Below are positions 1 to 64,000 of a stretch of 64,000 nt of DNA, in pieces. Each line of letters begins with the position of its first letter. Position 1 is the stretch's first letter. This DNA is from Desulfovibrionaceae bacterium (GTDB lineage: Bacteria; Desulfobacterota; Desulfovibrionia; Desulfovibrionales; Desulfovibrionaceae), in assembly GCA_009773665.1 (NCBI GenBank), contig WSYE01000010.1, positions 1 through 64,000 on the forward strand, written 5' to 3'. Below the pieces are notes generated by a model that was not told the DNA's origin, made no database searches, and saw only the letters and a list, made by a program, of their open reading frames with translations. The translations under genes and the position numbers were made by a program.

Positions 1-37
1 GCTTCTGCCGCCAGGGTTTGCGTAAGAAAACGCTCAT
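1..37 (-). CDS. Start of a phage gene, cut by the window edge
   Basis: An ATG at 37 (minus strand) directly follows the TAA stop of the next gene (38-40). It opens a frame reading MSVFLRKPWRQK before the window ends. The gene would be the next member of the late tail-fibre operon. Nothing can be said about its function. Confidence 0.45.
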   Translation of the reverse strand, partial: MSVFLRKPWRQK

Positions 38-550
38 TTACACGGCCTGAAGCAGAACACCCTGATAGTGAGCAAAGCACCCAGACGCCAGCGTCAGGCC
101 CGTCTTGTTGGTGACAACGATGCCCCACTTGGCGGGCAGGATGCCGCCAAATGCGGGAGCCACGGCCATGAGCCTGGACACGTAGGTGTAGGCGTTGCTG
201 GCGTTTGTCGGGCAAGCCACGGTTCCAAGGAAGGTCAAGTTGGTTGTGCTGGGGAGGACCACCGCGCCGTCTGTGCCGTCAATAGGGTCGGACCCGATTC
301 CAGAAGTCCAGTCCGGGTACGTTGGCGTGGTGGTGTAATCCACCATGCCGTAAGCGTAGACCTCACAAACAGCAGTAGCCAGGGCTGTCCCGGCAGGCAC
401 GTTGATGGACACTTGCACAAGCGCATCGGTGTACAGGTCTGTGGTGTTGTCAATGACCGTGGACTGCCGGGAGGAGTTGTTCGTCAGGCTGTCCAGAGTG
501 ATGGTGATGGCCTGGGCCTCGGTCCCGTACTTGGTTTTGATGTCGGCCAT
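38..550 (-). CDS. Hypothetical phage tail-region protein (170 aa)
   Basis: The product is rich in Thr, Ser, Ala and Val with few charged residues, which suggests an all-beta virion or fibre-associated protein. No signal peptide, membrane segment or catalytic motif is seen. The gene is the last complete one of the minus-strand tail cluster in the window, one base from its upstream neighbour (552-992). The context of LamG and DUF4376 proteins upstream suggests a role at the distal tail or in host contact, but this is inferred from position only. I do not recognise the family. Confidence 0.7.
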   Translation of the reverse strand: MADIKTKYGTEAQAITITLDSLTNNSSRQSTVIDNTTDLYTDALVQVSINVPAGTALATAVCEVYAYGMVDYTTTPTYPDWTSGIGSDPIDGTDGAVVLPSTTNLTFLGTVACPTNASNAYTYVSRLMAVAPAFGGILPAKWGIVVTNKTGLTLASGCFAHYQGVLLQAV

Positions 551-551
551 A

Positions 552-992
552 TTACCCCCTCAACGCCTTGGCGATTTGTTCGTGCGACACAGCCCCAAGC
601 CCTAACTGCTCCGCACGGGAACCGCCGCGCTTGCCCATAGCCTGGATGGCGTCCACGGTGTTCTGCGACAGCACGCCCTGCAAGAGCAGCGCGGCCATCA
701 TCCCTTGCACCACGGGCAGCGTCAGATCGACGTGCACATAGTCAGGGTCGGACAGGTACATGACGGCGGACTGCGCCTCCGGGGAGGTCGCTGCCTTGAG
801 AGCCAGCATCTCACCCGTGCCAAAAAACAGGGTCTTGATGGTGGAACGCTCCACAAGGCGGTCAATCTGAATGGACTCGCGCACCTCGTTGAGCATGTCC
901 GCCAGGGCGCTATCCGCACCGGACGCGATATGGGCCGCGTAGCCCAGCCCCAGCGGGTCGGTGGTGAGTTCTGTTCGTAAAATCTCGTTCAT
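552..992 (-). CDS. Hypothetical phage protein (146 aa)
   Basis: The start is placed at 992, which gives an ATGA overlap with the upstream gene's stop; a Met seven codons upstream is also open but lacks this coupling. The first 50 residues are mostly helical with a conserved-looking DPLGLGYA segment. Such short proteins with a DPxGxGY N-terminus occur in tail regions of many siphophages, but I cannot name a function. The C-terminal 40 residues are Gln/Ala/Gly rich. It is transcribed with the tail-fibre genes. Confidence 0.65.
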   Translation of the reverse strand: MNEILRTELTTDPLGLGYAAHIASGADSALADMLNEVRESIQIDRLVERSTIKTLFFGTGEMLALKAATSPEAQSAVMYLSDPDYVHVDLTLPVVQGMMAALLLQGVLSQNTVDAIQAMGKRGGSRAEQLGLGAVSHEQIAKALRG

Positions 993-1171
993 GGCATCCT
1001 CCGCAGCCCGCACATAGCGAGCGCTTCCCGTATCGTCCTGGCCAGCAGCGTGGCCGCCGTGTCGCCCTCACGCAGATCGTCAGGCCGGGAGCGCCTCAGA
1101 CGCTGGGAGATGGCCGCAGACACCTGCGGCCAAAGCTCCCGAGCACGATCTATGGCGGCCTGACGGTCCAT
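989..1171 (-). CDS. Small hypothetical phage protein (60 aa)
   Basis: This short basic protein (many Arg) has a single predicted helix and no recognisable domain. Its start shares one base with the stop of the upstream gene (TAATG) and its stop overlaps the start of the downstream gene (ATGA). The tight coupling on both sides is the main argument that it is translated. Confidence 0.55.
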   Translation of the reverse strand: MDRQAAIDRARELWPQVSAAISQRLRRSRPDDLREGDTAATLLARTIREALAMCGLRRMP

Positions 1172-1650
1172 TATTCCTGGGTGAATTTCGGCGTTACGCG
1201 CTGCACGTCGCCGTTGTTCGCCGGGGTGAAAGCGGTGATCCGCTCGGCCCAGTAGACCTTGCCCGATGTCGCTCCCACCACGTAATACCCGTAAATCGTG
1301 GCCCCGGAGGTCAGCGCGCCCGTGAACGTCCAGGACTGCTGGGGATAGACTGCCTCAGTTGGTGCGCCCGGCGTGACGGTCCAGCTCGCGCCCGTGAGGT
1401 TGATGGCTGCATAGCCGCCGCCCGCCGCCTCGGTGTAGGTCGCGGAGGTGTCCCCCTCGGCGGGCGTGGTGTTGCTGGTGAAAAGCTTAAGGGTCAGCGT
1501 TTCGGCGCTGGCCTTTCCCAGTACCACGGAAAGCGCCTGCGCTTCGCCCTCGTTGGGCATGAGCAGCGCGGCGTTGGACGGGGAAGGGGTGAAGCTGGCC
1601 AGCAGTGCCAGGATAAGCAGCAGCGAGGCGAGGCGTTTGAACAGGTTCAT
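1171..1650 (-). CDS. Phage tail-region protein with a signal peptide (159 aa)
   Basis: The first 27 residues form a classical Sec signal (MNLFKR, then a Leu/Ala core, then SPSNA before ALLMPNEGE). The remainder resembles a common phage family beginning with (L/M)PNxGExxAL and containing GASWTVTPGAP, YPQQSWTF and VYWAERI motifs. Members of that family that I know of lack an export signal. The protein may therefore be exported to the periplasm in infected cells or lysogens, or the hydrophobic N-terminus may serve assembly. A strong SD (GGAGAT) lies upstream of the ATG at 1650. It sits between the fibre-assembly-like gene and small late genes. Confidence 0.75.
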   Translation of the reverse strand: MNLFKRLASLLLILALLASFTPSPSNAALLMPNEGEAQALSVVLGKASAETLTLKLFTSNTTPAEGDTSATYTEAAGGGYAAINLTGASWTVTPGAPTEAVYPQQSWTFTGALTSGATIYGYYVVGATSGKVYWAERITAFTPANNGDVQRVTPKFTQE

Positions 1651-1668
1651 TGGTATCTCCTTTGATGG

Positions 1669-2154
1669 CTAGGCGGGCCAGCCGGTTGTGATATCGTATT
1701 CTTCGCCGCGCTCCAGCTTGCCTTTCAGATAGCTGGCGTGCTGGTGCAGCGCGTCGGTCCACAGGAGGATTTCTCCAGCCAGCGAGAGCAACGACGCCTG
1801 GGTGTGCGTCCTGGGGAGATTGTCCGCGTCGGTCCACACGATCCCCTCGGATGGGATCGCAGCGGACATGACCACGGCCCCGGTGAGACGCGCGCGCGAC
1901 CGTTCGTCCACGTCGTAGCGGTGGCCGTGAGTGTCTGTGAAAATGCCGAATTCCAGCGCATCGCGCCTAGCGTTGATGGCTGCGCGGGCTGCAATTAACG
2001 TCAGGACAGGCTGAGGCGTGGACGGCAGCACCTCGGGGGAGTTCCCTACGTCCAGCCACGCGACATATCCCTGATGCTCCGGGCTCACCTCTCGGTATTC
2101 CACGCCCTCGCGGAACTCTAAAACAGCGCCGTCTCTGATTTTATATTCGTGCAT
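1669..2154 (-). CDS. DUF4376-like tail fibre assembly protein (161 aa)
   Basis: The start at 2154 has an ideal AGGAGG six bases upstream; a longer frame upstream overlaps the LamG gene and is rejected. After a variable N-terminus the protein carries the DUF4376 pattern: RRDALEFGIF, then a HxYDVDE strand, SRARLTGA, GIVWTDADN and a C-terminal helical segment. Proteins of this kind sit next to tail fibres in many phages, often as fibre or chaperone-like partners. That matches its position directly downstream of the LamG-domain protein. Confidence 0.75.
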   Translation of the reverse strand: MHEYKIRDGAVLEFREGVEYREVSPEHQGYVAWLDVGNSPEVLPSTPQPVLTLIAARAAINARRDALEFGIFTDTHGHRYDVDERSRARLTGAVVMSAAIPSEGIVWTDADNLPRTHTQASLLSLAGEILLWTDALHQHASYLKGKLERGEEYDITTGWPA

Positions 2155-2162
2155 GAGTCCTC

Positions 2163-2807
2163 CTAAAACTGCCGTGTCGGCGGGGTGAATGGACGCGTCC
2201 AGACCGCACGTTCGTGGACGCGCAGGTGTGCGACAATGCCGTTTAATTTGCTGTTGGCTCCGTCCCAGCCAAACGTAAGTGCGGCGTCGGATCGTCCTAC
2301 GCTGTTGGTAATGCTGCCGGATGCCACGGGGACTCCCGCGTGGTAGAGGGTCAACACACCGGACCGCATGACGGCGGCCAGATGCAGCCATGTCGTAGCG
2401 GCAAAAGGGGATGCGCTTGCGCTCACGGACTGGAGGCCCGTCCCCCCGGAGGCGTATGACCTGAACCTCAAATAGCCGTCGCCCGCCGTTAGATGCCAAT
2501 TGTCTGCCCCGGAGCCATATGAACAGGCCAAAATAGCAGCCTCGCTAGCATTGGCGCGGTGGTAATATTCACACTCGATGGTCCAGTCCTTCGTACCCCA
2601 CAGCCAGTCTGCGGAGGCAGGGACGCTGCCGTACTCGGCTCCGGTAAAGTTTATGGCCTCCCCTCCAATGCTGCCCTGCCCCATCACATACGCAGCCGTT
2701 CCGGAGATGGTGCGTGCGTATGGAGACGAGTCCACCACCCCGCCCGAGGGGCGGATATTTAAGAGGCATTGCGAATTGTTTTTTGGTCCTTGCGATTGGA
2801 GCAGCAT
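2163..2807 (-). CDS. LamG/ConA-like lectin-domain tail protein (214 aa)
   Basis: Residues about 25-205 follow the concanavalin A-like LamG_3 pattern: VDSSPYARTISG, a GGEAINFTG strand, DWTIECEYYHRA, WLHLAAVMRSGVLTLYHAGVPV and AHLRVHERAVWT. Such domains in phage tails bind carbohydrate or surface polymers, so receptor binding is the likely role. There is no signal peptide. The gap to the upstream fibre gene is two bases. The protein is shorter than a full fibre and may be a tip or accessory subunit. Confidence 0.8.
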   Translation of the reverse strand: MLLQSQGPKNNSQCLLNIRPSGGVVDSSPYARTISGTAAYVMGQGSIGGEAINFTGAEYGSVPASADWLWGTKDWTIECEYYHRANASEAAILACSYGSGADNWHLTAGDGYLRFRSYASGGTGLQSVSASASPFAATTWLHLAAVMRSGVLTLYHAGVPVASGSITNSVGRSDAALTFGWDGANSKLNGIVAHLRVHERAVWTRPFTPPTRQF

Positions 2808-2809
2808 AC

Positions 2810-3970
2810 CTACTCCAGCACAAAGACCGCGATCACGGTCAGGTCGCGGGCGTTGTCGCTGGTCCCGTTGGCGTCAACAGCCACTTCCAGGGTCTCGCCC
2901 CATGTAATGTCGTAGTTGGCCGCCGAGATATCCACGGCGGTTTCCACCCATGCGGAATCATTGACGGCCAAGCCCGCGTTGCTGTTACTGGTTGACACTG
3001 CGGACCCAGCACAGGACACGTTGACGCGGGGCTGGGCCGCCCCGGAGTCATCCACCAGCGGGCGCACGGAGAAGTGTACACAGTACGCCCTGCCGTGACT
3101 CCAGAGGTAGCGGGCCAGGAGGTCGTGCTCGATGAGCGCGGAGTCTGCTGCGTCCGCGAAGTAGCCGTTGAAGCTGAACGTCTCCTGAATCACGCGGCTC
3201 ATGTCCCCGTAGGCTAGTGCGTCGACGGTGGCCGGGAGCGCAGGCCCTGCCACGGTCACGGCTCCCGCGCTGTAGGCCGTGACGATGTGATAGGTGTACG
3301 TGCTGCCGGACAGGGCGCGCAGGGGGCGTCCAGGGCGGAAAAGGGCTTGGTTGGCGGTGTTGTTCGTGACGGTGCCGGAGCCTGCGCCCGTGCGCGAGAA
3401 TGCGGTGGTGGCTTTCCAATCCGCAGGGGGAACCCAGCTTTCGTCTAGCGCTCCGCCCGCCCCGGCGATGGGGATAGAGTTCGCGGCAGCCGTCAAGCTC
3501 GTGGGGATTTTCGGCGCGTACTTGGGGTCGAGCCCAAGCACGGCCTGGGTGAGCCCGGTGTCCACGGTGATGCCCGTGACGGTGACTTCCGTGCGGTCCG
3601 CACCACTGTTGTAGGTGGCGCTGGCCACGTAGCCGACGCCACTGGACGTCTGGGCCAGCACCACGGCGCGGTTAGCCGGATAATCGGCGGCCTTGTTGCC
3701 CGTCTCGTAGAACGACGCGGAAGTGAGGCGCACGACGGTGCGGGGGGTCAAGGACCCTATCAGAATGGCGGCAGCGGTCGCGCCCATTTGCTCGGTCAGC
3801 GCAGCCGCGTCCGCCATCATGGCGTCGTAGAGCAGCCGGTGGCCGTCCTCATAAAGGCCCCGGTTAGTGGCAGCGTCATACGGGACCATCTGGTATGTTC
3901 CGGCGAGGACGCGCTCCAACGGCGTAAGGGCCTTCTGGGCCTCGGTCAGGTTGCGGTAAGAGTCAGCCAT
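2810..3970 (-). CDS. Phage tail fibre/minor tail protein (386 aa)
   Basis: The start at 3970 shares a base with the stop of the upstream gene (TAATG); the in-frame extension upstream is non-coding. The first 60 residues are helical (SYRNLTEAQKALTPLERV). The remainder is a series of beta-rich, Thr/Ser/Ala-rich segments, with a final region resembling a jelly-roll (YDITWGETLEVAVDANG). The order hub, this protein, LamG protein suggests a distal tail or fibre component. No close family is recognised. Confidence 0.7.
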   Translation of the reverse strand: MADSYRNLTEAQKALTPLERVLAGTYQMVPYDAATNRGLYEDGHRLLYDAMMADAAALTEQMGATAAAILIGSLTPRTVVRLTSASFYETGNKAADYPANRAVVLAQTSSGVGYVASATYNSGADRTEVTVTGITVDTGLTQAVLGLDPKYAPKIPTSLTAAANSIPIAGAGGALDESWVPPADWKATTAFSRTGAGSGTVTNNTANQALFRPGRPLRALSGSTYTYHIVTAYSAGAVTVAGPALPATVDALAYGDMSRVIQETFSFNGYFADAADSALIEHDLLARYLWSHGRAYCVHFSVRPLVDDSGAAQPRVNVSCAGSAVSTSNSNAGLAVNDSAWVETAVDISAANYDITWGETLEVAVDANGTSDNARDLTVIAVFVLE

Positions 3971-4842
3971 TACAAGGCCTCCTGGATTTCGATGGTGTTC
4001 CACGACTGGCGCAGGTAGGTTTGCCAGGTCATGCGCGAGAGCGCGGCGAAGTTGGCGCGGAAGCTGAACAAATGCCGATATTGATTGTCCTGCGGCATGA
4101 GCGACACGAAGAACTCCCGATCCAGCCCAAGGAGTCGCTTGGCCTCCAGGAACACGGCGTAAGCCTCATCCTGCGGCATGTACTGGATCTGGAGCCCAGC
4201 CACCCGGAAGGGGTCGGACGTGTCGAAGAATTTCACGCCGCCCTTGGACTTGGTGAACGTGGTGTCCGACGCCCACCCGAAGTTGGAGCCATAGAGGAAG
4301 TTGACCGTGAGTTGCGCCACCGGCGCAAGCATTGCCTGCCCCACGTCAATGTGGCCGTCCGTGTTGTCCACATCGTTGATCTCGATGCGCCACCACTTGG
4401 TGAACTTCGGGGCAGGGAGAATCGTGAAGAAGTTGCGCGGGAAGCGGTCCAGGTTGCGCGCCGTGGGCTTTCCGCTCAGCCAGTTTGAGGCCTCGGGCGG
4501 GAGCGAAGCCGTGGGGGCGTAGGCCGGGACCATCTCCAACCAGGCCGTCTCGGCTCCGGGATAGAGCGTGGTCCGCTCGGAGTCGGAGTATCCCGTGATG
4601 CGCACCAGGGCATTGGCGCTGCACGTGTGGCCCATCAGGCCCACAAACTGCACCTGCTCGTCGCGCTCCAGAGTCACGTCAATCACGGTGGACGCCAGGG
4701 ACACGTCCGTGGACCGAGCCACCTCGGCCAGGATGCGCCCGGCGAGGTTCGAAGCTGGCAGTTCAGACAGCCAAGACCCGCCGCCGAACGTGGCGCCCCA
4801 GCCATAGTTGTAGGGGGTGAAAAGCATCTTCGCGTTAAGCAT
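3970..4842 (-). CDS. Minor tail protein (290 aa)
   Basis: The start is placed at 4842 (MLNAKMLF...), overlapping the upstream hub gene by eight bases; the longer frame runs antisense-like through the hub gene. The product is a soluble, aromatic-rich beta protein with WWRIEINDVDN and FNYGSNFGW-like segments, typical of distal-tail or baseplate proteins. It lies directly downstream of the hub-like gene. By synteny with other long-tailed phages this is where distal tail proteins are encoded. The assignment is positional. Confidence 0.7.
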   Translation of the reverse strand: MLNAKMLFTPYNYGWGATFGGGSWLSELPASNLAGRILAEVARSTDVSLASTVIDVTLERDEQVQFVGLMGHTCSANALVRITGYSDSERTTLYPGAETAWLEMVPAYAPTASLPPEASNWLSGKPTARNLDRFPRNFFTILPAPKFTKWWRIEINDVDNTDGHIDVGQAMLAPVAQLTVNFLYGSNFGWASDTTFTKSKGGVKFFDTSDPFRVAGLQIQYMPQDEAYAVFLEAKRLLGLDREFFVSLMPQDNQYRHLFSFRANFAALSRMTWQTYLRQSWNTIEIQEAL

Positions 4843-6376
4843 AAACGGTGACCTCCGTGCGGCTCTTGGCGGGCAGTTCTTCCAGGCCGGACACCACGCA
4901 GGGCGTTCCGGATAGCCCCTGACGGCGGGAGGTGAGCGCGACAACGTCGCCAAGTTCCAGCGCGGCCGCGTAGGCCGGATCGAGCGTGAAGCGGAAGGAC
5001 CGACGCGGGCTGGCCCGGAACGCGGCCCGGCGCTGCGCCTCAGCCAGGGCGTCGGCGCGCACGGTGAACAGGCTCTCGAACTCCACCTGTTCGGCCAGCG
5101 GGTGCCGGGCGGTCACGGTGGCGTCGGGCTGTCCGTCCGTGGTGCTGGTGGCCGTGCGGTACTCTTCAGCCAGCCAGGCACGACGGTCTGCGCTGACCAC
5201 GGCGGCCACGTCGTTGTCCTTCATGGGCGTCCAGTTCTTGCCGAATTTGCAGGTCACCAGACCCCAGGGAGCGCCGGTGATGTCGTCGGTGACGCGCTCC
5301 AGATCCTGGTGGTAGGTGTCGGTGATGGTGAGCACGGGCGTGCCGGACGGGGCCACGATGCGCCCGAAGTGCATAACGCCCAGGCGATCCGGGCAGTACC
5401 AAGCCCAGGGCCCCGCGCAGAGCGCGTCCAGGATAGCGCGGACCTTGGCCCCGGAGTCGTCGTAGCTGCCGATGACGGCTGGCGTGTCCGTGGCAAGATC
5501 GTTCAGGGAGGCGGCGGACCAATCCGCACCGGCGGACCATCCTCGGATCGTCAGCACTCGCCCGATGATCCCGGCCAGGGTGTCCACGTAGCCACCCTGC
5601 GAGTCGCCCAGCACGTCGGCGGTGATCTTGGTGCCTGCGGTGGTGTTCGCCCTGAATAGGCCCAGGGCGAGGCAGGTGCGGTAGTGCCCGCTGGCGATAG
5701 ATGCAGCGGCCAGGGCTGCGGCGTCCACGTTGTCACCATCGAGGGTGAGCGCGGCCCCGTTGGAGTAGACCGCAGGAATGGCCTGCACGGCGCGGTAGCT
5801 CACCTGATAGATGACGCTGGAGGAGTTCACGAAGACCGGCGAGACGTTGGGACAGACGCCCAGGGCAAGGGGCTTGAACTTGCCCTTGAGGTCGTCCTTG
5901 CCTTCCACGCCCGTGGCTCCGGAATCGGTTCCGGCGTATTTGGGGATGGGCAGCGGCTGGTCGAGTTCCTTCTGGCGGTCGCGGATGTTCAGCGTCATGG
6001 ACTTCCAGGAGAACTCCACGGACTCGATCACGCCTCGGAACACCGGCACGAACTGCGCGAGGCTTTGTCCAGACTCCCCGGCCAGCACCTGTACGGCCTG
6101 GCCGTCCAGGCCCCAATCCTGATAGTCGTAGAGATCCAGGTGGCCATCATCGTTGGTGAGCTCGATCTCGCCAGCGCCCACGCGCGAGGCCCCGGCGTCG
6201 TTTCCGCCGAAGAGTTCCCGCGTGAAATGATAGGCAACGTTCACGCCCGGCTTCCACACGGCGTTGGCCGGGGTGTCCGTGGGAGAGGAAACAAATCCAG
6301 CACCCGAGCAGAAGCGCAGCGTGGTCGGTGTGGTGGAGCCCGGCGGCAGGGCGGTGATGTTGATGAGGTGGATCAT
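4835..6376 (-). CDS. Tail hub-like / baseplate protein (513 aa)
   Basis: This is the first gene after the tape measure, overlapping it by four bases (ATGA at 6373-6376), as is usual for hub or tail-tip proteins. The C-terminal half contains YHQDLERVTDDITGAPWG and a RSFRFTLDPAYAAALELGD segment. These resemble phage proteins in which a tail-hub fold binds the end of the tail tube. No peptidase or lysozyme motif is seen. The hub role is inferred from order and length. Confidence 0.7.
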   Translation of the reverse strand: MIHLINITALPPGSTTPTTLRFCSGAGFVSSPTDTPANAVWKPGVNVAYHFTRELFGGNDAGASRVGAGEIELTNDDGHLDLYDYQDWGLDGQAVQVLAGESGQSLAQFVPVFRGVIESVEFSWKSMTLNIRDRQKELDQPLPIPKYAGTDSGATGVEGKDDLKGKFKPLALGVCPNVSPVFVNSSSVIYQVSYRAVQAIPAVYSNGAALTLDGDNVDAAALAAASIASGHYRTCLALGLFRANTTAGTKITADVLGDSQGGYVDTLAGIIGRVLTIRGWSAGADWSAASLNDLATDTPAVIGSYDDSGAKVRAILDALCAGPWAWYCPDRLGVMHFGRIVAPSGTPVLTITDTYHQDLERVTDDITGAPWGLVTCKFGKNWTPMKDNDVAAVVSADRRAWLAEEYRTATSTTDGQPDATVTARHPLAEQVEFESLFTVRADALAEAQRRAAFRASPRRSFRFTLDPAYAAALELGDVVALTSRRQGLSGTPCVVSGLEELPAKSRTEVTVYA

Positions 6377-9300
6377 GCGCCCGCCGCCTTGAATCCGTTC
6401 ACTTTGACCACCCGCGTCAGCTTTTCAACCGCCGCGCCGGTGCCGCCGCCGTCCTGGAGCACGTTAAGGATGTCCACCAGCACGGAGCCCACAGCGTCCA
6501 TCTTGGCTTCCAAGGCCGACGTATCGCCACCCTGACCACCACCCGCCAGCATGGACCGGCTCTGCTTGTTGTTGAACACCTTCACCGGGGAGGCGGAGTA
6601 CATCAGTTCACCGGAGCGCGAGGACAGGGGGTCATCCCCGGCCACGAACCATCCACCCTTGGTGGTGCCGCCCTCGGCAAACGCCGGGACGCTCCAGCCC
6701 ATGTTGCGCATCAGGTCGGCGTAGCCCTGGCCGTCGGAGGACGCGGAACCGGCATACGGCGACGAGGCAGCCGCGCTGTCAGCCGCAACCGCGCTGGCCG
6801 CCCACTGGGGAATGCTCACGGACTGTTGCGCCGCGTTGGCGCTCTGGATGGCTCCGCCGATGGCCTGGGAGACATTGTTGACCGCCGCGACCACGTCGCC
6901 CAGGCCGCTGTTGATGGTGTTCAGGGCCGTAATCTGCGCATTGTTCTGTTCGATCTGGAAATTCAGGCTGGCCACCTGCTGGTCGGCTGCGGAAACCTGC
7001 GAACCAGCCAGGGAGGTCAACTGATCAATCGTGGCGCTGGTGGAATCGAAGATTGCGTAATAGTCCGCCGTGGCCCCGAAGAAATCCAGGGAACTGGAAA
7101 GGTAGTCCTTGGTGGCCTGATCGATGTCGGCTAGGTGGTCCGTGGACTTGTTGTTGGCCTCGCTGGTCAGGCTGTCCAGGCGGGTCTTGGCCGCGTACAT
7201 CTTCTGCTCAGGAGAGAGCGTGGACAGGTTGGCATCCATCAGCAGGGATTGCTTCAGGCGCACCATTTGATCGCCGAAGCCCTTCCACGCGCTGGACACC
7301 TGCTGGATGACGCTGATCTGCGCCTGGAGCGTCGAGGTCTGGGTTTGCAGAGCCTCGATGTCCTTCTGCTGCCACGCGGCCTTGACCTGTTCCCACTGCT
7401 CCATGCGCGCCGACGCCGTGACCCAGGCGGCCATGCGGTCGGGGTCCATGCCGGACTCCATCGCCTGCCGGAACTTGGGCCAGAAGTTCTCGATGGTGAC
7501 TTCAGCGTTCCCGATCTCGGCGATGGCCCGTCCGGTGGCCGTGGCCGTGCCGGTGAGGCTGCGCTCCATCTGCTCCTGCGCGCTGTAGCCGTAGGTGTTC
7601 AGCCGGGAGAGCGCCGCCGCGAATGCATCCGCGCCGCCTGCGGCCTCCATGAGGCGCGAGGCGTAGTCTGCGGCCACGATGCGGTCCATGCCCGCCGCCA
7701 CCTGCTCCAGGCCGAATCCGGTGGAGATGGCAAGATTCTCCATGGTGGAGAAGGTGGAGTCCAGGCGGGTGAGCGTGTCGATGTACGCCTCGCCGTCCTT
7801 GGTGACCGCCTTGATGGCGTCCAGCATGCCCAGCTGCGCGAGGGTGTGTTCCGCTTCGGCGTTAGCGACGTTGCGGTAGACCTCGGCGTCCATGCCGTCC
7901 GGGATCGGGATGGCCGGGAAGTTGAAAGAAGACTTGGCGTTGGTGAGTTCGGATTCGCTCACGCCCACGGCCTTGGTGAAGCCGTCCAACCCCTTGGTGG
8001 CGGCTGCCCAGGCGGCGTCCTGCTGCGCGGCCATCTCCGGGGAAGCCAGACCGAAGATGGACTTGTGCGAAGTGGAGGAGGAGCCGAACGCGCCGGACGA
8101 TGTGGTCTTTATGACGCCGTAACTGGCGTTGGTGTTCTCGCCGCCAGCAATCATAATCGCGGACTTGCTGGCGTTGGGGACGGTCCACTCTGACTTTTCA
8201 GTATTGCCCTGAGTGAGCCCCACGGCCAGGGCAGCCGGGATAGCCACCAGCGCGCCTACGCCTGTAGCCGCAAGCGCGCCCAGGCTAGCCATACCTGCGA
8301 CGGTTCCGCCAATCAGGCCAGCCCCTGCGCCCACGTAGGACGCCATCGGGTTGTCAGGCCGGATAAATCCGCCCGCCATGTAGCCGATGCCGCCAGCCGC
8401 CGCACCCGCACCGAGCGCGCCCAAGGTGGTGAGGGACGAGCTACCCGGAACGCCAGCGTTCGCCAGTTGCACGGAAGGCCCAACGAAGTTCGCGCCCTGG
8501 GCCGCCTCGGAGGCCAGGGAAGCCGCTCCAGCAGCACCGGGGCCTGAAAACATGCCGTATGCGTCCTTGGCGTAACCGCCGTATTTCATGGCCCCTTCCA
8601 GGCTGAAGCCATTCGAACCGGACGTAACCTCTCCAGTGAATCCGCCCGCGCCTGCGCCAAGGCTTCCGGACGTGCCCATGATCTGGCCCATGATGGGGAC
8701 CACGATGTACTTGTTCGCCGCGATCCGCGCCATCTCGGTCAGCCAGTTGGCAAACACCTGTTTGAGTTGCGCCAAAAGCTGCTGGGTGTAGTCTTCGATG
8801 GTCTTGAGCTTCCCGGTGAGTAGGTCGCCGAAGCCCTGGCCCATGGCCCAGGTGAAAGACTCCATCACGCCGTCGAAAAGTTCGATGGTGGCGTCGGCGG
8901 TCTTCTCCCAGACCTCCAACTGCTGCGCTGCGGCGTCCTTGTAGAGCCCGTATTGCAGCGCCAGCCGGTCGGAGAGGTAGCCGCCGAAGGAGTCCTCGTA
9001 GCCGAGGCGGGCCTTCAGCCTGTCCTCGTCGATCTTGGACATCTTCTGCGACATGACGGCGGCGCGGGTCTGCTCGCTGACGCCCTGCTGCTGAAGGTAG
9101 GCGTCCAGCTTGGTGAGGCCGTTCTTGCGGCGAGCCCAATACGCTTCGTCAAGCTGGGCCACGTCGCCCAGGGTCTTTTCGCGGAGGTCCACTTCCTTCA
9201 GCTGGTAGAGCTGATTGATGCGAGAAATCTCTTCTTGGTTGCCCCCGGCCAGCTTGACGGCGTCCAGCCATTCGGCGGCGAGTTGCTTTTTGTCCCCGGT

Positions 9301-11376
9301 CATCTGCATGGACGGATCGAACGAAAGCTGCCCAAGTTCGGACATGATCGCACCGGAACGCTTGATGAGGTCGGTCCACTTCTCGAATTCTGTCTGCGCC
9401 TTCTTGGCCCCATACTCCCAGCGCGCCCAATATTCTTCCAGGGGCGTCTTGGCGTTCTTTAGGTCCTTGTCGAGGTCGGCCAGCAGGGTGCGGAACTTCC
9501 CGCTCCAGGCGTCACCGTTCCATGATTCGGAAGCGCCAAGCGCCTTGTTCATGGCCTCGGAGATTTCGAAGGAGGACTTGCGGGCGTCCTCTCCAGCCTT
9601 CTTGTGCTTCTTGTTGATGGACTCCAGTTCCGTGCCGAGCGAGTGATAGGCGTCACGCTCGACCGCGACGGCTTCGGCCATCTTGGCGGAATCCCCCTGG
9701 GCCATGCCATACATGCGCTGGGACAGGTCGTATCTGGCCTTGAATTCCTTTTGAGCCTGCTCACGGCGTGTCTGGTCAGACAGGCCTGATTCGGATCCAC
9801 GCACCTTCGCGGCCTGTGCGGACAAATCTCCCCAGGTTTCCGGGATTATGGGCTTGGTGTTGGTGTTGGCGTTGGTGTTCAGCGGCTTTGCAAGAGAGTC
9901 GTTCAGCATCAGGCGCTCGGCATCAAGCTCCCCGCGACCGGCCTTGATCGCCGCTATCTCCTTGTCAACCTGGAACACCCGCAGGGCTTTCCCGCTTTCA
10001 CTCAGGAGGCTGGACCCCTCAATCCTCTTTTTGGTGTTTTCAAGGTCACGCAGCTTGGCCTCTGGGGAGGTACCCCAAGCATCCCCGATGGAATTAAATA
10101 AGTTCCTGGTCTCGCCCACGGCCCCGGAAAGAACCCCCAGGGCAACAAGGGCCTTTGGGCCTCCAACAACGGCAGCCACAAGGCCAAACTCCTGGACAAC
10201 CGAAGGGAGGCTGTTCCACCCGCTGGCGACAGTGCCCAAAAACTCCCCGGCCTTTTGCCCGGCACTCACGAGACTGGAGAACGCCTCTTCGCCGGTCTTT
10301 CCGATGGCTGCAATCTGAGCCTTCGCCTCTCCGGTCTTGAGGTATTCCGTGAACTCCTTGATCTTTTGGGTCGCCATCACGACAGAGTCCGACAATCCTT
10401 CCTGGAGCGCTTCGCCGCCAACGGTCTTCAGGTCTTCCATGTACCGGGTGAAGCTGCTGATCTGCTTCCCAGCCGTGCCCATGGCGGCCTCGTAGGTCCC
10501 GGCGATGCGCTTTCCGGACTCCATGACCGCCCCCACGCGCGCGACCATCTTTTCCTGTTCGGTCAGGGCTTCGGCGCTCTTGTTTGTCTGCGCGGCGAGC
10601 TGCTTGTAGGAATCCTCGAAACTGACGTTCATCCCGATTGTGCGCAGCATCTCCGGCTGCGCGGACTGGATGGCCGTGACCATGTGCATGAACGCCTGAC
10701 TCGAATTCATCTGGCCGATGACCGCCGCGTCCTGAGCGATGCGCCCCAGCTCCGTGGCCCTGGCCAGGTCGATTCCGGCCTGCGTCAGCTTGACGGTGGC
10801 GTCTCGGCTTTCCACCATGGCGATGCCTTGCTTCTGAAGGCTTGTGGCGGTGGCATCCATGGTTGCCTTAGCGATCCCGGCGTTGCGCCCGACGACTTCC
10901 ATGACGACACCAAGCGTTTCAAAACGGGCAGCGGCCAGGGCGGAATCCCTGACAAAGTCGGCCAGTTTGAGCGCGCCAAAGGCAGCGCCTGCGGTTAACA
11001 TGGCGTTTCTAAACAGGTCGGCGGAATTGCTCATCGCACCTAAAGAGGATTGGGCCTGCTTCGTGGTGAGACCCATGGCCGCCCCGGCCTTCCTGATCGC
11101 CTCTTCCGACGCTCCAGCGGCCTTGGCGGCCCTCTCGAAAGCCTTGGATGCTGCGGACTCGGCCAGCATCTTCTTGGCCTGATCTTCCCAGCGCTTCATT
11201 TCCGCGCCGGACATCCCCATGGCCTTGCCTACGGATTCGATGTCCGACTGAACGCGCTTGAACTGCTTCGAGGTCTTTTCGGCAAACGCGACCGTCACAC
11301 CCTCCGAGTTCCGGAGAGATGTATCGAGAGAGCGGGTGTCAGCGCTCATCAAGAATTCGAGATTGCCTACTTTCAT
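6373..11376 (-). CDS. Tail tape measure protein (1667 aa)
   Basis: It is by far the longest gene of the tail cluster. The product has long helical and coiled stretches, an N-terminal region typical of tape measures (SADTRSLDTSLRNSE, then Ala/Lys helices), and glycine/alanine-rich hydrophobic segments around residues 1015-1065 that could insert into membrane. At about 0.15 nm per residue the tail would be near 250 nm, a long siphovirus tail. A GAGG SD precedes the ATG. Unusually, the chaperone genes that normally abut the tape measure are separated from it by a 2.2-kb cassette on the other strand, so the gene needs its own promoter in 11377-11458 or readthrough. Confidence 0.95.
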   Translation of the reverse strand: MKVGNLEFLMSADTRSLDTSLRNSEGVTVAFAEKTSKQFKRVQSDIESVGKAMGMSGAEMKRWEDQAKKMLAESAASKAFERAAKAAGASEEAIRKAGAAMGLTTKQAQSSLGAMSNSADLFRNAMLTAGAAFGALKLADFVRDSALAAARFETLGVVMEVVGRNAGIAKATMDATATSLQKQGIAMVESRDATVKLTQAGIDLARATELGRIAQDAAVIGQMNSSQAFMHMVTAIQSAQPEMLRTIGMNVSFEDSYKQLAAQTNKSAEALTEQEKMVARVGAVMESGKRIAGTYEAAMGTAGKQISSFTRYMEDLKTVGGEALQEGLSDSVVMATQKIKEFTEYLKTGEAKAQIAAIGKTGEEAFSSLVSAGQKAGEFLGTVASGWNSLPSVVQEFGLVAAVVGGPKALVALGVLSGAVGETRNLFNSIGDAWGTSPEAKLRDLENTKKRIEGSSLLSESGKALRVFQVDKEIAAIKAGRGELDAERLMLNDSLAKPLNTNANTNTKPIIPETWGDLSAQAAKVRGSESGLSDQTRREQAQKEFKARYDLSQRMYGMAQGDSAKMAEAVAVERDAYHSLGTELESINKKHKKAGEDARKSSFEISEAMNKALGASESWNGDAWSGKFRTLLADLDKDLKNAKTPLEEYWARWEYGAKKAQTEFEKWTDLIKRSGAIMSELGQLSFDPSMQMTGDKKQLAAEWLDAVKLAGGNQEEISRINQLYQLKEVDLREKTLGDVAQLDEAYWARRKNGLTKLDAYLQQQGVSEQTRAAVMSQKMSKIDEDRLKARLGYEDSFGGYLSDRLALQYGLYKDAAAQQLEVWEKTADATIELFDGVMESFTWAMGQGFGDLLTGKLKTIEDYTQQLLAQLKQVFANWLTEMARIAANKYIVVPIMGQIMGTSGSLGAGAGGFTGEVTSGSNGFSLEGAMKYGGYAKDAYGMFSGPGAAGAASLASEAAQGANFVGPSVQLANAGVPGSSSLTTLGALGAGAAAGGIGYMAGGFIRPDNPMASYVGAGAGLIGGTVAGMASLGALAATGVGALVAIPAALAVGLTQGNTEKSEWTVPNASKSAIMIAGGENTNASYGVIKTTSSGAFGSSSTSHKSIFGLASPEMAAQQDAAWAAATKGLDGFTKAVGVSESELTNAKSSFNFPAIPIPDGMDAEVYRNVANAEAEHTLAQLGMLDAIKAVTKDGEAYIDTLTRLDSTFSTMENLAISTGFGLEQVAAGMDRIVAADYASRLMEAAGGADAFAAALSRLNTYGYSAQEQMERSLTGTATATGRAIAEIGNAEVTIENFWPKFRQAMESGMDPDRMAAWVTASARMEQWEQVKAAWQQKDIEALQTQTSTLQAQISVIQQVSSAWKGFGDQMVRLKQSLLMDANLSTLSPEQKMYAAKTRLDSLTSEANNKSTDHLADIDQATKDYLSSSLDFFGATADYYAIFDSTSATIDQLTSLAGSQVSAADQQVASLNFQIEQNNAQITALNTINSGLGDVVAAVNNVSQAIGGAIQSANAAQQSVSIPQWAASAVAADSAAASSPYAGSASSDGQGYADLMRNMGWSVPAFAEGGTTKGGWFVAGDDPLSSRSGELMYSASPVKVFNNKQSRSMLAGGGQGGDTSALEAKMDAVGSVLVDILNVLQDGGGTGAAVEKLTRVVKVNGFKAAGA

Positions 11377-11458
11377 TGCTACCTCTTCGGTTCTGGTTGC
11401 CAGACAACCGAGTAGGCGCTATTCGCTGGGGAAATTTGTGACTGCGTAAGGGGTGAAA
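11377..11458. promoter_or_regulatory. Divergent intergenic region with hairpin, tape measure / moron cassette
   Basis: About 80 bases separate the divergent starts of the tape measure gene and the DUF4177-like gene. Positions 11388-11410 form an imperfect inverted repeat: CGGTT pairs with AACCG, and CTGG with CCAG across a TTG loop. No convincing -35/-10 pair is visible in either direction. The region must carry transcription for the tail genes unless they are read through from upstream. Confidence 0.35.
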
Positions 11459-11704
11459 ATGGCGAGGCTTGAATATAAAACCGTAGTTGTGAGTGGAAAA
11501 TCCACGGACGAACTTAATGCGAACATGCAGACCACCCTGGACAAGGCATCAAGGGACGGATGGGAGTATGTCAGCTCTACACCCGTGTACTTCTCCAGCG
11601 ACATGTCCACACCAAAGCCCCAGGACTACGTTCCGCCTGCTATAGCTCGGGGCGTACTGGCGAAAGTGCAGGTAGTTTTCAAGAAACCATCCACAAACCC
11701 ATGA
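11459..11704 (+). CDS. DUF4177-like small protein, first gene of the inserted cassette (81 aa)
   Basis: The ATG at 11459 has AAGGGG five bases upstream; a GTG two codons earlier is less well placed. The sequence LEYKTVVVSGKSTDELN ... ASRDGWEYVSSTPV fits the small alpha/beta DUF4177-type pattern (YK-V-V, then a helix, then DGWE-V), whose function is unknown. It is on the strand opposite to the late genes and is followed 16 bases later by the HIRAN gene. The host chromosome in this window encodes a second protein of similar plan at 48713-48928. Confidence 0.65.
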   Translation: MARLEYKTVVVSGKSTDELNANMQTTLDKASRDGWEYVSSTPVYFSSDMSTPKPQDYVPPAIARGVLAKVQVVFKKPSTNP

Positions 11705-11720
11705 CATAGTGAGGCGAGGA

Positions 11721-12488
11721 ATGTTCAAATGGCTGCTGAGCCTTTTTGCTGCGAAGCCCGCCCCCGGCAAGCTGGACTTTCTAAAAGACGCCCCGGCACG
11801 CCAGTGGGCTGAAAAACCGACGCCGACGCCACCGCCACGAGAAACCGTCGTCCGGTTTCAGGAGATAGTCAGCGACTACCCGCGCCACTCGATAATGAGG
11901 AGAATCCCTGCAAAGGTCGCGGGGGTCAGCCATGACAATTTCGACGGGTCCAGCAGGCAGAACGCCATCAAGCGACTCAAGGTCGGTCAAAAAATTCGCA
12001 TCGCTCACCACACGAACAACGAGCACCACGAAAACGCCCTGGGCCTGTTTTCCGGATCAGACGCGGAAAGCTACAAGGACCAGCCACCACTTGCCCTTAA
12101 GGATCAGATCGGCTGGGTGAAAAGTGACCTCGCTGACGATATGGTTGCGTGGGAGGCCGGGCCGGACGGGATGCAGCTCTACGCCGAAGTGGAGGAGGTC
12201 ATGCCCCCGTCTGCCGGGTGCCCGAACTACGGCGTCCGTGTCTCGATTTACATCCACAGTGACGACGGAAGCGAGCTTGAAGAGATCGATCCGAACACCC
12301 CAGCCCCGCACCTCCCGTTCCGAGAGCGACTTGAACGGCAACTTGTGCAGGAGAGGGTAATTATGGCCCTCCTCGAGGCCGGGATAGATGCGCCGGAGAA
12401 GGTGCAGACCACCAGCGACAAGGAGCTTTTGAAGATCAAGGGACTGGGGAAGGTCACCCTGGAGTCCATCAGGAGAGAATTTTCTTGA
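11721..12488 (+). CDS. HIRAN-domain protein with C-terminal HhH motif (255 aa)
   Basis: Start ATG 11721 follows GAGGCGAGGA. A short hydrophobic N-terminus (FKWLLSLFAA) precedes a proline-rich linker. Residues about 55-150 match the HIRAN pattern: VAGVSHDNFDGSSRQNAI, then KVGQKIRIAHHTNNEHHENA, then IGWVKSDLADD. HIRAN domains bind DNA ends or damaged DNA and occur in phage and helicase contexts. The last 45 residues (LLEAGIDAPEKVQTTSDKEL, then LKIKGLGKVTLESI) form a helix-hairpin-helix like that of RpoA-CTD or UvrC. The gene belongs to the cassette inserted in the tail operon and is probably expressed in the lysogen. Confidence 0.75.
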   Translation: MFKWLLSLFAAKPAPGKLDFLKDAPARQWAEKPTPTPPPRETVVRFQEIVSDYPRHSIMRRIPAKVAGVSHDNFDGSSRQNAIKRLKVGQKIRIAHHTNNEHHENALGLFSGSDAESYKDQPPLALKDQIGWVKSDLADDMVAWEAGPDGMQLYAEVEEVMPPSAGCPNYGVRVSIYIHSDDGSELEEIDPNTPAPHLPFRERLERQLVQERVIMALLEAGIDAPEKVQTTSDKELLKIKGLGKVTLESIRREFS

Positions 12489-12514
12489 CTTTCATTTTCT
12501 GCACGCCGTATCTT
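12485..12514 (+). promoter_or_regulatory. Candidate sigma-70 promoter for the rha leader
   Basis: TTGACT (12485-12490) and TATCTT (12509-12514) are separated by 18 bases. The -35 overlaps the stop codon of the HIRAN gene. A start near 12521 would place the whole structured leader (12526-12731) at the extreme 5' end of the rha transcript. Confidence 0.5.
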
Positions 12515-12525
12515 GCCATCGGTGC

Positions 12526-12731
12526 CTAAGAAACACCTCGTAGGACGGACGCCGCGACCGAAATTCGTGGATTTTTTGCGCCTTTTGTCGTATGCACCCG
12601 ATTGCCGGGTGTCCCATGGACATACAACACCTTCGGGGAAATCCATGGGGCCGCTCCTACGCGGTTTCTTAGCGCCCGGCACTTTTCCTCATGTGAGGGG
12701 TGCTGGATAAGAAAACCGTAGGAGGTTTTTC
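12526..12731 (+). promoter_or_regulatory. Candidate structured RNA switch in the leader of the Rha gene
   Basis: Three segments are mutually complementary. R1 is 12526-12545, the inverted copy is 12655-12672, and R2 is 12707-12723, which includes the Shine-Dalgarno. R1 pairs with the inverted copy in 9 bp (12526-12534 with 12664-12672) plus 7 bp (12539-12545 with 12655-12661). R2 can pair with the same segment in about 15 bp and would bury the SD (TAGGAGG, 12719-12725, six bases before the ATG). Nested inside are CGTGGATTT/AAATCCATG (12566-12574 with 12639-12647), GTCGTATG/CATACAAC with one mismatch (12587-12594 with 12621-12628), and a perfect CACCCG/CGGGTG hairpin (12595-12611). CCCATGGA (12613-12620) also complements 12642-12649, giving a second alternative pairing. 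The architecture is that of a translational switch or attenuator; ligand or partner is unknown. Confidence 0.6.
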
Positions 12732-13583
12732 ATGTCCGCCGCACTCGTTCTCCCTGACCTGTCCCTCGTTCAAGGCCATCCCCGCGCTTCTTCTCTCGCC
12801 ATCTCCAATCATTTTGGGAAACGCCATGACAACGTGTTGCGCCTCGTCAAAAGCCTTGATGTTCCCGAGGATTGGCGTCTCCTCAATTTTGAGGAGACAT
12901 CTGTGGAGGTATCTCAGCCCAACGGGGGAACCCGCACCGAAACCGCCATCCTCATGACCCGCGACGGGTTCACGCTGGTGGTCATGGGCTTCACCGGGAA
13001 GAAGGCCCTTGAGTGGAAGTTGAAGTACATCGAAGCCTTCAACCGGATGGAAGCCGAGCTTCGGGACCGCCCAGCCAGGGCCATCCCTTCCGGCGGCTGG
13101 CAGCGCCAAGCCATCCCAGCGTCCTTCCCGGAGGCGGTCAAGGCCGCCATGGTCAAACATGGCCTGACCAAGACAGGCTCCAAGCGCGGCCTGTACGCCA
13201 TGCGCCATCTGCTCCCGGCCCCTTTCAACACCATGACCAAGCACTCCCTGGAATACGGGCTGTTGGACCTTCCGGCGTTGCCGCCCTCCGGGACGAATTC
13301 GGGGCGCGCGGCGCGCGACTTCTGGAACACCCAGCACGAGACGCAATATCGGGCCTCGCTGGACTACGGCCATTCGACGCTCGAATCCACCAAGGCCATG
13401 CTGCACAGGCTGCGGCGCGCCGAGGGCGAAAGCCGGGACTCCGAGTGGGCCAAGTATCACCTGCAAAAGCAGATCAGCTTGGCGGAAACGCTCTTCGAGG
13501 CATCACAGCAGGCCATGATCCTGGCAGGCCAACTGGCCTCCAGGCTTGAAATCTCCGGGATCATCAAGCCGCACCTGAAATAA
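12732..13583 (+). CDS. rha: Rha-family phage regulatory protein (283 aa)
   Basis: The N-terminal 115 residues follow the Rha pattern: SSLAISNHFGKRHDNVLRLV, a DVPEDWRLLNFEE segment, then ILMTRDGFTLVVMGFTGKKA and YIEAFNRMEAEL. Rha-type proteins are phage regulators or antirepressors, and the domain binds DNA through a winged helix. The C-terminal half is different and helical with no known domain. TAGGAGG lies six bases before the ATG, and its accessibility may be set by the folded leader. It is the last gene of the rightward cassette and is followed by a strong bidirectional terminator. Confidence 0.8.
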   Translation: MSAALVLPDLSLVQGHPRASSLAISNHFGKRHDNVLRLVKSLDVPEDWRLLNFEETSVEVSQPNGGTRTETAILMTRDGFTLVVMGFTGKKALEWKLKYIEAFNRMEAELRDRPARAIPSGGWQRQAIPASFPEAVKAAMVKHGLTKTGSKRGLYAMRHLLPAPFNTMTKHSLEYGLLDLPALPPSGTNSGRAARDFWNTQHETQYRASLDYGHSTLESTKAMLHRLRRAEGESRDSEWAKYHLQKQISLAETLFEASQQAMILAGQLASRLEISGIIKPHLK

Positions 13584-13592
13584 CCCCATCAA

Positions 13593-13626
13593 AAACTGCG
13601 GCCCGGCCCAAACCGGGCCGCAGTTT
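13593..13626. terminator. Bidirectional rho-independent terminator between rha and the tail chaperone
   Basis: A perfect 14-bp stem (AAACTGCGGCCCGG with its complement) and a six-base loop is flanked by A and T runs on both sides. It lies between the convergent 3' ends of rha (13583) and the tail chaperone frame (13665). It should stop both the cassette transcript and the late transcript. That makes expression of the tape measure downstream on the minus strand dependent on antitermination or a separate promoter. Confidence 0.85.
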
Positions 13627-13664
13627 CAGCGAATAACGCCTATTCGGTTGTCAAAGAGCCAGGG

Positions 13665-13967
13665 CTATTCCAACTCCAGCCCGTCTTTCCCTTTCCGCTC
13701 CTGGTCCGCCAACTCCATCATGTGGTCGTTCACGGCCAGGACCTTCTCGAAACACTCTTGCTTGTCCCTCACCCGGTACAGGCGCATCGCCTCATGGACG
13801 GCCAGGTGGTTGATGTCCACCGCTTCGCCCATTCCCGCGAAGATCAACTGCCGCCTTGTGCGCAGGTAGATCATCACGGCGTCCCGGTTCTCTTCAATCA
13901 GCGGGGGCAGGCACTCCCGGCAGTTCTCCGGCTCCTTCCCCCGCAAGGCCAACAACTCTCGGCACAC
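13665..13967 (-). CDS. Tail assembly chaperone, T frame (read by -1 frameshift)
   Basis: The frame is open from 14012 down to the stop at 13665 and lies exactly in the -1 frame of the upstream chaperone gene. The conventional ORF begins at a GTG (13967), but no good SD precedes it. Read as a -1 fusion it would add 115 residues (LLEHVERLFEKPPCDVCREL...) to the first 141 of the G-like protein, giving about 256 aa. The two CxxC pairs near the junction (CDVC and CREC) could bind zinc. This gene pair between tail tube and tape measure is the classic G/GT arrangement of long-tailed phages. Confidence 0.75.
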   Translation of the reverse strand: MCRELLALRGKEPENCRECLPPLIEENRDAVMIYLRTRRQLIFAGMGEAVDINHLAVHEAMRLYRVRDKQECFEKVLAVNDHMMELADQERKGKDGLELE

Positions 13968-14005
13968 GTCGCACGGCGGTTTCTCGAACAGCCGCTCGAC
14001 GTGCT

Positions 14006-14434
14006 CTAGGAGTTTTTTGCGGCCTTCTCCTTGGCGGCCTTGACCTGTTCGGTCAGCTTGTCGCGGCAGCGGCCCACGAACTCACCGAAGGAGATTTCCA
14101 CGCCCTCATCATCCACGACGGTGCCTTCGCGGCAGACCTCGATGATGTTGGCCTCGTCGCACGGGCGCTCGTTGCCTTCGGCGTCCTGGATGTTCTTCCA
14201 GCCGGTTACCGAGCGCGTGACCCAGAGATAGCGCTTGTCGCCGCGCACGGGCTTGAACTCGCCTTCGCGGCGCAGGGAGCCGTCGCCGTCTTCCTTCAGG
14301 CGCATATCCAGGACCGCCAGTTCTTCCTGGATGTCCGTGACCTCGCCCGGCAGAAGGTGCTTGATGGTGATCTCGCCCTTGTCCGGGTCGTTCGGGATCG
14401 GGAAGGCTCCCGTGGTGGTTTTCATCGTCCGCAT
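14006..14434 (-). CDS. Tail assembly chaperone, G-like (142 aa)
   Basis: The start at 14434 follows a purine-rich GGGGAAAG stretch; a second ATG at 14425 is possible. The protein is acidic and mixed alpha/beta, with no enzymatic motif. It lies between the tail tube gene and the tape measure, where the chaperone that coats the tape measure is encoded. It ends in KAAKNS with a slippery heptamer covering the last Lys-Asn codons one codon before the stop. Confidence 0.8.
   Translation of the reverse strand: MRTMKTTTGAFPIPNDPDKGEITIKHLLPGEVTDIQEELAVLDMRLKEDGDGSLRREGEFKPVRGDKRYLWVTRSVTGWKNIQDAEGNERPCDEANIIEVCREGTVVDDEGVEISFGEFVGRCRDKLTEQVKAAKEKAAKNS
14012..14018 (-). other. Programmed -1 frameshift site (A AAA AAC)
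   Basis: On the minus strand the codons GCA AAA AAC TCC TAG end the G-like frame, so the heptamer A AAA AAC is in the canonical X XXY YYZ register. Slippage by -1 continues as CTC CTA GAG into the 13665-13967 frame. The zero-frame stop is only one codon away. A weak GCGG/CCGC stem a little downstream could stimulate slipping. Both register and gene order support a real G/GT frameshift. Confidence 0.8.
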
Positions 14435-14532
14435 AAATCTTTCCCCTTTCCCCGTTGATAAAGTCTGGCCGGGAGAGGACCGGGGTTTATCCTCGACTGC
14501 GCCATGGACGCCCCGGCCAGACAAATTCGACC

Positions 14533-14985
14533 TTAAACGCGCACGAAGCAGCCCGAGATTTTCGCCTTGAAGCTGGAAGTGGACACGCTCGACTTGTCGG
14601 CGTTCACGTCCCAGGAGGTGATGTTCAGGTAGCTCTTCTGGGTCTTCTGGTTGCTGGTCAGCGTGGGGCTGAAATAGCCCGTGGTCTGGCACAGCTCGTA
14701 GTAGCTGGTCTGGTCGTAGTAGACCCGCAGGTTGGTGATGTCGGTGGCGTTCAGGTTCGCCACGCGCAGGACCTCCTGACCGGTGGAGTCGTCCGGATCG
14801 AAGAACCCGGAGAAGTTGAGTTCTCCGCCGTCCTTCATGCCCATGATGAACTGTTTCCACTCGTCGCCGAAAGCGGTGGTTTCCAGCTGCTCGATGGCGA
14901 TGCCGTTCAGCTGAACGCTGCCCATGCCGACCACGGTGCTTGCACCGAGGGTCACCTTGAATTTCGCGCCTGGCTTCTTGCTCAT
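14533..14985 (-). CDS. Major tail tube protein (150 aa)
   Basis: The protein begins MSKKPGAKFKVTLGAS and is a compact beta-rich protein with the alternating hydrophobic pattern of tail tube subunits (GDEWKQFIMGMKDGGELNFS, then VYYDQTSYYELCQ). Its size, its position directly upstream of the chaperone pair and downstream of the tail terminator, and the SD GAGAA support the call. It should polymerise into the tail tube whose length is set by the tape measure. The glycosyltransferase and methyltransferase genes lie immediately upstream of it. Confidence 0.85.
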   Translation of the reverse strand: MSKKPGAKFKVTLGASTVVGMGSVQLNGIAIEQLETTAFGDEWKQFIMGMKDGGELNFSGFFDPDDSTGQEVLRVANLNATDITNLRVYYDQTSYYELCQTTGYFSPTLTSNQKTQKSYLNITSWDVNADKSSVSTSSFKAKISGCFVRV

Positions 14986-15014
14986 GCTCGTTCTCCCGTT
15001 TTCCCCGTGATTTT

Positions 15015-16256
15015 CTACTGACCCGCGCCCAAGGGCGGGGCGAACTCGTGTCGATTCAGCTTGCGGTAGAGGGAGCGAGTGCCCCGGTCCACGCGCAGCG
15101 TGGTCAAGTGGTCCACCTGGATGGAGGTGTCCACGTAGATCTCAAACCCGGCTTCCCTGGCCTTGGAGCAGAACATGATGTCCTCTCCGACCGGGCGCCC
15201 GTTCTTCGTGCCGAACTCGAACCAGGGGCGCGGAACGTCCAGGAACACGCGCATGTCGAAGAGCAGGCAGCCGGTGCCCGTGGCGTCCACCGGGACAAGC
15301 GCCCCGGAGTAGCACTCAGCCTCGGGAACGTGCGCGTAGGCTCCCAACTGGCCGCGCAGCATCACCAGATCGTAGGGAGGCCAGCGGCGATGCACGGCCA
15401 CGCCCACGATGTCCCTTTCGTGGTCCAGAAGCTTCTGGATGGTGTCCGCCGGGTAGACCTGATCGGTGTCTGCCATGAGCAGGTGCGTGCATCCGGCCTC
15501 AAGGGCCTGTTCCACCAGGTCGTTGCGCACGCTGGTGATGGAGTCCGCGAACGCGCCGCAGCCCATGCGGGGCATGAACAGCGTATATTCCGTGGGCACC
15601 ATGCACAGCGCTGAAGCAAAGAACGAAGTGGGCACGGAGTCGCCCACCACGGGGAAGCCGATGCCTAGCTTGAAGCCCATGCGCTGGCGCTTGCGCTCCC
15701 AGTACAGGCGCTGGTCGTGGCCGAAATTCTCGCGGGAGTAGACGCGCTGATAGTGCTCGTCAGGCTGCTCGCCGGTGAGCTGCGGGTGATCGTGGATGAT
15801 GCGCGCCTCGGGCGCGTACACGTAGCGGCCCAACTCGCGGGCCACGTCGGTCAGCTCCCGGTCGCAGAAGCCGTGCCGGTAGCCCGTGTGGAAGAACTCA
15901 CCGCCAGACAGGTGTTCCAGCAGCTTCTTGGACGCCAGCCAGTGCGTGGCGAAATTCCCGTGGTGCACGCCGTCGTTCAGGCAGACCAAGCCCCAGCCGT
16001 CCGGCAGGGTGGCCATGGCGTCGAGCGCGGCGCGCAGGAATCCGGGCTGCGGGATGGTGTCGTCTCCCAGGAACAGGATGTGCTCACCCCGAGCCATCTC
16101 CGTGAGCTTGGCGACCATGCGCGGGCAGCCGATGCCGTCCGTGTCCTCGATGGCGATGATCTCGGCACCTGTGGTGTCATTGCCGAGGGCGATGGCTTCG
16201 ATACACCGCCTGGCCTTCTCGGGCCGGATCACCGGGATGATGATGGAAACTTTCAT
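15015..16256 (-). CDS. Two-domain family 2 glycosyltransferase (413 aa)
   Basis: The N-terminal GT-A domain (about residues 1-125) starts MKVSIIIPVIRPEKA and has a LFLGDDTIP metal-binding region. A second GT-A-like domain (about 195-400) has CTHLLMADTDQVYP (DxD) and a GEDIMFCSKAREAG motif near its end. It is a cytoplasmic enzyme without membrane segments. It is the third codirectional gene of a unit with a methyltransferase (three bases upstream) inside the tail morphogenesis cluster. Possible targets are a virion protein such as the adjacent tail tube, or host surface polysaccharide. The position favours a virion target, but there is no direct evidence. Confidence 0.8.
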   Translation of the reverse strand: MKVSIIIPVIRPEKARRCIEAIALGNDTTGAEIIAIEDTDGIGCPRMVAKLTEMARGEHILFLGDDTIPQPGFLRAALDAMATLPDGWGLVCLNDGVHHGNFATHWLASKKLLEHLSGGEFFHTGYRHGFCDRELTDVARELGRYVYAPEARIIHDHPQLTGEQPDEHYQRVYSRENFGHDQRLYWERKRQRMGFKLGIGFPVVGDSVPTSFFASALCMVPTEYTLFMPRMGCGAFADSITSVRNDLVEQALEAGCTHLLMADTDQVYPADTIQKLLDHERDIVGVAVHRRWPPYDLVMLRGQLGAYAHVPEAECYSGALVPVDATGTGCLLFDMRVFLDVPRPWFEFGTKNGRPVGEDIMFCSKAREAGFEIYVDTSIQVDHLTTLRVDRGTRSLYRKLNRHEFAPPLGAGQ

Positions 16257-16259
16257 GCC

Positions 16260-16811
16260 TTAAACGCTCCCCGTTTTGATGCCGACGAATTGCAGATCCT
16301 CACCGCCGCGCACCTTGCGCAGGATGTGACCTGGAAAGTTGATGTCCGCCTGGAGGGCGCCGGAAACGTCCTCGGGCTCCAGATTGCGGTAGTAGTCGGC
16401 CCATTCGCCGCCCAGGGCTGTAGTCCCGGACTCGATGGGGCTGGTGCGGCGCGTGCCGTGCTCGGCGCGGTGGCCGCTGGCGCAGGTGATGATGAGCAGG
16501 CCGCCCGTCTTCAGGAGCCCCAAGGCCCTGGCCAGTGTCTCGCGCCAATGCATGTCGTGCTCCAGAGACTCGCAGGAAATGACCGTGTCGAACGATCCAT
16601 CCCCGCCCTCGAACAGGTGCGCAGGCCCCATGACGTCCACGCCGGGGCCGCTCACCACGTCGATCCCGATGTAATGGCAGTTCTCGAACAGCGGGCGCAC
16701 GGTGCCGTTGATGAAGAGCGATCCGATTTCCAGCACGCGGCATCCCCGGAAGTGTTCCGGGAAGGCGTCCTTGCAGTCCTGGACGAACTGGGCCTGTTCA
16801 GGGTGAGCCAT
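16260..16811 (-). CDS. Class I SAM-dependent methyltransferase (183 aa)
   Basis: The start at 16811 has GGAGG ten bases upstream; a Met three codons earlier overlaps the SD. A Rossmann methyltransferase fold is visible: RVLEIGSL (motif I), YIGIDVVSGPGVD (motif II), SFDTVISCESLEHDMHW (motif post-II/III) and LKTGGLLIITCAS (motif IV). The ESLEH signature is typical of small-molecule or sugar methyltransferases. It is paired with the downstream glycosyltransferase, so it may methylate a sugar or a virion protein. Confidence 0.8.
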   Translation of the reverse strand: MAHPEQAQFVQDCKDAFPEHFRGCRVLEIGSLFINGTVRPLFENCHYIGIDVVSGPGVDVMGPAHLFEGGDGSFDTVISCESLEHDMHWRETLARALGLLKTGGLLIITCASGHRAEHGTRRTSPIESGTTALGGEWADYYRNLEPEDVSGALQADINFPGHILRKVRGGEDLQFVGIKTGSV

Positions 16812-16812
16812 T

Positions 16813-17208
16813 TTATACATCCTCCGAGGTGACGATGAACTCCAGGGACATGCGCCAGCAGGCTTCGTCCTTCATCGGACCGCGCACGGACTCCCGCTGA
16901 AACCGCCAGGGTGTGAGCCCGGCACCGGCGACTTCCTTGCCATCGAACAGAGCCAGCGCCTTGTCGGCGAGGGTCACGGCGTCGCCCATCTTCGCGGCGT
17001 ATACGTCCACCTGCACCATGCGCTCGCTCACGTCGGCGGCGAACACGCCCACCGGCTCGCAGTAGACCGTCAGCCACGCCGCGTAGGGCAGGGCCAAGTC
17101 GGCCGGGACATTCCCGTCGTAGTAGAAATGCCCGCCGATGGCGGTCTTGAACTCGCTCGCCGGGGTCAGCAGGGCCTGGAACGCCGTGTGAAATGCAGCG
17201 ATACTCAC
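16813..17208 (-). CDS. Tail terminator / tail completion protein (131 aa)
   Basis: The size, the position after the HK97 gp10-like gene, and the sequence pattern (LPYAAWLTV, VQVDVYA, DKALALFDG, SLEFIV) fit the DUF3168-like tail terminator family, which caps the tail tube and joins it to the head. Its start overlaps the stop of the upstream gene by four bases. No unusual features are seen. Confidence 0.75.
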   Translation of the reverse strand: MSIAAFHTAFQALLTPASEFKTAIGGHFYYDGNVPADLALPYAAWLTVYCEPVGVFAADVSERMVQVDVYAAKMGDAVTLADKALALFDGKEVAGAGLTPWRFQRESVRGPMKDEACWRMSLEFIVTSEDV

Positions 17209-17693
17209 TGGATCACCCCCCGCATGGCCGCGCCGACGCGTTCAGGGCTGGCCTTCGCCCCTGCCGGGCGCATGAAGGGCTTGGCCGGAATCGACTTGGT
17301 GCCGAACTCCACGAACGGGGCGTAAAAGGCGTTCGGGTCGCCCTCATTCCTCTTGCGGTCGTAGCCAGCCTTGACGAAGCCCAGGCAGACGCCGTTCTTC
17401 CAGCGAACTTTGGTGTAGATCGAGTCGCGCAGCGTTCCGGGGTTGCGTGCGGTCCAGGACACGGCTTCCTTGGCCACCACGCGCACCGTGTAGCGGATGC
17501 GCGAACCGTCCGAGCTCTTCATGGAGCGCCGGGCGATGAAGGTCTTGCGAACGCCCTTAGTGACGGAGCCCACCGGACACAGCCGACGCGCCTCAACCGC
17601 CACGCGGGAGACTTCGGCCTCGACGGCCTGCGACGTGGCGGCGGTGATCTGCTTCATCACCTTGTCGGCGTTGAAATCCATGCGGAAGCTCAC
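17205..17693 (-). CDS. HK97 gp10-like head-tail joining protein (162 aa)
   Basis: A GTG start at 17693 overlaps the upstream stop (GTGA); an internal ATG at 17681 is the alternative. The C-terminus has the family hallmark AFYAPFVEFGTKSIPAKPFM, followed by a helix. The family forms part of the head-tail interface or tail completion complex. The gene order connector, closure, this protein, terminator is standard for HK97-type phages. Confidence 0.85.
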   Translation of the reverse strand: MSFRMDFNADKVMKQITAATSQAVEAEVSRVAVEARRLCPVGSVTKGVRKTFIARRSMKSSDGSRIRYTVRVVAKEAVSWTARNPGTLRDSIYTKVRWKNGVCLGFVKAGYDRKRNEGDPNAFYAPFVEFGTKSIPAKPFMRPAGAKASPERVGAAMRGVIQ

Positions 17694-18025
17694 TGCGCTT
17701 CCCTCCCCACGATCTCCAGCATGTCCACCACGTATTCGACGCCGCGCTCTTCCTTGTTGTTCACGAACTGGATGTCGAAGGACCGCGTGCCCAGCTTCAT
17801 GCGGTGCGCCGTGGTCAGGCCGGGGTAGGCCCAGATGCGCGCGCGGTGCGTGATGCTGGCCTGAATGGACGCGGACGCGGCGCGCTCTTCGCCTTTCACG
17901 GTCCACATCTCGGCGCGCACGGTCGCCACGGTGGCCCAGGTGATGGACACGCCTCCCATGCCATCCGGGGTCTCGGTGCGCGCCTGGATATCCAGGGCGG
18001 TGGTCATGCGTTCGGGGCGGATCAT
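17690..18025 (-). CDS. Head closure / head-tail adaptor protein (111 aa)
   Basis: The protein is a small beta barrel with the Phage_H_T_join (SPP1 gp16-like) pattern: MIRPERMTTALDIQ, TPDGMGGVSITWATVATVRAE and FDIQFVNNKEERG. It would stop DNA leakage at the connector and bind the tail. It is coupled by ATGA overlap to the connector gene upstream and by GTGA to the gp10-like gene downstream. Confidence 0.85.
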   Translation of the reverse strand: MIRPERMTTALDIQARTETPDGMGGVSITWATVATVRAEMWTVKGEERAASASIQASITHRARIWAYPGLTTAHRMKLGTRSFDIQFVNNKEERGVEYVVDMLEIVGREAQ

Positions 18026-18588
18026 GCGATCTCCACGACCCGGATAGGGTCCAGCAGCCGTGCAGCCGCTTCCATGTAGCCGCCGAAGGTCTCCCGGTCG
18101 CCAAGGTGCGCGGCCTGGATGTGCAGCAAGATCGCGTGGCGCGCGCAGGCGGGAACGTCCGCAGCGGCATCGCCGTAACCGGCCTTGAACTGGATGCGGA
18201 CCGCGCCGGGCTGGTCGGCCAGGGTCGGCCAGGAGAATTCGGACTTCAGGACGATGCGCCCCTTGGTCGAAACGGTGTCCACCACGTAATTGGCGGACGA
18301 AAATGTTTGCTCCGTGCCGTCCTGGTCGAGGCACTTGACGGACAGCACTTCCTGGAGCGGGGGCTTGGGCAGATCGACCACGCGCCCGCACGGCCAGGCA
18401 TCAAGGCGCAGTTCCCACGTCGCGGTGATGAACTGGCGGCCCGCTGCGTGCTCAGCCCAGAAGCGGGCGGGCATGATGCGCGACTCCACCAGCACGTCAT
18501 CGACGCTGGAGCTGATGCGCAGTTGGAGCTTCGCGTCGGAGAGTTCGACGGGCTCAACAGCCGGGGGCGTGACGATCTTCAGGGCCAT
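18022..18588 (-). CDS. Head-tail connector, gp6-like (188 aa)
   Basis: The sequence begins MALKIVTPPAVEPVELSDAK and is mainly helical, with a conserved AGRQFITATWELRLDAWP segment and DVPACARHAILLHIQAAHLG near the end. This matches the HK97 gp6 / phiE125 gp8 family that extends the portal. The ATG has an AAGGAATTAC SD region. The gene starts the head-tail joining module of the late operon. Confidence 0.85.
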   Translation of the reverse strand: MALKIVTPPAVEPVELSDAKLQLRISSSVDDVLVESRIMPARFWAEHAAGRQFITATWELRLDAWPCGRVVDLPKPPLQEVLSVKCLDQDGTEQTFSSANYVVDTVSTKGRIVLKSEFSWPTLADQPGAVRIQFKAGYGDAAADVPACARHAILLHIQAAHLGDRETFGGYMEAAARLLDPIRVVEIA

Positions 18589-18628
18589 GTAATTCCTTGG
18601 GCGGCCCCGCCGAAGCGGGGCCGGTCCA

Positions 18629-18829
18629 CTATTTCTTGTTCTTGCCCTTCTCGGGCTCGGGCAGGGGGTCGGGTTCCGGATCGACGCCCTTCTCGGGCTC
18701 GGGCAGGGGGTCCAGCATCTTGCCGATGCCCTCGGATTCCAGGTACTGGCCGCGCTCGTCCGAAACGGAAACGACGTCGCCCTGCATCCTGGAACCCCAG
18801 CGGGTTAAAAGTCGCACGCGCATGGTCAT
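18629..18829 (-). CDS. Small phage protein with duplicated Pro/Glu tail (66 aa)
   Basis: A basic N-terminal 30 residues (MTMRVRLLTRWGSRMQGD) contain a strand pattern, followed by two copies of DPLPEPEKG encoded by a DNA direct repeat of about 26 bases (around 18640 and 18687). It lies between the capsid-associated gene and the connector. Small proteins at this locus in other phages are uncharacterised. The repeat could vary by slippage. Confidence 0.6.
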   Translation of the reverse strand: MTMRVRLLTRWGSRMQGDVVSVSDERGQYLESEGIGKMLDPLPEPEKGVDPEPDPLPEPEKGKNKK

Positions 18830-18836
18830 GACCCGC

Positions 18837-19304
18837 CTAGTCCACGATCAGCGAAGCCGGGCCGTAGCGCAGCTTGGACGCGATGTAGGTGGCCGACACC
18901 AGGTTGGCGACGTTCGACGCGGCGATCTTGACGCACAGGCAGTCGAAGCCGCCCGCGATGTCTAGCGCCTCGGCGGTGACCTCGAAAGCGATCAGCTTGT
19001 GCTTCAGGCCAGCATCCGGGGTGAAGGCCACCCCGTCGGTCTGGCGAACCCACGCGTCGGAGGAGGCGCAATCGTTCACCAGGAAGATGGGCACATCCAC
19101 GGCCAGGGCCTTGGAGCCGGTTCCGGCAACGGCAGTGGCCTGTTCCAGGGTGATGTCCGGAGGAGTGGCGTGCCCCTGGAGCAGATGCACGAACACGGTT
19201 ACATGCTCGGCCTTCTTCAGGCTGATGTAGTCGCCCACCAGCGCCCCGGTGTTCACCTGGGGCTGAAGGGCTTCAATGATCTGGGTGTTTTCGATCAGGT
19301 TCAT
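18837..19304 (-). CDS. Hypothetical virion-associated protein next to the capsid (155 aa)
   Basis: The start ATG at 19304 has AGGAGG eight bases upstream. The product is a soluble beta-rich protein without known motifs. The pattern TGALVGDYISLKKAEHVTVF and a C-terminal VSATYIASKLRYGPASLIVD suggest a virion protein such as a decoration or head-fibre subunit. A gene of this kind often follows the HK97 capsid gene. The assignment is by position. Confidence 0.65.
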   Translation of the reverse strand: MNLIENTQIIEALQPQVNTGALVGDYISLKKAEHVTVFVHLLQGHATPPDITLEQATAVAGTGSKALAVDVPIFLVNDCASSDAWVRQTDGVAFTPDAGLKHKLIAFEVTAEALDIAGGFDCLCVKIAASNVANLVSATYIASKLRYGPASLIVD

Positions 19305-19316
19305 GTCATCCACCTC

Positions 19317-20597
19317 CTAGCGGGCTTCCAGCATGACGAACGGGCTCAGGGTGTTGGAGCCGTTCAGCGGGGTGATGGGGGAGTCGTGCAAGGGCTGGCC
19401 GTTGTTGCGCACGATGAAGCGGTAGGCCATTTCGTCGGTCAGGAACTTCACGTGCATGGACTCGGCCTCTTCCACGCCGCCCTTTTCCACCAGCAGGTAC
19501 TGGCTGAAGTCGGCGAGGATGATGTCTCCCTTGTCGCCAAGGGTCTTGCAGAACTCGATGGGCACAATGGGCCGACCGAACAGCAGGCCGAAGGGCGCGT
19601 TGGCGAAACTGCCGCCGGGGATGAATACGGGCATTTGCCCCACGGTCATCAGCGGGAACTGCGCCAGGGTGTCCTGGTTGACGAACCAAGCGGCCTTGGT
19701 GATGTCGCCGTAGAACCGGGCCAGCATCTTGACCACGTTGTTGGCGTTAATGGTGTCGGCGGTCTGGCTGCCTTCCTTGGATACGGTCACGGGAAGGTCC
19801 GAGCTCATGATGCCCAGGCACTGGCCAGCGCCGGAACCCTGGAAGATTTCCAGGTCCAACTTGAAGGCCAGCTGTTCGCGCAGGCAGCGCTTGGCGTATT
19901 CGGCCAGGGCCACCGCGTCGCGCATCATGCGGTTGGTGACGTAGATCAGGCCGTACATGTCCTCCACGCGCAACTCGCGTTCCTTGAGGCCGACCTTGCC
20001 CGAGGTCACCATGGTCGAGGTTTCGGCCTTACGGTAGACCTGGATGCCGTTGCGCTTGCCGGTGGAGCGGTCGCGGTCGTCAGCGGCCATGTAGCTGAAG
20101 CTATCCGCGTTCGCGCCGATGGGCTGACGGGTGCAGCGGCTGGACAACACGCCGGTTTCGATGGCGTTGGTGATGATGGAGGACGATTTGTCCGTCTCCA
20201 CCAGATAGCCGCCCTCGGAGTCGATTCCGGTAGAAGCCCCGGAGGCGGCGTTGACCACCTTCTGAAAGCGGTCGCGGGCCTGGGGAGCCTCAGCGGTGTC
20301 CAGGGCCATGGCCCGGACGTCGAGCAACTGCTCACCAAGGTTCTTGTAGACCGCCTTGGGTTCCACCGTGATGACCCCGGCGGACAGACCAGCGATGTGC
20401 TGCGCCTGGGCCGGGTCGGTCAGTCCGTTGAGCTTCAGCTCGTTTTGAATCCTGGCCTCAATGGCCTCGGCCTCGACCATGAAAGCGTCGAAGGTCTTCT
20501 GGTCCTCGTCGGTGAACCCTTCCTTGTCGTGAAGGGCGCGGGCGGCCTGGATCTTTTCGGCCTTCATCTCCCGCAGGGCTTGCAGTGAAAGAGCCAT
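19317..20597 (-). CDS. Major capsid protein, HK97 family (426 aa)
   Basis: A GAGGAG SD precedes the ATG at 20597. Residues about 1-105 form the helical delta/scaffold domain, removed by the protease encoded upstream. The rest has the HK97 fold signatures: GGYLVETDKSSSII, the spine-helix region RMMRDAVALAEYAKRC, FQGSGAGQCLGIM, and a C-terminal LADFSQYLLVEKGG. It builds the icosahedral shell. Neighbours are the ClpP-like protease upstream and head-joining genes downstream. Confidence 0.95.
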   Translation of the reverse strand: MALSLQALREMKAEKIQAARALHDKEGFTDEDQKTFDAFMVEAEAIEARIQNELKLNGLTDPAQAQHIAGLSAGVITVEPKAVYKNLGEQLLDVRAMALDTAEAPQARDRFQKVVNAASGASTGIDSEGGYLVETDKSSSIITNAIETGVLSSRCTRQPIGANADSFSYMAADDRDRSTGKRNGIQVYRKAETSTMVTSGKVGLKERELRVEDMYGLIYVTNRMMRDAVALAEYAKRCLREQLAFKLDLEIFQGSGAGQCLGIMSSDLPVTVSKEGSQTADTINANNVVKMLARFYGDITKAAWFVNQDTLAQFPLMTVGQMPVFIPGGSFANAPFGLLFGRPIVPIEFCKTLGDKGDIILADFSQYLLVEKGGVEEAESMHVKFLTDEMAYRFIVRNNGQPLHDSPITPLNGSNTLSPFVMLEAR

Positions 20598-20635
20598 GTC
20601 TTTCTCCTCTGGGTATGTGGTTTGCGGGAGACCCG

Positions 20636-21379
20636 CTAAATGCCTATTCCAATCATGCGGATGGCGTTGGCCCGGCGCTGTGCGGCCAACTTCAAGGCGT
20701 CCGTCTGGGCCTGGGCCTTCTTGCCGTCGTCCTGTTTGTCCTTGCCGCCGCCATCGTCCGTGGGCTTGGGCTTGGTGTAGATGCGATCCACGAAGCCGTT
20801 TTCCAGGGCCTCGGCGGCGGAGAACCACGTTTCGGCCTTCATCCAATCCATGAGCTGTTCCGGGGACTTCCCGGTCTTGCGCTGGTAGTCGGACACGATG
20901 TTGGCGTCGATTTTCTCCAGCAGGGTAGCCAAGTGCAGGAGGTCTTCAGCGTTGCCCCAGGATAAGCCGGAAGCGCGATGAATCATGAACATTGCGCCGT
21001 CGCTGATCTCGATCTCATCAGCGGCCAGGGCCACGTAGGTGGCCGCGCTGGCCGCCATGCCATCGACATGTGCGACGACCTTGGCAGTGTGCTGCTGGAT
21101 GGCCGTTTGGATGGCCTCGGCCTCGAAAACGGACCCGCCGGGCGAGTTGATGCGCAGATGAATGGTTTTGGCCTTCAGGCCGTTCAATTCCTGCACGAAG
21201 TCGGCGGCAGCGATACCAAACCAGCCGCCGATGGCGTCGTAGAGGTAGATGGTGGCCTCATCGCCATCAGCCTTGGCCTGCGGACTGAGGCGCAGCGGCT
21301 GTCCAGATGCGATCCGGTTCTTGGCGTCCTGTTCGGCGCAGGCCATCAAATCCCGGAAGGATTTCTTATTCTTGAGCAC
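20636..21379 (-). CDS. ClpP-like prohead protease (247 aa)
   Basis: GTG 21379 has GGAGG nine bases upstream and overlaps the portal gene end; ATG 21346 is the alternative. The ClpP-fold serine protease motifs are present: INSPGGSVFEAEAIQTAI, the nucleophile in DGMAASAATYVALAADE, the catalytic His in AMFMIHRAS, and an Asp/Glu helix later. The enzyme matures the capsid by cutting the delta domain of the capsid protein encoded next. The C-terminal 40 residues are charged and likely flexible. Confidence 0.9.
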   Translation of the reverse strand: MLKNKKSFRDLMACAEQDAKNRIASGQPLRLSPQAKADGDEATIYLYDAIGGWFGIAAADFVQELNGLKAKTIHLRINSPGGSVFEAEAIQTAIQQHTAKVVAHVDGMAASAATYVALAADEIEISDGAMFMIHRASGLSWGNAEDLLHLATLLEKIDANIVSDYQRKTGKSPEQLMDWMKAETWFSAAEALENGFVDRIYTKPKPTDDGGGKDKQDDGKKAQAQTDALKLAAQRRANAIRMIGIGI

Positions 21380-22643
21380 TGGACCCGGCCTCCTTGCCCC
21401 CGTTGTTGTCCTCGGACCCGCCCGAAGGCTGCGGCACATAGGGCTTGTCGTGGTCGTCTCCTTCGATGGGAGCCCAGCCGCCCTCGATGTCCCGGACCTC
21501 GTTGACACTCAGGAACCCCGGAGACTGCGTTCCGCCCAGGGCGGCCTTGTAGAACTCCGTGCGGGCCTTGGTGTCGCCGCGCAGAAGCGCGTCCAGGTTG
21601 AACTTGCAGAAGAAGCGCCCGGAGCGGAAAATCTTGCGGTTTACTTCCTGCTCGATGCCCTTGAGCAGGTCGCGCAGAGTGAACTTGACGAACCCCAGGG
21701 TCTGCTCTTCGATGCCGGTGCCCCAGGATGATGTTTTCGAAGTGTGACCCACCATGTGCGGCGGTACGCCGTAGAAGCGACACACGTCCTCGACCTGGAA
21801 CTGCCGGGACTCCAGCAATTGGGAGTCGTTGGCGCTGAAATCCAGGCGCTTGATGTCGGAGCCTCCCTCCACGATGAGCGGGAGGCGCATCTTGCCGAGG
21901 CCCGTGCGGTTCTGCTGGTAGGTCTCCAGAATCAGCTTGGCCTGCTCCGGGGAGACGGTCCCAGGGAACATCATGGCCAGGTCGGCGGCGTTACCCTGGC
22001 TGAAGAAGCGGGAGTTGAACTCCTGTCCAGCAAAGGACAGGCCCACGGCCTCACGGGCGCACTCCAGGGGGGAGCGGCCCTCCAGACCGTCGAACCCGAT
22101 GAACGGGTAGTGCAGCACATCATCCTGGTCGAAAACGCGATATTCGCCGCCTTGGATGCTCACGCCGTAGTGCAGGCGGGTCTTGTCCGGGGACAGCCGA
22201 GGGGACACGCGGGAAGAGTGAACCCATGAGATGCTGGTTGGAGCCCCGAGCGCGGTGCGACCGATCAGGCCGTAGCCGTTGCCCCTGGCGCAGGCCATCC
22301 AGACGAAAGACTTCCAGAACGTGTTGGCCGTCATCATGGGGCTGGGTTCGTCGTGCAGCAGCCAGTACGCCGGGTGGTCCAGGGCCATTTCGGAGCGCCC
22401 CTTGCCGCCAGCGCGGTAGACCTCGCAGGGAAGGCTGGCGATGGTCCCGGCAAGCAGAGAGATGCAGCGGTAGACCGTGCTGACGCGCATGGCGTTCTGC
22501 TCGTCCACCACAACCCCGGAAGACGTGGGGACTCCAAGGCCGCGAGACAGCAACTCGCGGACCTTTTCGTCGGACAGCGGGTCGCCGGAATAAGAGGCTT
22601 CCGGGGAGCGGCTGAACCACGTCAGGGGGTTAAACCAGGACAT
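21366..22643 (-). CDS. Portal protein, HK97 family (425 aa)
   Basis: This is a typical HK97-like portal: AMRVSTVYRCISLLAGTIAS near residue 50, DVLHYPFIGFDGLEGRSPLE mid-protein, and QVEDVCRFYGVPPHMVGH followed by an LRDLLKGIEQEVNRK helix in the wing/clip. The dodecamer forms the DNA entry vertex and docks the terminase. It lies between a small membrane protein gene and the protease gene. Confidence 0.95.
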   Translation of the reverse strand: MSWFNPLTWFSRSPEASYSGDPLSDEKVRELLSRGLGVPTSSGVVVDEQNAMRVSTVYRCISLLAGTIASLPCEVYRAGGKGRSEMALDHPAYWLLHDEPSPMMTANTFWKSFVWMACARGNGYGLIGRTALGAPTSISWVHSSRVSPRLSPDKTRLHYGVSIQGGEYRVFDQDDVLHYPFIGFDGLEGRSPLECAREAVGLSFAGQEFNSRFFSQGNAADLAMMFPGTVSPEQAKLILETYQQNRTGLGKMRLPLIVEGGSDIKRLDFSANDSQLLESRQFQVEDVCRFYGVPPHMVGHTSKTSSWGTGIEEQTLGFVKFTLRDLLKGIEQEVNRKIFRSGRFFCKFNLDALLRGDTKARTEFYKAALGGTQSPGFLSVNEVRDIEGGWAPIEGDDHDKPYVPQPSGGSEDNNGGKEAGSSAQE

Positions 22644-22646
22644 GCT

Positions 22647-22913
22647 TTATTTCCCGTGAATCCCGAGTTTTACGCCCAGATAAGCCAAGATTCCGAGGCC
22701 GATTATGGCCAGGAATCCCTTTACCAGCGCGCCGATTGCCTGCTTTCCGCCCTCGGCCAGGGCGTTGCGGCATCCCTGCACGAACTGATGATCGTCACGG
22801 TGCTCTCCGGGCTCCAGCGTGCAGGTGTCGCAGCAGCGGCGGCATGAACCGCTTTCGGCCATGGCCTCGGTAACGGCGGCCTTCACGACGGCGCGCAGTT
22901 CCTCGGGGGCCAT
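22647..22913 (-). CDS. Small cysteine-rich membrane protein before the portal (88 aa)
   Basis: The N-terminal helix (PEELRAVVKAAVTEAMAES) is followed by a cluster of four cysteines (SCRRCCDTC) and a single C-terminal transmembrane segment (ALVKGFLAIIGLGILAYLGV). Small proteins of this plan sit beside portal genes in many siphophages. The function is unproved; a holin-like or membrane-anchoring role is possible because the lysis genes lie just upstream. Its start overlaps the stop of a newly noted small frame (TGATG). Confidence 0.7.
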   Translation of the reverse strand: MAPEELRAVVKAAVTEAMAESGSCRRCCDTCTLEPGEHRDDHQFVQGCRNALAEGGKQAIGALVKGFLAIIGLGILAYLGVKLGIHGK

Positions 22914-23059
22914 CAGAAGCTCACCCCGATGCCGCCAAACACGAAAACCGGGGCTGAAACCCCACGCGCGCTCCCGTCAGGCACAACCACGACCACGGCG
23001 CTTACCCGTTTGCCCTGGTGGGCTGCGAACCAGCCTCCGAATGGCAGCCCGATGCGCAA
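22913..23059 (-). CDS. Previously unlisted small ORF overlapping the lysis gene end (48 aa)
   Basis: In the -1 frame relative to the upstream gene there is an open stretch from a TTG at 23059 to a TGA at 22913-22915 that shares a base with the next gene's ATG. It reads MRIGLPFGGW..., then a run of valines, and ends FGGIGVSF. Codon third positions are strongly GC, as in real genes here, and it fills an otherwise empty 88-bp gap. No good SD precedes the TTG. A C CCT TTT heptamer at 23062-23068 in the upstream frame could allow entry by -1 slippage instead. The C-terminal aromatic Phe and beta pattern suggest an exported or membrane protein. Confidence 0.4.
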   Translation of the reverse strand: MRIGLPFGGWFAAHQGKRVSAVVVVVPDGSARGVSAPVFVFGGIGVSF

Positions 23060-23682
23060 CCAAAAGGGCGTTTATTCCGAATGCCCCCGCTGTCCGAGGT
23101 CTGCCCGGAGATTGCCCCCAACGCCTTGAGTGCGAACTTGCCCCAGGCCACATAGCCGCCAATCTGGCTGGCGGTTCCGGAATCAACCGGCAGTTTCTCG
23201 GCCAGGGCGGCCACGGTATCGAAAGCGCCCGCGAGGTCGGCGGGCTTTTCCACCTTGCCCAACTCGGCGGCCCCCTGGGCGGCTACGGCGGCAAGGTCGG
23301 CGTACTTGGTGATCTGCGCCTTGGTCGCTTCGTCCACCGGCGCAGCCTGCGCCAGGATGGCCAGGGAGGACACGATGCCGGGAAGCTGTTTCAAGGCCTG
23401 CTTGGCATCGAGGCCGGACCCCCCGCCGGGCTGAACGCCAGCGCACGCAGCCAGGGACAGCGCCAGGGGTAGAATCAGGGCCACAGCCAGAGGCTTCCCG
23501 GTGAAGGTCACGGGCTGGCCGGTCAGCATGCGCAGGACCGCGTTGCCCACGGCGATGATACCGGCCTGAATTTCTGGACTGAACCACGGGGCACCCTGGA
23601 GTGCCTGCGCGGCGATGAGCACCAAGGAGGCGAAGTTGAACCAGAACGTCTTGGACGTGAGTATTGATTTGGTCTTTGGCAT
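23002..23682 (-). CDS. Holin-like membrane protein fused to a lipobox segment (226 aa)
   Basis: Residues 1-60 (SKTFWFNFASLVLIAAQALQ, then IIAVGNAVLRMLTGQPV) look like a two-helix holin-type phage membrane protein. Residues about 65-80 form a second hydrophobic stretch ending LSLAACAGV, a good lipobox with a cysteine, as in small spanin or lipoprotein genes. A helical domain follows, and the last 25 residues differ in character from the rest. A GTG codon before the lipobox segment could start a separate lipoprotein. The gene lies downstream of the transglycosylase, consistent with a lysis cassette. Confidence 0.65.
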   Translation of the reverse strand: MPKTKSILTSKTFWFNFASLVLIAAQALQGAPWFSPEIQAGIIAVGNAVLRMLTGQPVTFTGKPLAVALILPLALSLAACAGVQPGGGSGLDAKQALKQLPGIVSSLAILAQAAPVDEATKAQITKYADLAAVAAQGAAELGKVEKPADLAGAFDTVAALAEKLPVDSGTASQIGGYVAWGKFALKALGAISGQTSDSGGIRNKRPFGCASGCHSEAGSQPTRANG

Positions 23683-23687
23683 CGTGA

Positions 23688-23876
23688 CTACTCCTTGGCT
23701 TCGCAGGCCGGGCGGTTCGGGTACAGGTGCGGGTGAAGGATGGATTCAACCTTGCGAGACCAGACATGCGCGTCATCGTGACTCATGCCCTGATCCCTCA
23801 TGCGGCAGTACAGGGCGGCAGCGTTGCAACAGTGCTGCACGGCGGCGGGCGGGTATTCGGGCACTACGCGGGCCAC
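23688..23876 (-). CDS. Small hypothetical protein in the lysis region (62 aa)
   Basis: A GTG start at 23876 has GGGGGG six bases upstream and overlaps the end of the transglycosylase gene. The product has four Cys and several His (VQHCCNAAALYCRMRDQGMS, HVWSRKVESILHPHLYP), so metal binding is possible. No known domain is recognised. Confidence 0.55.
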   Translation of the reverse strand: MARVVPEYPPAAVQHCCNAAALYCRMRDQGMSHDDAHVWSRKVESILHPHLYPNRPACEAKE

Positions 23877-24397
23877 GGTGCGCCCCCCATCGCGGCCTTT
23901 ATCTTGGCCGGATATTCGGGGTTGGTGGCGTTCACGACAGCACCGGAACCCCCGTTATAGCCACGCAAGACGCCTTCCCAGCCATATTTGGCGAGGTAGC
24001 GACGCTTCAGATTGGCCAGCAGGCGGCAGCCGAAGTCCAGACCGGTGGTCGGGTCGCAAAGCTGAGTCAGGAACGGCCCGGTAAATCCGAGCTCACGCGC
24101 CACAGCACCCATGACCTGCATCAGGCCGTAGGAGGTCTGCTGGCTAATCCATTCGGTGTGGACGGATACGCCGCGCGGGGCGCTGAAGTCGGCGGGGGCG
24201 CGGTCAAGCGACCTGTCAGCCAGGCGGACGCGGTAGGGTTTGGCGGTTTTGACGTGCCAGAGATAGGCGTAATCAGGCTCGTAGCGGGATGCGAATGTAT
24301 TTGCAGTCGATTCGACCTGGACGATAGCGGCGACGATGCCTGCCGGGAGGCCGTGGGCCTTGGCTGCTTCGTTGATCATGGCGTCCAGGCTGTTCAT
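23864..24397 (-). CDS. Lytic transglycosylase-type endolysin (177 aa)
   Basis: The SLT fold motifs are visible. The catalytic Glu is in IVAAIVQVEST near residue 27, followed by SYGLMQVMGAVAREL and a late GYNGG motif. It would cleave peptidoglycan between MurNAc and GlcNAc without hydrolysis. There is no signal peptide or SAR helix, so release through a holin is expected. The genes immediately downstream include a holin-like membrane protein. The usual C-terminal part is present. Confidence 0.85.
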   Translation of the reverse strand: MNSLDAMINEAAKAHGLPAGIVAAIVQVESTANTFASRYEPDYAYLWHVKTAKPYRVRLADRSLDRAPADFSAPRGVSVHTEWISQQTSYGLMQVMGAVARELGFTGPFLTQLCDPTTGLDFGCRLLANLKRRYLAKYGWEGVLRGYNGGSGAVVNATNPEYPAKIKAAMGGAPWPA

Positions 24398-24459
24398 AAC
24401 CAGCCTGTGCGCGATTCTTGGACGGGGAAAAAGGCAGAACTGACATTTCTGCGGAAATA

Positions 24460-24654
24460 CTAGGCGATTGCTTCAAACTTCTTAGGCCGCCCCCTCATCG
24501 GCTTGCGCTCGAGCTCGGCGGTGACCACTTCCGTGGATTCAAATAGGCCGTCGCACTCACCACATGCGCGACGGCGTATGACCTCGCCCGGCGTCTCCCC
24601 GATAGGGTCACGAAGGGCCTTAAGAATCCCCTTTCCGCATTTCGGACAGATCAT
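24460..24654 (-). CDS. Zinc-ribbon protein (64 aa)
   Basis: It begins MICPKCGKGILK and has a second CGEC knuckle at residues 31-34, giving a four-cysteine zinc ribbon. The C-terminus is basic (KPMRGRPKKFE, an AT-hook-like stretch). It resembles the NrdR-like zinc ribbon used for nucleic acid binding. Its start overlaps the terminase stop (ATGA). Confidence 0.7.
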   Translation of the reverse strand: MICPKCGKGILKALRDPIGETPGEVIRRRACGECDGLFESTEVVTAELERKPMRGRPKKFEAIA

Positions 24655-26261
24655 GCTTGCTCCTTGGGGGCTGCGGTTATCTTGCTCCAGTCGAATATGC
24701 CGGGGGTGGTAGTTTCTTGCTCAACCGCCGTCGCCGCGCCATTCAGCGCCATGGACATGGCCACGATGCCGTCGATGCGGCCCGTGGATTTAAGCTTGTC
24801 GAATTTGCGCCCGCCTGCCGGGTCCGCCTGCACGCGCACGTTGGCCGCGCACATGGTCAAAACCGGGTGCATGCCGTGCCGGACGCGCTCGCTGGCGAGA
24901 AGATCCTCGACCACCTCGACCGCCGGGCTCATGTCCTTGAACCCCTGGCCGTGCGGGATGAGCTTCAACCCTCCAGAGATGGGGTCGTCCTGTCCCTCGA
25001 CCCATGCGTCCACGCCGATTTCCTGCAGCTCGCGCTGGAGATCACCCACGCGCCAGCGGTCGAACTTGATGCCCTGGATGTCCATGGCCGCCATGTCCGC
25101 CTGGATAGCCCTGGCCACGTAGGCGTAGTCGATCACCTTGCCCGGAACGGCCACCAGGTGTCCCTGTTCGGCCCAGAGGGCGTAAGGCACTTTGTCCCGG
25201 TCGCCACGCTCGCGCAGGGAGTCCGCAGGCGTCCAGAACCTGGGCAGAACGTGCCAGTTCGCGCCCTCGTCTTCCGCCGTGTAGATCAGGCTGGAAAGGT
25301 CGTTTTTACCGGACAGGTCCAGGCCGCCCCAGACCTTGGCGCGGGTGAACAGTTCGTGGTCCACCTCGCCCCCGCTGGCCTTCCAGACCGCCGGGGTGAT
25401 GAAGTGGGCTGCGGCGTCAATGCGCTGATTCAGGTGCAGGTTGCGGAATGCAGCCTCAGCGCTGGGCATACGCTGAGCCTTGGCCGAAGCCTCTTGCATG
25501 GTCTGGAGCGAGCAGAAGTCGCCCAGGGCCGGGTTGCAGTCAAACCAGGTCTGTTCGGCCCAAGGGTCGGAGTCCGTGGGCGCGGCGTAGACGCAGCAGA
25601 AGACGGTCGGGTCCTCGATCTCGCCGCGCTGAACGGCCTGGCCGTAGTCGATCAGCTCCGAGAGAAGCGCCTTGTCGTCCGGAGCCTGGGTGCTGAACAC
25701 GAACACCAGCGGTTCGGCGTGAGCGCCGCGCGAGGTCATCAGGGCGTCGTAGAGCGTCCGGTCCCGGCCAAACTCCGCCAGTTCGTCGAAAAGGATCAGC
25801 GACGAGCTCTTGCCCATCTTGCCCTTCTTCTCGCCGGAGAGGACCGTGTAAATCGAGCCGCTGACCGGATCGATGATCTTCTTGCTGGACTCCACCACGT
25901 TCAGCCGCTCGGTGAGCTCGTCGTCCATGTAAACCATCTTCGCGGCGTAGTTGAACAGGATGCCCGCCTGCTCCCGGTCCACCGACAGGCTGTAGAGCTG
26001 ACCGTTGCGGATCGCCTCCGGGCCGCACAGGTGCGCCAGGCACAGGCCCGCCACAATGGCGGTCTTGCCGTTCTTGCGCGGGATGGACAGGATGGCCTCG
26101 CGGATGCGCCGAAGGCCGCCAGGGCCGACCGGGCCGTACACGGAACGGATGAAATCTTTCTGCCAGGCGCGCAAAACGATCAGCTGCCCCGCGTTCGCGC
26201 CATCAGGGCAACGCAGGGTCTCGATGAAATCGATCACGTCCTGGGCGCGCTCAATGTTCAT
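24651..26261 (-). CDS. Terminase large subunit (536 aa)
   Basis: The ATPase part has Walker A SIPRKNGKTA near residue 60 and Walker B LILFDELAEF near 170. The nuclease part has GGLDLSGKNDLSSL with the first catalytic Asp, and a final STGRIDGIVAMSMA with the last Asp, as in the Terminase_1 family. It packages DNA into the prohead through the portal. It is overlapped by the small subunit gene upstream (ATGA at 26258-26261). Confidence 0.95.
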   Translation of the reverse strand: MNIERAQDVIDFIETLRCPDGANAGQLIVLRAWQKDFIRSVYGPVGPGGLRRIREAILSIPRKNGKTAIVAGLCLAHLCGPEAIRNGQLYSLSVDREQAGILFNYAAKMVYMDDELTERLNVVESSKKIIDPVSGSIYTVLSGEKKGKMGKSSSLILFDELAEFGRDRTLYDALMTSRGAHAEPLVFVFSTQAPDDKALLSELIDYGQAVQRGEIEDPTVFCCVYAAPTDSDPWAEQTWFDCNPALGDFCSLQTMQEASAKAQRMPSAEAAFRNLHLNQRIDAAAHFITPAVWKASGGEVDHELFTRAKVWGGLDLSGKNDLSSLIYTAEDEGANWHVLPRFWTPADSLRERGDRDKVPYALWAEQGHLVAVPGKVIDYAYVARAIQADMAAMDIQGIKFDRWRVGDLQRELQEIGVDAWVEGQDDPISGGLKLIPHGQGFKDMSPAVEVVEDLLASERVRHGMHPVLTMCAANVRVQADPAGGRKFDKLKSTGRIDGIVAMSMALNGAATAVEQETTTPGIFDWSKITAAPKEQA

Positions 26262-26686
26262 GATGCTCCAAACGTTTTGCGGCCAGGGGTGACAGGGATT
26301 TCCGGTTTTTCATGCCCGGCCTTCTTGGCCGTGATCCTGGAGTTTGCGCAGATGCGCAGCTTCGTGGCCAGCATGGACATGGAGCTTTCAGCGCGGCGGA
26401 TAACGTCCACCGCCGGGTGCGTCTTTTTCGCGCCGGTCCCAGCGGTTATAAAAAGTCCGTCCTTCAAGGCTAGGCGCGCCTCGCAAATGTCGTCGTAGGC
26501 TTCGCAAAAAGCCTTGAGCAGGGGCCTATCACCAGGGCCAAAGTGCTTCGCCTCGTGGCTCTTGACCTGGAATGTCCACATGGCCCGCGCCCTGGGAGTC
26601 ATCCCAGATGGAGGGGATGGGCGCTCGGCAGGCTTTGGGAGGGAATGTACCTTACTCCCGGACGGTTTTGGTCCGCGCTTACCCAT
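26258..26686 (-). CDS. Terminase small subunit, P27-like (142 aa)
   Basis: The start at 26686 gives MGKRGPKPSGSKVHSLP, the usual basic N-terminus of P27-family small terminases. It is followed by MTPRARAMWTFQVKSH and helices around LLKAFCEAYDDICEA. It recognises phage DNA ends for packaging. It overlaps both neighbours. Confidence 0.85.
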   Translation of the reverse strand: MGKRGPKPSGSKVHSLPKPAERPSPPSGMTPRARAMWTFQVKSHEAKHFGPGDRPLLKAFCEAYDDICEARLALKDGLFITAGTGAKKTHPAVDVIRRAESSMSMLATKLRICANSRITAKKAGHEKPEIPVTPGRKTFGAS

Positions 26687-27128
26687 TGCCGCGCTCCGAT
26701 AAACAAGAATCGAACAATGGCAACACATTGTTTATCACAATTGATGTGCATTCAAAGTTTATCGTGATGCGCTTACCCTTTGAAATTTCTACAAGGCTTT
26801 TGTTTTCGTTCCCAGATCCAACATAGTGAAGTGTTTCCATGACGCAGCTGGAGACGTGAAGGGTATCTTCCTGGGTAAAGGCCTTTTTCCCGAGACCCAT
26901 ACGCGAAGCTACAGCAACAACGATCAGACATATTGCGTCATACAAGCTGTATAGTTGCTGTTTTCCATGCCCAACACGCTGACTCTGCGTAGGAGCAAAC
27001 CTCCCCCTATCAAGCCATGCCCTTATCGTGATTTCTGAAATCAAAGCACATTGCGCTAGGCTTTTTGTGGTAATGAAAGGGAATGTCCCCATATTCAAGA
27101 GTTGCTTTGCCTTTGACTTGTTATCCAC
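26679..27128 (-). CDS. MerR-like HTH protein (149 aa), compositionally distinct
   Basis: A GTG start at 27128 has GGAGG six bases upstream. The N-terminal 75 residues include TTKSLAQCALISEITIRAWL and a basic wing (SQRVGHGKQQLYSLYDAI), a MerR-type winged helix. The C-terminal half has no known fold. The gene has noticeably lower GC and more A/T-ending codons than its neighbours, which suggests recent acquisition. It lies between an HNH nuclease and the small terminase and could regulate late expression. Confidence 0.65.
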   Translation of the reverse strand: MDNKSKAKQLLNMGTFPFITTKSLAQCALISEITIRAWLDRGRFAPTQSQRVGHGKQQLYSLYDAICLIVVAVASRMGLGKKAFTQEDTLHVSSCVMETLHYVGSGNENKSLVEISKGKRITINFECTSIVINNVLPLFDSCLSERGNG

Positions 27129-27429
27129 TGGCTGCCTCCATGTTCCAAGGATGCCCCGGCGCAAGCGGGATGCCATCAGCCCCGCAGCCCTTCGCCAGGA
27201 ATTCATCCTCGGTCTTGTCCTGCTTGGAAAAGTTGCAATTCTTGCACGCGCTACGCAGGTTGTCCCAGCCGAAGAAGTCGCCGCCACGGTCCGGAGGAGT
27301 CGCGTGGTCCACCGTGTTGGCAGGGGTCACGCGCCCAACCTGCTCGCAGTAATGGCAGAGCGGGTTGCGCTTGAGCATCAAGGCCCGCAACTTGCGCCAA
27401 CGCCCGGTTTTGTACCTGGGATCATCCAC
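27121..27429 (-). CDS. HNH endonuclease (102 aa)
   Basis: The start is uncertain; GTG 27429 is chosen, and a GTG at 27477 would add 16 residues. The motifs are DPRYKTGRWRKLRALML, CHYC, NTVDHATPP (the catalytic HxxP region), WDNLRSACKNCN and a final short helix. Four zinc-binding cysteines are present. HNH proteins beside terminase genes are commonly needed for cos-site cutting and packaging in long-tailed phages, so this is likely a packaging partner and not a homing enzyme. Confidence 0.8.
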   Translation of the reverse strand: MDDPRYKTGRWRKLRALMLKRNPLCHYCEQVGRVTPANTVDHATPPDRGGDFFGWDNLRSACKNCNFSKQDKTEDEFLAKGCGADGIPLAPGHPWNMEAASG

Positions 27430-27560
27430 CGAAAATGCCCCCCGAATTTGCCCTAAACTGCACGTGAATATGCGCACTCGGTCTAAGGGCTGAGATGCTT
27501 GAAGATTTCACTCCCCCCTCCCCCTGTGCTCGGATTTTTTCGGCCACGACTTTGCCATGC

Positions 27561-27905
27561 TCATCGAAAGTTTTCGACAACAATTAGTTGTTTTGGCACG
27601 ACATATGCATTTGATTCTTCGAACTTCATCACCTCTCGCGCCAATGCTTCCAACTCCCGGGCCAGGGCAAGGACAGAAGGTCGCGGCATCGTCGTACCCT
27701 CTGTGGCGATGCGGATAGCCACACAGGCGACCTGAATGGCCTCAGCCTGCACATGCCCGTCCCCGGTAAAAGCGCGAGCCAGTTCTCCAACCTCTTCGCC
27801 AAGGGCCTCCAGCAGCATCGCATTCCCTGGAAACTTGGCGCGAGCCCTCTTGATTTCCTTGGCAAGCGAGTCCAGGGCCAATTCGGTGTTCCTTTCTATG
27901 CTCAT
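27561..27905 (-). CDS. MazG-like NTP pyrophosphohydrolase family protein (114 aa)
   Basis: The helical pattern KFPGNAMLLEALGEEVGELA, then EAIQVACVAIRIATEG, matches the all-alpha NTP-PPase (MazG-like) family. Its EExxE and ExxVA motifs bind metal and nucleotide. Enzymes of this family remove modified or excess nucleotides in phage-infected cells. The C-terminal 40 residues are unrelated. It is coupled by ATGA to the membrane protein upstream. Confidence 0.65.
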   Translation of the reverse strand: MSIERNTELALDSLAKEIKRARAKFPGNAMLLEALGEEVGELARAFTGDGHVQAEAIQVACVAIRIATEGTTMPRPSVLALARELEALAREVMKFEESNAYVVPKQLIVVENFR

Positions 27906-28138
27906 CTCGCACCCCACTCGATGATGGCCCGAACGGTCAGGATGGCCAGCACCACGCTTTGGATGGTCAAGGCCATCACGTCCCTGGATATGGACACGAC
28001 CATCCAGCAAACCTGTGCCGCCAGCATGAGCCATTGGCCCAGGATGTTCTGGCTGCCGATGAACCACACGCCGACCAACACCATGGCCGTGGCTGTGTAC
28101 TCGATGCATTGGGTGAAGCCCTTGCCGTAGCTGTTCAC
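27902..28138 (-). CDS. Small membrane protein with three helices (78 aa)
   Basis: Three hydrophobic segments are visible (TATAMVLVGVWFIGS, ILGQWLMLAAQVCWMVVSI, LTIQSVVLAILTVRAI). The arrangement resembles small PnuC-like or SemiSWEET-like transporters, but the protein is too short to assign. It lies in a chain of overlapping small early/late genes. Confidence 0.6.
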   Translation of the reverse strand: MNSYGKGFTQCIEYTATAMVLVGVWFIGSQNILGQWLMLAAQVCWMVVSISRDVMALTIQSVVLAILTVRAIIEWGAR

Positions 28139-28401
28139 TGCTGAACTCCAGAGGTTGCGTGCTCTTCATCCATTTTGCGCTCTGCCTTGATCCTTTCAAT
28201 GTGTGCAATTTGAAGAGCAATACTTCTGTGCAGTTCTTCTAGTTGGGAGTTTGGAACCACATTCATTGCCCTTGGAGATTGCATGTTTCGATTAAATGCA
28301 GCACGTCGAAAGCACTCGACGCCTTCTTGCTCCCAGTACCGCTCCATGTACGCAAACATTTGCAAGAGTTTCTCTCGCAGCGTTTCGCCGTAGCTGCTCA
28401 T
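28135..28401 (-). CDS. Hypothetical helical phage protein (88 aa)
   Basis: The start at 28401 overlaps the rusA stop (ATGA). The product is charged and helical, with no known domain. Coupling on both sides supports translation. Function unknown. Confidence 0.6.
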   Translation of the reverse strand: MSSYGETLREKLLQMFAYMERYWEQEGVECFRRAAFNRNMQSPRAMNVVPNSQLEELHRSIALQIAHIERIKAERKMDEEHATSGVQQ

Positions 28402-28814
28402 GCCTGCATCCTCACGAACGGTTGGACTGCCTCGGTCACAGCGACCTCCTGCACGAAGGGCTTGACATGGATCACCACTGCTCCGCCCTTGACCACGTCT
28501 GCCCACTCGATGACCGTGCGCTTGATCTGCGAGTCATCACCCCACAGCCCGGCCTTGGTCAGCGCATCGAGCAGCGTCTTGCCCGCAAAGTTGTCCTGGT
28601 CGCGCTTGGCCCTGTTCGGCGGGCACAGCGTGATCTTCGCCTCCAGGTGTCCTTGCAGGGGCAGGCCTTGTATCTTCGCCGCCAGGACGTAGCTCTTGAC
28701 CGCCAAGCGGAAGAGTTGCGCCTTGGGGTTGAGCCGCATGCGGTTCTTGCCCATGGGCTTCCAGGCCTTGTTCGTGCTCACCGGCCAGGGCAGTCTGAGT
28801 TCGATCACAGCCAT
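28398..28814 (-). CDS. rusA: RusA-type Holliday junction resolvase (138 aa)
   Basis: It begins MAVIELRLPWPVSTNKAW and carries the RusA signature RDQDNFAGKTLLDALTKAGL followed by WGDDSQI, with the conserved acidic residues. The homodimer cuts four-way junctions made during phage recombination or replication. Neighbours are the origin-like repeats upstream and small genes downstream. Confidence 0.85.
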   Translation of the reverse strand: MAVIELRLPWPVSTNKAWKPMGKNRMRLNPKAQLFRLAVKSYVLAAKIQGLPLQGHLEAKITLCPPNRAKRDQDNFAGKTLLDALTKAGLWGDDSQIKRTVIEWADVVKGGAVVIHVKPFVQEVAVTEAVQPFVRMQA

Positions 28815-29044
28815 CCCGCCTTTCTGGCTTCGGCGAGATGGGACTCTATCTCGACCCTGTCCGCAGGCTTGAGCAACTTAAGTTCTTTGCCCTCGGCAAA
28901 CCGCTTCTCGCTCTCGCACCAGTCGAGATGGAAAGCATACTTGCCTGACCTACCGACAGGCAGTTTGAAGGCGAGAACTTTTATCCATCCGGACGATCCC
29001 GGACGAAACCAAAGCGACCAGCCAGCATTTTTTTTCTCGGGCAT
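28805..29044 (-). CDS. Hypothetical phage protein upstream of rusA (79 aa)
   Basis: The protein is basic, with several Trp (WSLWFRPGSSGWIKVLAFKL). It overlaps rusA by ten bases and directly follows the repeat array at 29101-29293. No family is recognised. Confidence 0.5.
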   Translation of the reverse strand: MPEKKNAGWSLWFRPGSSGWIKVLAFKLPVGRSGKYAFHLDWCESEKRFAEGKELKLLKPADRVEIESHLAEARKAGWL

Positions 29045-29100
29045 TTTTTATCTTCCTTCTCCACCTCGCCGCTCCCAAACGGGACCCGGGGAGGGGGGCT

Positions 29101-29293
29101 GTTCCCAGCATCCCCCCTCTCCCTTTAGGGAGTAAGCGTGGGAACATGGGAACAACCAATTATTTCAACCGTTTACATATGTTCCCAAGCCCTGGGAACA
29201 GCGGGAACTGGGAACAGGTTTTATCCAGTCATTGCAATGCTTTAATACTGTTCCCACCCTTCTCTGTTCCCGGGAACAATGGGAACTGGGAAC
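29101..29293. repeat. Array of 12 GGGAAC/GTTCCC hexamers, candidate replication origin
   Basis: Hexamers start at 29101, 29140, 29148, 29181, 29194, 29203, 29210, 29250, 29266, 29272, 29281 and 29288, in both orientations, often as TGGGAACA. Two form the perfect palindrome GTTCCCGGGAAC (29266-29277). A/T-rich stretches separate the groups, and a TTATCCAG near-match to a DnaA box lies at 29221-29228. No gene is predicted in 29045-29315. The array abuts the primase-helicase gene. Iteron-type origin is the best reading; a cluster of operator sites for the downstream late operon is the alternative. Confidence 0.65.
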
Positions 29294-29315
29294 AAATCAA
29301 GATTTTACTTTACAG

Positions 29316-31499
29316 TCAAGTATCACTTTCCACCTCGTTAAAACCGGGTGCAAAGCGACCAACACCGGCGGCAAAATCACCGGTGGGGATGTCCAGCCAC
29401 TTGACAGTTTTCGCTCCTGCTGCCATGGCTAGGACTATTTCTCCGCGCTGGAGAAGTTCATCAATCAGCCCGGGCATGGAGCGCTTGGTTATGCTCTGGA
29501 GCTCCCTGGACAGCTCGTGACGACGTTCAAACACACCGTTCTCGCGCGACTTGGTGTAGGGCCTGCCAGCCTCTGCCGCCTTGGCAATGGCGTCCCTCAA
29601 CTTGGGCAGTAGGCCGGACGGGGACATGGGCAGAAGGCTCGTGCAGTCCACCAGCACGCCGTTTGATTCACGGATGAACACGCGCTCCCCGGACATCTTC
29701 ACGCCGTTTCCCTTAACCACGCATCCCTTCACAACGCTGTCGTGAGCAAACACGCGCTCCAACTTCTTGCAGATCTCCTTTCCGCCTCCAGGGCCGTCGT
29801 CAGAGACTGGCCAGAGGGCGTAGACGCTGCGCACACCATCCACGAGACCAGCGGTGCCCCTGATGGCCTGGCGGGCCTCTTCTGGGCTGTTGACCTCGGT
29901 CTTGCGGAAGTGGTGGCTGAGGATCACGGCGACGTTGAGTTCTGCGGCAAGGTGCGAGAGCTTGGAGCAAACGAACTGCGCCGCCTCAGGAAGGTTGAGG
30001 TCGAGGGCGCATAGGGGTTGAAGAGGGTCGATCACCAGCAGCGCAAGGCCACGGATGCGCTTAACCTGGAGCACAAATGATTCCCAGGCCGGGGTTGTGG
30101 TTGGATAGCGGTCTGGACCGGCCCTGAAGAAGTGTTCAGATCCTCCTGCGGTAGGCAGAGGGACGGCATACAGGCCAGGGACAGGACCTCCTAGGCTGAA
30201 AAGCCTGGAATGGATCTCGATGGCATCATCCTCGGCGGCCATGTAGACCACGCCACCGGTGACCTGGATAGGCCCTCCAAAGTGGCTGGGCTTAATCAGG
30301 TCGTTGTCGGCAGTGCAACGGGCCAGGGCCAACAGCATGAAGCTCTTGCCAACGCCTCCAGCTGCGGCGACCAAGGACACCTGGCCACGCGGAAACACGC
30401 CGTGCACAAGCCATTCGCGCTCTGGCGGATCGCCAACGAACGCCGTGCATGAATGCCAGTCGGAGATGACCGGCCCTGTGATCATTGCGGTCTGGATGCG
30501 TACAGCCTCCAGGCCCTCATTGACGTGTAGATCGTTGAAGTCGGTCGGGTTTCCGGTCAGGTCGCGGAAGCTGGGCAGGATGACTTCACCGCCAACCAGT
30601 TCTGCGGCACGACTGGCCTTTTCCGCCCCGACGTTCCAAGGAGTCCCATCCTGTTTCTTCGTCCACAGGTCGTTATCTCCGGCCACGATGATCTTCGACT
30701 TGGGGAACACCTCCTTGATTCCCTTGGCCACAAGTTCCAGGTTCCCGGCGTTGAACGCCAGGGCCACGGCCTGGCCGGTCGCCATGTGAACTGACGCTCC
30801 GGTGGCGTAGCCTTCAGCGATGTAGACCGTGGCCTTGTCGCCCTCGATCCATCCGAAGTGCCCCTTGGGGTCTACGCCTTTCAGGAACAGCTTCTCGCCG
30901 CTCTCCGTTATCCGCTGCAACCCTCTGACCTGGCCGGATGTGTCGAACATCGGCACGAGCAGGGTGTTGCGGTCTCCGACCTTGAGGCCCAGGGCGTGGA
31001 CCTGTTTGCGCTTCAGATAAGGATGCCCATCGGACGCGTCAGGGGATGCTGCGAGTATTGCGGTAGCCTTGCTTGCCGCCTCGTCAGCTTCGCGCCTGCG
31101 TTCCTCATCCCGAACGATCCTCGCCTGGCGTAGGTGTTCGGTGAGCTGGTCCCGTTCCTGCGTGGACAGTTCCCAATTGGCCTTGGAGCTCCAAGAGTCG
31201 GAAAAATCGTGCTTCCATGCGCCGAACGCTCCCGCCGGGCATGGATTGCTGTCGGGAAAATAGATGTACCAGCCGCCCTTTTTGCCGCCCTTCTCGTCGG
31301 GCAGATCAAAGCGGTGGATGTGCCCGTCTGCGATGATGTCAGGCCGCCCGAGGCCGGAGGCGTTCAGCGCATCGCGGAATGCCTCTACGGTCTGGGCGTA
31401 GGACTGGCGCGCGTGGTTCTGCGGCCCTTCGTCCTGGCGCTGCGCCTGATTGAGGTCTATGATCTTTCTTGGCTGGGGCACGGGCTTGTCCTCGCTCAT
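29316..31499 (-). CDS. Toprim/AAA+ primase-helicase (727 aa)
   Basis: The start at 31499 overlaps the upstream stop (ATGA); the longer frame upstream runs antisense-like through the nuclease gene and is rejected. The N-terminal half has a Toprim domain (TVYIAEGYATGAS with the Glu, then SKIIVAGDNDLW with Asp residues). The C-terminal half is a RepA/AAA_25-type ATPase with Walker A AAAGGVGKSFML and a LALLVIDPLQPLCALD Walker B. It probably primes and unwinds phage DNA. The 3' end lies beside the hexamer array, as expected for a replication protein next to its origin. Confidence 0.9.
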   Translation of the reverse strand: MSEDKPVPQPRKIIDLNQAQRQDEGPQNHARQSYAQTVEAFRDALNASGLGRPDIIADGHIHRFDLPDEKGGKKGGWYIYFPDSNPCPAGAFGAWKHDFSDSWSSKANWELSTQERDQLTEHLRQARIVRDEERRREADEAASKATAILAASPDASDGHPYLKRKQVHALGLKVGDRNTLLVPMFDTSGQVRGLQRITESGEKLFLKGVDPKGHFGWIEGDKATVYIAEGYATGASVHMATGQAVALAFNAGNLELVAKGIKEVFPKSKIIVAGDNDLWTKKQDGTPWNVGAEKASRAAELVGGEVILPSFRDLTGNPTDFNDLHVNEGLEAVRIQTAMITGPVISDWHSCTAFVGDPPEREWLVHGVFPRGQVSLVAAAGGVGKSFMLLALARCTADNDLIKPSHFGGPIQVTGGVVYMAAEDDAIEIHSRLFSLGGPVPGLYAVPLPTAGGSEHFFRAGPDRYPTTTPAWESFVLQVKRIRGLALLVIDPLQPLCALDLNLPEAAQFVCSKLSHLAAELNVAVILSHHFRKTEVNSPEEARQAIRGTAGLVDGVRSVYALWPVSDDGPGGGKEICKKLERVFAHDSVVKGCVVKGNGVKMSGERVFIRESNGVLVDCTSLLPMSPSGLLPKLRDAIAKAAEAGRPYTKSRENGVFERRHELSRELQSITKRSMPGLIDELLQRGEIVLAMAAGAKTVKWLDIPTGDFAAGVGRFAPGFNEVESDT

Positions 31500-32239
31500 T
31501 GCTTGGGCCAGCATGTCGCTTTGTAGTTGCACATGCTGCACTCCATTCCAGCCGAGTTGAAATAGGGACGCGGCAAGAGCTCTCCCGCGTCGTTCGCCAG
31601 GAAGATGCGGCCAGCACGCGCGAGAAGCGCCTCGCACGCGCTCGGTGAAAACTCGATCACCTGGTGATAGCGCTCCATGGTGTCGGCGTTGACGGCGGTG
31701 AAGAGGCCGCGATTCAGCTTGAATCCGCCCATGAGCAGCTGCATCTGGCCATAGTAGCGCGGGAAGCAGGCACGCAGCCCTTCCTTGACGACCTTCTTCC
31801 ACCACTTGGAGCCAAGCCCCTTGCACTCCCAGAGAGCAGGTAGGGGTATTGGACATTCTTCTCGCCCCATCCAGTGCAGGAGCATCCCGTCAGGGTGTCC
31901 CTTGACCTTGCCGTCAAACCATTCGGCCTCGAACTGCTCACCGGTGCGCGGATCGCGATCGAGCAGGATGAACCCGGCGCCACGCATCCGCTTGATCATC
32001 TGCTCCTCAATCCAGTGACCGCGCGCGAAAATGTCCTGCTTGGTCCCGAGCGCCGGGCGGTCCTGCTCCGCGCCCAGGGCGTAATACTGGACGGCGCGCT
32101 CGCAGGGGTCGGCGATGACCGACGCGCCCAGGTAATTGCGCCTGGGCTGCCGGGCGGCATCAGCGTCAATGGCGGTGTCGATGTGCCAATTGATGCGCCC
32201 GGACAGCGCGACGGCGGATGAGGAATTGAGGTCGATCAT
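31496..32239 (-). CDS. Cas4-like PD-(D/E)XK nuclease with four Fe-S cysteines (247 aa)
   Basis: The RecB-family nuclease core is visible: His75 (RGHWIEEQ), Asp117 (KGHPDG), Glu138-x-Lys140 (WECKGLGSKWW) and a following YYGQMQLLM motif. Cys46 (ADPCERA) and a C-terminal Cys234-x2-Cys237-x5-Cys243 (CSMCNYKATC) give the four-cysteine layout that holds a 4Fe-4S cluster in Cas4 and AddB. It likely processes DNA ends in phage replication or recombination. It is coupled to the primase gene by an ATGA overlap. No CRISPR is nearby. Confidence 0.85.
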   Translation of the reverse strand: MIDLNSSSAVALSGRINWHIDTAIDADAARQPRRNYLGASVIADPCERAVQYYALGAEQDRPALGTKQDIFARGHWIEEQMIKRMRGAGFILLDRDPRTGEQFEAEWFDGKVKGHPDGMLLHWMGREECPIPLPALWECKGLGSKWWKKVVKEGLRACFPRYYGQMQLLMGGFKLNRGLFTAVNADTMERYHQVIEFSPSACEALLARAGRIFLANDAGELLPRPYFNSAGMECSMCNYKATCWPKQ

Positions 32240-32242
32240 GGT

Positions 32243-32887
32243 CTAAGCCCTATCTCTCAAATGTGCAGACTCAAGCCGCTTCATGGCCATCTCTAGCCCG
32301 CGCATAACGCCTCCACGTCCGCCCATCTCAGCCACGCGGGCAATCAGCCTGGACACCTCGCGCCCGAACACGCGGGCGGCCTTGGGCCTCCCGGTGTACC
32401 AATCCGTGGCATTCCCCTTCAGCATCTGGCGAATGTCATCAAGGCGATGCCCACGGATTCCTGGACGTTGGCGCGCGAACACCAGGGCCTGGAGCGTCTG
32501 CTCCGGTATAGCCGTGTCGCGGGACTGGCTGGCCTTGCGGGTTGTCCAGGAGTTTTCGGTTCGTACCATCCAGCCAGCCTCGGCAGGAATGTCCGCTCGT
32601 GTGCAAACGTCGGGAAGCGTGGCGAAGTAGAGCCGATGGCAATGAGGAAGGTATGAGCGCCACTTCTCCGACCGGACGTCCGAGAGGAAGTCCGCCCGAC
32701 TCACCTTGACCTCATAGATCGATACGCAAAACTTGGTGTAGCTCGGCTTTACCCCCAGTACGTCGGCCCTGGGGGGCTGTTCGTGCCTTGAGGCCATCCA
32801 GGGAGAACCGAGAACGACGTTCAGATACGGGAGCAGCCCGAGAGAGAGCGCGAGGTCTTCCGCAAGGGCGTCGTGTGTCCAGGGCAT
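32243..32887 (-). CDS. MmcB-like PD-(D/E)XK nuclease (214 aa)
   Basis: The stretch YEVKVSRADFLSDVRSEKW followed by YLPHCHRLYFAT is the signature of MmcB-related nucleases (E-x-K catalytic pair, then the S/R-rich segment). This family acts in DNA repair or damage processing. The C-terminal half has a helical region and a basic stretch. It lies three bases upstream of the Cas4-like gene, so two nucleases of the same superfamily are encoded in tandem before the primase. Confidence 0.75.
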   Translation of the reverse strand: MPWTHDALAEDLALSLGLLPYLNVVLGSPWMASRHEQPPRADVLGVKPSYTKFCVSIYEVKVSRADFLSDVRSEKWRSYLPHCHRLYFATLPDVCTRADIPAEAGWMVRTENSWTTRKASQSRDTAIPEQTLQALVFARQRPGIRGHRLDDIRQMLKGNATDWYTGRPKAARVFGREVSRLIARVAEMGGRGGVMRGLEMAMKRLESAHLRDRA

Positions 32888-32890
32888 GTT

Positions 32891-33754
32891 TTAATCTCTC
32901 GCGGCCAGGGGCATGTCCGTGCGGACGACGCAGCCCCAAGAGGTGATGTCGACACTGTAGCTCCCGCCGGGCGTTTCCGTGGCGCGAAGGACGGCGTTGC
33001 AATTGATGGCGAGGCCGCGCCCCCTGCTTCCCGACGTCAGCTTGTACTGGCTGCCACGGCGGTAGGTGTCCACGCGGCGGATGGCAATGCGCTGCTTGTC
33101 CTGAGATATGCGGCATTCGACTGGTGTTCCGGCAGGCCAGCCGAGCGCCAATATGAGCGCCGTGGAGAGTGTGATTCGGTCGTTTTTCTGAACGTTCGCC
33201 ATGATGGCGCCGACAGGTGTGTGGCGGCTCACCTCGTCGAAGTCGTCCCAGGAGAGCTCGAGGGGTTTAGCATCTTCAGTGGGCATGAAGCCGCCAAGAC
33301 ATTCGCCATGATGGCGGGGCTCTGCGGTTTCACCTTTGACGCCTTCGGTCCATTCGGGATGCGGCTCCGGAGCGACCTCTTCCACCTTGGCGGGCTTGGG
33401 CGGCAGCGTGCCCCGGTTGTATTTGCCGTAGCAGTTCGCACACAGGCCGCGCGCCGCGATGGCCATGTCCTCGCGCTCACAGTGTTCACAGGTTCCCCGT
33501 TTCGTGACCATGTCCCCGTTCTCCTTCTTGATGATCTGGGCCAGGATGCCCGATGCGTCGGCCTTCTTGCGTTCCTGGAGCTTGCCGCGCCCGCAATCGA
33601 AACACACGGCCCGGCGGCGGAAGTCCGCGCAGTATTCGTCCGAGACGTACTTGACGCCCTGGCGCGGCTTGACGACCTGACACGGGAATCCGCCGGGGAA
33701 GGGCGTGCTGGAAAGCTCCGTGTAGAGGTCGAGTTCGGGCGGGAGGGCTTTCAT
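32891..33754 (-). CDS. Hypothetical zinc-finger protein (287 aa)
   Basis: Two zinc-binding regions are seen: CFDCGRGK near residue 51, and CEHCERED ... CANCYGKY around 88-112. The C-terminal part (about 190-287) has a strand-rich region with RITLSTALILALGWPAGTPV, resembling an AbrB-like or small DNA-binding fold. An internal ATG (MVTKRGT) could start a shorter product. It is coupled by ATGA to the HTH gene upstream. Function is unknown; DNA or RNA binding is likely. Confidence 0.65.
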   Translation of the reverse strand: MKALPPELDLYTELSSTPFPGGFPCQVVKPRQGVKYVSDEYCADFRRRAVCFDCGRGKLQERKKADASGILAQIIKKENGDMVTKRGTCEHCEREDMAIAARGLCANCYGKYNRGTLPPKPAKVEEVAPEPHPEWTEGVKGETAEPRHHGECLGGFMPTEDAKPLELSWDDFDEVSRHTPVGAIMANVQKNDRITLSTALILALGWPAGTPVECRISQDKQRIAIRRVDTYRRGSQYKLTSGSRGRGLAINCNAVLRATETPGGSYSVDITSWGCVVRTDMPLAARD

Positions 33755-34215
33755 TTTCCATCCCCGAACTTGAGCCGGAACGCCTCAGTGGCTTGCTGGA
33801 TCTGCTTGATGGCTTCGCGCTCCCAATGCTCAACAGCGCGCATATCCCCACCGGACCGGATGGCCTGGGCGTGTTCTGCGCACGCCGGGTGAATGTCGAG
33901 GAGTTCGTCTTGGACACTTTCGTGCTCAGGTACGGCAGGGGATTGCATTTCAACGTGACAGCCAAGGGGCTCTGAGAGGTCTACGACCATGGCGGCGACA
34001 GCTGCGGACTCCCCGGCGTCCACCATGCGCGAGAAGAGCGTCTTGACCTTGTCTATGGGGTTGCGCTGCGCGTCGTCGTAGATCTCGGGGTTCTTTGTCC
34101 ATCGGCTCACCTGGGAGCGCTCCACACCAAATATGGCATGCAGGCCGGACACCTCCAGCGCGTTGCGGGCCATCTGCATGAACTCCCATGAGCTGCAAGG
34201 GATTCCTGGTTTCAT
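33751..34215 (-). CDS. HTH regulatory protein, CII-like position (154 aa)
   Basis: The start at 34215 has GAAGGGG five bases upstream; an ATG at 34239 lacks one. The N-terminus has a helix-turn-helix (FGVERSQVSRWTKNPEIYDD). The remainder is helical with Cys and His residues. It is early in the leftward operon behind the Cro-like gene, the place of CII or a replication-control protein in lambdoid maps. That role is positional. Confidence 0.7.
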   Translation of the reverse strand: MKPGIPCSSWEFMQMARNALEVSGLHAIFGVERSQVSRWTKNPEIYDDAQRNPIDKVKTLFSRMVDAGESAAVAAMVVDLSEPLGCHVEMQSPAVPEHESVQDELLDIHPACAEHAQAIRSGGDMRAVEHWEREAIKQIQQATEAFRLKFGDGK

Positions 34216-34243
34216 ATTCCCCTTCACGTTGTTTGGCATGATG

Positions 34244-34390
34244 TTAAACCAGCACCATGGAAATCACAGTGACCATGACGACGAGCACGGCCCTGGCCAG
34301 GGTGAAGCAGCCGGGGCAGCTCACCACGTACAAGGCGATGGAGCTGTCCGGCCCGCCCGAGCAGGTGATGGACGGCGTGCTCGCTTTCAT
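34244..34390 (-). CDS. Small membrane protein, translationally coupled (48 aa)
   Basis: The ATG at 34390 overlaps the stop of the upstream cysteine-rich gene (ATGA). The product has two Cys and a C-terminal hydrophobic helix (LARAVLVVMVTVISMVLV). Third codon positions are GC rich. A competing frame on the other strand (34257-34451) covers the same DNA; at most one may be real. Confidence 0.4.
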   Translation of the reverse strand: MKASTPSITCSGGPDSSIALYVVSCPGCFTLARAVLVVMVTVISMVLV

Positions 34391-34451
34391 TTGGGCGCAC
34401 CTACCGCAGGACGAGCGTTGCCCGCGTTGGGGCTGGCCATGGGAGGCGTAG
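34257..34451 (+). CDS. Alternative small ORF on the opposite strand (64 aa)
   Basis: The sequence (TTYKAMELSGPPEQVMDGVL ... HLPQDERCPRWGWPWEA) looks protein-like and has GC-rich third positions. However, no SD precedes the ATG, and it runs against the surrounding leftward operon. It conflicts with 34244-34390 and overlaps the end of 34387-34587. Confidence 0.35.
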   Translation: MEITVTMTTSTALARVKQPGQLTTYKAMELSGPPEQVMDGVLAFIWAHLPQDERCPRWGWPWEA

Positions 34452-34587
34452 GGAAGAGCCCGGCGGCGCGGTTCGCCATCGCCTCCAGGTCGCGGAACTC
34501 GTCGCAGAACATGGACGGCTTCAGGTTCAGGCTGCACGACGGGACAAGGACGCCGGGACGGCAGTTGAAACAGCGTGCGCATGACAT
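34387..34587 (-). CDS. Small cysteine-rich protein (66 aa)
   Basis: Start 34587 has AAGGA seven bases upstream. The N-terminal MSCARCFNCRPG, CSLN and MFCDEFRDLEAMANRA segments contain five cysteines, followed by a Pro/Ala-rich tail. A CxxC-type zinc site is likely. It lies between the Cro-like gene and the coupled small membrane protein gene. Function unknown. Confidence 0.55.
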   Translation of the reverse strand: MSCARCFNCRPGVLVPSCSLNLKPSMFCDEFRDLEAMANRAAGLFPTPPMASPNAGNARPAVGAPK

Positions 34588-34591
34588 GGCG

Positions 34592-34822
34592 TTATCCTTC
34601 GGCCTGCTGGCCGGGGGTAGGGTTGGAAGGCGGGTTGAGCACAGCCGCAACAAGCCTCAGGGCCATGCCACCACTATGCTGGCCAGACCTTATTTTCCGG
34701 TAGTGTCGGATGCTCATACCGAGAGCTTTTGCCGCCTTAGAGTGGCTTCCATATTTGGTCAGGAGCAACTCGAAGTCGTCTGAGTGCTGTTCCGCTGTGT
34801 TCATGTCGGCAATATGGGGCAT
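34592..34822 (-). CDS. Cro-like HTH regulator (76 aa)
   Basis: The sequence FELLLTKYGSHSKAAKALGM followed by SIRHYRKIRSGQHSGGMALR is a helix-turn-helix of the Cro/YdaS type. It is the first leftward gene, divergent from 34901-35224. A leftward promoter (-35 34852-34857, -10 34829-34834) would start transcription near 34822, so the message may be leaderless; ATG 34804 is the alternative start. It is likely the lytic regulator that competes with the divergent repressor. Confidence 0.7.
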   Translation of the reverse strand: MPHIADMNTAEQHSDDFELLLTKYGSHSKAAKALGMSIRHYRKIRSGQHSGGMALRLVAAVLNPPSNPTPGQQAEG

Positions 34823-34872
34823 TCCGCCCTATAAAGTCAATGGGTGTTTTGGGGCAAATTGGTCAATTGACC
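34808..34872. promoter_or_regulatory. Divergent operator/promoter region of the regulators
   Basis: Three elements are visible. First, GGCAATATGGGGCA (34808-34821), whose exact reverse complement recurs at 36207-36220. Second, TGTTTTGGGGCA (34845-34856), sharing the GGGGCA core. Third, a 12-bp palindrome GGTCAATTGACC (34861-34872). A leftward promoter, TTGCCC and TTATAG with 17 bases between (minus strand 34857-34829), overlaps the second site. The arrangement is that of lambda-like operators between cI- and cro-type genes. Confidence 0.6.
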
Positions 34873-34900
34873 GCACTCCTGAAGATGTTAACGGGAGGGA

Positions 34901-35224
34901 ATGATAGAAATGTCCAGATATTTCCTTGACGTAGTAAGAGAAGAAGCTGCCGAGCTTTTCCCACCAGAGTCAAACCGAAGGAAAAGCGAGATAGAGCCCT
35001 TTAATATTTCAAAATTCACAGAACTTGTTTTTGGCCCTGGCACACAAAAGGCATGGCGAAGGATCGCAGCCCAGCCGCACAGTCTGACTTTGGATATTGC
35101 CTCCAAAATGGCGGATGTCCTCGGGCGTCCACTATCTGAGATGATATCCGACGCGAATAGAACTATGAGAAAGGCGATGAGGGAGACGGGAAGTCAGGAG
35201 CGTTCGGGCACCCTTGGGGCGTAG
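34901..35224 (+). CDS. Phage repressor-like protein (107 aa)
   Basis: The gene is divergent from the Cro-like gene. The middle of the protein (PHSLTLDIASKMADVLGRPL) resembles the C-terminal helices of an Xre-type DNA-binding domain, preceded by a helical N-terminus (MIEMSRYFLDVVREEAAELF). Two closely spaced Met starts are possible (34901, 34910). A role as lysogenic repressor is inferred from position and the shared operators. It lacks a CI-like peptidase domain. Confidence 0.6.
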   Translation: MIEMSRYFLDVVREEAAELFPPESNRRKSEIEPFNISKFTELVFGPGTQKAWRRIAAQPHSLTLDIASKMADVLGRPLSEMISDANRTMRKAMRETGSQERSGTLGA

Positions 35225-35348
35225 AGCCCGCAGTGTTTACAGGTGGAAAGTCTCATCCTGACGGAAGTGCATGTCGGGCCAGGCTCCAAGTGCTGAGGGT
35301 GCCCATTGAATGCCAACAGAACAGGACATGATAAAGAAGTGAGGGCGC

Positions 35349-35747
35349 GTGGACTTTTCGTGGCTGAAGCTCAATCCACTTTCTTTGCTGGCGTGCATCC
35401 TGGGATCTGTTTCGTTCCCTCCTGAGGCACATGCCGAAATATCAGACTCTGACAGTGGCATCACTGAAATCAGACTGACAATTACAGGGCGCGGAAAAAG
35501 GCCGGCGATGGTGAGGAAAGCCACTGCGGACGTGGGGCAAATGATGGTCCTCAACTTGGCTCTTCAAGACCCATTGGAGTTTTTGCCAGTTGAAGAACAC
35601 ACTCTTAATCGCACGATAAACCCATCACAAATGGAAGAGGTCGTGTTTTACCTGAAACACGACCTCAAAAGAAAGCCAAAGGTAACATTTAAAAAAGCTA
35701 CCAGACTGTTTAGCTCTATCGGGCTATACGACCTGATTATTTCATAA
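35349..35747 (+). CDS. Exported or membrane-anchored lysogenic protein (132 aa)
   Basis: The N-terminal 30 residues contain a hydrophobic core (LNPLSLLACILGSVSF) and a possible signal cleavage region. The rest is soluble with a basic C-terminal half (YLKHDLKRKPKVTFKKATRL). It follows the repressor gene and is transcribed in the lysogen direction. That, together with lower GC, suggests a lysogenic-conversion or superinfection-exclusion protein. The N-terminus faintly resembles SieB, but the family is not recognised. It overlaps the convergent gene by 11 bases. Confidence 0.55.
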   Translation: MDFSWLKLNPLSLLACILGSVSFPPEAHAEISDSDSGITEIRLTITGRGKRPAMVRKATADVGQMMVLNLALQDPLEFLPVEEHTLNRTINPSQMEEVVFYLKHDLKRKPKVTFKKATRLFSSIGLYDLIIS

Positions 35748-36102
35748 GCATCTCCAGTAGACTCCACGCTACGTATCCGGCTACCGCTAATGCAACAAAC
35801 TTTACCAGCATCGATGTGAGTTCAAGCGCATAGTGCGCATTAATTTCAGCCGCAACCACACGATTCTCTACCTCTTCGTTGGAAATGAACGGCCCTATGG
35901 ATGGGTCAATGTGATACTTGTTCGATACCGCATACACTAGGCGAGAGAGCGGAAGAACTACATCCTTCCCTTCATCATCCCCCAAAAAGCTGATCGTACC
36001 ACCCTCAACTCGATACCCGCCACCCGTGGGTACGAGCATTCGCTTGATCCCGTCCCTGGTCTCCACGCAAACCCACATTGATTTTTTCCCCCGGTCTTCC
36101 AT
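35737..36102 (-). CDS. C-terminally anchored membrane protein (121 aa)
   Basis: A GGAGG eight bases before the ATG at 36102 supports the start. The N-terminal 90 residues are soluble; a single C-terminal transmembrane helix (LVKFVALAVAGYVAWSLLEM) ends the protein. It is convergent with the previous gene, so the two form a small moron-like pair between the regulators and the rightward early promoter. Function unknown. Confidence 0.55.
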   Translation of the reverse strand: MEDRGKKSMWVCVETRDGIKRMLVPTGGGYRVEGGTISFLGDDEGKDVVLPLSRLVYAVSNKYHIDPSIGPFISNEEVENRVVAAEINAHYALELTSMLVKFVALAVAGYVAWSLLEMLMK

Positions 36103-36188
36103 CTTCTCATCCTCCTTTGCGGCTCATGGCCGCGATGATTTTTTTTATCCGATCTCCTTCAATAGGTCAATACGCCCCATTTTTCTCG

Positions 36189-36220
36189 TTGACTAATGGG
36201 TCGAGTTGCCCCATATTGCC
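36189..36220 (+). promoter_or_regulatory. Rightward early promoter with embedded operator
   Basis: TTGACT (36189-36194) and CATATT (36212-36217) are 17 bases apart. The -10 lies inside TGCCCCATATTGCC (36207-36220), the exact reverse complement of the site at 34808-34821 beside the regulator genes. A further GCCCCAT copy lies at 36174-36180. The likely start near 36224 is five bases before the first stem of the structured RNA. Control by the phage repressor is therefore probable. Confidence 0.6.
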
Positions 36221-36223
36221 ATC

Positions 36224-36827
36224 AACGACGCGCCCCTCCCGGCGAGGCAAGTACCGACAGACCCAGGCCGAAAGGCTCCAGACCCCAATAACGCGGGGCA
36301 AGGCGGGATAGAGGGAACACCACAAACCTGGGGGCGCGGAGACGAGAAGAGACGACCTTTGACAGTTCGAGGTTTCGGAGAGTGGCGAACAGCGCGGGCT
36401 AGCCCCCCATGCCAGGAGAACCGCGAAAGCGATCCGGGACGGCAGGAAAAGGCTTGGCCGGTTCGGGCGAACGGCCCGCCACTCTCCCGAGCCTCGAACG
36501 ACACCTTGAGTTCTGCGGGGATGGCGGCGGCGTGGAAAGCATAGACACGCAAAACTGGAAACACGCCTGAGATGCGAACAGGGGAAGAAGCAGTCCTTTT
36601 GGCTTCCAGGCTCGTGCCAAAGGCTTCGTCAGGGGGATCCGACAAATACCCCGCGCCGGGGTGATGTCCGGCCCGCCATCCACCGCAGGACTCAAGAGCG
36701 AATCGCGGCCCCTGGTGGCTCTTGAGTGACCGCCAACGGCAACAAGGAGCGCGCCATGAAGTAGCGCCATCGAGGGGGAACCGGGGCGATACCTTCCCCC
36801 TCCCACCAGGGACCGCGAACAGATTTC
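36224..36827 (+). ncRNA. Candidate large structured non-coding RNA upstream of the tRNAs
   Basis: No credible protein gene is present in these 600 bases, yet stems are dense. An 8-bp long-range stem closes the 5' domain (36229-36236 with 36331-36338), containing a GGCC-GAAA-GGCT hairpin (36266-36277) and a CCCC/GGGG hairpin (36283-36298). The central domain (36365-36499) is closed by about 22 bp with two single-base bulges and holds a CGC-GAAA-GCG tetraloop (36422-36431) and an 8-bp hairpin (36456-36476). The 3' domain has hairpins at 36595-36623, 36639-36671 (nested CCCCG/CGGGG), 36690-36727 (10 bp, perfect) and 36772-36802 (9 bp, perfect, no U-tract). The RNA runs from a dedicated promoter into the tRNA genes. 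GOLLD and ROOL RNAs have the same genomic setting, but I cannot match their consensus by eye. A leader with antitermination function is the main alternative. Confidence 0.65.
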
Positions 36828-36914
36828 GGAAGATGCCGTCGAATGGCCGGCAGCCGGTTTTGAAAGCCGGAGGTGCCCGCAAGGGTAGGGGTTCGATTCC
36901 TCCATCTTCCGCCA
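36828..36914 (+). tRNA. tRNA-Ser(TGA)
   Basis: The acceptor is GGAAGAT/ATCTTCC with encoded GCCA. The anticodon stem CCGGT/GCCGG flanks loop TTTGAAA, so the anticodon is TGA. There is a long variable arm (GGTGCCCGCAAGGGT) and a T-arm with GGTTCGATTCC. At 87 nt it is a class II tRNA. It should read UCA and UCG and, depending on wobble modification, other UCN codons. It is one base from the next tRNA. Confidence 0.93.
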
Positions 36915-36915
36915 C

Positions 36916-37003
36916 GGAGGGCTGGCAGAGCGGTAATGCGCCGCCTTGGAAAGGCGAGGCCAGGGTAACACCTGCACAGGTTCGAATCCTGTGCCCTCCG
37001 CCA
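36916..37003 (+). tRNA. tRNA-Ser(GGA)
   Basis: The acceptor is GGAGGGC/GCCCTCC with encoded GCCA. Anticodon loop TTGGAAA gives GGA, reading UCC and UCU. The anticodon stem has four good pairs and a C-A mismatch at its base. A long variable arm and GGTTCGAATCC T-loop are present (88 nt). Confidence 0.92.
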
Positions 37004-37005
37004 AC

Positions 37006-37091
37006 GGAAGGTTGCCCCGAAAGGTAAGGGAGCGGGTTGCTAACCCGTCGCTGTAAAAGGCTTGCAGGTTCGAGTCCTGCACCTTCCGCCA
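37006..37091 (+). tRNA. tRNA-Ser(GCT)
   Basis: The acceptor is GGAAGGT/ACCTTCC with encoded GCCA. Anticodon loop TTGCTAA gives GCT, reading AGC and AGU. The stem GCGGG/CCCGT includes one G-U pair. A class II variable arm is present, and the T-loop is GGTTCGAGTCC (86 nt). With its two neighbours it completes a set covering all six serine codons. Confidence 0.92.
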
Positions 37092-37196
37092 GATTTCGGC
37101 AGATGCCCAGAACATCAACTCCAACCCCTACCCGGCAGGGTTCGTATGTCGGGGGCTTGATCGAAAGCAGGTCAGTAGCGGCGGATGACAGCGTGT

Positions 37197-37231
37197 GGGC
37201 GGGGTGGACCTTGAAGCGGAACGCCCCGCCC
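37197..37231 (+). other. GC-rich hairpin after the tRNA cluster
   Basis: GGGCGGGG (37197-37204) pairs perfectly with CCCCGCCC (37224-37231) around a 19-base loop. No T-tract follows, so it is not a typical terminator. It may mark the 3' end of tRNA processing or shield the downstream SD (37246-37250). Confidence 0.4.
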
Positions 37232-37255
37232 GCAACAAAACGAACGGAGGACGCC

Positions 37256-37378
37256 ATGCGAAAGTTCATGAACGCCTTTCACTGGGAAAACGTGCTGACA
37301 ATCTTCTATGTGCTTTGCACCGTCGCTTTGCTGATCCTTCTCGCCTGCGACAAGTACATGATGGGGCCGTTCAGGTGA
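37256..37378 (+). CDS. Small single-span membrane protein (40 aa)
   Basis: GGAGG lies five bases before the ATG. The product is MRKFMNAFHWENV followed by a transmembrane helix (LTIFYVLCTVALLILLAC) and a short tail. It is the first protein gene of the rightward early operon after the tRNAs. It overlaps the next frame by GTGA. Function unknown; toxin-like or anti-host roles are common for such early micro-proteins but unproven here. Confidence 0.6.
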   Translation: MRKFMNAFHWENVLTIFYVLCTVALLILLACDKYMMGPFR

Positions 37379-37524
37379 TTTTCCGCATGTTCTTTACGCG
37401 TCGTCTTCCTGGTGGCCGGGTGGAAATGCACTCCCGCGAGTGCTCCAAGTCCGACTTGGTAGAAACCTTCTATGCCGCGCTTGCTCAGGGCTACGTGTCC
37501 TACAGCGTCCGGGGGAGCAGGTAG
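37375..37524 (+). CDS. Small hypothetical early protein (49 aa)
   Basis: A GTG start at 37375 overlaps the preceding stop (GTGA); ATG 37387 is the alternative. The product is a small soluble protein (HSRECSKSDLVETFYAALAQ then GYVSYSVRGSR) with no recognised domain. Confidence 0.5.
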   Translation: MIFRMFFTRRLPGGRVEMHSRECSKSDLVETFYAALAQGYVSYSVRGSR

Positions 37525-37525
37525 A

Positions 37526-37717
37526 GTGCCTGAATGGACCAAAGACACATGGCGCGGGAACTACGTCGTCTACATGGGCGACGACAGAAACAGCGCCACA
37601 TTCTACGGCCCCGAGGCCGAGCAGAAGCGCGACGAATACTTCGCGGCCTGCGCGCCGCAGCACAACGGACAGCAGCAGAACAACACCGGGGAAGCCAATG
37701 AATATCGTCAGTCTTGA
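37526..37717 (+). CDS. Small hypothetical early protein (63 aa)
   Basis: GTG 37526 immediately follows the previous stop. The sequence begins VPEWTKDTWRGNYVVYMGDD and ends in a Gln/Asn-rich tail that overlaps the next gene by 20 bases. No family is recognised. Confidence 0.5.
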   Translation: MPEWTKDTWRGNYVVYMGDDRNSATFYGPEAEQKRDEYFAACAPQHNGQQQNNTGEANEYRQS

Positions 37718-38963
37718 AACCAGCAACGTGAAGCGCCTGAAGGCGGTCCAGATCACGCCGGACGGGCAGGGTCTGGTCATCGTCGGAGGCAACAACGGCC
37801 AGGGGAAATCCTCGGTGCTGGACTCCATTCTCTACGCACTTGGCGGCGCGTCCACGCACTGCCAGCAGCCCGTCCGCTTCGGAGAGGACAAGGCCCGCAT
37901 CGTCTGCACGCTCGACAACGGATTGGTCATTCAGCGCACGTTCACGGCGGCAGGAGGCACAGCCCTGGCCGTCACCAACGGAGACGGGGAAAAGTTCTCT
38001 TCTCCGCAGAAGATGCTGGACGCCATGGTCGGCAGGCTGAGCTTCGACCCGCTGGAGTTCAGCCGCATGGACGCGAAGGCGCAGCTTGCCACGCTCAAGG
38101 CGCTGGTGGGCCTGGACTTCTCCGCCCTCGATGCCCAGCGCCAGACCCTCTACGACGAGCGCACACTGATCAACCGCGAAGCCAAGGCGGCCTGGGCCGG
38201 TGTCGAGGGCACGCCGTTTTACGAGGGCGTTCCCGAAGTGGAAACGTCGGTATCTGAATTGATGGCCGAGCTCAAGCGCCGTCAGGAAGTGAACGCGGGA
38301 ATCGACGGGCGCGTCACCGCTTACAACAACCTGCTGGCTCAGATACAGCGCGGCGTCGATCATATCGCCGGGCTTGAAGCGCAGATCGCGCAACTCCAGA
38401 AGCAGCTGGACGACTCGCGCACTTTCAAGGCCAAGCTGGAGCAGCAGGCTGAGAACGAGCACGCCGAGCTAGTTGCCATGACCAAGGAAGATGAAGCCGC
38501 CATCCTGGCGCAGTTGGACGACATCCAGGCCCTTAACGGGAAGGTGGCCGCCAACGCGCAGCGCCGGGAACTGTCCACGAAGGCGCAGGCCCTGCAAACC
38601 AAGGCCGCCGAACTCACTGCCCAGATCGAAACCATCGACACCCAGAAGAATGCGCAGCTGGCCGCCGCCAAGTTCCCCGTGCCCGGCATGAGCTTCAACG
38701 AGGACGGCGTGCTGTTGGCTGGAATCCCCTTTGCGCAGGCCTCGGACGCCGAGAAGATCCGCGTCAGCGTTTCCATGGGGCTGGCCATGAATCCTCAGTT
38801 GAAAGTCGTGCTCATCCGCGACGGGTCGCTGCTCGACCAGAACAGCCTGGCCGTGATCGCGTCCATGGCCGCCGAGAGCGGGGCGCAGGTCTGGATCGAG
38901 CGCGTTGGCGAGGGCGACGAGTGCTCCGTGATCATCGAAGACGGCCAGATCAAGGAGGCCTAG
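37698..38963 (+). CDS. RecF/SMC-like AAA ATPase (421 aa)
   Basis: Start 37698 gives MNIVSLETSNVKRLKAVQIT and Walker A GGNNGQGKSSVLDSI near residue 33. A central coiled-coil region spans about residues 195-310 (QIQRGVDHIAGLEAQIAQLQ and after). The C-terminus has a signature-like SDAEKIRVSVSMGLA and Walker B-like VVLIRDGSLLD. It is shorter than RecN/SbcC but has the same plan. It opens a recombination cluster with Sak4-like and SSB-like proteins. Confidence 0.8.
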   Translation: MNIVSLETSNVKRLKAVQITPDGQGLVIVGGNNGQGKSSVLDSILYALGGASTHCQQPVRFGEDKARIVCTLDNGLVIQRTFTAAGGTALAVTNGDGEKFSSPQKMLDAMVGRLSFDPLEFSRMDAKAQLATLKALVGLDFSALDAQRQTLYDERTLINREAKAAWAGVEGTPFYEGVPEVETSVSELMAELKRRQEVNAGIDGRVTAYNNLLAQIQRGVDHIAGLEAQIAQLQKQLDDSRTFKAKLEQQAENEHAELVAMTKEDEAAILAQLDDIQALNGKVAANAQRRELSTKAQALQTKAAELTAQIETIDTQKNAQLAAAKFPVPGMSFNEDGVLLAGIPFAQASDAEKIRVSVSMGLAMNPQLKVVLIRDGSLLDQNSLAVIASMAAESGAQVWIERVGEGDECSVIIEDGQIKEA

Positions 38964-38966
38964 ACC

Positions 38967-39791
38967 ATGTTCGACCTCTCCACCATCACCAGCGCATCCG
39001 CCGTTTGGAAGCCGCAGCGCACGCTGATCTACGGCGTCCAGGGTCTGGGCAAGACCTCGCTGGGTTGCACCTTTGAAGCGCCGATTCTGCTGCCCACCGA
39101 AGACGGCTCCATGGCCATCGACGTGCAGTCCTTCCCCATGCTCAAGAGCTACGACGAACTGTGCGCCGCGTTCTCCGCGCTGCACGAGCAGCCGCACGAC
39201 TTCAGGACCGTCGTGATTGACTCCCTGGACTGGATGGAGCCGCTTGTCTGGGCGCACACGTGCGGCATCCTGGGCATCACTTCCATCGAGCAGGCCGGGT
39301 ACGGAAAGGGATACGTCGAGGCGGATGCTCAATGGCGCAACATCATGGGCTGGCTCGACGCCCTGCGGCTGGCGCGCGGCATGAACATCGTCCTGATAGC
39401 GCACGCCGAGGTCAAGCGCCACGAGCCGCCCGACGGCGACCCTTACGACCGCTACCAGATCAAGCTGCACAAGCGCGCCTGGGCGCTCTGGCAGGAATGG
39501 GCCGACATGGTGCTGTTCGCCAACTACCGCCGCGAGATGAAGAAGACCAGGGACGGGGGCAAGGGGCAGGACAAGTTCCGGGCCACGGGAAAAGGTGAGC
39601 GCGTGCTCTTCACCGACGAGCGCCCGGCGTACATGGCGAAAAACCGCTGGTCCCTGCCCCACGAAATCTACATCGGCCAGGACAAATCCTGGGCTGCTTT
39701 TCACCAGGCGCTGCACACGGCCACCAGCGGACGCTACGCTTTGCCCCCGGCTCTGTCCCAGACTCCGACCTCAACCCCAGACGCCGCATAG
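38967..39791 (+). CDS. Sak4-like RecA-fold ATPase (274 aa)
   Basis: The P-loop GVQGLGKTSLGCTFE lies near residue 24 and Walker B-like FRTVVIDSLDWMEPLVW near 80. It continues with MNIVLIAHAEVKRHEPPDGD, typical of the phage AAA_24/Sak4 family of single-strand annealing or recombinase-like ATPases. It lies three bases after the RecF-like gene and directly before an SSB-like gene, the usual Sak4-SSB partnership. Confidence 0.8.
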   Translation: MFDLSTITSASAVWKPQRTLIYGVQGLGKTSLGCTFEAPILLPTEDGSMAIDVQSFPMLKSYDELCAAFSALHEQPHDFRTVVIDSLDWMEPLVWAHTCGILGITSIEQAGYGKGYVEADAQWRNIMGWLDALRLARGMNIVLIAHAEVKRHEPPDGDPYDRYQIKLHKRAWALWQEWADMVLFANYRREMKKTRDGGKGQDKFRATGKGERVLFTDERPAYMAKNRWSLPHEIYIGQDKSWAAFHQALHTATSGRYALPPALSQTPTSTPDAA

Positions 39792-39804
39792 GCGGGAGAT
39801 GCCA

Positions 39805-40647
39805 ATGACAATCGATCTGAACCAAGCCGAAGAGCAGAAAGAGAGCTTCGGCCCCATCCCCCCGGACTCCATGGTGCTGGTGCGAGTGACCCTTCTCTGC
39901 CCGAAGAACAACAATGGCCAGAGCAACTTCGTCGGCCTGTCCGACTCCGGGTATCAATTCTTGACCGCTGAACTTGAAGTGCTGTCCGGGAGCTTCATCG
40001 GGAAAAAGTTCCGGGAGAACCTGGGCGTTGCGGCCGCCACCGACAAGGGCATGCAGGGCGTGCAGATCGCCATGCGGAAGATTCGCGCCATGGTCGAAGC
40101 CTCGCGCGGGATCAACCCCAAAGACCAGAGTCCGGCCGCACTTCAGAGCCGTAAGCTTTCCGACTGGCGCGAACTGGACCAGATGTTTTTTGGCATCGTG
40201 GTCGGCGTCCAGAAGCCCAAGCCCGGCGACCGCTACGTCAACAACGAGATCAAGAAGGTCATCACCCCGGACCACGAGTTCTACGCGACCGTGATGCAAG
40301 GCGGCGAGTTCATCTCCGACAAGCCCGTGCCCGAAATCCCCCAGGCCGCAGGCGGTCCCAGCCCGTCCTGGGCCGCTCCTGGCACTCAGACCCCCAACGC
40401 AGCGCCCGCTGCGCCCGTCGCGCCCCGCCAGGGCAACCTGACCGCACCCGGCGCGGCCACCTTCCAGGCGCCTGCCGCCAATCAGGCCCCGCCTGTTCAG
40501 CAGCAGTACGCGCCCCCCGCGCAGCAGCAGTACCAGCAGCCACCGGCCAACGGCGTGCCGAACGTGGCCTGGGCTCAGCCGCAGCCCGGACAGGGCGGAG
40601 CGTTCCCGACCGAGGCGTCCGGAATGGATCAAGTCCCTTTTAACTAA
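39805..40647 (+). CDS. SSB-like DNA-binding protein (280 aa)
   Basis: The chosen ATG 39805 has GGGAG about six bases upstream; ATG 39799 is too close. Residues 1-160 form the binding part (VLVRVTLLCPKNNNGQSNFV, FIGKKFRENLGV). A long Pro/Gln/Ala-rich linker follows, ending in GMDQVPFN, which resembles the acidic-aromatic tip of SSB proteins. It likely coats single-stranded DNA and recruits the Sak4-like protein. Confidence 0.7.
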   Translation: MTIDLNQAEEQKESFGPIPPDSMVLVRVTLLCPKNNNGQSNFVGLSDSGYQFLTAELEVLSGSFIGKKFRENLGVAAATDKGMQGVQIAMRKIRAMVEASRGINPKDQSPAALQSRKLSDWRELDQMFFGIVVGVQKPKPGDRYVNNEIKKVITPDHEFYATVMQGGEFISDKPVPEIPQAAGGPSPSWAAPGTQTPNAAPAAPVAPRQGNLTAPGAATFQAPAANQAPPVQQQYAPPAQQQYQQPPANGVPNVAWAQPQPGQGGAFPTEASGMDQVPFN

Positions 40648-40760
40648 GCCCCTCAGGTCCGAGCCCGAGGGGCGAAACAAGCAACGCATGGCCCGGAAAA
40701 CGTCCAGGCCATGCCCGAAGGCGGGGACTTTTGCGCCCTGATTTCGGAAGCGACAACCAC

Positions 40761-42509
40761 ATGAAAGGCAAAACCATGATCCCGAGACCGTTTCAGAACA
40801 GGCTGGTAGGCCGCGCCAAAACGGCACTGCAGTTGAAGGGCAATACCCTGGCCGTGGCCCCCACCGGCGCGGGCAAGACCTGCATGATGGGCTTCCTGGG
40901 CCACGAGTTGCGCGAGGCCGGGCATGGTCGCCACCTTTTCCTTCAGCACCGCCAAGAGCTCGTGACGCAGAACCTGGGCAAGTACCGCCTGATCAACCCG
41001 AAGGCGCGCGTGAGCCTCTACACCGCCGAGGCTAAGAGCATGCGCGGTGATGCCGTGTTCGCCATGGCCCAGACGCTGACGCGCAACCTGGGCGACATCA
41101 GCGAGTTCGACGTGCTGTTCCTGGATGAAGCCCACCACGCCGCCGCGCCCACCTGGCGCAAGATCGTGGACGCGGTGCTGGCCAAGAACCCCAACTGCCT
41201 CGTGGCCGGGTTCACCGCCACGCCGGAGCGCGGCGACAAGAAGAGCCTGCGCACGGTGTTCGACAACGTCTGCGACCAGATTTCGCTGCGCGAACTGGTG
41301 CAGCTTGGATTTTTGGTTCCGCCGAAAGCCTTCGTCCTGGACGTGGGCGGCACGCAGGAGCGCCTGCGCCAACTTTCGCCGGGGTCCGACTGGGCAGAGC
41401 AGTCCGAGGTCGAGAGCATCCTGAACACCGTGGCCATCAACGAAGAGGTGGTCCGCCACTGGCGCGAGATGGCCGGGAACCGCTGCACGGTCGTGTTCGC
41501 GTCCACGGTCCACCACGCCATGGACGTGGCCAATGCGTTCCGCGTGTCCGGTGTCAGTTCCGAGTGCGTCCACGGCGGCCTGGCCGACTCGCAGCGCCAG
41601 GCCATCCTGCGCCGGTTCGCGCGCGGCGAAATCCAGGTGCTCACCAACTGCATGGTGCTGACCGAGGGGTTTGATCATCCGCCCACGAGTTGCGTGATCC
41701 TGCTGCGGCGGTGCTCCGAGAAGGGCGCGCTGATCCAGATGGCGGGCCGGGGCCTGCGCACGGTCAACCCCGAAGAGCATCCGGGCCTGGTCAAGAAGGA
41801 CTGCATCATCCTGGACTTCGGCACCAGCCTGCTCACGCATGGCGATCTGAACATGGAGGCCATGCTCAAGGAGAAGGAAGAGCGCGAGCCCGACGAGGCC
41901 ATCACGAAGATTTGCCCGGAGGAATCCAGCGAGACCTACCGCGTGCCGGACTCCCAGGGGCGCAAGGGATGCGGCGCAGAACTCCCCGCGAACGTGAAGA
42001 CCTGCCCCCTGTGCGGCTTCCAGTTCGAGCGCAAGGACGCCAGGGACGACGTCACCATCACGCAGGTGGAACTGACCGAGATGGAGATTTTGGACGCCAG
42101 CCCATTCCGCTACGTGGATCTGTTCGGATCGGGCCGCGCCATGATCGCCAAGGGGTTCGACGCCTGGGCCGGGATATTCAGCCCGGACGGCGACACGTGG
42201 CACGCCCTGGGCAAGACCAAAGCCGAACGCAGGCTGCACCGGATCGCTTCGTCCGAGCGCATCCAGGCCATGGCGGCGGCAGACGATTTCCTGCGCATGC
42301 ACGAGACGGACGGCGCGGCGAAGAAAACCAAACGCTGGCTGGATGAGCCCGCAACCATCAAGCAGGTCGAGATGCTGGCGCGGTTCGGCTATACCATCGA
42401 GCAGGACCTTCTGGGCGCGAGCAACTTCACCAAATACAGCGCCGCCTGTCACTTCGAGTTCCAGGTGCAGCGCGCGCTGATCGAACAAGCCCTGGGGGTG
42501 GCGGCGTAA
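40761..42509 (+). CDS. SF2 DEAH helicase (582 aa)
   Basis: The motifs are Walker A AVAPTGAGKTCMMGF near residue 35, DEAH box VLFLDEAHHAAAPTW, motif III GFTATPERG, motif V VLTEGFDHPPTSC and motif VI IQMAGRGLRTV. A zinc-finger-like CGAELPANVKTCPLCG follows (about residues 400-425). The C-terminal 140 residues are unique. ATG 40776 is another possible start. It may act in recombination-dependent replication. It overlaps the methyltransferase start (TAATG). Confidence 0.88.
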   Translation: MKGKTMIPRPFQNRLVGRAKTALQLKGNTLAVAPTGAGKTCMMGFLGHELREAGHGRHLFLQHRQELVTQNLGKYRLINPKARVSLYTAEAKSMRGDAVFAMAQTLTRNLGDISEFDVLFLDEAHHAAAPTWRKIVDAVLAKNPNCLVAGFTATPERGDKKSLRTVFDNVCDQISLRELVQLGFLVPPKAFVLDVGGTQERLRQLSPGSDWAEQSEVESILNTVAINEEVVRHWREMAGNRCTVVFASTVHHAMDVANAFRVSGVSSECVHGGLADSQRQAILRRFARGEIQVLTNCMVLTEGFDHPPTSCVILLRRCSEKGALIQMAGRGLRTVNPEEHPGLVKKDCIILDFGTSLLTHGDLNMEAMLKEKEEREPDEAITKICPEESSETYRVPDSQGRKGCGAELPANVKTCPLCGFQFERKDARDDVTITQVELTEMEILDASPFRYVDLFGSGRAMIAKGFDAWAGIFSPDGDTWHALGKTKAERRLHRIASSERIQAMAAADDFLRMHETDGAAKKTKRWLDEPATIKQVEMLARFGYTIEQDLLGASNFTKYSAACHFEFQVQRALIEQALGVAA

Positions 42510-43870
42510 TGAGTTTCGGCTCCCTTTTCTCAGGCGTCGGCGGGGCCGACATGGGCCTAGTTGCATCCGGCATGACCCCGGCCTGGGCTTGCGAGATCGA
42601 CAAGAAGGCCAGGGCTGTCTACCGCCGCCACTTCCCTGGTGTGCCAATTTATCACGACGTGAAGGAGATGAAAGGCCATGCGCTCCAGTCTGTTGACGTA
42701 CTGTTCTTCGGAAGTCCCTGCCAGGATTTGTCCGTCGCTGGGAAGCGGGCCGGACTATCGGGAGCCCGTAGCGGACTGTTCTTCGAGGCGATGCGAATCT
42801 GTGACGAGATGGCTGCGCCTCCTCGAATCGTCGTCTGGGAGAACGTGCGCGGCGCCCTGTCGTCAAACGACGGACGGGACTTTGGGGCCGTTCTCACGGA
42901 AGTGGGGAAGCGGTGGGGCGGGGTCGCTTACCGAGTTTTGGACCTTCAATACTTCGGACCTCCCCAACGACGCTCGCGTGTCTTCGTTGTCGGACATTCT
43001 GGAGGCTGGCAGCGTGCCGCAGAAATACTTTTTGAGCCAAAAGGCGTGCGCTGGAATCCTCCGGCGCGCAGAGAAGCGGGGAAAGCAGCTCCCACCATCC
43101 CTTGCCGCAGCACTGGCGGCGGTGGCCTCGGAACTGACTTCGACTGCGACGGAGGGTTAGTTTCCGGCCCCCTCATGGCGAGCGGCAAAGCTGCTGGCTC
43201 GGCTACGCAACAAGACGCCGAGATGGGCATGCTGGTGGCCTATTCGACCAAGCTGCACAATACCAAGAGCAACCAGGCTGGCAAGTTTTACGAGGAGTAC
43301 GCTCCCTCGCTACAGCAAAACAGCCCTGCTCCGGAAGTATGCGCCTTCGACACCACCCAGATCACGAGCGCGGCCAACTACTCAAACCCGAAGCCCGGTG
43401 ACGCCTGCCACCCTCTGGCGTCTAGCTCGCACGCTCCGGCCATCGCCTTCCCCGCCAACCTGTCCGGCACGCAGTGCGCCAGCGCGGAAGAACTCGCGCC
43501 CTCGATGGGGGCGAAGAACCCGACTGCGGTGGCTTTCCAGCCGGGAAACCTCAAGCGGCAAGGCGGTGCTTCTCCCAGTGAGGAAGTGTTCCCCACGCTC
43601 TCTGCCTCGCCGGGTAACGGGCGTGGGCTAAGCGACCAGCAGCCCCATGTTGCCCATGCCATGCAAGTCCGCAGGCTGACCCCCATCGAATGTCACCGCC
43701 TCATGGGCTGGCCGGACGACTGGTGCGCCTGGGGCATCGACGACGAGGGTAACCGCGTCGAGATGGCGGACGGGCCTCAGTACAAGATGATCGGTAATGG
43801 AGTCGGCAAGCCCCATGCAAAATGGATTGGAAGGCGGATAATGGCCGACGCACCGAGGGTAGCCTCGTGA
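42509..43870 (+). CDS. Orphan DNA cytosine-5 methyltransferase (453 aa)
   Basis: All core motifs are present: I (GSLFSGVGGADMG), IV with the catalytic Cys (FFGSPCQDLSVAGKR), VI (VVWENVRGAL), VIII (FGPPQRRSRVFVVGHS), IX (RRLTPIECHRLMGWP) and X (MIGNGVGKPHA). A variable region of about 160 residues between VIII and IX should set target specificity. No restriction enzyme gene is adjacent, so it probably protects phage DNA from host restriction. Confidence 0.92.
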   Translation: MSFGSLFSGVGGADMGLVASGMTPAWACEIDKKARAVYRRHFPGVPIYHDVKEMKGHALQSVDVLFFGSPCQDLSVAGKRAGLSGARSGLFFEAMRICDEMAAPPRIVVWENVRGALSSNDGRDFGAVLTEVGKRWGGVAYRVLDLQYFGPPQRRSRVFVVGHSGGWQRAAEILFEPKGVRWNPPARREAGKAAPTIPCRSTGGGGLGTDFDCDGGLVSGPLMASGKAAGSATQQDAEMGMLVAYSTKLHNTKSNQAGKFYEEYAPSLQQNSPAPEVCAFDTTQITSAANYSNPKPGDACHPLASSSHAPAIAFPANLSGTQCASAEELAPSMGAKNPTAVAFQPGNLKRQGGASPSEEVFPTLSASPGNGRGLSDQQPHVAHAMQVRRLTPIECHRLMGWPDDWCAWGIDDEGNRVEMADGPQYKMIGNGVGKPHAKWIGRRIMADAPRVAS

Positions 43871-44250
43871 ACCTCCCCGCCCTCGCCACCCGGCTCCAGG
43901 AACTCGGCATCATGGGCAAGGCGTTCTGCGACCTGTCCCGCGACGAAGCCGTGGCCATGGTCCAAGCGTGCTGGGATGCCCTCGAGCCCACCGACGCCCG
44001 GCGCATCCCCTACTGGCGCGGTAATGAGCTGATGATCCCGTTCGACGCTCCCACCGCGTTCAAGTCGTGGCTGGGCCCTGACGGCTGGCTGCGCATGTTC
44101 CACATCCTGGAGGCGATGGGGGCTAGCGACGCCGACCGCGCCCGCTACCTCGGGCCGGACTGGCGCGAGCGCATGGCGAAGCGCTCCCAATTCACGCAAA
44201 ACCCGTGCTGCCCTGTTTGCGGCGGCGCAATCAAAAAGGAGGCCGCATGA
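43867..44250 (+). CDS. Hypothetical phage protein with CxxC end (127 aa)
   Basis: GTG 43867 overlaps the methyltransferase stop (GTGA). The product is helical, with a WRGNELMIPFDAPTAFKSWL segment and a C-terminal CCPVCGGAIKKEAA zinc knuckle. It is coupled by ATGA to the next gene. No family is recognised. Confidence 0.65.
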   Translation: MNLPALATRLQELGIMGKAFCDLSRDEAVAMVQACWDALEPTDARRIPYWRGNELMIPFDAPTAFKSWLGPDGWLRMFHILEAMGASDADRARYLGPDWRERMAKRSQFTQNPCCPVCGGAIKKEAA

Positions 44251-45194
44251 ACACGGCGAAGCATCTCACGGTGATGGAGGGCGGTAAGGTCGCCAAGAAC
44301 CGGACCACGGCGGAGGAACGCGAGGCGCTGCGCTCGGACACCGTGGCGAAGCTGAAGGCGCTTGGCGTGCTGGAGCAGGTCAAGGAGTACGCCAGCCGCA
44401 AAGGCTGGGGCAAGCCCGAGGTCTGGACGCCCAAGAACTGCTTGAAGCTGACCAAATACGGGCGCGACATAGCCGGGGTGATCCTGTGCACGTGTGGCGA
44501 GGTCGCCCGGCACTTCGATGAGGATTCGGCCCTGTGCAATGCCTGCCACGAACTGGACGAAAGCCTGGGGGAAACCCTCCAGGAAGCGGTCACCATGGAG
44601 GTGAGCGGCAGCCACGTCACCGTCCAGATGATCACCGAGAGTCCAGCCCCCGCCGTCTCCCTATACTTCCGGGACGAATTCATCCTGGACCGCGAGTCCT
44701 GGGTGTCCCCCTACGCCCGCGAGGTCGCGCTCTGGGAAATCTGCCTGAAGTGGCGCGCCGAAGCTGACCGCTATCGCGCGCTGCTCGCGCTGAAAGAGGA
44801 AGAGATGGACGCCGTGCTTGGGCCGCTGAAGGCGATCACCAGCGATCCCGAGTACCGGGCCACCATGGACGACATCATTTTCCTTATCAACCTGGACCAT
44901 GGCAGACCTGTGCGCGATTTCCACGACAAGGCCAAGACGCTGATGGTGGACGCCTTCAACCGCGACGAGCCCAAGTACAAGGGCGCGGTCAAGCTGGTGT
45001 TCAAGGTCGGCTACGACGCCAAGCCTTCGGACAACCAGGGCGCGGCGTACTCGGTCGAGGTCAAGGAAGACACGCCGCCGTTCGTGTCGGGCGGCAGGCT
45101 GTACCACGATAAGAAGGGCAACCTGCTCAAGTCGGATGAGCTTTTTCAGAGCCTGCCGCTTGGACAGGCCGCAGACGCGCAGGCGCGGGCGTAG
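44247..45194 (+). CDS. Hypothetical early phage protein (315 aa)
   Basis: AAGGAGG lies four bases before the ATG at 44247, which overlaps the preceding stop. A zinc-binding cluster (ILCTCGEVARHFDED then ALCNACHELDES) spans roughly residues 79-105. The C-terminal half (about 185-315) has alpha/beta character. I do not recognise the family; the Cys pattern suggests nucleic-acid or protein binding. Confidence 0.65.
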   Translation: MNTAKHLTVMEGGKVAKNRTTAEEREALRSDTVAKLKALGVLEQVKEYASRKGWGKPEVWTPKNCLKLTKYGRDIAGVILCTCGEVARHFDEDSALCNACHELDESLGETLQEAVTMEVSGSHVTVQMITESPAPAVSLYFRDEFILDRESWVSPYAREVALWEICLKWRAEADRYRALLALKEEEMDAVLGPLKAITSDPEYRATMDDIIFLINLDHGRPVRDFHDKAKTLMVDAFNRDEPKYKGAVKLVFKVGYDAKPSDNQGAAYSVEVKEDTPPFVSGGRLYHDKKGNLLKSDELFQSLPLGQAADAQARA

Positions 45195-45204
45195 GGAGCG
45201 GGGG

Positions 45205-45390
45205 ATGTTTCAGGACTACACGCCGAAGACACCGTTGAGGCTGGCCTTCTCTGAACTGACAGGAAACGTATACGCCATCCGTGGGAAAAAACGTGAGGAC
45301 ATCACGAAAGAGTTCAATAGGTTTATTGGTCCGATGCTGAAGAAGGGGGAAAGTGAAGCAAGTCCAGTATCGAAAGCAGAACAGCCTTAG
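45205..45390 (+). CDS. Small hypothetical early protein (61 aa)
   Basis: The start at 45205 follows a GGGAGCGGGGG stretch. The protein (MFQDYTPKTPLRLAFSEL, then NVYAIRGKKREDITKEF) is soluble, charged, and of unknown family. Confidence 0.5.
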   Translation: MFQDYTPKTPLRLAFSELTGNVYAIRGKKREDITKEFNRFIGPMLKKGESEASPVSKAEQP

Positions 45391-45433
45391 TCCTTTCCCT
45401 GACCCTGCCCGTCTCGTTCTGAGGCGGGCGCGG

Positions 45434-45526
45434 ATGAGCGAAGGACAAGTCGTGATGACCCTGCCCGACTGGATGTTCCTGGCCTACGGACTGACGATGC
45501 TGATGATTGAAAGAGGACTCATGTGA
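45434..45526 (+). CDS. Micro-protein before the excisionase gene (30 aa)
   Basis: This ORF (MSEGQVVMTLPDWMFLAYGL then TMLMIERGLM) has a GAGG upstream. Its TGA shares a base with the ATG of the excisionase (TGATG), consistent with coupling. It has a hydrophobic middle. It may be only a leader peptide. Confidence 0.35.
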   Translation: MSEGQVVMTLPDWMFLAYGLTMLMIERGLM

Positions 45527-45738
45527 TGAACAAGATCGCATACAAGACAGAGGCTGCGGCTGAGATGATCGGAGTGTCCAAGCGGACACTGGAAGAGTGG
45601 CGGGAGCAGGGGAAAGGCCCGGCATACTCACGCCTGAGCGAACGGCTGGTGGTCTACCCCCACGCCACGCTGGTCAAGTACCTTGACCGCTATCTCGTTC
45701 GGACGATTGACCAACCAGCCCCGGAAGTCGGGAAATAG
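45526..45738 (+). CDS. xis: Excisionase / HTH_17 protein (70 aa)
   Basis: The sequence AYKTEAAAEMIGVSKRTLEE then WREQGKGPAYSRLSERLVVY is a MerR-like winged HTH of the excisionase (HTH_17) family. It is the last gene of the rightward early operon and overlaps the 3' end of the convergent integrase by 65 bases. Transcription of one could thus affect the other. It likely directs excision at the att sites. Confidence 0.75.
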   Translation: MNKIAYKTEAAAEMIGVSKRTLEEWREQGKGPAYSRLSERLVVYPHATLVKYLDRYLVRTIDQPAPEVGK

Positions 45739-46813
45739 CTGCGCGCTTATGGTCCGGGGACAGCTTCGCGTACCGCTCGGCCATGGCCAGCGTCTTCTGG
45801 CCCAGGAGCTCCTTGATGGTCAGGATCGGAGTCCCGTCAATGGCCAGCCAGGAAGCGAATGTATGCCGCAGTGTGTGGAACATCACCCGCTGGCGTCTGT
45901 CCGTAACCCCCACATTGAGGCCCAGAGCGTCCACCACGCGCATGAAGGTCTTGCTCATATCTTCGGAGACCCCTCCCCCCCGGGATGGGAATATCAGCCC
46001 AGGATTACGGGCGCGCGAGAGCAGGGCGCCACGCACCTCGTCCGTCATGTACGCCATGCGCGTGTGCCCTTTGCCGTGCTCATCCGTTACCAGCACCAGC
46101 AACGTACCCTGCTCAAAGTCTACGTCCGTCCAGCGTAGGCGGTAAATCTCCCCCCGGCGCATCCCGCAATGCAGCGAGAGCAGGGCAATGTCGTGGACGT
46201 CCTGGCTCCTGGGGAGCAGCGCGGCGAGTAGGGACTGCGCCTCATCCACGGATAGGAATCTCTCCCTCCGATTGTCCAGTTTCGGAAATGTGATCTGCTT
46301 CGCCGGGTTCCCACCTTGCCACATACCCCAGGCCGTCGCGCGGTTGAATATCGTGCGCACCAGGGCAAGTGCGTGGCTGATAGTCTGGGGGGAAAGGTCG
46401 GCCTTCTGCATCGTCCTGCGGACGCGCTCCAGGTCGAGCGGGGCGATGGCCGACAAAGGCTTGTGGCCAAGCGCTGGCTCCACGTATTTCTCATACATCC
46501 AGCGCTGGTTGTCGGGCCGCTTGCGGTTCGCCTGGAGCCACGTGTAATACTCCGTCCACACCTCGCCTAGCGTGGGGTCCTTCTTGGCCAGGTCTTTACC
46601 CAGACGCATGTCGCGCATCTTTTCGCCCCGGACCTGGGACGCCAGCTCAGCTGTGAATCCTTCGGACAACCAGCCCACCTTCTCGCGCATCTTGCGCCCG
46701 TGCACCTTGAACACGGCGTAGAAACAGCGGTCAGGTTTCCCCAGGTGCTTGCGCTCGGCGGACTCGTAATAGACCACGCCGACATACTTTTTCACGGGCT
46801 GGAATTTTGCCAC
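45674..46813 (-). CDS. int: Tyrosine recombinase integrase (379 aa)
   Basis: The start codon is GTG (46813). The N-terminal arm-binding region includes GVVYYESAERKHLGKPDRCF, followed by the SAM-like core-binding domain (WTEYYTWLQANRKRPDNQRW). The catalytic residues are visible: Arg in LHCGMRRGEIYRLRW, HTLRH near residue 314, and Tyr in MAERYAKLSPDHKR. It integrates into the tRNA-Arg gene whose fragment lies just upstream. Repeats overlapping its start suggest self-regulation. Confidence 0.95.
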   Translation of the reverse strand: MAKFQPVKKYVGVVYYESAERKHLGKPDRCFYAVFKVHGRKMREKVGWLSEGFTAELASQVRGEKMRDMRLGKDLAKKDPTLGEVWTEYYTWLQANRKRPDNQRWMYEKYVEPALGHKPLSAIAPLDLERVRRTMQKADLSPQTISHALALVRTIFNRATAWGMWQGGNPAKQITFPKLDNRRERFLSVDEAQSLLAALLPRSQDVHDIALLSLHCGMRRGEIYRLRWTDVDFEQGTLLVLVTDEHGKGHTRMAYMTDEVRGALLSRARNPGLIFPSRGGGVSEDMSKTFMRVVDALGLNVGVTDRRQRVMFHTLRHTFASWLAIDGTPILTIKELLGQKTLAMAERYAKLSPDHKRAAISRLPGLVGQSSERDSGQGT

Positions 46814-46882
46814 CTATTTGCCACCTCAGAACGGATTCCCTCGCGGTCTGACGCGGGTAACACCCCCGAAAGAAGGTGGCAA
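46807..46882. repeat. Candidate integrase arm-binding sites
   Basis: TTGCCACCT occurs twice in direct orientation (46807-46815, 46818-46826; 11-base period) and once inverted as AGGTGGCAA (46874-46882). The sites lie between the integrase start and the att core, as arm-type sites do, and the first overlaps the int start codon. Confidence 0.55.
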
Positions 46883-46938
46883 GCACTTGATTATTCGGCC
46901 AGTTGCGGCGTATTGTTTTTTAATGCGATTGGGCAAAA

Positions 46939-46988
46939 TCTGCCTTCTAAGCAGACGGCCAGGGGTTCGAATCCCTTCTGGCGCGCCA
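46939..46988 (+). pseudogene. attR: 3' fragment of tRNA-Arg(TCT)
   Basis: The anticodon arm (TCTGC, loop CTTCTAA, GCAGA), variable region, T-arm (AGGGG-TTCGAAT-CCCTT) and acceptor 3' strand CTGGCGC with GCCA are present. No D-arm or matching 5' acceptor (GCGCCAG) lies upstream. This is what remains at the right end when a phage integrates in the 3' part of a tRNA. The restored tRNA should be at the left junction, outside the window. Confidence 0.85.
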
Positions 46989-46999
46989 CGAATGGTGAA

Positions 47000-47034
47000 G
47001 GCTCCTGGGTTTTGACATCCCAGGGGCCTTTTTT
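47000..47034 (+). terminator. Rho-independent terminator of the original tRNA-Arg
   Basis: GGCTCCTGGG (47000-47009) pairs with CCCAGGGGCC (47019-47028), followed by six T residues. It lies 12 bases after the tRNA fragment and was probably the native tRNA terminator, now left with the attR fragment. Confidence 0.85.
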
Positions 47035-47167
47035 GATTTGCCGCCTATTTACCGGTTGAGAGCAACAAGCTTCGCCTTGCAAGACGCCCCGCACCCATTC
47101 GTGGACACCTGGAGCATTCTTCGTGTAGCGTTGAATCAGTCCTGAACCCGAAGCAGAAGGATCGTCC

Positions 47168-48379
47168 ATGAAACCGCGCCAAGGCTTCATCCTATTGTTT
47201 GTCCTCACCCTTCTGATTTCGTCGTGCAAGAAGGCTTCCCAGACCGCCAATGAGATGGCCGACCAAGTCGCCTACCAACCAATCGAGTACGTTAACGCCA
47301 AGACGGCGGGACCGGCGGTGGTCATCCTGCCCGGCTCGGTGAAATCGGGGCATATTCTCTACCGGCAGAAGATCGGGGATGGGAATATTGCGGACTTTGG
47401 CGAGATGGAAATGGAAAAGGCCGGATTCCCCATCCTGGATCGGGCCAATCTCGACGCCATCGTGGAAGAGATTTCCCTTGCCGCCCAGATGGCCGACCCC
47501 CAGGCGCTCAAGCTGTTTCGCAAGGGTAAATTCGCAAACGCGCGGTTTCTGGTCCGTTTTGACGTGATCAAGGCGGAGCGGCTGTCGCAATCCCGGAAGT
47601 CCTTCGACGGAGCCCTCGCGGGGGCCCTCGTGGGAGGAATTCTGGCGGGGGTCACCGACAGCGCGGAGATCGGCACTGCCACGGGAACCGCCATTGCTTC
47701 CATCAAGTCCGACGAGGAAACCAGCGTATGGGTCATGGGAATGCGCTACACGGTCATAGATGCCGCGACCGGCGTGGCTGTTTCCACGGGCGAAGTCGAT
47801 GAAACCGTGGACGTTCGAAGGACGCTCAAGGGATTCCTCGGGTCCACCGAGCAGAAGAGCAACCTCCTGCCCCTGGACGCCGTGACCCTCAGGATGGTCC
47901 AGCAGTGCGTGGCCCGCATCGACTCCCAGGGCAAGGCCGCCATGAACGCCGCTCCGAGTGTGCCCGTCGGGGCTTCCAAGGTACAGTCGGACCGGAAGGA
48001 AAAAGACATTCTCGCCCAATACGAGGAATTCAAGAAGAAAAAGGATGAAGAGCGCAAAGCGGCGGCCTACGCCGCCCGCTTCGAAGGTGTCTACTCCGGA
48101 AAGTTCGCGGGCGGGACCAAGGGTGACATCACTCTTCTTGTCAGCGGCGACAAGGTGGAAGGACAGGTGGCGAACGCCGACGGACTCCACGGAACGTTCA
48201 CAGGAACCCTGGACTGCGCATCCGGCTCCATGAACTGCCAGCTGGCGGGCAACATTTCCATCGTGAAATTCACCGGCACGGTGACGGGGTTGATCAAGCC
48301 TGGGGAGGCTTCGGGGGAATGGGTCGCCAACGGCTGGGGTACAGAAAAAGGCAACTGGAACGCAGCGCAGGTCAAATAG
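47168..48379 (+). CDS. CsgG-like lipoprotein (403 aa)
   Basis: AGAAGGA lies eight bases before the ATG. The N-terminus (FILLFVLTLLISSCKK) carries a lipobox with Cys19 or so, so the protein should be lipid-anchored. Residues about 45-255 follow the CsgG-like pattern (FGEMEMEKAGFPILDRANLD, then VRFDVIKAERLSQSRKSFDG, a glycine-rich turn, VWVMGMRYTVIDAATGVAVS). A Lys/Glu-rich linker and a C-terminal beta domain (FEGVYSGKFAGGTKGDITLL) follow. It could be an envelope sensor or secretion-related protein. No curli genes are adjacent. Confidence 0.75.
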   Translation: MKPRQGFILLFVLTLLISSCKKASQTANEMADQVAYQPIEYVNAKTAGPAVVILPGSVKSGHILYRQKIGDGNIADFGEMEMEKAGFPILDRANLDAIVEEISLAAQMADPQALKLFRKGKFANARFLVRFDVIKAERLSQSRKSFDGALAGALVGGILAGVTDSAEIGTATGTAIASIKSDEETSVWVMGMRYTVIDAATGVAVSTGEVDETVDVRRTLKGFLGSTEQKSNLLPLDAVTLRMVQQCVARIDSQGKAAMNAAPSVPVGASKVQSDRKEKDILAQYEEFKKKKDEERKAAAYAARFEGVYSGKFAGGTKGDITLLVSGDKVEGQVANADGLHGTFTGTLDCASGSMNCQLAGNISIVKFTGTVTGLIKPGEASGEWVANGWGTEKGNWNAAQVK

Positions 48380-48601
48380 CTGCGCCAGTCTGCGCATCCA
48401 CTTCCTGAAGTTGAGGGCTGTGGCGGCCATGAACAGGTTGATGGCGTCGCCGAGCACTCCTCTCAGGTTGTTTCTCGCCATGCGGTGATTATGTTTGACA
48501 TGCCCGGTCACAGGTTCAATCCCGGCTCGTCTCAGAAAGAGTTCTCTCGCCTCACGGAGCTGGGAAGGTGTGTCCCTCTTCTTCGATCGGCGCGGCGTCA
48601 A
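48368..48601 (-). pseudogene. Remnant of an IS5-type transposase
   Basis: Only the C-terminal part is readable: RRAGIEPVTGHVKHNHRMAR, then NNLRGVLGDAINLFMAATAL and NFRKWMRRLAQLF. This matches the end of IS5/IS1182-like DDE transposases. No complete transposase or terminal repeat is seen. The remnant overlaps the lipoprotein stop codon by 12 bases on the other strand. Similarity to other proteins is lost upstream of 48601. Confidence 0.75.
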
Positions 48602-48712
48602 AATTTCCGTGTCGCCCCCCCGGATGCGACCTCCATTCTGGGCTTTTCCTTTTCAAGAACTCCCTGGTATCAGGTGGCGGCCTGAGCAGAACCCGAACCA
48701 GGAGGGCGGATT

Positions 48713-48928
48713 GTGGAAGAGCAGCAAGAATGGGTGCCGGTGTACTCATGTGTGGTAGTGGAGATGGACACTCCCCGGCACGCGATGGAATCGCAAAGTC
48801 TCTTCAATTCCAAGGTGACTGATGGCTGGGAACTCTACGACATCACGAGCTATCCCCCTGATGCATCGGGCAAAATATTCGAACGGTATACCTTCAAGAG
48901 CAGGCCAGGATTCATGCCGAAGTCCTGA
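48713..48928 (+). CDS. Small DUF4177-like protein (71 aa)
   Basis: A GTG start has AGGAGG seven bases upstream. The pattern VYSCVVVEMDTP, a short helix, and KVTDGWELYDITSYPP is close in plan to the phage protein at 11459-11704. Function unknown. Confidence 0.6.
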   Translation: MEEQQEWVPVYSCVVVEMDTPRHAMESQSLFNSKVTDGWELYDITSYPPDASGKIFERYTFKSRPGFMPKS

Positions 48929-48964
48929 GCTTTCCCGAAAAGACTCATTAATCAGGAGACTCTC

Positions 48965-49429
48965 ATGTTTATGATACGCAATTGCCTTGTATTGTCCCTT
49001 CTCGCATTGTGTCTGTGTCTTTCGTCCCCGTTGGCCGCCTTTTCCGCGAGCTCCGCTGGCCCTGTGCCTTTTGGCGACACGTCCAAGGCCGACGCCAAGA
49101 AGATGAATGAACTCAAGGCGAAATACGATGGAATGAACAATGGCGCTGATTTGATGATCGAGGGTTCGGATATGATGATGAAAAAGGACAAGCAGTCGAT
49201 GGTCGATGGCCAGAAGATGATGGCCAAAGGTGATCGGATGATGCGGTCAGCCGGAGCGAAGGATAAAGGCAGCCTGAAGATGCTGCACGGCGCAGGTATC
49301 ATGCTGAAGGCGGCTGAGATGATGATGAACAGCTCTGATCCTGCTGACAAGAACATCGAGAAAATGATGTCGGACGGAAAGTACGCCCTTTTGGAAGGCA
49401 AGGGTATGATGATGGACAGTTTTAAATGA
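48965..49429 (+). CDS. Methionine-rich secreted protein (154 aa)
   Basis: AGGAG lies six bases before the ATG. The first 28 residues are a Sec signal (LVLSLLALCLCLSSPLAAFS). The mature part has about 21 methionines in doublets and triplets (DMMM, KMM, RMM, EMMM, GMMM) within a repetitive Gly/Lys/Asp helix pattern. Met-rich periplasmic proteins often bind Cu(I) or protect against oxidation; no Cys lies in the mature part. A strong terminator follows. No close family is recognised. Confidence 0.7.
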   Translation: MFMIRNCLVLSLLALCLCLSSPLAAFSASSAGPVPFGDTSKADAKKMNELKAKYDGMNNGADLMIEGSDMMMKKDKQSMVDGQKMMAKGDRMMRSAGAKDKGSLKMLHGAGIMLKAAEMMMNSSDPADKNIEKMMSDGKYALLEGKGMMMDSFK

Positions 49430-49472
49430 TCTGTGATTCGTCATTTTAGAACTATCCTTCAAATAATGATGG

Positions 49473-49506
49473 AAGGCCGCCGGATGACAGGGCGGCCTTT
49501 TTTTTT
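49473..49506 (+). terminator. Terminator after the Met-rich protein gene
   Basis: AAGGCCGCC (49473-49481) pairs with GGCGGCCTT (49491-49499), followed by a run of T to 49506. Confidence 0.85.
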
Positions 49507-49589
49507 GTCTGTGGAGTGGGGATTCTCGCGGGGCGTTCTCAGCAGGCGGTCGGGGGGGGGCGAGCCCCTCTGGTGCGCCAGAGATTTAA

Positions 49590-49618
49590 GGGCTTACGAG
49601 AGATCGTAAGCCCTTTTT
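49590..49618. terminator. Second hairpin terminator before hicB
   Basis: GGGCTTACGA pairs with TCGTAAGCCC around a GAGA loop, followed by five T. A CTCTGG/CCAGAG hairpin (49568-49583) precedes it. It lies between the convergent Met-rich gene and hicB. No gene is seen in 49430-49683. Confidence 0.75.
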
Positions 49619-49683
49619 CGTGATTTTGGAGGACGGACAAATCAAACTAGGTCAAAATGGGACAGAATTGGGACTAGGTCGTG

Positions 49684-50031
49684 TTACCTCGCCTCATGTC
49701 CGGCGGCCTGGGCCAGAACGTCCACAACCCAGGCATTCAGACTCTTGCCCGAATCCTTGGCCTTTAGGGCCATCTCCGCGTGAAGACCGCTGGGAACCCG
49801 CACCGTAAACTTCCCGGAGAAGGGTTTCTCGGGTTGCTTTCCGACCTCCTTGCAGCCCTCGAAGTAGCTTTCCAGGGCATCCCGGAACCCTCCTTCAAGT
49901 TCGGCCACGGAGTCGCCCTCATAGGAGATGACGTCCGAAATCCCAAGCACTCGCCCGTGCAGAATCTTATCCCGGTCGTCATACTCGATAGAGCCAAGGT
50001 ATCCTTTGTGCTTGAAAACACTGTCCATCAT
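49684..50031 (-). CDS. hicB: HicB antitoxin (115 aa)
   Basis: The N-terminal domain (YLGSIEYDDRDKILHGRVLG, then VISYEGDSVAELEGGFRDAL) is the HicB partial RNase H fold. The C-terminus (GKFTVRVPSGLHAEMALKAK, LNAWVVDVLAQ) is a ribbon-helix-helix DNA-binding domain. It neutralises HicA and should repress the operon. Its start overlaps the hicA stop (ATGA). Confidence 0.92.
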   Translation of the reverse strand: MMDSVFKHKGYLGSIEYDDRDKILHGRVLGISDVISYEGDSVAELEGGFRDALESYFEGCKEVGKQPEKPFSGKFTVRVPSGLHAEMALKAKDSGKSLNAWVVDVLAQAAGHEAR

Positions 50032-50306
50032 TGCTGATTCCCTCCCGCATTTTCCGGTGTCAGGCCGACCTCCCGCAGAAAGTCGCGGACACGCTCCACC
50101 GCGTATTTCTTGAGCTCTTTCTGCGGATGCGGCTTATGGATGCTCAAGATGGATTGACCCAGAGAGGTCCGGATTTGCGAACCCGGCCCCTCCCGAAACG
50201 TCGCTCCCCGCCCCCGCAGAAGACTTTCGACCTCGGCCCAGGTCACATCCGACCGGGTAGGGGTGTCGAAGACCCGCTTGAGCGTCCGGAGTTGCTTGTT
50301 GCTCAT
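50028..50306 (-). CDS. hicA: HicA toxin (92 aa)
   Basis: The dsRBD-like mRNA interferase pattern is seen: VFDTPTRSDVTWAEVESLL, GRGATFREGPGSQIRTSL, and the catalytic His region SILSIHKPHPQKELKKYAV. It cleaves mRNA when free of HicB. The gene is first in the hicAB operon, as usual when HicB has an RHH domain. Confidence 0.9.
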   Translation of the reverse strand: MSNKQLRTLKRVFDTPTRSDVTWAEVESLLRGRGATFREGPGSQIRTSLGQSILSIHKPHPQKELKKYAVERVRDFLREVGLTPENAGGNQQ

Positions 50307-50312
50307 AGAAAT

Positions 50313-50340
50313 ATGGTATTATTTTTGGTGGCATTGTCAA
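50313..50340 (-). promoter_or_regulatory. Candidate hicAB promoter
   Basis: On the minus strand TTGACA (50340-50335) and TACCAT (50318-50313) are 16 bases apart, with the start codon of hicA seven bases beyond the -10. HicB probably binds here. Confidence 0.45.
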
Positions 50341-50522
50341 TGAGGACGTAGAACGAATCTCCGTTCGTGAGCGGCTCCGGTTTTGGCCTGATGATTTGTT
50401 TGTTCAGATAATCTTGCTTCCAACCATGTGTTGACAGCAAGGAAACCTTCGGCCATTGATTAGTGAAAATGACAATATTGTAGATACAAGGTCGAAAAAT
50501 ATGAAGTCCATTCTACGATGAG

Positions 50523-51914
50523 ATGTTCAGCTCCCCCGCCGTTCCACGCGAGGGAGCCCGCCTGCTCATGGAGAAAATCGAGGCGTTGCCCGCCGGTGAG
50601 CTGGCCGGTCGCCAGCACAAGGCCGAACAGGCCCTCTATGACCTGGGCATCACCTTTACGGTGTACGGCCATGAAGAGGGGACGGAAAAGATCTTCCCGT
50701 TTGATGTGGTCCCCCGCATTGTGGAAGCAAAGGATTGGGACAAGATCGAGATCGGGCTCAAACAACGCATCTACGCCCTGAACCTGTTCCTTGACGACAT
50801 CTACCACGACCAGAAGATTCTCAAAGACAAGGTCATCCCCCGCGAGATCATAGAAACGGCAGAAGGTTTTCTTCCCGCCTGCATGAACATAAGTCCCCCC
50901 AGGGGAATCTGGTGCCACATCACAGGAACTGATCTGATACGCGACGAAAAAGGGGTTTTTCACGTTCTGGAGGACAACCTGCGCTGCCCCTCGGGTGTTT
51001 CCTACGTGCTGGCCAACCGCCGGCTCATGAAACGCACCCTCCCCGAAGTCTTCGCTGCCTCCCGTGTGCGTCCGGTAGACGACTACCCGGCCCGCCTTCT
51101 GGACCTGCTCATGCGCATGGCCCCCAAGGGCGTCACCCGGCCACGCGTGGCGCTGCTCACTCCGGGAATCTACAATTCCGCCTATTATGAGCACTCCTTC
51201 CTGGCATTGCAGACCGGCATTGAGCTTGTGCAGGGTCAGGACCTCGTGGTGCAGGACAGGCAGGTGTTCATGCGCACCACCAAGGGGCTCAAGCGGGTGG
51301 ACGTGATCTACCGCCGCCTCAACGACGACTATCTGGACCCGAAAGTTTTCCGCCCGGAATCGGTGCTCGGCGTTCCGGGCATCATGGACGCCTACCGGGC
51401 GGGCAATGTGAGCCTGGCGAACGCGCCGGGGACAGGGGTGGCCGACGACAAGGTCGTCTACGCCTTTGTCCCCGAGATCATACGCTACTACCTCGGTGAG
51501 GAAGCCTTCATCCCCAACGTGCCAACCTTCCTCTGCTGGCGTGACGACGAGCGCGATCACGTCCTTAAGAATCTTGAGACAATGGTGGTCAAGGCAGCCA
51601 ATGAATCCGGCGGCTACGGCATGCTGGTGGGGCCGGGTTCCACGAAACAGGAGCGCGAGGATTTCACTGTGCGCATCAAGGCCAATCCGCGAAACTACAT
51701 CGCCCAGCCGGCCCTGATGCTCTCTCGCGCCCCGGTAATCGTGGGGGACCACTTCGAGGGCCGTCACGTTGATCTGCGGCCATACATCCTGCACGACGGC
51801 GACGTGCGGGTGATCCCCGGAGGCCTCACGCGGGTGGCTCTCAAAAAGGGTTCGCTTGTGGTCAATTCCTCCCAGGGCGGGGGCAGCAAGGATACCTGGG
51901 TCCTCAAACACTAA
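50523..51914 (+). CDS. Circularly permuted ATP-grasp ligase of the Anbu operon (463 aa)
   Basis: The family motifs are clear: [84 protein letters not shown] and [10 protein letters not shown]. The enzyme would form amide bonds with ATP. The only in-frame Met is at 50523, yet the preceding in-frame codons 50505-50522 read SPFYDE, the conserved start of this family. A well-placed ATG with SD (AAGG) lies at 50501 in another frame, so a frameshift or sequencing error at the start is suspected. Three partner genes follow. Confidence 0.85.
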
Positions 51915-51930
51915 CCGGAAAGGACGGGCT

Positions 51931-52908
51931 ATGCTCTCGCGCGTGGCGAACGCCGTATACTGGATGAGCCGTTATCTGGAGCGGGCAGGCAACCTTGCCC
52001 GTTTCGTTGACGTGAACTGGCACCTGACCCTCGATATCCCAGGCTCAGGCCAGGACGCCTGGAAATCACTCATCATCGCCAGCGGCGATCAAGCCCTGTT
52101 CGAGGAACGGTACGCTGAATACGACGCCGCGTCGGTGATCACGTTCCTCAGCTTCGAAGCCGAGTACCAGAACTCCATCTCCTCCTGCCTGTGGCTGGCC
52201 CGCGAAAACGCCCGGGCCATACGCGAGGTGATCCCCTACGAGATGTGGGAACAGATCAACACCACGTTCCACTTCGTGAAGGAAGCCTCCCGAAGGCCTC
52301 TGGATGTGGTGGAGAACCCCTATGAATTGTGCCAGAAAATCAAGCAGGGGGATTTCATCGTAGGGGGAATATCAGCAGACGCCATGATCAATGACGAGGC
52401 GTGGCACTTCGCGCGCATGGGCAGGCTTCTGGAGCGCTGCGACAAGACCTCGCGCATCCTGGACGTGAACTGCCACCGCATGCTCCCGGAAGAAGGCGAC
52501 CAGAGCCTGGTCTTCGACTCCATCCATTGGTCCGCCCTGCTGCGGGCCACCAGCGCGCTCAACGCCTTCCGTCGGTGCCGGGGACGCATCTCCCCCGCAA
52601 AGGTCGTGGAATTTCTCATGCTCGACCAGGAGTTTCCCCGCTCCGTGCTGCATGGCCTCATCCAGACCCAGGCGTCCTTGTACACAATCACGGGCACTCC
52701 CATGGGGCACTTTACCAGCGAGAGTGAGCGGCTGCTGGGGCAGCTTCGCGCAGACTTGTCGTACTTGACCATAGAGGATGTTTTCGACCAAGGTCTGCAC
52801 CGCTTCACGGACAGGATGCAAATTCGCATGAACTCGGTTGACGCTTGTCTCGGGCGTGAATTTTTCGGCTGCCCTGATGGGGCGGCCCAGGTACAGGTGG
52901 AACAATGA
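51931..52908 (+). CDS. Alpha-E (DUF403) protein (325 aa)
   Basis: It begins MLSRVANAVYWMSRYLERAG, the hallmark of the alpha-E family, and continues helical with DEAWHFARMGRLLERCDKTS and LRATSALNAFRRCRGRI. Alpha-E proteins are partners of the circularly permuted ATP-grasp enzymes. The gene is 16 bases after the ligase and overlaps the Anbu gene by four bases (ATGA). Confidence 0.9.
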   Translation: MLSRVANAVYWMSRYLERAGNLARFVDVNWHLTLDIPGSGQDAWKSLIIASGDQALFEERYAEYDAASVITFLSFEAEYQNSISSCLWLARENARAIREVIPYEMWEQINTTFHFVKEASRRPLDVVENPYELCQKIKQGDFIVGGISADAMINDEAWHFARMGRLLERCDKTSRILDVNCHRMLPEEGDQSLVFDSIHWSALLRATSALNAFRRCRGRISPAKVVEFLMLDQEFPRSVLHGLIQTQASLYTITGTPMGHFTSESERLLGQLRADLSYLTIEDVFDQGLHRFTDRMQIRMNSVDACLGREFFGCPDGAAQVQVEQ

Positions 52909-53663
52909 CTTTTTGTCTCGGCATTACCGTTGACGAGGGCTTGGTAGGCATCGCTGACACCCGGATCACGGCAGGCAATGAAATGACCACCGCCCAAAAG
53001 ATGAGCACGTATGAGACCCAGAGCGGGGCCATCTTCTTCATGACCTCGGGGCTGCGCTCCGTGCGCGACAAGGTGGTGACATACTTCGAAGAGGCACTGG
53101 AAACGTGCCCCCCGCAGGACAAGATCTACAAGGCAGTGAACACCCTGGCGGAAATAATCCGCCGCGTGGCCAAAGAGGACAAGGAATACCTCGACGAATC
53201 AGGGCTCAACTTCAACATCCACGTGATCATGGGCGGGCAGTTCTCGGGTGATTCCTGCCACAGGCTTTACCTCATCTATCCGCAGGGGAACTGGGTGGAG
53301 ATCAGCGCCGGCACTCCCTACCACATCATCGGGGAGACCGGTTACGGCAAGCCCGTGCTGGACCGCACCCTCAAGCACGAGGACTCCATCAACTTTGCCC
53401 TCAAGGTGGGATGCCTGGCCTTCGATTCCACCCGCATAAGCGCGGCCGGGGTGGATTTCCCGTTGGATGTCGTGGTCTACACCAAGGGGACGTTCTCCCT
53501 GGTGGAGCATCGCTTCGAGAAAAAGGACCTGGAACACATCTCCACCTGGTGGCAGGAACGCCTGCGCGAGAGCGTCCACGGTTTGCCGTCGGAGTGGATA
53601 GACGCCATCGCGGCCAAGCTCTCGCCGGTCACCCGCAAGCTGCAATGCCGCCTGGAGGAGTAG
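52905..53663 (+). CDS. Anbu, proteasome-like peptidase (252 aa)
   Basis: It begins MTFCLGITVDEGLVGIADTR, where Thr2 after Met removal would be the N-terminal nucleophile, followed by the family motif QKMSTYETQSGAIFFMTSG. The length fits Anbu (bacterial 20S-like subunit). The known neighbourhood of ATP-grasp ligase, alpha-E and transglutaminase is reproduced exactly. Its substrate is unknown. Confidence 0.9.
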   Translation: MTFCLGITVDEGLVGIADTRITAGNEMTTAQKMSTYETQSGAIFFMTSGLRSVRDKVVTYFEEALETCPPQDKIYKAVNTLAEIIRRVAKEDKEYLDESGLNFNIHVIMGGQFSGDSCHRLYLIYPQGNWVEISAGTPYHIIGETGYGKPVLDRTLKHEDSINFALKVGCLAFDSTRISAAGVDFPLDVVVYTKGTFSLVEHRFEKKDLEHISTWWQERLRESVHGLPSEWIDAIAAKLSPVTRKLQCRLEE

Positions 53664-53668
53664 AAAAT

Positions 53669-54547
53669 TTGCTCTTTACCGGGGAACACGAAACCACGTG
53701 GCATTTCAGCAGGGGGGTTTTTTTAGAGCCGCATCTGGTGCGCCTTTTCCCCCGGCAGGACAGAAGCCAGCGGCTGGAAGCGTTTTCCATGCGGGTTCTT
53801 CCGGAGCCGAGAGGACTGTCCGAAATCGAGGACGCCGAGGGGAACCAGGCCTGCTGGCTTTGGTTTGAGGGGCAGCACGAGTCGTTGACCATAACCACAT
53901 GCTTTTCTGCGCGAACCCTGCGCACCAACCCGTATGACTATCTCCTGAACCCTGGCGCACATCAGCTTCCACCCCATATTCCGGACAAGGAGCGGGACGT
54001 TCTGGCGCCGTACCTCGCCGCAGTAGGCGAATCGTGCAAGGCCGTGGAGCTTGGAAGGGAAATAGCTGAAAGCACCGGCAGGGACAGCGTGTCCTTCCTG
54101 AACGAACTCAACTCCTGGCTTTACAGCAACATCACGGTTGTCTCACGCTTTGACCCCGGCATCCAATCCCCTGACCTGACCCTGACGCTTGGCTCTGGAG
54201 CCTGCCGGGACACGACGCTTGTCTTCATGGCCGCATGTCGGTCGGTGGGCATCCCCGCCCGCTTCCTCTCCTGCTATCAGGCTGGAGACGCCGACCAAAC
54301 CCAGCGGGACCTGCACGCCTGCGCCGAGATCTACCTGCCGGGTGCCGGCTGGCGGGGTTTCGATCCAACGTTGGGATTGGCTGTTGCAGGCACACATGTG
54401 GCTCTCTGCGCGAGTTCGGAGCCCGAGCTCACCGCCCCTGTGGCTGGGACCTTCCGTGGCAGTGGCGTATCCAGCAGGATCACGCATCGTATTGAATTGA
54501 AGGCAACGGATTGCGTCAGCCCATGCTCGTGTCGTTTCCTTCCGTGA
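53669..54547 (+). CDS. Transglutaminase-like protein of the Anbu operon (292 aa)
   Basis: The chosen TTG start (53669) has GGAGGAG eight bases upstream, overlapping the Anbu stop region. The N-terminal domain (HETTWHFSRGVFLEPHLVRL) is the bacterial transglutaminase N-domain. The catalytic triad is visible: Cys in LTLGSGACRDTTLVFM, His in RDLHACAEIYLPGAGW and Asp in GFDPTLGLA. It probably cleaves or makes amide links together with the ligase. The last 32 bases overlap the convergent kinase gene. Confidence 0.85.
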   Translation: MLFTGEHETTWHFSRGVFLEPHLVRLFPRQDRSQRLEAFSMRVLPEPRGLSEIEDAEGNQACWLWFEGQHESLTITTCFSARTLRTNPYDYLLNPGAHQLPPHIPDKERDVLAPYLAAVGESCKAVELGREIAESTGRDSVSFLNELNSWLYSNITVVSRFDPGIQSPDLTLTLGSGACRDTTLVFMAACRSVGIPARFLSCYQAGDADQTQRDLHACAEIYLPGAGWRGFDPTLGLAVAGTHVALCASSEPELTAPVAGTFRGSGVSSRITHRIELKATDCVSPCSCRFLP

Positions 54548-57500
54548 CCCTTTTGATCACCGCAAGGAGTTCGTCCTTGTTGACTGGCTTTGCGATGTAG
54601 TCGTTCATCCCGGCCGTAAGGAATTTCTCCCTGTCTCCAGCCATGGTGTACGCAGTCATGGCTATGATCGGGATGTTCGATTGTGCGCCCAGGTCGATCG
54701 CTGACCGGATTGCCCTGGTGGCCTCCACGCCGTCCATCACCGGCATCTGTATATCCATCAGGATCAGGTCGAAATCCTGAGAAGCGAGAAGTTGCAACGC
54801 TTCCTGTCCATCCCTGGCGGCTGCGACCGCGAACCCGGCCCGCTCGAGCATCCGTTTGCCTGCCATTGAACTCACTGCGTCGTCTTCAGCGAAAAGGATT
54901 CGCAATGGATTTACGGGGGGAGATGGCTGCATACGTGGCTCATTTTCGATGAACCCGCTGCGTCGTACGGGGATCTTGAACGGCAGGGAGAGGTAGACTG
55001 TAGTCCCTTCTCCGGTGGTGCTTTCGAAGGCCATTTCCCCGCCAAGCAGCCTGACCAGGCGGCGAACGATGGATAGTCCCAGGCCTGCCCCCTGGTAGCG
55101 CCGCGTGTAGGAGCCCTCGGCCTGGACGAAGGGTTCAAAAATGTCTTTGAAACATTCATCGGGAATGCCGATGCCTGTGTCGTTTACAGTGACCAGCACA
55201 CGGGCGACGGTATCGTTCGAACTCGGGAGCAGAGCCGCTTCGACCCGGATCTCTCCCGTGTCGGTGAACTTGATGGCGTTGCCCACAAGGTTGAACAGAA
55301 TTTGGCGCAGGCGCACCTCGTCCCCAACCAAAACCAGGGGAAGTTCATCGTCTCGTCCGAACTCCAGGCGAAGACCTTTCCCCTTCGCTTCCCTTTCAAA
55401 TACGTCCTTGATCGAGTTGCGCATCTCCTCGATGCTGAACTCTGTTTCAAATATCTGCATTTTCCCGGATTCTATCTTTGAGATGTCGAGGATGTCGGAC
55501 AGGAGTCTGGTCAGTCGGTTTGTCGACTGAAGCGCTCCCACAAGATACTCGCGTTGTTCATCGTTGGGATGTGTGGTTTCCAAGAGCTGGAGCATGCCAA
55601 GTATGCCGTTCAGTGGTGTGCGTATCTCATGGCTCATGTTTGCAAGAAATTCCGACTTTGCCTTGTTGGCGGACTCAGCCTCATCTTTTGCATTGCGCAA
55701 CGCCTCATCGACTTTGATCCTCTCGGAAATGTCGCGTACAGCGACAATAAGAACCTGCTGGCCACGCAGATTGAAGTAGCGCCCTGTTAATTCAACTGGA
55801 AATATTTCACCAGATTTTTTGCGATGGTGTCGTATGGGTATTTGCAGTACTTGATTGTCTTCTGCTTGCTGGGTTGTAATGGCCAACGCAGCCGCTTCAG
55901 TATCTGCGGATAAAGTTGTAGCATCCATGTCCTCAAGCTCATCATGGCTGTATCCATAAAGAGAACAGGCAGCAGAATTGAACTTGATAAGGCGCTTGTC
56001 GCAGCAGTTGATTAGAAAAACAGCGTCTGATTCCGCCTCGAACAGTTGCCTGTAGTTCTCTTCGCTTTGCCTGAGGGCCTCTTCGGCCTGTTTGCGCTGG
56101 CCGATGTCCAGGGCGATCTGCACGCGCACCGTTTTTCCGTCGAACCACGGCATGAGGCGGTCGTGGTTGAGCAGCCATTTGCCTGAGATGGGGTTGCGAT
56201 CCTCCCACACGGTGACGCTGGCCTCCCCTTCCGTGTTCGCGCTCAACCGTTCGATGGGGCAGTTCTCGCAGGCACAGGACTTGTCCCGGAAAACGTCATG
56301 ACAGACTCCGCCGACGCCATCCCTGCCCAGAGCCTCCTTCAGCGCCCGGTTCATGAACAAGACTTCGCGCGTGGAGACATCCACCACGTTTACCAGGGCG
56401 GGGATTCCGTCCAGGACGGCGGCTAGGGTCCTGTTGACTTCCGCCAGCTTGCGTTCGGCATCTTTCCGGGGCGTGAGGTCCGACACGATCCCCAGCACAT
56501 GCGGGACGCCGTGCAGTTCCAGCCTGGCCGCACGGACCTCGACCGGAAAGATAGTGCCGTCTTTGTGCCTGTGGCGTGACTCAAACGTCATGCCGGTTGC
56601 GGACTGCATGACTTCCTGGAAAAAAGCAGGGTCGTCCTTGGATGAATTCGCGTCGACATCCGGGATGCTCATTGCCAGGAGCTCTTCACGCGCGTAGCCG
56701 GTCTGCCGCTCCGCCTCGGCGTTGACCTCCACGAACCGGCCGCCCTCATCTGTAAGATAGATGGCGGCGGCGGCGTTCTCCACGACGGCGCGCAGGCGCT
56801 CCCGGTTTTCCCCAAGGTCTTCCAACGCCTGTTGCCGCGCAGTGACGTCCTGAACAATGGAAAACAACAGTTCCTTTCCCCCGCTCTCCACGGGGGAGGA
56901 AATTACCTCCACGGTTTTGACGGCGCCGTTCTTGAGTTTGTGGGGGAAGATGAAATGCTGCTGAAATCCCGACATGGGCAGGGTGCGCATGGATGCGAGC
57001 TCTTCCGGCGGGGGCATGTTGATCTGGCGGATGTTCATGCCCTTGAGTTCCTCAAGGCTGTATCCGTAGAAATCGACCGCGCCAGTGCTGGCGTCCATGA
57101 TTTGCCCGGAGAGCGGTTCAATGAGCAGGAACGGGGCCTTGTTTCCCTGAAACAATGACCGGAACCGTTTCTCGCTGCGCGACAATTCGGCTTGGAGCGC
57201 TTCCATGTAGGCCATGATTATTGATACGGCGGCAAGAAGGCCAAGCACCGCTCCGATCAGGAAACCCCAGGGGGCGAACCAAGCCAGCGGTCGCAGGAAC
57301 GGGTAGTCAAAGTGGTGAAGGCCCCACAGGATCATCGCGCATCCGGCAATACGACCGCCGATGCTCTCGCCACGCGACTTGCGGATGAGGACCAGGCCGT
57401 TGAATATTTGGCTTGTTCCGAAGAAGAAGTAGTTGGGGATGAAGAACCACGGCTGGGGAACGGCGAAGCCCACTGCCGCAAGAGGCCACAGCACGGCCCC

Positions 57501-57800
57501 GCCCACGACGGCGAAGAACCATCTCCGTGGCGACTTGCCGACGTAGTAGAGCGATCCCAGGAGCAGCAGGGATCCAGTGCAGGCCACCAGCATCTGTTCC
57601 ATGATGGCCAGGCCGACGATGGGGCCGTAGGTGGTGTTGACGAGGATGGTCACGTTGCGCAGCGCGTGAGACAGCCACGCCATGCCCCATAACATCAGCG
57701 AGATGCTGCGGTACTTGGCGTAGAGAAAGCAGTACAGGAACCCGACAATTGAAAAACAGACAGTCCCGGCGAAAAGGGCGACAGTAAGCCAGTTGTTCAT
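54516..57800 (-). CDS. Hybrid sensor histidine kinase with four PAS domains (1094 aa)
   Basis: About seven membrane segments occupy the first 205 residues, an unusual input region for such kinases. Four PAS domains follow (roughly 210-330, 335-460, 465-590, 595-715); the third has a CACENC cysteine cluster that may bind metal or Fe-S. HisKA has the phospho-His in [15 protein letters not shown]. The ATPase boxes are [18 protein letters not shown] and [10 protein letters not shown]-terminal receiver has [13 protein letters not shown] with the phospho-Asp, and no output domain is present. An SD GAGGGG precedes the ATG. Confidence 0.92.
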
Positions 57801-58027
57801 GGATGCGTCCCCTCATGTATGCAGCAAGTGCTGGGAGTGTAAGTCTCTTCAACCGCCATGCCTCGCAAGTCGTAGGGAATCTAATTCGGCATGATTTTGC
57901 TTACATTCATGGAGTGGCGATGGCAACGCAATATACCTGATGAGTGGCGAAGGTCGGGCCGTTCTCGACAAGTCTGTCCGGCGAAGGTCGTCCGGCAACG
58001 TGTCGACAAAGTTGGCTTGCGTCAGGG

Positions 58028-59215
58028 TCAGGAGGGGGTGCCCGACTGGTCCAGGCCGCGTCTGGCGTAAACGGCGCATATGCCCAGCGCCGCGCAGCAC
58101 AGCGCCACGTCCAGCGCCAAAAATCCCGCGTAGCCCAGGCGGTGTACGGCCAGGGAGCCCAGCATGGGGCCGGCGAAGTAGCCCATCTGCTGCGCCATGG
58201 TCATCAGGTTGGTGTTCATGCCCTTGAAGCGCGGCTCCGAGATGGTAAACATCAGCGAATTCATGGCTGGCGTGCCAAGCCCCATGCCCACTCCCATGAC
58301 CACGGCGGAGATGAGCGCCTGCCACTGCTCGAAGGCCAGGGCGGTCATGGCGCAGCTGACGGCGGTCAGGGCGAAGCTCAGGGCAATGAGCCTGGTCTTG
58401 CGGGCGCGGTCGAACACGCGGCTGGCCAGTACCCGCACGCCGATCATGCAGGCCATCTGGATGGCGAAGAACAGCCCCACGTGCGGGAAGGCGCGCTCCT
58501 GGAAGAAACCCTTGGCCAGGAAGAACACTGAGGCGAACACCGTGATGTACAGCGTGGTCAAGAGGAGCAGCAGCCCCACCGGGGGGGTGGCCATGTCGCG
58601 GAGCATCGCGCCATAGCCGGGAGAGGCAGGCGGCAGGGGCGCATGTCCGCTGCGGCGTTTCGCCCCGATATAGAGGAGCAGCCCCAGCGCCGGAGCCAGG
58701 AAGAGCGACATGGCGAAATACCCATGAGTGAACGCCACATGGCTGAAGAATCCGTCGAACACGGCGGGCACGATGGAGTACGGCAGCAGGATGGCCACGG
58801 AATAGAGGCCGAAGGCCTGCCCGCTCCGCTCCGGTGGGATGCGGTCCACCAGCAAGGTCATGCAGGACGCGCTGAGCAGGTACACGCCCACGCCGGTCGC
58901 CACGCGCACGGCCAGCAGTGCAGTGATGCCTGCGGCCTCCAGGTAGCCGGTTCCGCAGAGCATCAGCGTGACCGCACCCAGGCAGGCGTTTCGCACGGCG
59001 TTACGGGTGGACATGAACGGGCTGTACAGCAGGAACGACGCGATGGTGGCCAGGGCGGAGCTGCCGATGAGAAAGCCCCTCCACTGCTGGTCGATGCCAA
59101 GCATCCCCAGGTGGACGTCGAGACTGTAGAATACCGTCGTGTTGCAGTAGGTCAGGAAGATGATCAGGCACAGGGCCAGGAAGTCGAACGTAAAGAGGCG
59201 GCTGGGGCTGTGCAT
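58028..59215 (-). CDS. MFS transporter (395 aa)
   Basis: Twelve hydrophobic segments are apparent. The first is LALCLIIFLTYCNTTVFYSL, and a loop motif (VDRIPPERSGQAFGLYSVAI) matches the MFS quinolone/drug transporter-like group. ATG 59215 is chosen; a TTG seven codons upstream is also open. Substrate unknown. It is 32 bases from the TPR gene. Confidence 0.85.
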   Translation of the reverse strand: MHSPSRLFTFDFLALCLIIFLTYCNTTVFYSLDVHLGMLGIDQQWRGFLIGSSALATIASFLLYSPFMSTRNAVRNACLGAVTLMLCGTGYLEAAGITALLAVRVATGVGVYLLSASCMTLLVDRIPPERSGQAFGLYSVAILLPYSIVPAVFDGFFSHVAFTHGYFAMSLFLAPALGLLLYIGAKRRSGHAPLPPASPGYGAMLRDMATPPVGLLLLLTTLYITVFASVFFLAKGFFQERAFPHVGLFFAIQMACMIGVRVLASRVFDRARKTRLIALSFALTAVSCAMTALAFEQWQALISAVVMGVGMGLGTPAMNSLMFTISEPRFKGMNTNLMTMAQQMGYFAGPMLGSLAVHRLGYAGFLALDVALCCAALGICAVYARRGLDQSGTPS

Positions 59216-59246
59216 GGCCGTAGCAGACTGATCCAAAGGCCGAGCG

Positions 59247-59984
59247 CTAGGATGCTGAGCCCATCTTGTCGCAATATGTCAGGAATTTTTTCGCCTCTGG
59301 GAACGCAGGATTCACTTCCAGCGCTTGGACCAGCGCGGTCCTGCATTTGTCGAATTCCTTCTTGTCGAAGTATACCCGCGCCAGGTTGAACAGAATGTGG
59401 TCGTCGTTTGGGTTGGTCTCGTGAGCTTTCTCCAGGAAGGCGGTGGCCTGGTCCAGGTGGCCGTTGCGTCGTAGGCGCACGCCGAACGCGTTGAGCCTCT
59501 CCTTGTGTTCATTACTGAAGGCGTCGCCCAGGCCCATCAGCACTTTCAATATTTTTGCCAGTTTGTCGAATTCGTTCTTCTCGCTGTATACGGTTCCGAG
59601 GCCGTAGTTGGCTTCGATGTTCATGTCGTCGATCATGAGCGCCTTGAGAAATTCCAACTCTGCGGCGTCCAGGTTCCCCTCGGCGAGATGTTCCTCGCCT
59701 TTGGAGATCTTTTCATACAGCGAGTGGAGCGCGGGGACGGTGTTCACGTTGTAGTAGTTCGGCTCCGGCGTATAGTGGGAGAGAAACGCCTCGCCCTTGA
59801 TGAATTCGCGCATGCCGGAAGGCACGTGGTAAATGTTGAGAGGCTGGATATCGAACGTGTCGTCCCCGACCTGGCGCACAAACCAGTATGTGAGTTTCTG
59901 GTGGGTTGTCTTTGTGGTTCCGGAACCGACGATGATGTTTTTGCGGTGTGAAAAAACACCAAGAACGGTGGGGTAGTCGGGCAT
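59247..59984 (-). CDS. TPR-repeat protein (245 aa)
   Basis: AGGAAG lies seven bases upstream of the ATG. The N-terminal 70 residues (FSHRKNIIVGSGTTKTTHQK, YWFVRQVGDDTFDIQPLN) form a family-specific domain. The rest contains about four TPR units (LAEGNLDAAELEFLKALMID, ANYGLGTVYSEKNEFDKLAK, LRRNGHLDQATAFLEKAHET, LARVYFDKKEFDKCRTALVQ). It is probably a protein-interaction scaffold. Confidence 0.8.
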   Translation of the reverse strand: MPDYPTVLGVFSHRKNIIVGSGTTKTTHQKLTYWFVRQVGDDTFDIQPLNIYHVPSGMREFIKGEAFLSHYTPEPNYYNVNTVPALHSLYEKISKGEEHLAEGNLDAAELEFLKALMIDDMNIEANYGLGTVYSEKNEFDKLAKILKVLMGLGDAFSNEHKERLNAFGVRLRRNGHLDQATAFLEKAHETNPNDDHILFNLARVYFDKKEFDKCRTALVQALEVNPAFPEAKKFLTYCDKMGSAS

Positions 59985-60436
59985 GTAGTGTCTTCCTGGC
60001 GATACGCGTAATGTAAATGCAGCCGGAATTGAATGACGTCCTGCGGCGTGATCGATTGTTTAAACACGGGAGATCGTTGAATCCGGCTGCGCCCATAGGG
60101 TCGTTATAACAAGACACTGTCATTGTAAATGACCGGATGAAGTGGGGTATGTTTGTTAGGGCTGTGAAGCAACGCCTTTGGCATGGCACTGCGGGCGTGT
60201 GAATACTTGCCATACCGGAAAGAAAGCTGACACCTGGAGCGGCTGCTGGCTCGGCGCAGTAATATTTAATTCTTGAATATTCTGGTGTTACGAACTTTTA
60301 GCGCTGGCACACACTATGCTCACTGGATGAAAACCCCTGCGTGTGGCAGGGTGACGTGGTGAGGCTCTGCGGTTCTGGGGAGAAGGATGTTCAGCACGTG
60401 CTGCCGTGAATAACACTTCTACGATTGGAGGCGAAG
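59985..60436. other. Intergenic region before the CBS-domain gene
   Basis: These 450 bases hold no convincing ORF. An A/T-rich segment (60267-60285) contains two AATATT copies, and a sigma-54-type promoter lies at 60305-60320. Nothing else was recognised. Confidence 0.6.
60305..60320 (+). promoter_or_regulatory. Candidate sigma-54 (-24/-12) promoter
   Basis: TGGCAC-N7-ATGCT has the invariant GG and GC at the correct 10-base spacing of RpoN promoters (consensus TGGCACG-N4-TTGCW). Transcription would start near 60331, about 105 bases before the CBS-domain gene. Confidence 0.6.
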
Positions 60437-60829
60437 ATGAAGGTCAAGGATGCAATGTCGACCAGGATCATGTTCGTGAAGAGTGACGCTACCGCCGCCC
60501 AGGCCATGAAGCTCATGGCGGAGAACAACATGCGTCGGCTCATGGTGGATATAGACGCGTCCGCCGGTTCTTACGGCGCGGTGACCGTGCGCGATATGAT
60601 CTCCAAGGTCATCGCTCCTGGGCTCGACGCGGCAAAGGTGCGTGTGGACGCCATCATGAACTCCACCCTGTTCGCGGTCGCCCCGTCCGACGATCTCCAG
60701 GCCGCCGCGAAGATGATGGATGAAAAGAACGTCGCCGGCATGCCCGTCTTTGAAGGCAAGAAGCTCGTGGGCGTCATCACCATGTGGGACATCCTGATCG
60801 CCCTTGGAGTGCACGGCAAGGCGTCGTAG
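60437..60829 (+). CDS. CBS-domain pair protein (130 aa)
   Basis: GGAGG lies five bases before ATG 60437. Two CBS motifs are visible: MKVKDAMSTRIMFVKSDATA then NNMRRLMVDIDASAGSYGAV, and VDAIMNSTLFAVAPSDDLQA then AGMPVFEGKKLVGVITMWDI. Such stand-alone CBS pairs bind adenine nucleotides and act as energy-state sensors. The gene is preceded by a sigma-54-type promoter. Confidence 0.88.
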   Translation: MKVKDAMSTRIMFVKSDATAAQAMKLMAENNMRRLMVDIDASAGSYGAVTVRDMISKVIAPGLDAAKVRVDAIMNSTLFAVAPSDDLQAAAKMMDEKNVAGMPVFEGKKLVGVITMWDILIALGVHGKAS

Positions 60830-60938
60830 CAACCCAGGACAGCGTGCGGGGGACCCCTGCGCACGGGTTGTCCGTTCAAATAGGGATTGAGCCCGCCCGT
60901 GCCGTGCAGGCTGGCCGGACTCACCCAATGGAGATCGT

Positions 60939-61295
60939 ATGCCCACGAATGAAAAACAGTATGACCACCTGGTCAAGCCGCTTGAGAAATACTCCGCGAA
61001 GGCCGTGTACGGCAGCACGTTCTGCAAGCGGCCCATCGAGCTCCAGATACTGGTGGAAGACGGGGTCGTCACGGATATCGGCGGCACGGTTGAATGCCCG
61101 TACAGCAAACAGTGGCTTGGCGCGCTCATTTCGAAGGCCAAGGGGTTGGACGTGGACGCGGCCTGGGGAATCTCCGGCGACGACCTGCGCAGCAGCATCA
61201 CGCCGCCCGAGCACGAGGAAGATTGCGTGGACTGCGACACCTACGCTGTCGCGGCGTTCCGGCTTGCCCTGCGCAACTGGGAGAAGAAAGTTTGA
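60939..61295 (+). CDS. Small cysteine-rich protein, possible Fe-S scaffold-like (118 aa)
   Basis: GGAG lies five bases upstream of the ATG. Conserved-looking cysteines occur in GSTFCKRPIELQ, GGTVECPYSKQWLGALISK and EEDCVDCDTYAVAAF. The arrangement (G-x-V-x-C-P-Y-S, then a C-x2-C) resembles IscU/NifU-type or similar metal-binding folds, but similarity is weak. A terminator follows. Function unknown. Confidence 0.6.
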   Translation: MPTNEKQYDHLVKPLEKYSAKAVYGSTFCKRPIELQILVEDGVVTDIGGTVECPYSKQWLGALISKAKGLDVDAAWGISGDDLRSSITPPEHEEDCVDCDTYAVAAFRLALRNWEKKV

Positions 61296-61381
61296 GGCAC
61301 CTGGGCTGAAACGGCATTTCAGGCGGCGCATGCACGGGTTGCCGGGCATGTGCCGAGAGTTTCCATACAGGATGACACGGA

Positions 61382-61415
61382 AGAGGGCGGCCCGGCAGGG
61401 CAGCCCTCTTTTTTT
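61382..61415 (+). terminator. Rho-independent terminator
   Basis: AGAGGGC (61382-61388) pairs with GCCCTCT (61403-61409), with an inner GCCC/GGGC extension and a T run to 61415. It ends the CBS/cysteine-rich gene unit. Confidence 0.8.
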
Positions 61416-61602
61416 CGCCCCAGAAATCATGAATGATCCCGGTCAATCCAGGCCTGGCTGGGCCGTAATCAGCTACGCACCAGACTTCCCGATGGCACGC
61501 TGTGTAACCTGCCCGGCGCCGCCGCCCTCAAATGGGGAATGGACGGCTGCTCCTGGTGGGCACGGCCTCCTGTTGCTTCATTCTTTCGGCAGGAGAGGAA
61601 AC

Positions 61603-61800
61603 ATGCAGAGTGAACTGACCTATCTCTTTACGGTCGTCATGCCCCTGTTGTTCGTGACTACGGGCATTTATGTCTGCTTCAGCATCGCGGCCTGCGCCGC
61701 ATCGAGCTGTTCAGAGCGCATTGACAGGCTCTTTACGTCCAAGTTCAGAAAATCGGTTCCATTCGTCCTGATCGCGCTCCTCGTCGTCGTCTTCAGGTAG
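61603..61800 (+). CDS. Small membrane protein with two helices (65 aa)
   Basis: AGGAGAGG lies upstream of the ATG. Two hydrophobic segments (YLFTVVMPLLFVTTGIYVCF and SVPFVLIALLVVVF) flank a short loop with three Cys (IAACAASSCSERI). The much longer frame that contains it is not coding upstream of 61603. Function unknown. Confidence 0.55.
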   Translation: MQSELTYLFTVVMPLLFVTTGIYVCFSIAACAASSCSERIDRLFTSKFRKSVPFVLIALLVVVFR

Positions 61801-61830
61801 CAGCCGCATCACGGATGAGGACGGAGGCCA

Positions 61831-63087
61831 TCAGGCGTTGACCGCCTGCTGCCGTGGACTCTTGAGTTGCGGAACAAATTCCGCAATGTTGATCCTGCAT
61901 TCCTGGTAACTCATGCACCCGACAATGCTAAGCGGCAACGAGCCGGTGCCTGCCGTCATGAGGTCGATATCCTTGGGCTTGCAATAGCGGTTGTTCTTGT
62001 CCAGCACCACGCGGACTTTGGGCAGCAGCAGGTTGTCCGGGTTCTGCTCTATGACCACGGCTCTTTTCCCGTTGTTCAGCACCACGATGGACCCGACCGG
62101 GTAGACCCCGATGAATTTCACGAAGCGGTCCACCAGGGCAGGCGAGAAGGAACTGGCGCGCAGGTTGAAGATGATGCTGAGCGCCTTGTGCGCATGCATG
62201 GCCTTGCTGTAGCAGCGGTCTGTGGTCAAAGCGTCGAAGGTGTCCACGATGCTTATCAGCGAGGACGCCCGGCTGATCTGGTCGTACTGCAACCCCTGGG
62301 GGTAGCCGCCGCCGGCAAAGTGCTCATGATGCTCATGGACTGCGCGGATCACGTCCTGTGGGATGTTCTTCTGCTTGAGGAGAATGTCCCGGCTGTGAAT
62401 CGGGTGGCGCTTCACTTCCGCATACTCCGCAGCGGACAGCTTGTGGGGTTTCTTCAGTATCCGCTCAGGGATGAGGATCTTGCCGATGTCGTGGAACAGG
62501 CCGGACAGGCCGAGCACCATGAGGTTGTCTTGCCCAAGCCCGATGCATTGCCCGAACAGGATGGAGAACATGGCCACGTTGAGGTTGTGCGTGTAGGAAT
62601 ACTCGTCGTATTTCTGGAGCTTTGACAGAAAGACAAGCGCGCTGCCCAGGCTGCCTGCATGGCTTATGATCGACCGTGTGAATTCCTGGCTGTCTTCGAG
62701 GTTGATGTTGCGCGTCTCGAAAAGCCGCTGCGTGAATGTTCTTACATATTCGAGCAGTTCGCCGTAATATTGGTCCGCCTCGTTTATGATGTTGCCGATG
62801 TCGTCGAAGTTCGATCTCGTGTTCACCTCGTACGGGTTGTCCGTGGAGACGACGGTGAACGGAGTCTCAAGGCGTAATTTTTCCTGTCTGTTCTCCTGAA
62901 AATACTCGCCTTTCTCCGTGTCGACGAATACTTCCACGTAGTTTTTCTGATGAAGGGCAATGATCTGACTCTCGCTGGTGATGTCTGTCTCAGCGAGAAA
63001 GATGTGGGGGTTGTTCTCGCCTGAAAGGCCAGGGTTGGCTATGTGCATTCCGGGCTTCAGGTCTTTGGTGTATATCTTGACTATCAT
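61831..63087 (-). CDS. HD-GYP phosphodiesterase with DUF3391-like N-terminus (418 aa)
   Basis: The N-terminal 130 residues (KIYTKDLKPGMHIANPGLSG) match the DUF3391 plan. The HD-GYP domain has LFHDIGKILIPERILKKPHK, an AVHEHHEHFAGGGYPQGL segment with the GYP motif intact, and a SIVDTFDALTTDRCYSKAM motif. It should hydrolyse c-di-GMP. It is a stand-alone protein without a receiver domain. Confidence 0.9.
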   Translation of the reverse strand: MIVKIYTKDLKPGMHIANPGLSGENNPHIFLAETDITSESQIIALHQKNYVEVFVDTEKGEYFQENRQEKLRLETPFTVVSTDNPYEVNTRSNFDDIGNIINEADQYYGELLEYVRTFTQRLFETRNINLEDSQEFTRSIISHAGSLGSALVFLSKLQKYDEYSYTHNLNVAMFSILFGQCIGLGQDNLMVLGLSGLFHDIGKILIPERILKKPHKLSAAEYAEVKRHPIHSRDILLKQKNIPQDVIRAVHEHHEHFAGGGYPQGLQYDQISRASSLISIVDTFDALTTDRCYSKAMHAHKALSIIFNLRASSFSPALVDRFVKFIGVYPVGSIVVLNNGKRAVVIEQNPDNLLLPKVRVVLDKNNRYCKPKDIDLMTAGTGSLPLSIVGCMSYQECRINIAEFVPQLKSPRQQAVNA

Positions 63088-63637
63088 GCTGGTCAGTCTT
63101 TCCGGTTTATGGGTGCTTTGCCGCGCAGTCCCGGGGATGGTACCTGCAATGAGAGGGTATGCCCTCGTATATATGGAGACAAGATAGAGTTTCCCTACAT
63201 TTGAGTAATGTCGGCCAAAACATGCCGTAGGGCCGGACGTGACCTGGCGACCCCGGAGTCCGGATTCTTGCTTCTTCGCTCAGGCTGCTTATCTTATCTC
63301 TAATACTCGAAGACACCTCCGTGTGGAGCCCATAAGGGAGAGGACGCTTTCTGCGTGGGCGGAAATCCATGGGCTGGGCGCTGGATACGGCACGGTGGGG
63401 CTGTGGCACAAAAGGATTCTTCAGCTGCATTGTCCGTAACGAAGAGGCTTTGCAGGCCGTCTTTACTGAAGATGACTGTTTTTTCATGGTGGAAACGGTT
63501 GACGTATCCCGCAAAATGAAGTGAGGACACCCCGACCGGCGGCTACCCACGTGGCCTCATGCCGGACGGAACCCGCGTACGGACGAACTTCCCGACGCTG
63601 AAACAACATCTCTCACGGAGAGCCTGAAGAGGACCCG
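63088..63637. other. Intergenic region after the HD-GYP gene
   Basis: These 550 bases contain no recognised gene except the doubtful small ORF at 63369-63524. The ORFs on the opposite strand have no supporting SD or protein character. Confidence 0.5.
63369..63524 (+). CDS. Possible micro-protein (51 aa)
   Basis: The reading MGWALDTARWGCGTKGFFSC, then IVRNEEALQAVFTEDDCFFM, VETVDVSRKMK, looks protein-like with a hydrophobic/acidic alternation. It has only a weak GCGGAAA upstream. It could be a real conserved small protein or chance. Confidence 0.3.
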   Translation: MGWALDTARWGCGTKGFFSCIVRNEEALQAVFTEDDCFFMVETVDVSRKMK

Positions 63638-64000
63638 ATGAAGTTTTGCACATTCCCTTTGTTCGCATATATTCTCATGATGACCGTGGTTACCGTGCGC
63701 CCTGCCCTGGCCGCAAGTGACAACGGGGAGCTGTTGCTGATCGTGGATCAGGTGGAGGCGGGATACGCCAAGGTCCAGGATTACACTGCCACGTTCCTGA
63801 AACAGGAGCGGGTGGAGGGCAAGCTGCTTGATCAGGAGCGCATCTCCATCAAGTTCATGAAGCCGTTCAAGGTGTACATGAAGTGGCTGGAGGTTTCCGT
63901 GAAGGAGGCGCTCTACGTGCAGGGAGCCTACAGCGACAAGGTGCAGGCGCGTTGCGACGGCCTGCTCGGCCTGTGGACCTGGTCCTTCAGCCCCCGCGAC
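63638..64000 (+). CDS. DUF1571/LolA-like exported protein, 5' part
   Basis: GAAGAGGA precedes the ATG at 63638. The first 26 residues form a signal peptide (LFAYILMMTVVTVRPALA). The mature start has VDQVEAGYAKVQDYTATFLK then QERVEGKLLDQERISIKFMK, a LolA-type half-barrel pattern typical of DUF1571. The gene is cut by the window end after 121 codons. Confidence 0.75.
   Translation, partial: MKFCTFPLFAYILMMTVVTVRPALAASDNGELLLIVDQVEAGYAKVQDYTATFLKQERVEGKLLDQERISIKFMKPFKVYMKWLEVSVKEALYVQGAYSDKVQARCDGLLGLWTWSFSPRD

Follow-up and report, generated by a model that had tools for sequence, protein, structure and literature searches.

The window, that is, the whole stretch of 64,000 nucleotides of DNA that was analysed, carries genes for an integrase, a terminase, a portal protein, a methylase, a helicase and AAA ATPases, and from this phage gene content the region is judged to be a prophage. 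The host is probably a sulfate-reducing bacterium, and its genus is probably Fundidesulfovibrio. A match to the Rfam family sRNA-Xcc1 lies in the left part of the window (12603-12689, + strand; 54.8 bits, just above the gathering threshold of 53). The features of the locus under study are as follows.

34811-34840, - strand: twin promoter-like site TTGACT-18-CATATT, with hexamers identical to those of the RNA promoter; likely to be the early promoter for leftward transcription
36117-36135, + strand: 8-pair hairpin with a T-run behind it, resembling an intrinsic terminator, 5' of the RNA promoter (scan)
36174-36214, no strand assigned: operator-like repeats GCCCCAT (36174, 36208) and ATGGGTC (36196) that overlap the promoter; a role as operators is inferred
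36189-36217, + strand: predicted promoter of the RNA, sigma-70-like TTGACT-17-CATATT (sequence scan)
36222-36344, + strand: D1, the 5' domain, with stem P1 carrying a 3-nt bulge and with inner hairpins; genus-conserved core, model R1 (comparative)
36229-36236 with 36331-36338, + strand: P1 of D1, CGCGCCCC/GGGGCGCG (fold)
36355-36367, + strand: boxA-like word ACCTTTGACAGTT between D1 and D2, with 10 of 13 bases as in the rrn leader GTCTTTGACAATT of the same-genus genome G003
36365-36499, + strand: D2, long closed domain with stems GTTCGAGG... and GGAGAGTGGCG... (fold; layout similar by eye in locus L005)
36505-36696, + strand: D3, closed by 14+9 bp and holding the widespread module (fold)
36521-36679, + strand: widespread phage RNA module, models R2 and R3 (comparative, covariance models)
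36529-36550, + strand: module hairpin A, GGCGTGGAAAGCATAGACACGC (pattern and comparison)
36655-36672, + strand: module hairpin B, GCCGG-GGTGATGT-CCGGC (comparison)
36703-36818, + strand: D4, the 3' domain, with a closing stem of 16 nt, 94% complementary (fold)
36828-36914, + strand: tRNA-Ser(tga) (ARAGORN); RNase P would cut at its 5' end (inference)
36916-37003, + strand: tRNA-Ser(gga) (ARAGORN)
37006-37091, + strand: tRNA-Ser(gct) (ARAGORN)
37256-37378, + strand: gene 3' of the tRNAs for a small protein, MRKFMNAFHWE..., hydrophobic by eye, with relatives behind two other leaders
38967-39791, + strand: AAA_24 ATPase of the presumed early operon (family match)

Transcription of the RNA is predicted to start about five bases 5' of P1. 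The promoter remains a prediction only, because sites of the TTGACT/CATATT type number 2 in 6 kb against 1.4 expected by chance. An operator-like word, GGCAATATGGGGCA, is common to this promoter and the leftward site by eye, and identical operator-like words overlap both promoter-like sites (36189-36217 and 34840-34811). The operators, like the promoter, are predicted from sequence. Downstream, the scan of the + strand found no terminator-like site from 36217 to 39677.

The stretch 36222-36827 is likely to be a large structured noncoding RNA whose 3' limit lies at the tRNA-Ser trio, a conclusion drawn with no coding-potential test and no expression data. Open reading frames are present in the region, for instance one of 112 aa at 36206-36544 on the + strand. 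The RNA of about 600 bases is divided into four domains, D1 to D4. As a whole, 36196-36827 folds with a z of -6.6, and none of 20 shuffles was equally stable; the domain values are -3.6 for D2, -4.7 for D3 and -5.6 for D4. The background, 56 windows of 300 nt taken at 28 positions on two strands with 20 shuffles each and including windows that overlap the RNA, has a mean z of -0.3 (sd 1.3), and its lowest value, -3.86 at +35501, lies outside the RNA. D1 alone reaches a z of only -0.97. Its stability is thus not unusual and the support for it is comparative, while the excess stability of the whole RNA is owed to D2-D4.

The closing stems of D2 pair 36365-36372 with 36492-36499 and 36377-36387 with 36477-36487. 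Those of D3 pair 36505-36518 with 36683-36696 (93%) and 36519-36527 with 36673-36681 (100%), and that of D4 pairs 36703-36718 with 36803-36818. The original prediction, made without database searches, fares well on these points. Its promoter pair five bases before the first stem holds as sequence (TTGACT-17-CATATT, a predicted promoter); its 8-bp closing stem of the 5' domain is P1; the stem pairs of about 22 bp that it placed around the central domain are located in D2; both of its GAAA tetraloops are present; and the RNA does lead into three tRNAs, tRNA-Ser tga, gga and gct at 36828-37091. For its four strong hairpins in the 3' part, two further long closing stems were found, D3 and D4. The observation as a whole is confirmed; its remark that no credible protein gene occupies 600 bases stands beside the open reading frames mentioned above.

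All three tRNAs are called by ARAGORN, as the sole tRNAs near 36-37 kb, and two of the three by Rfam at gathering; the RNA itself is called as a tRNA by neither. With the anticodons as interpreted, the tga, gga and gct trio would cover all six serine codons. Relatives of the small protein encoded behind the tRNAs also come after the leader in the prophage-like loci L022 and L029, and a small hydrophobic ORF (by eye) comes next after the leader in L005.

No family of Rfam 15 matches the RNA, or the homologous RNAs searched in relatives, at gathering. Up to E=10 two families match within 36222-36827: mir-1224, in the opposite orientation, and sX4, weakly, from 36819 into the tRNAs. Among the relatives, SNORD23 matches one D1 locus weakly, and mir-483, again weakly, the dissimilar L022 leader. 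All four are far below gathering and are taken as chance. The GOLLD and ROOL models match neither the window nor the tested relatives, at gathering or up to E=10. Published surveys of phage RNAs include the c4 antisense RNA, which is an Rfam family (PMC2864571), and 28 candidates located close to integrase, sortase or phage domains (PMC8040213). Two conserved strings, in DNA and RNA spelling, retrieved no paper, and no recognisable description of the RNA was met in the literature searched, which held no preprints and few subscription journals and is not proof that the RNA is undescribed. The class is likely to be unnamed and undescribed, a judgement that rests on Rfam 15 and the literature searched, the candidate models of PMC8040213 not having been compared. 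The original prediction had offered a divergent GOLLD or ROOL member or else a new class; the second half is favoured and the first half fails for want of any Rfam match.

The part of the RNA with the widest distribution is the module in D3. Its plan is a closing stem, a hairpin GCGTG-GAAAG(n)TAGA-CACGC (hairpin A), a variable part and a hairpin NNNNG-AGTAACGC-CNNNN (hairpin B). The closing stem, usually of 7 bp or more, is followed by a two-base linker and a hairpin of 5 bp whose loop has at least nine bases; the 3' part is a 5-bp hairpin with an 8-base loop and no linker to the closing strand. The window module fulfils closing stem, hairpin A and linkerless hairpin B. A DNA search of 99 relatives gave a short D3 match in G008, a genome of another genus, where locus L005 shows D2 and D3 laid out as in the window and the outer stem of D3 differs from that of the window by compensated changes at 3 of 14 pairs.

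The hairpin A pattern, GGCGTGGAAAGN{0,8}TAGACACGC, matched 27 IMG/VR contigs in a viral scan run without a scrambled-pattern control. The whole module is present in 29 of 33 loci with hairpin A (the window, L005, the 27 IMG/VR contigs and four isolated phages), and shuffled downstream sequence yields it in 1 of 6600 trials. Two further contig loci, L082 and L083, also score strongly with R2 and R3, which brings the module to 25 of the 27 IMG/VR contigs. L076 holds only part of the module (37 bits), and L057, at 19 bits, is probably a chance match to the pattern. Tandem modules were observed in L074 (8352-8465 and 8529-8660, the second with an altered hairpin A). Similarly, L068 has a module at 5648-5754 and, by eye only, a second copy downstream that lacks hairpin A. 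In L067 an Rfam match to abiF RNA (4243-4279, - strand; 37.3 bits, gathering 37) lies near the module.

The stems of the module covary. In alignment A10, with 28 sequences and 476 cells, 99.6% of the cells (474/476) are paired, and double changes occur in 11 of 17 pairs, in 99 cells; none of 500 shuffles reaches this and slid controls attain at most 57%. The rows were chosen for having stems (4 of the 33 loci were dropped for having none, together with L072, a near-copy of L066), and the covariation is therefore not independent of this selection; the controls are the downstream-shuffle test and a leave-out model, R3. Hairpin A is invariant in A10 because it was the search pattern. Separate scans for variants of its stem found GCGTT/AACGC at 4 places and GTGTG/CACAC at 3, and R3 scores all seven. 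R3 was built from 15 modules with the window and L005 left out and was run on 19 chosen sources. It scores the window at 57.6 bits (E 9.5e-11) and detects 14 further places outside the model, and nothing up to E=1 in L044, L053, L055 and L056. The original prediction was to fall if homologous stems showed changes without compensation. They are mostly compensated, 474 of 476 cells being paired in the module and 114 of 120 in D1, described below.

Among 348 genomes of the order, R2 gives six matches at E<=0.01: the window, G008, G228, G284, G283 (weak, 32 bits) and G033, the last being a CRISPR spacer with a hairpin A variant (L093, G033:C38, near 291484-291578). In the phylum, with 395 genomes searched, the window is the sole match at E<=0.001. 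The rest of the RNA is less widely seen. No relatives of D4 were found in the DNA search of 99 relatives or in a nucleotide search of phage records, the exact D2 string has 0 matches in the viral contig scan, and 36189-37100 meets 19 phage records, all through the tRNA region only.

The settings of the module are diverse. The isolated phages that carry it are the Pseudomonas phages PotUPM1, Persinger and Orimi01 and the Ochrobactrum phage POI1126. In PotUPM1 it follows the cI region, in Orimi01 it lies beyond a divergent repressor-like gene, and in G228 it follows a gene for a CI-like (S24-type) repressor and an operator-like promoter (the promoter by eye). In POI1126 it is flanked by tRNA-Met and tRNA-Gln, and in Persinger it comes after the integrase gene and directly before a terminator-like hairpin (by eye); these two positions are not those of a leader and thus fit with a free RNA. 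A stem domain lies 5' of the module in G008 and G228 (by eye). In the IMG/VR contigs the ORFs beside the module vary, with no family search of these ORFs made. ARAGORN calls a tRNA within 500 nt in 6 of 30 module loci, against 2.9 expected at random places in the same loci, and no call overlaps the module in loci other than the window. Proximity to tRNAs, noted at first for the window RNA and for GOLLD and ROOL, is modest and does not define the class: 24 of the 30 module loci lack a tRNA within this distance, as do the D1 relatives, where ARAGORN found none within 500 nt.

D1 has a distribution of its own. The DNA search of 99 relatives gave similarity to D1 at a second place in its own genome and in three others of the genus. 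Diverged copies were reached in G002 and G006 via a search with the small protein. Model R1, searched over 348 genomes of the order, matches 7 of 7 same-genus genomes. Its loci are the window, a prophage-like locus in G005 and six chromosomal copies. The G005 locus was not part of the model and scores 53 bits, and its D1-type RNA starts at a predicted promoter with a palindrome unlike the operator-like words of the window. Three R1 matches outside the genus (E 0.02-0.04 per genome, 348 genomes) are weak and taken as chance. A D1 pattern search of GTDB species genomes yielded six stretches, one of which, from Fundidesulfovibrio agrisoli, scores 118.9 bits with R1. The remaining five are two from Mycobacteriaceae (25.5 and 24.2 bits), two others (13.8 and 11.3) and one from Photobacterium that is absent up to E=10; they are taken as chance because they were chosen for carrying the pattern. 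Viral contig scans returned 0 D1 patterns.

The chromosomal copies lie between an S24 repressor gene and genes for a small Cys-rich protein and an NrdR/Ogr-like zinc ribbon. The S24 repressors of these loci share 83-100% identity, the comparison covering only part of the length for two of the six, and a MucR gene is present at 5 of the 6, not being seen in the short G002 locus. The arrangement resembles a domesticated phage early region. The cassette of S24 repressor, D1-type RNA, Cys-rich protein, zinc ribbon and MucR was noted at L015:8361-11392 (own genome, other contig) and in G001, G002, G003, G004 and G006. At the chromosomal locus L053 no terminator-like site was found on the RNA strand from the promoter to the next gene, and at L013 there is a single weak one (10198-10215), not above chance. 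At these two scanned loci, then, transcription appears to continue from the RNA into a protein gene, and this favours a leader over a free RNA.

The structure of D1 is supported by a hand-corrected alignment of 8 loci, in which 114 of 120 cells are paired and double changes occur at 7 of 15 pairs; 0 of 2000 shuffles reach the observed pairing and 3 of 2000 the count of double-changed pairs. The correction consisted of a gap placed beside P1 and one end base trimmed in two rows. Only P1 and the second inner hairpin are counted; the first inner hairpin, with its variable loop length, is left out. Because of the manual gap, the trimming and the choice of hairpins, this test leans towards structure. 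The uncorrected MAFFT alignment, A5, gives mild support: the observed values are reached by 20 of 500 shuffles for paired cells, 41 for double-changed pairs, 94 for double-changed cells, 380 for further pair types and 36 for the covariation score.

D1 and the module are separable. R2 finds nothing at the chromosomal D1 loci, nor at that of G005, and R1 finds no D1 (E<=1) in 40 loci selected for the module, so that D1 and D3 as one RNA are seen in the window only. A second prophage of the same genome (L056, G000:C21:93000-112900) has a leader of 235 nt (L022/L056) that opens with CAACGACGCGCCC, matching the window RNA by eye over 13 bases, and is otherwise unlike it. Its operator-like palindrome, GTTGCCATGTGGCAAC, is different from that of the window, and behind the leader come proteins related to the small hydrophobic and the Cys-rich one. 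This leader has no score with R1, R2 or R3. Single-sequence folds of the leaders L018 (z -0.67), L022 (-0.31) and L044 (-0.94) show no clear gain in stability over shuffles.

Between D1 and D2 stands the boxA-like word. Its core, CTTTGACA at 36357-36364, has two occurrences on the + strand of the 64 kb and one on the - strand, and is also found in the rrn leader of G003, GGTCTTTGACAATT, where CTTTGA begins 96 bases before the 16S start motif. That motif could be located in only 1 of 5 genomes, and the comparison rests on one leader and a short word. TCTTTGA lies upstream of the module in L005, G228 and PotUPM1, and exact words of this type fall within 300 nt upstream of the module in 3 of 33 loci against 2.0 expected. 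A general enrichment of boxA over the modules is thus rejected; boxA does not characterise the class and marks at most members of the leader type. It stands out only in a subset picked after inspection, and the word of the window is one base off the TCTTTGA-type pattern. In rrn operons boxA is necessary and sufficient to recruit antitermination factors, and a role in RNA folding has been proposed (PMC10250234); a boxA ahead of a long untranslated RNA and tRNAs is therefore plausible, as an inference. As in an rRNA operon leader with its boxA-NusB-S10 system, the core precedes a structured untranslated RNA and tRNAs, whereas here there is no rRNA, the promoter is a phage promoter, and only some members have the word.

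The likeliest reading, which we would put forward without leaning on it, since it might as readily fail as hold, is a new class of modular, multi-domain phage RNA that is released and acts in trans. The structure, the conservation, the distribution of the module, the tRNAs and the absence from Rfam beneath it are shown; the steps that follow are inferred. When the repressor leaves the early promoter the RNA would be made, from a start about five bases before P1 of D1. The boxA-like word between D1 and D2 would probably recruit NusB-S10, as for rRNA operons, so that polymerase would cross the roughly 870 untranslated bases of the RNA and three tRNAs without Rho termination while the RNA folds properly. 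An RNase P cut at tRNA-Ser(tga) would then free the 3' end of the RNA nine bases after D4, and the freed RNA would act in trans mainly via the D3 module, whose two conserved hairpin loops may face a partner common to different bacteria. A bolder version, no more than a possibility, is that the module has a tRNA-like plan and is a mimic or decoy, in trans, of a universal host machine, be it the ribosome, a tRNA enzyme or a tRNA-cutting defence protein; the RNA of the window would then be a multi-module form delivered with fresh serine tRNAs.

Alternatively, the RNA could act in cis as a processive antitermination leader of the early operon, in the manner of HK022 put or lambda nut. This is the main rival, and we rate it well below an even chance; the original prediction had named a put-like antiterminator as its alternative, and this cannot be dismissed. 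The boxA, hairpin and module would load host Nus factors or touch polymerase, and the long operon would be read through. In favour of it, the window RNA begins at a predicted operator-controlled promoter, as does the D1-type RNA in G005; the module is near repressor genes in PotUPM1, Orimi01 and G228; boxA-like words are present in the window, L005, G228 and PotUPM1; and the + strand is free of terminator-like sites by scan between 36217 and 39677. However, read-through would make little sense before the terminator-like hairpin of Persinger or between the tRNAs of POI1126, and most modules have no boxA. The put RNA of HK022 is a cis RNA of about 70 nt and two stem-loops in early transcripts of this temperate phage, with putL just 3' of the promoter (PMC9378689); contact with the beta' zinc-binding domain and suppression of termination are further marks of put. 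It shares with the window RNA a position near the start of an early phage transcript, here predicted and not observed, yet the latter has four domains over about 600 nt, tRNAs downstream, and a module that also occurs outside leaders. Given the predicted repressor-controlled promoter and the boxA-like word, the RNA may act by both routes.

It is unlikely that unrelated modules were joined by recombination and that each acts alone, with no joint function of the RNA. Such an origin is suggested by D1 (R1) and the D3 module (R2) being together only in the window among the loci tested. Against it, D1 and the module share a strand and a single predicted promoter, with no terminator-like site between them, and a stem domain also precedes the module in G008 and G228 (by eye). 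Very little favours a riboswitch-like cis leader that controls translation of the first early gene, that of the small hydrophobic protein. A related gene does follow the leader in the window, L022 and L029, and a similar ORF does so in L005, but in the window three tRNAs and a spacer separate the RNA from the gene, other phages differ in their neighbours, and L022 scores with neither RNA model. A divergent member of GOLLD or ROOL can practically be ruled out. RNAs of these two families are large and ornate, occur in phages and prophages, frequently close to tRNA islands, and have no known function (PMC12286853); a homo-oligomeric RNA cage is a further mark of them. The window RNA is likewise large, ornate, within a prophage and adjoined by a tRNA-Ser trio (36828-37091), but no model matches it up to E=10, it measures about 600 nt, and its modules are separable, the one in D3 having a simple architecture of its own and being found alone in many phages.

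Large structured phage RNAs are known in small number, and their functions are poorly understood. The module described here is compact and strongly covarying and can be searched for in any genome, and its presence in isolated phages makes it testable at the bench now. A chromosomal D1 relative stands next to an S24 repressor in 6 of the 7 genomes of this genus, which hints that the hosts have kept part of the RNA. Different phages, for their part, seem to share a structured RNA module whose job is unknown.
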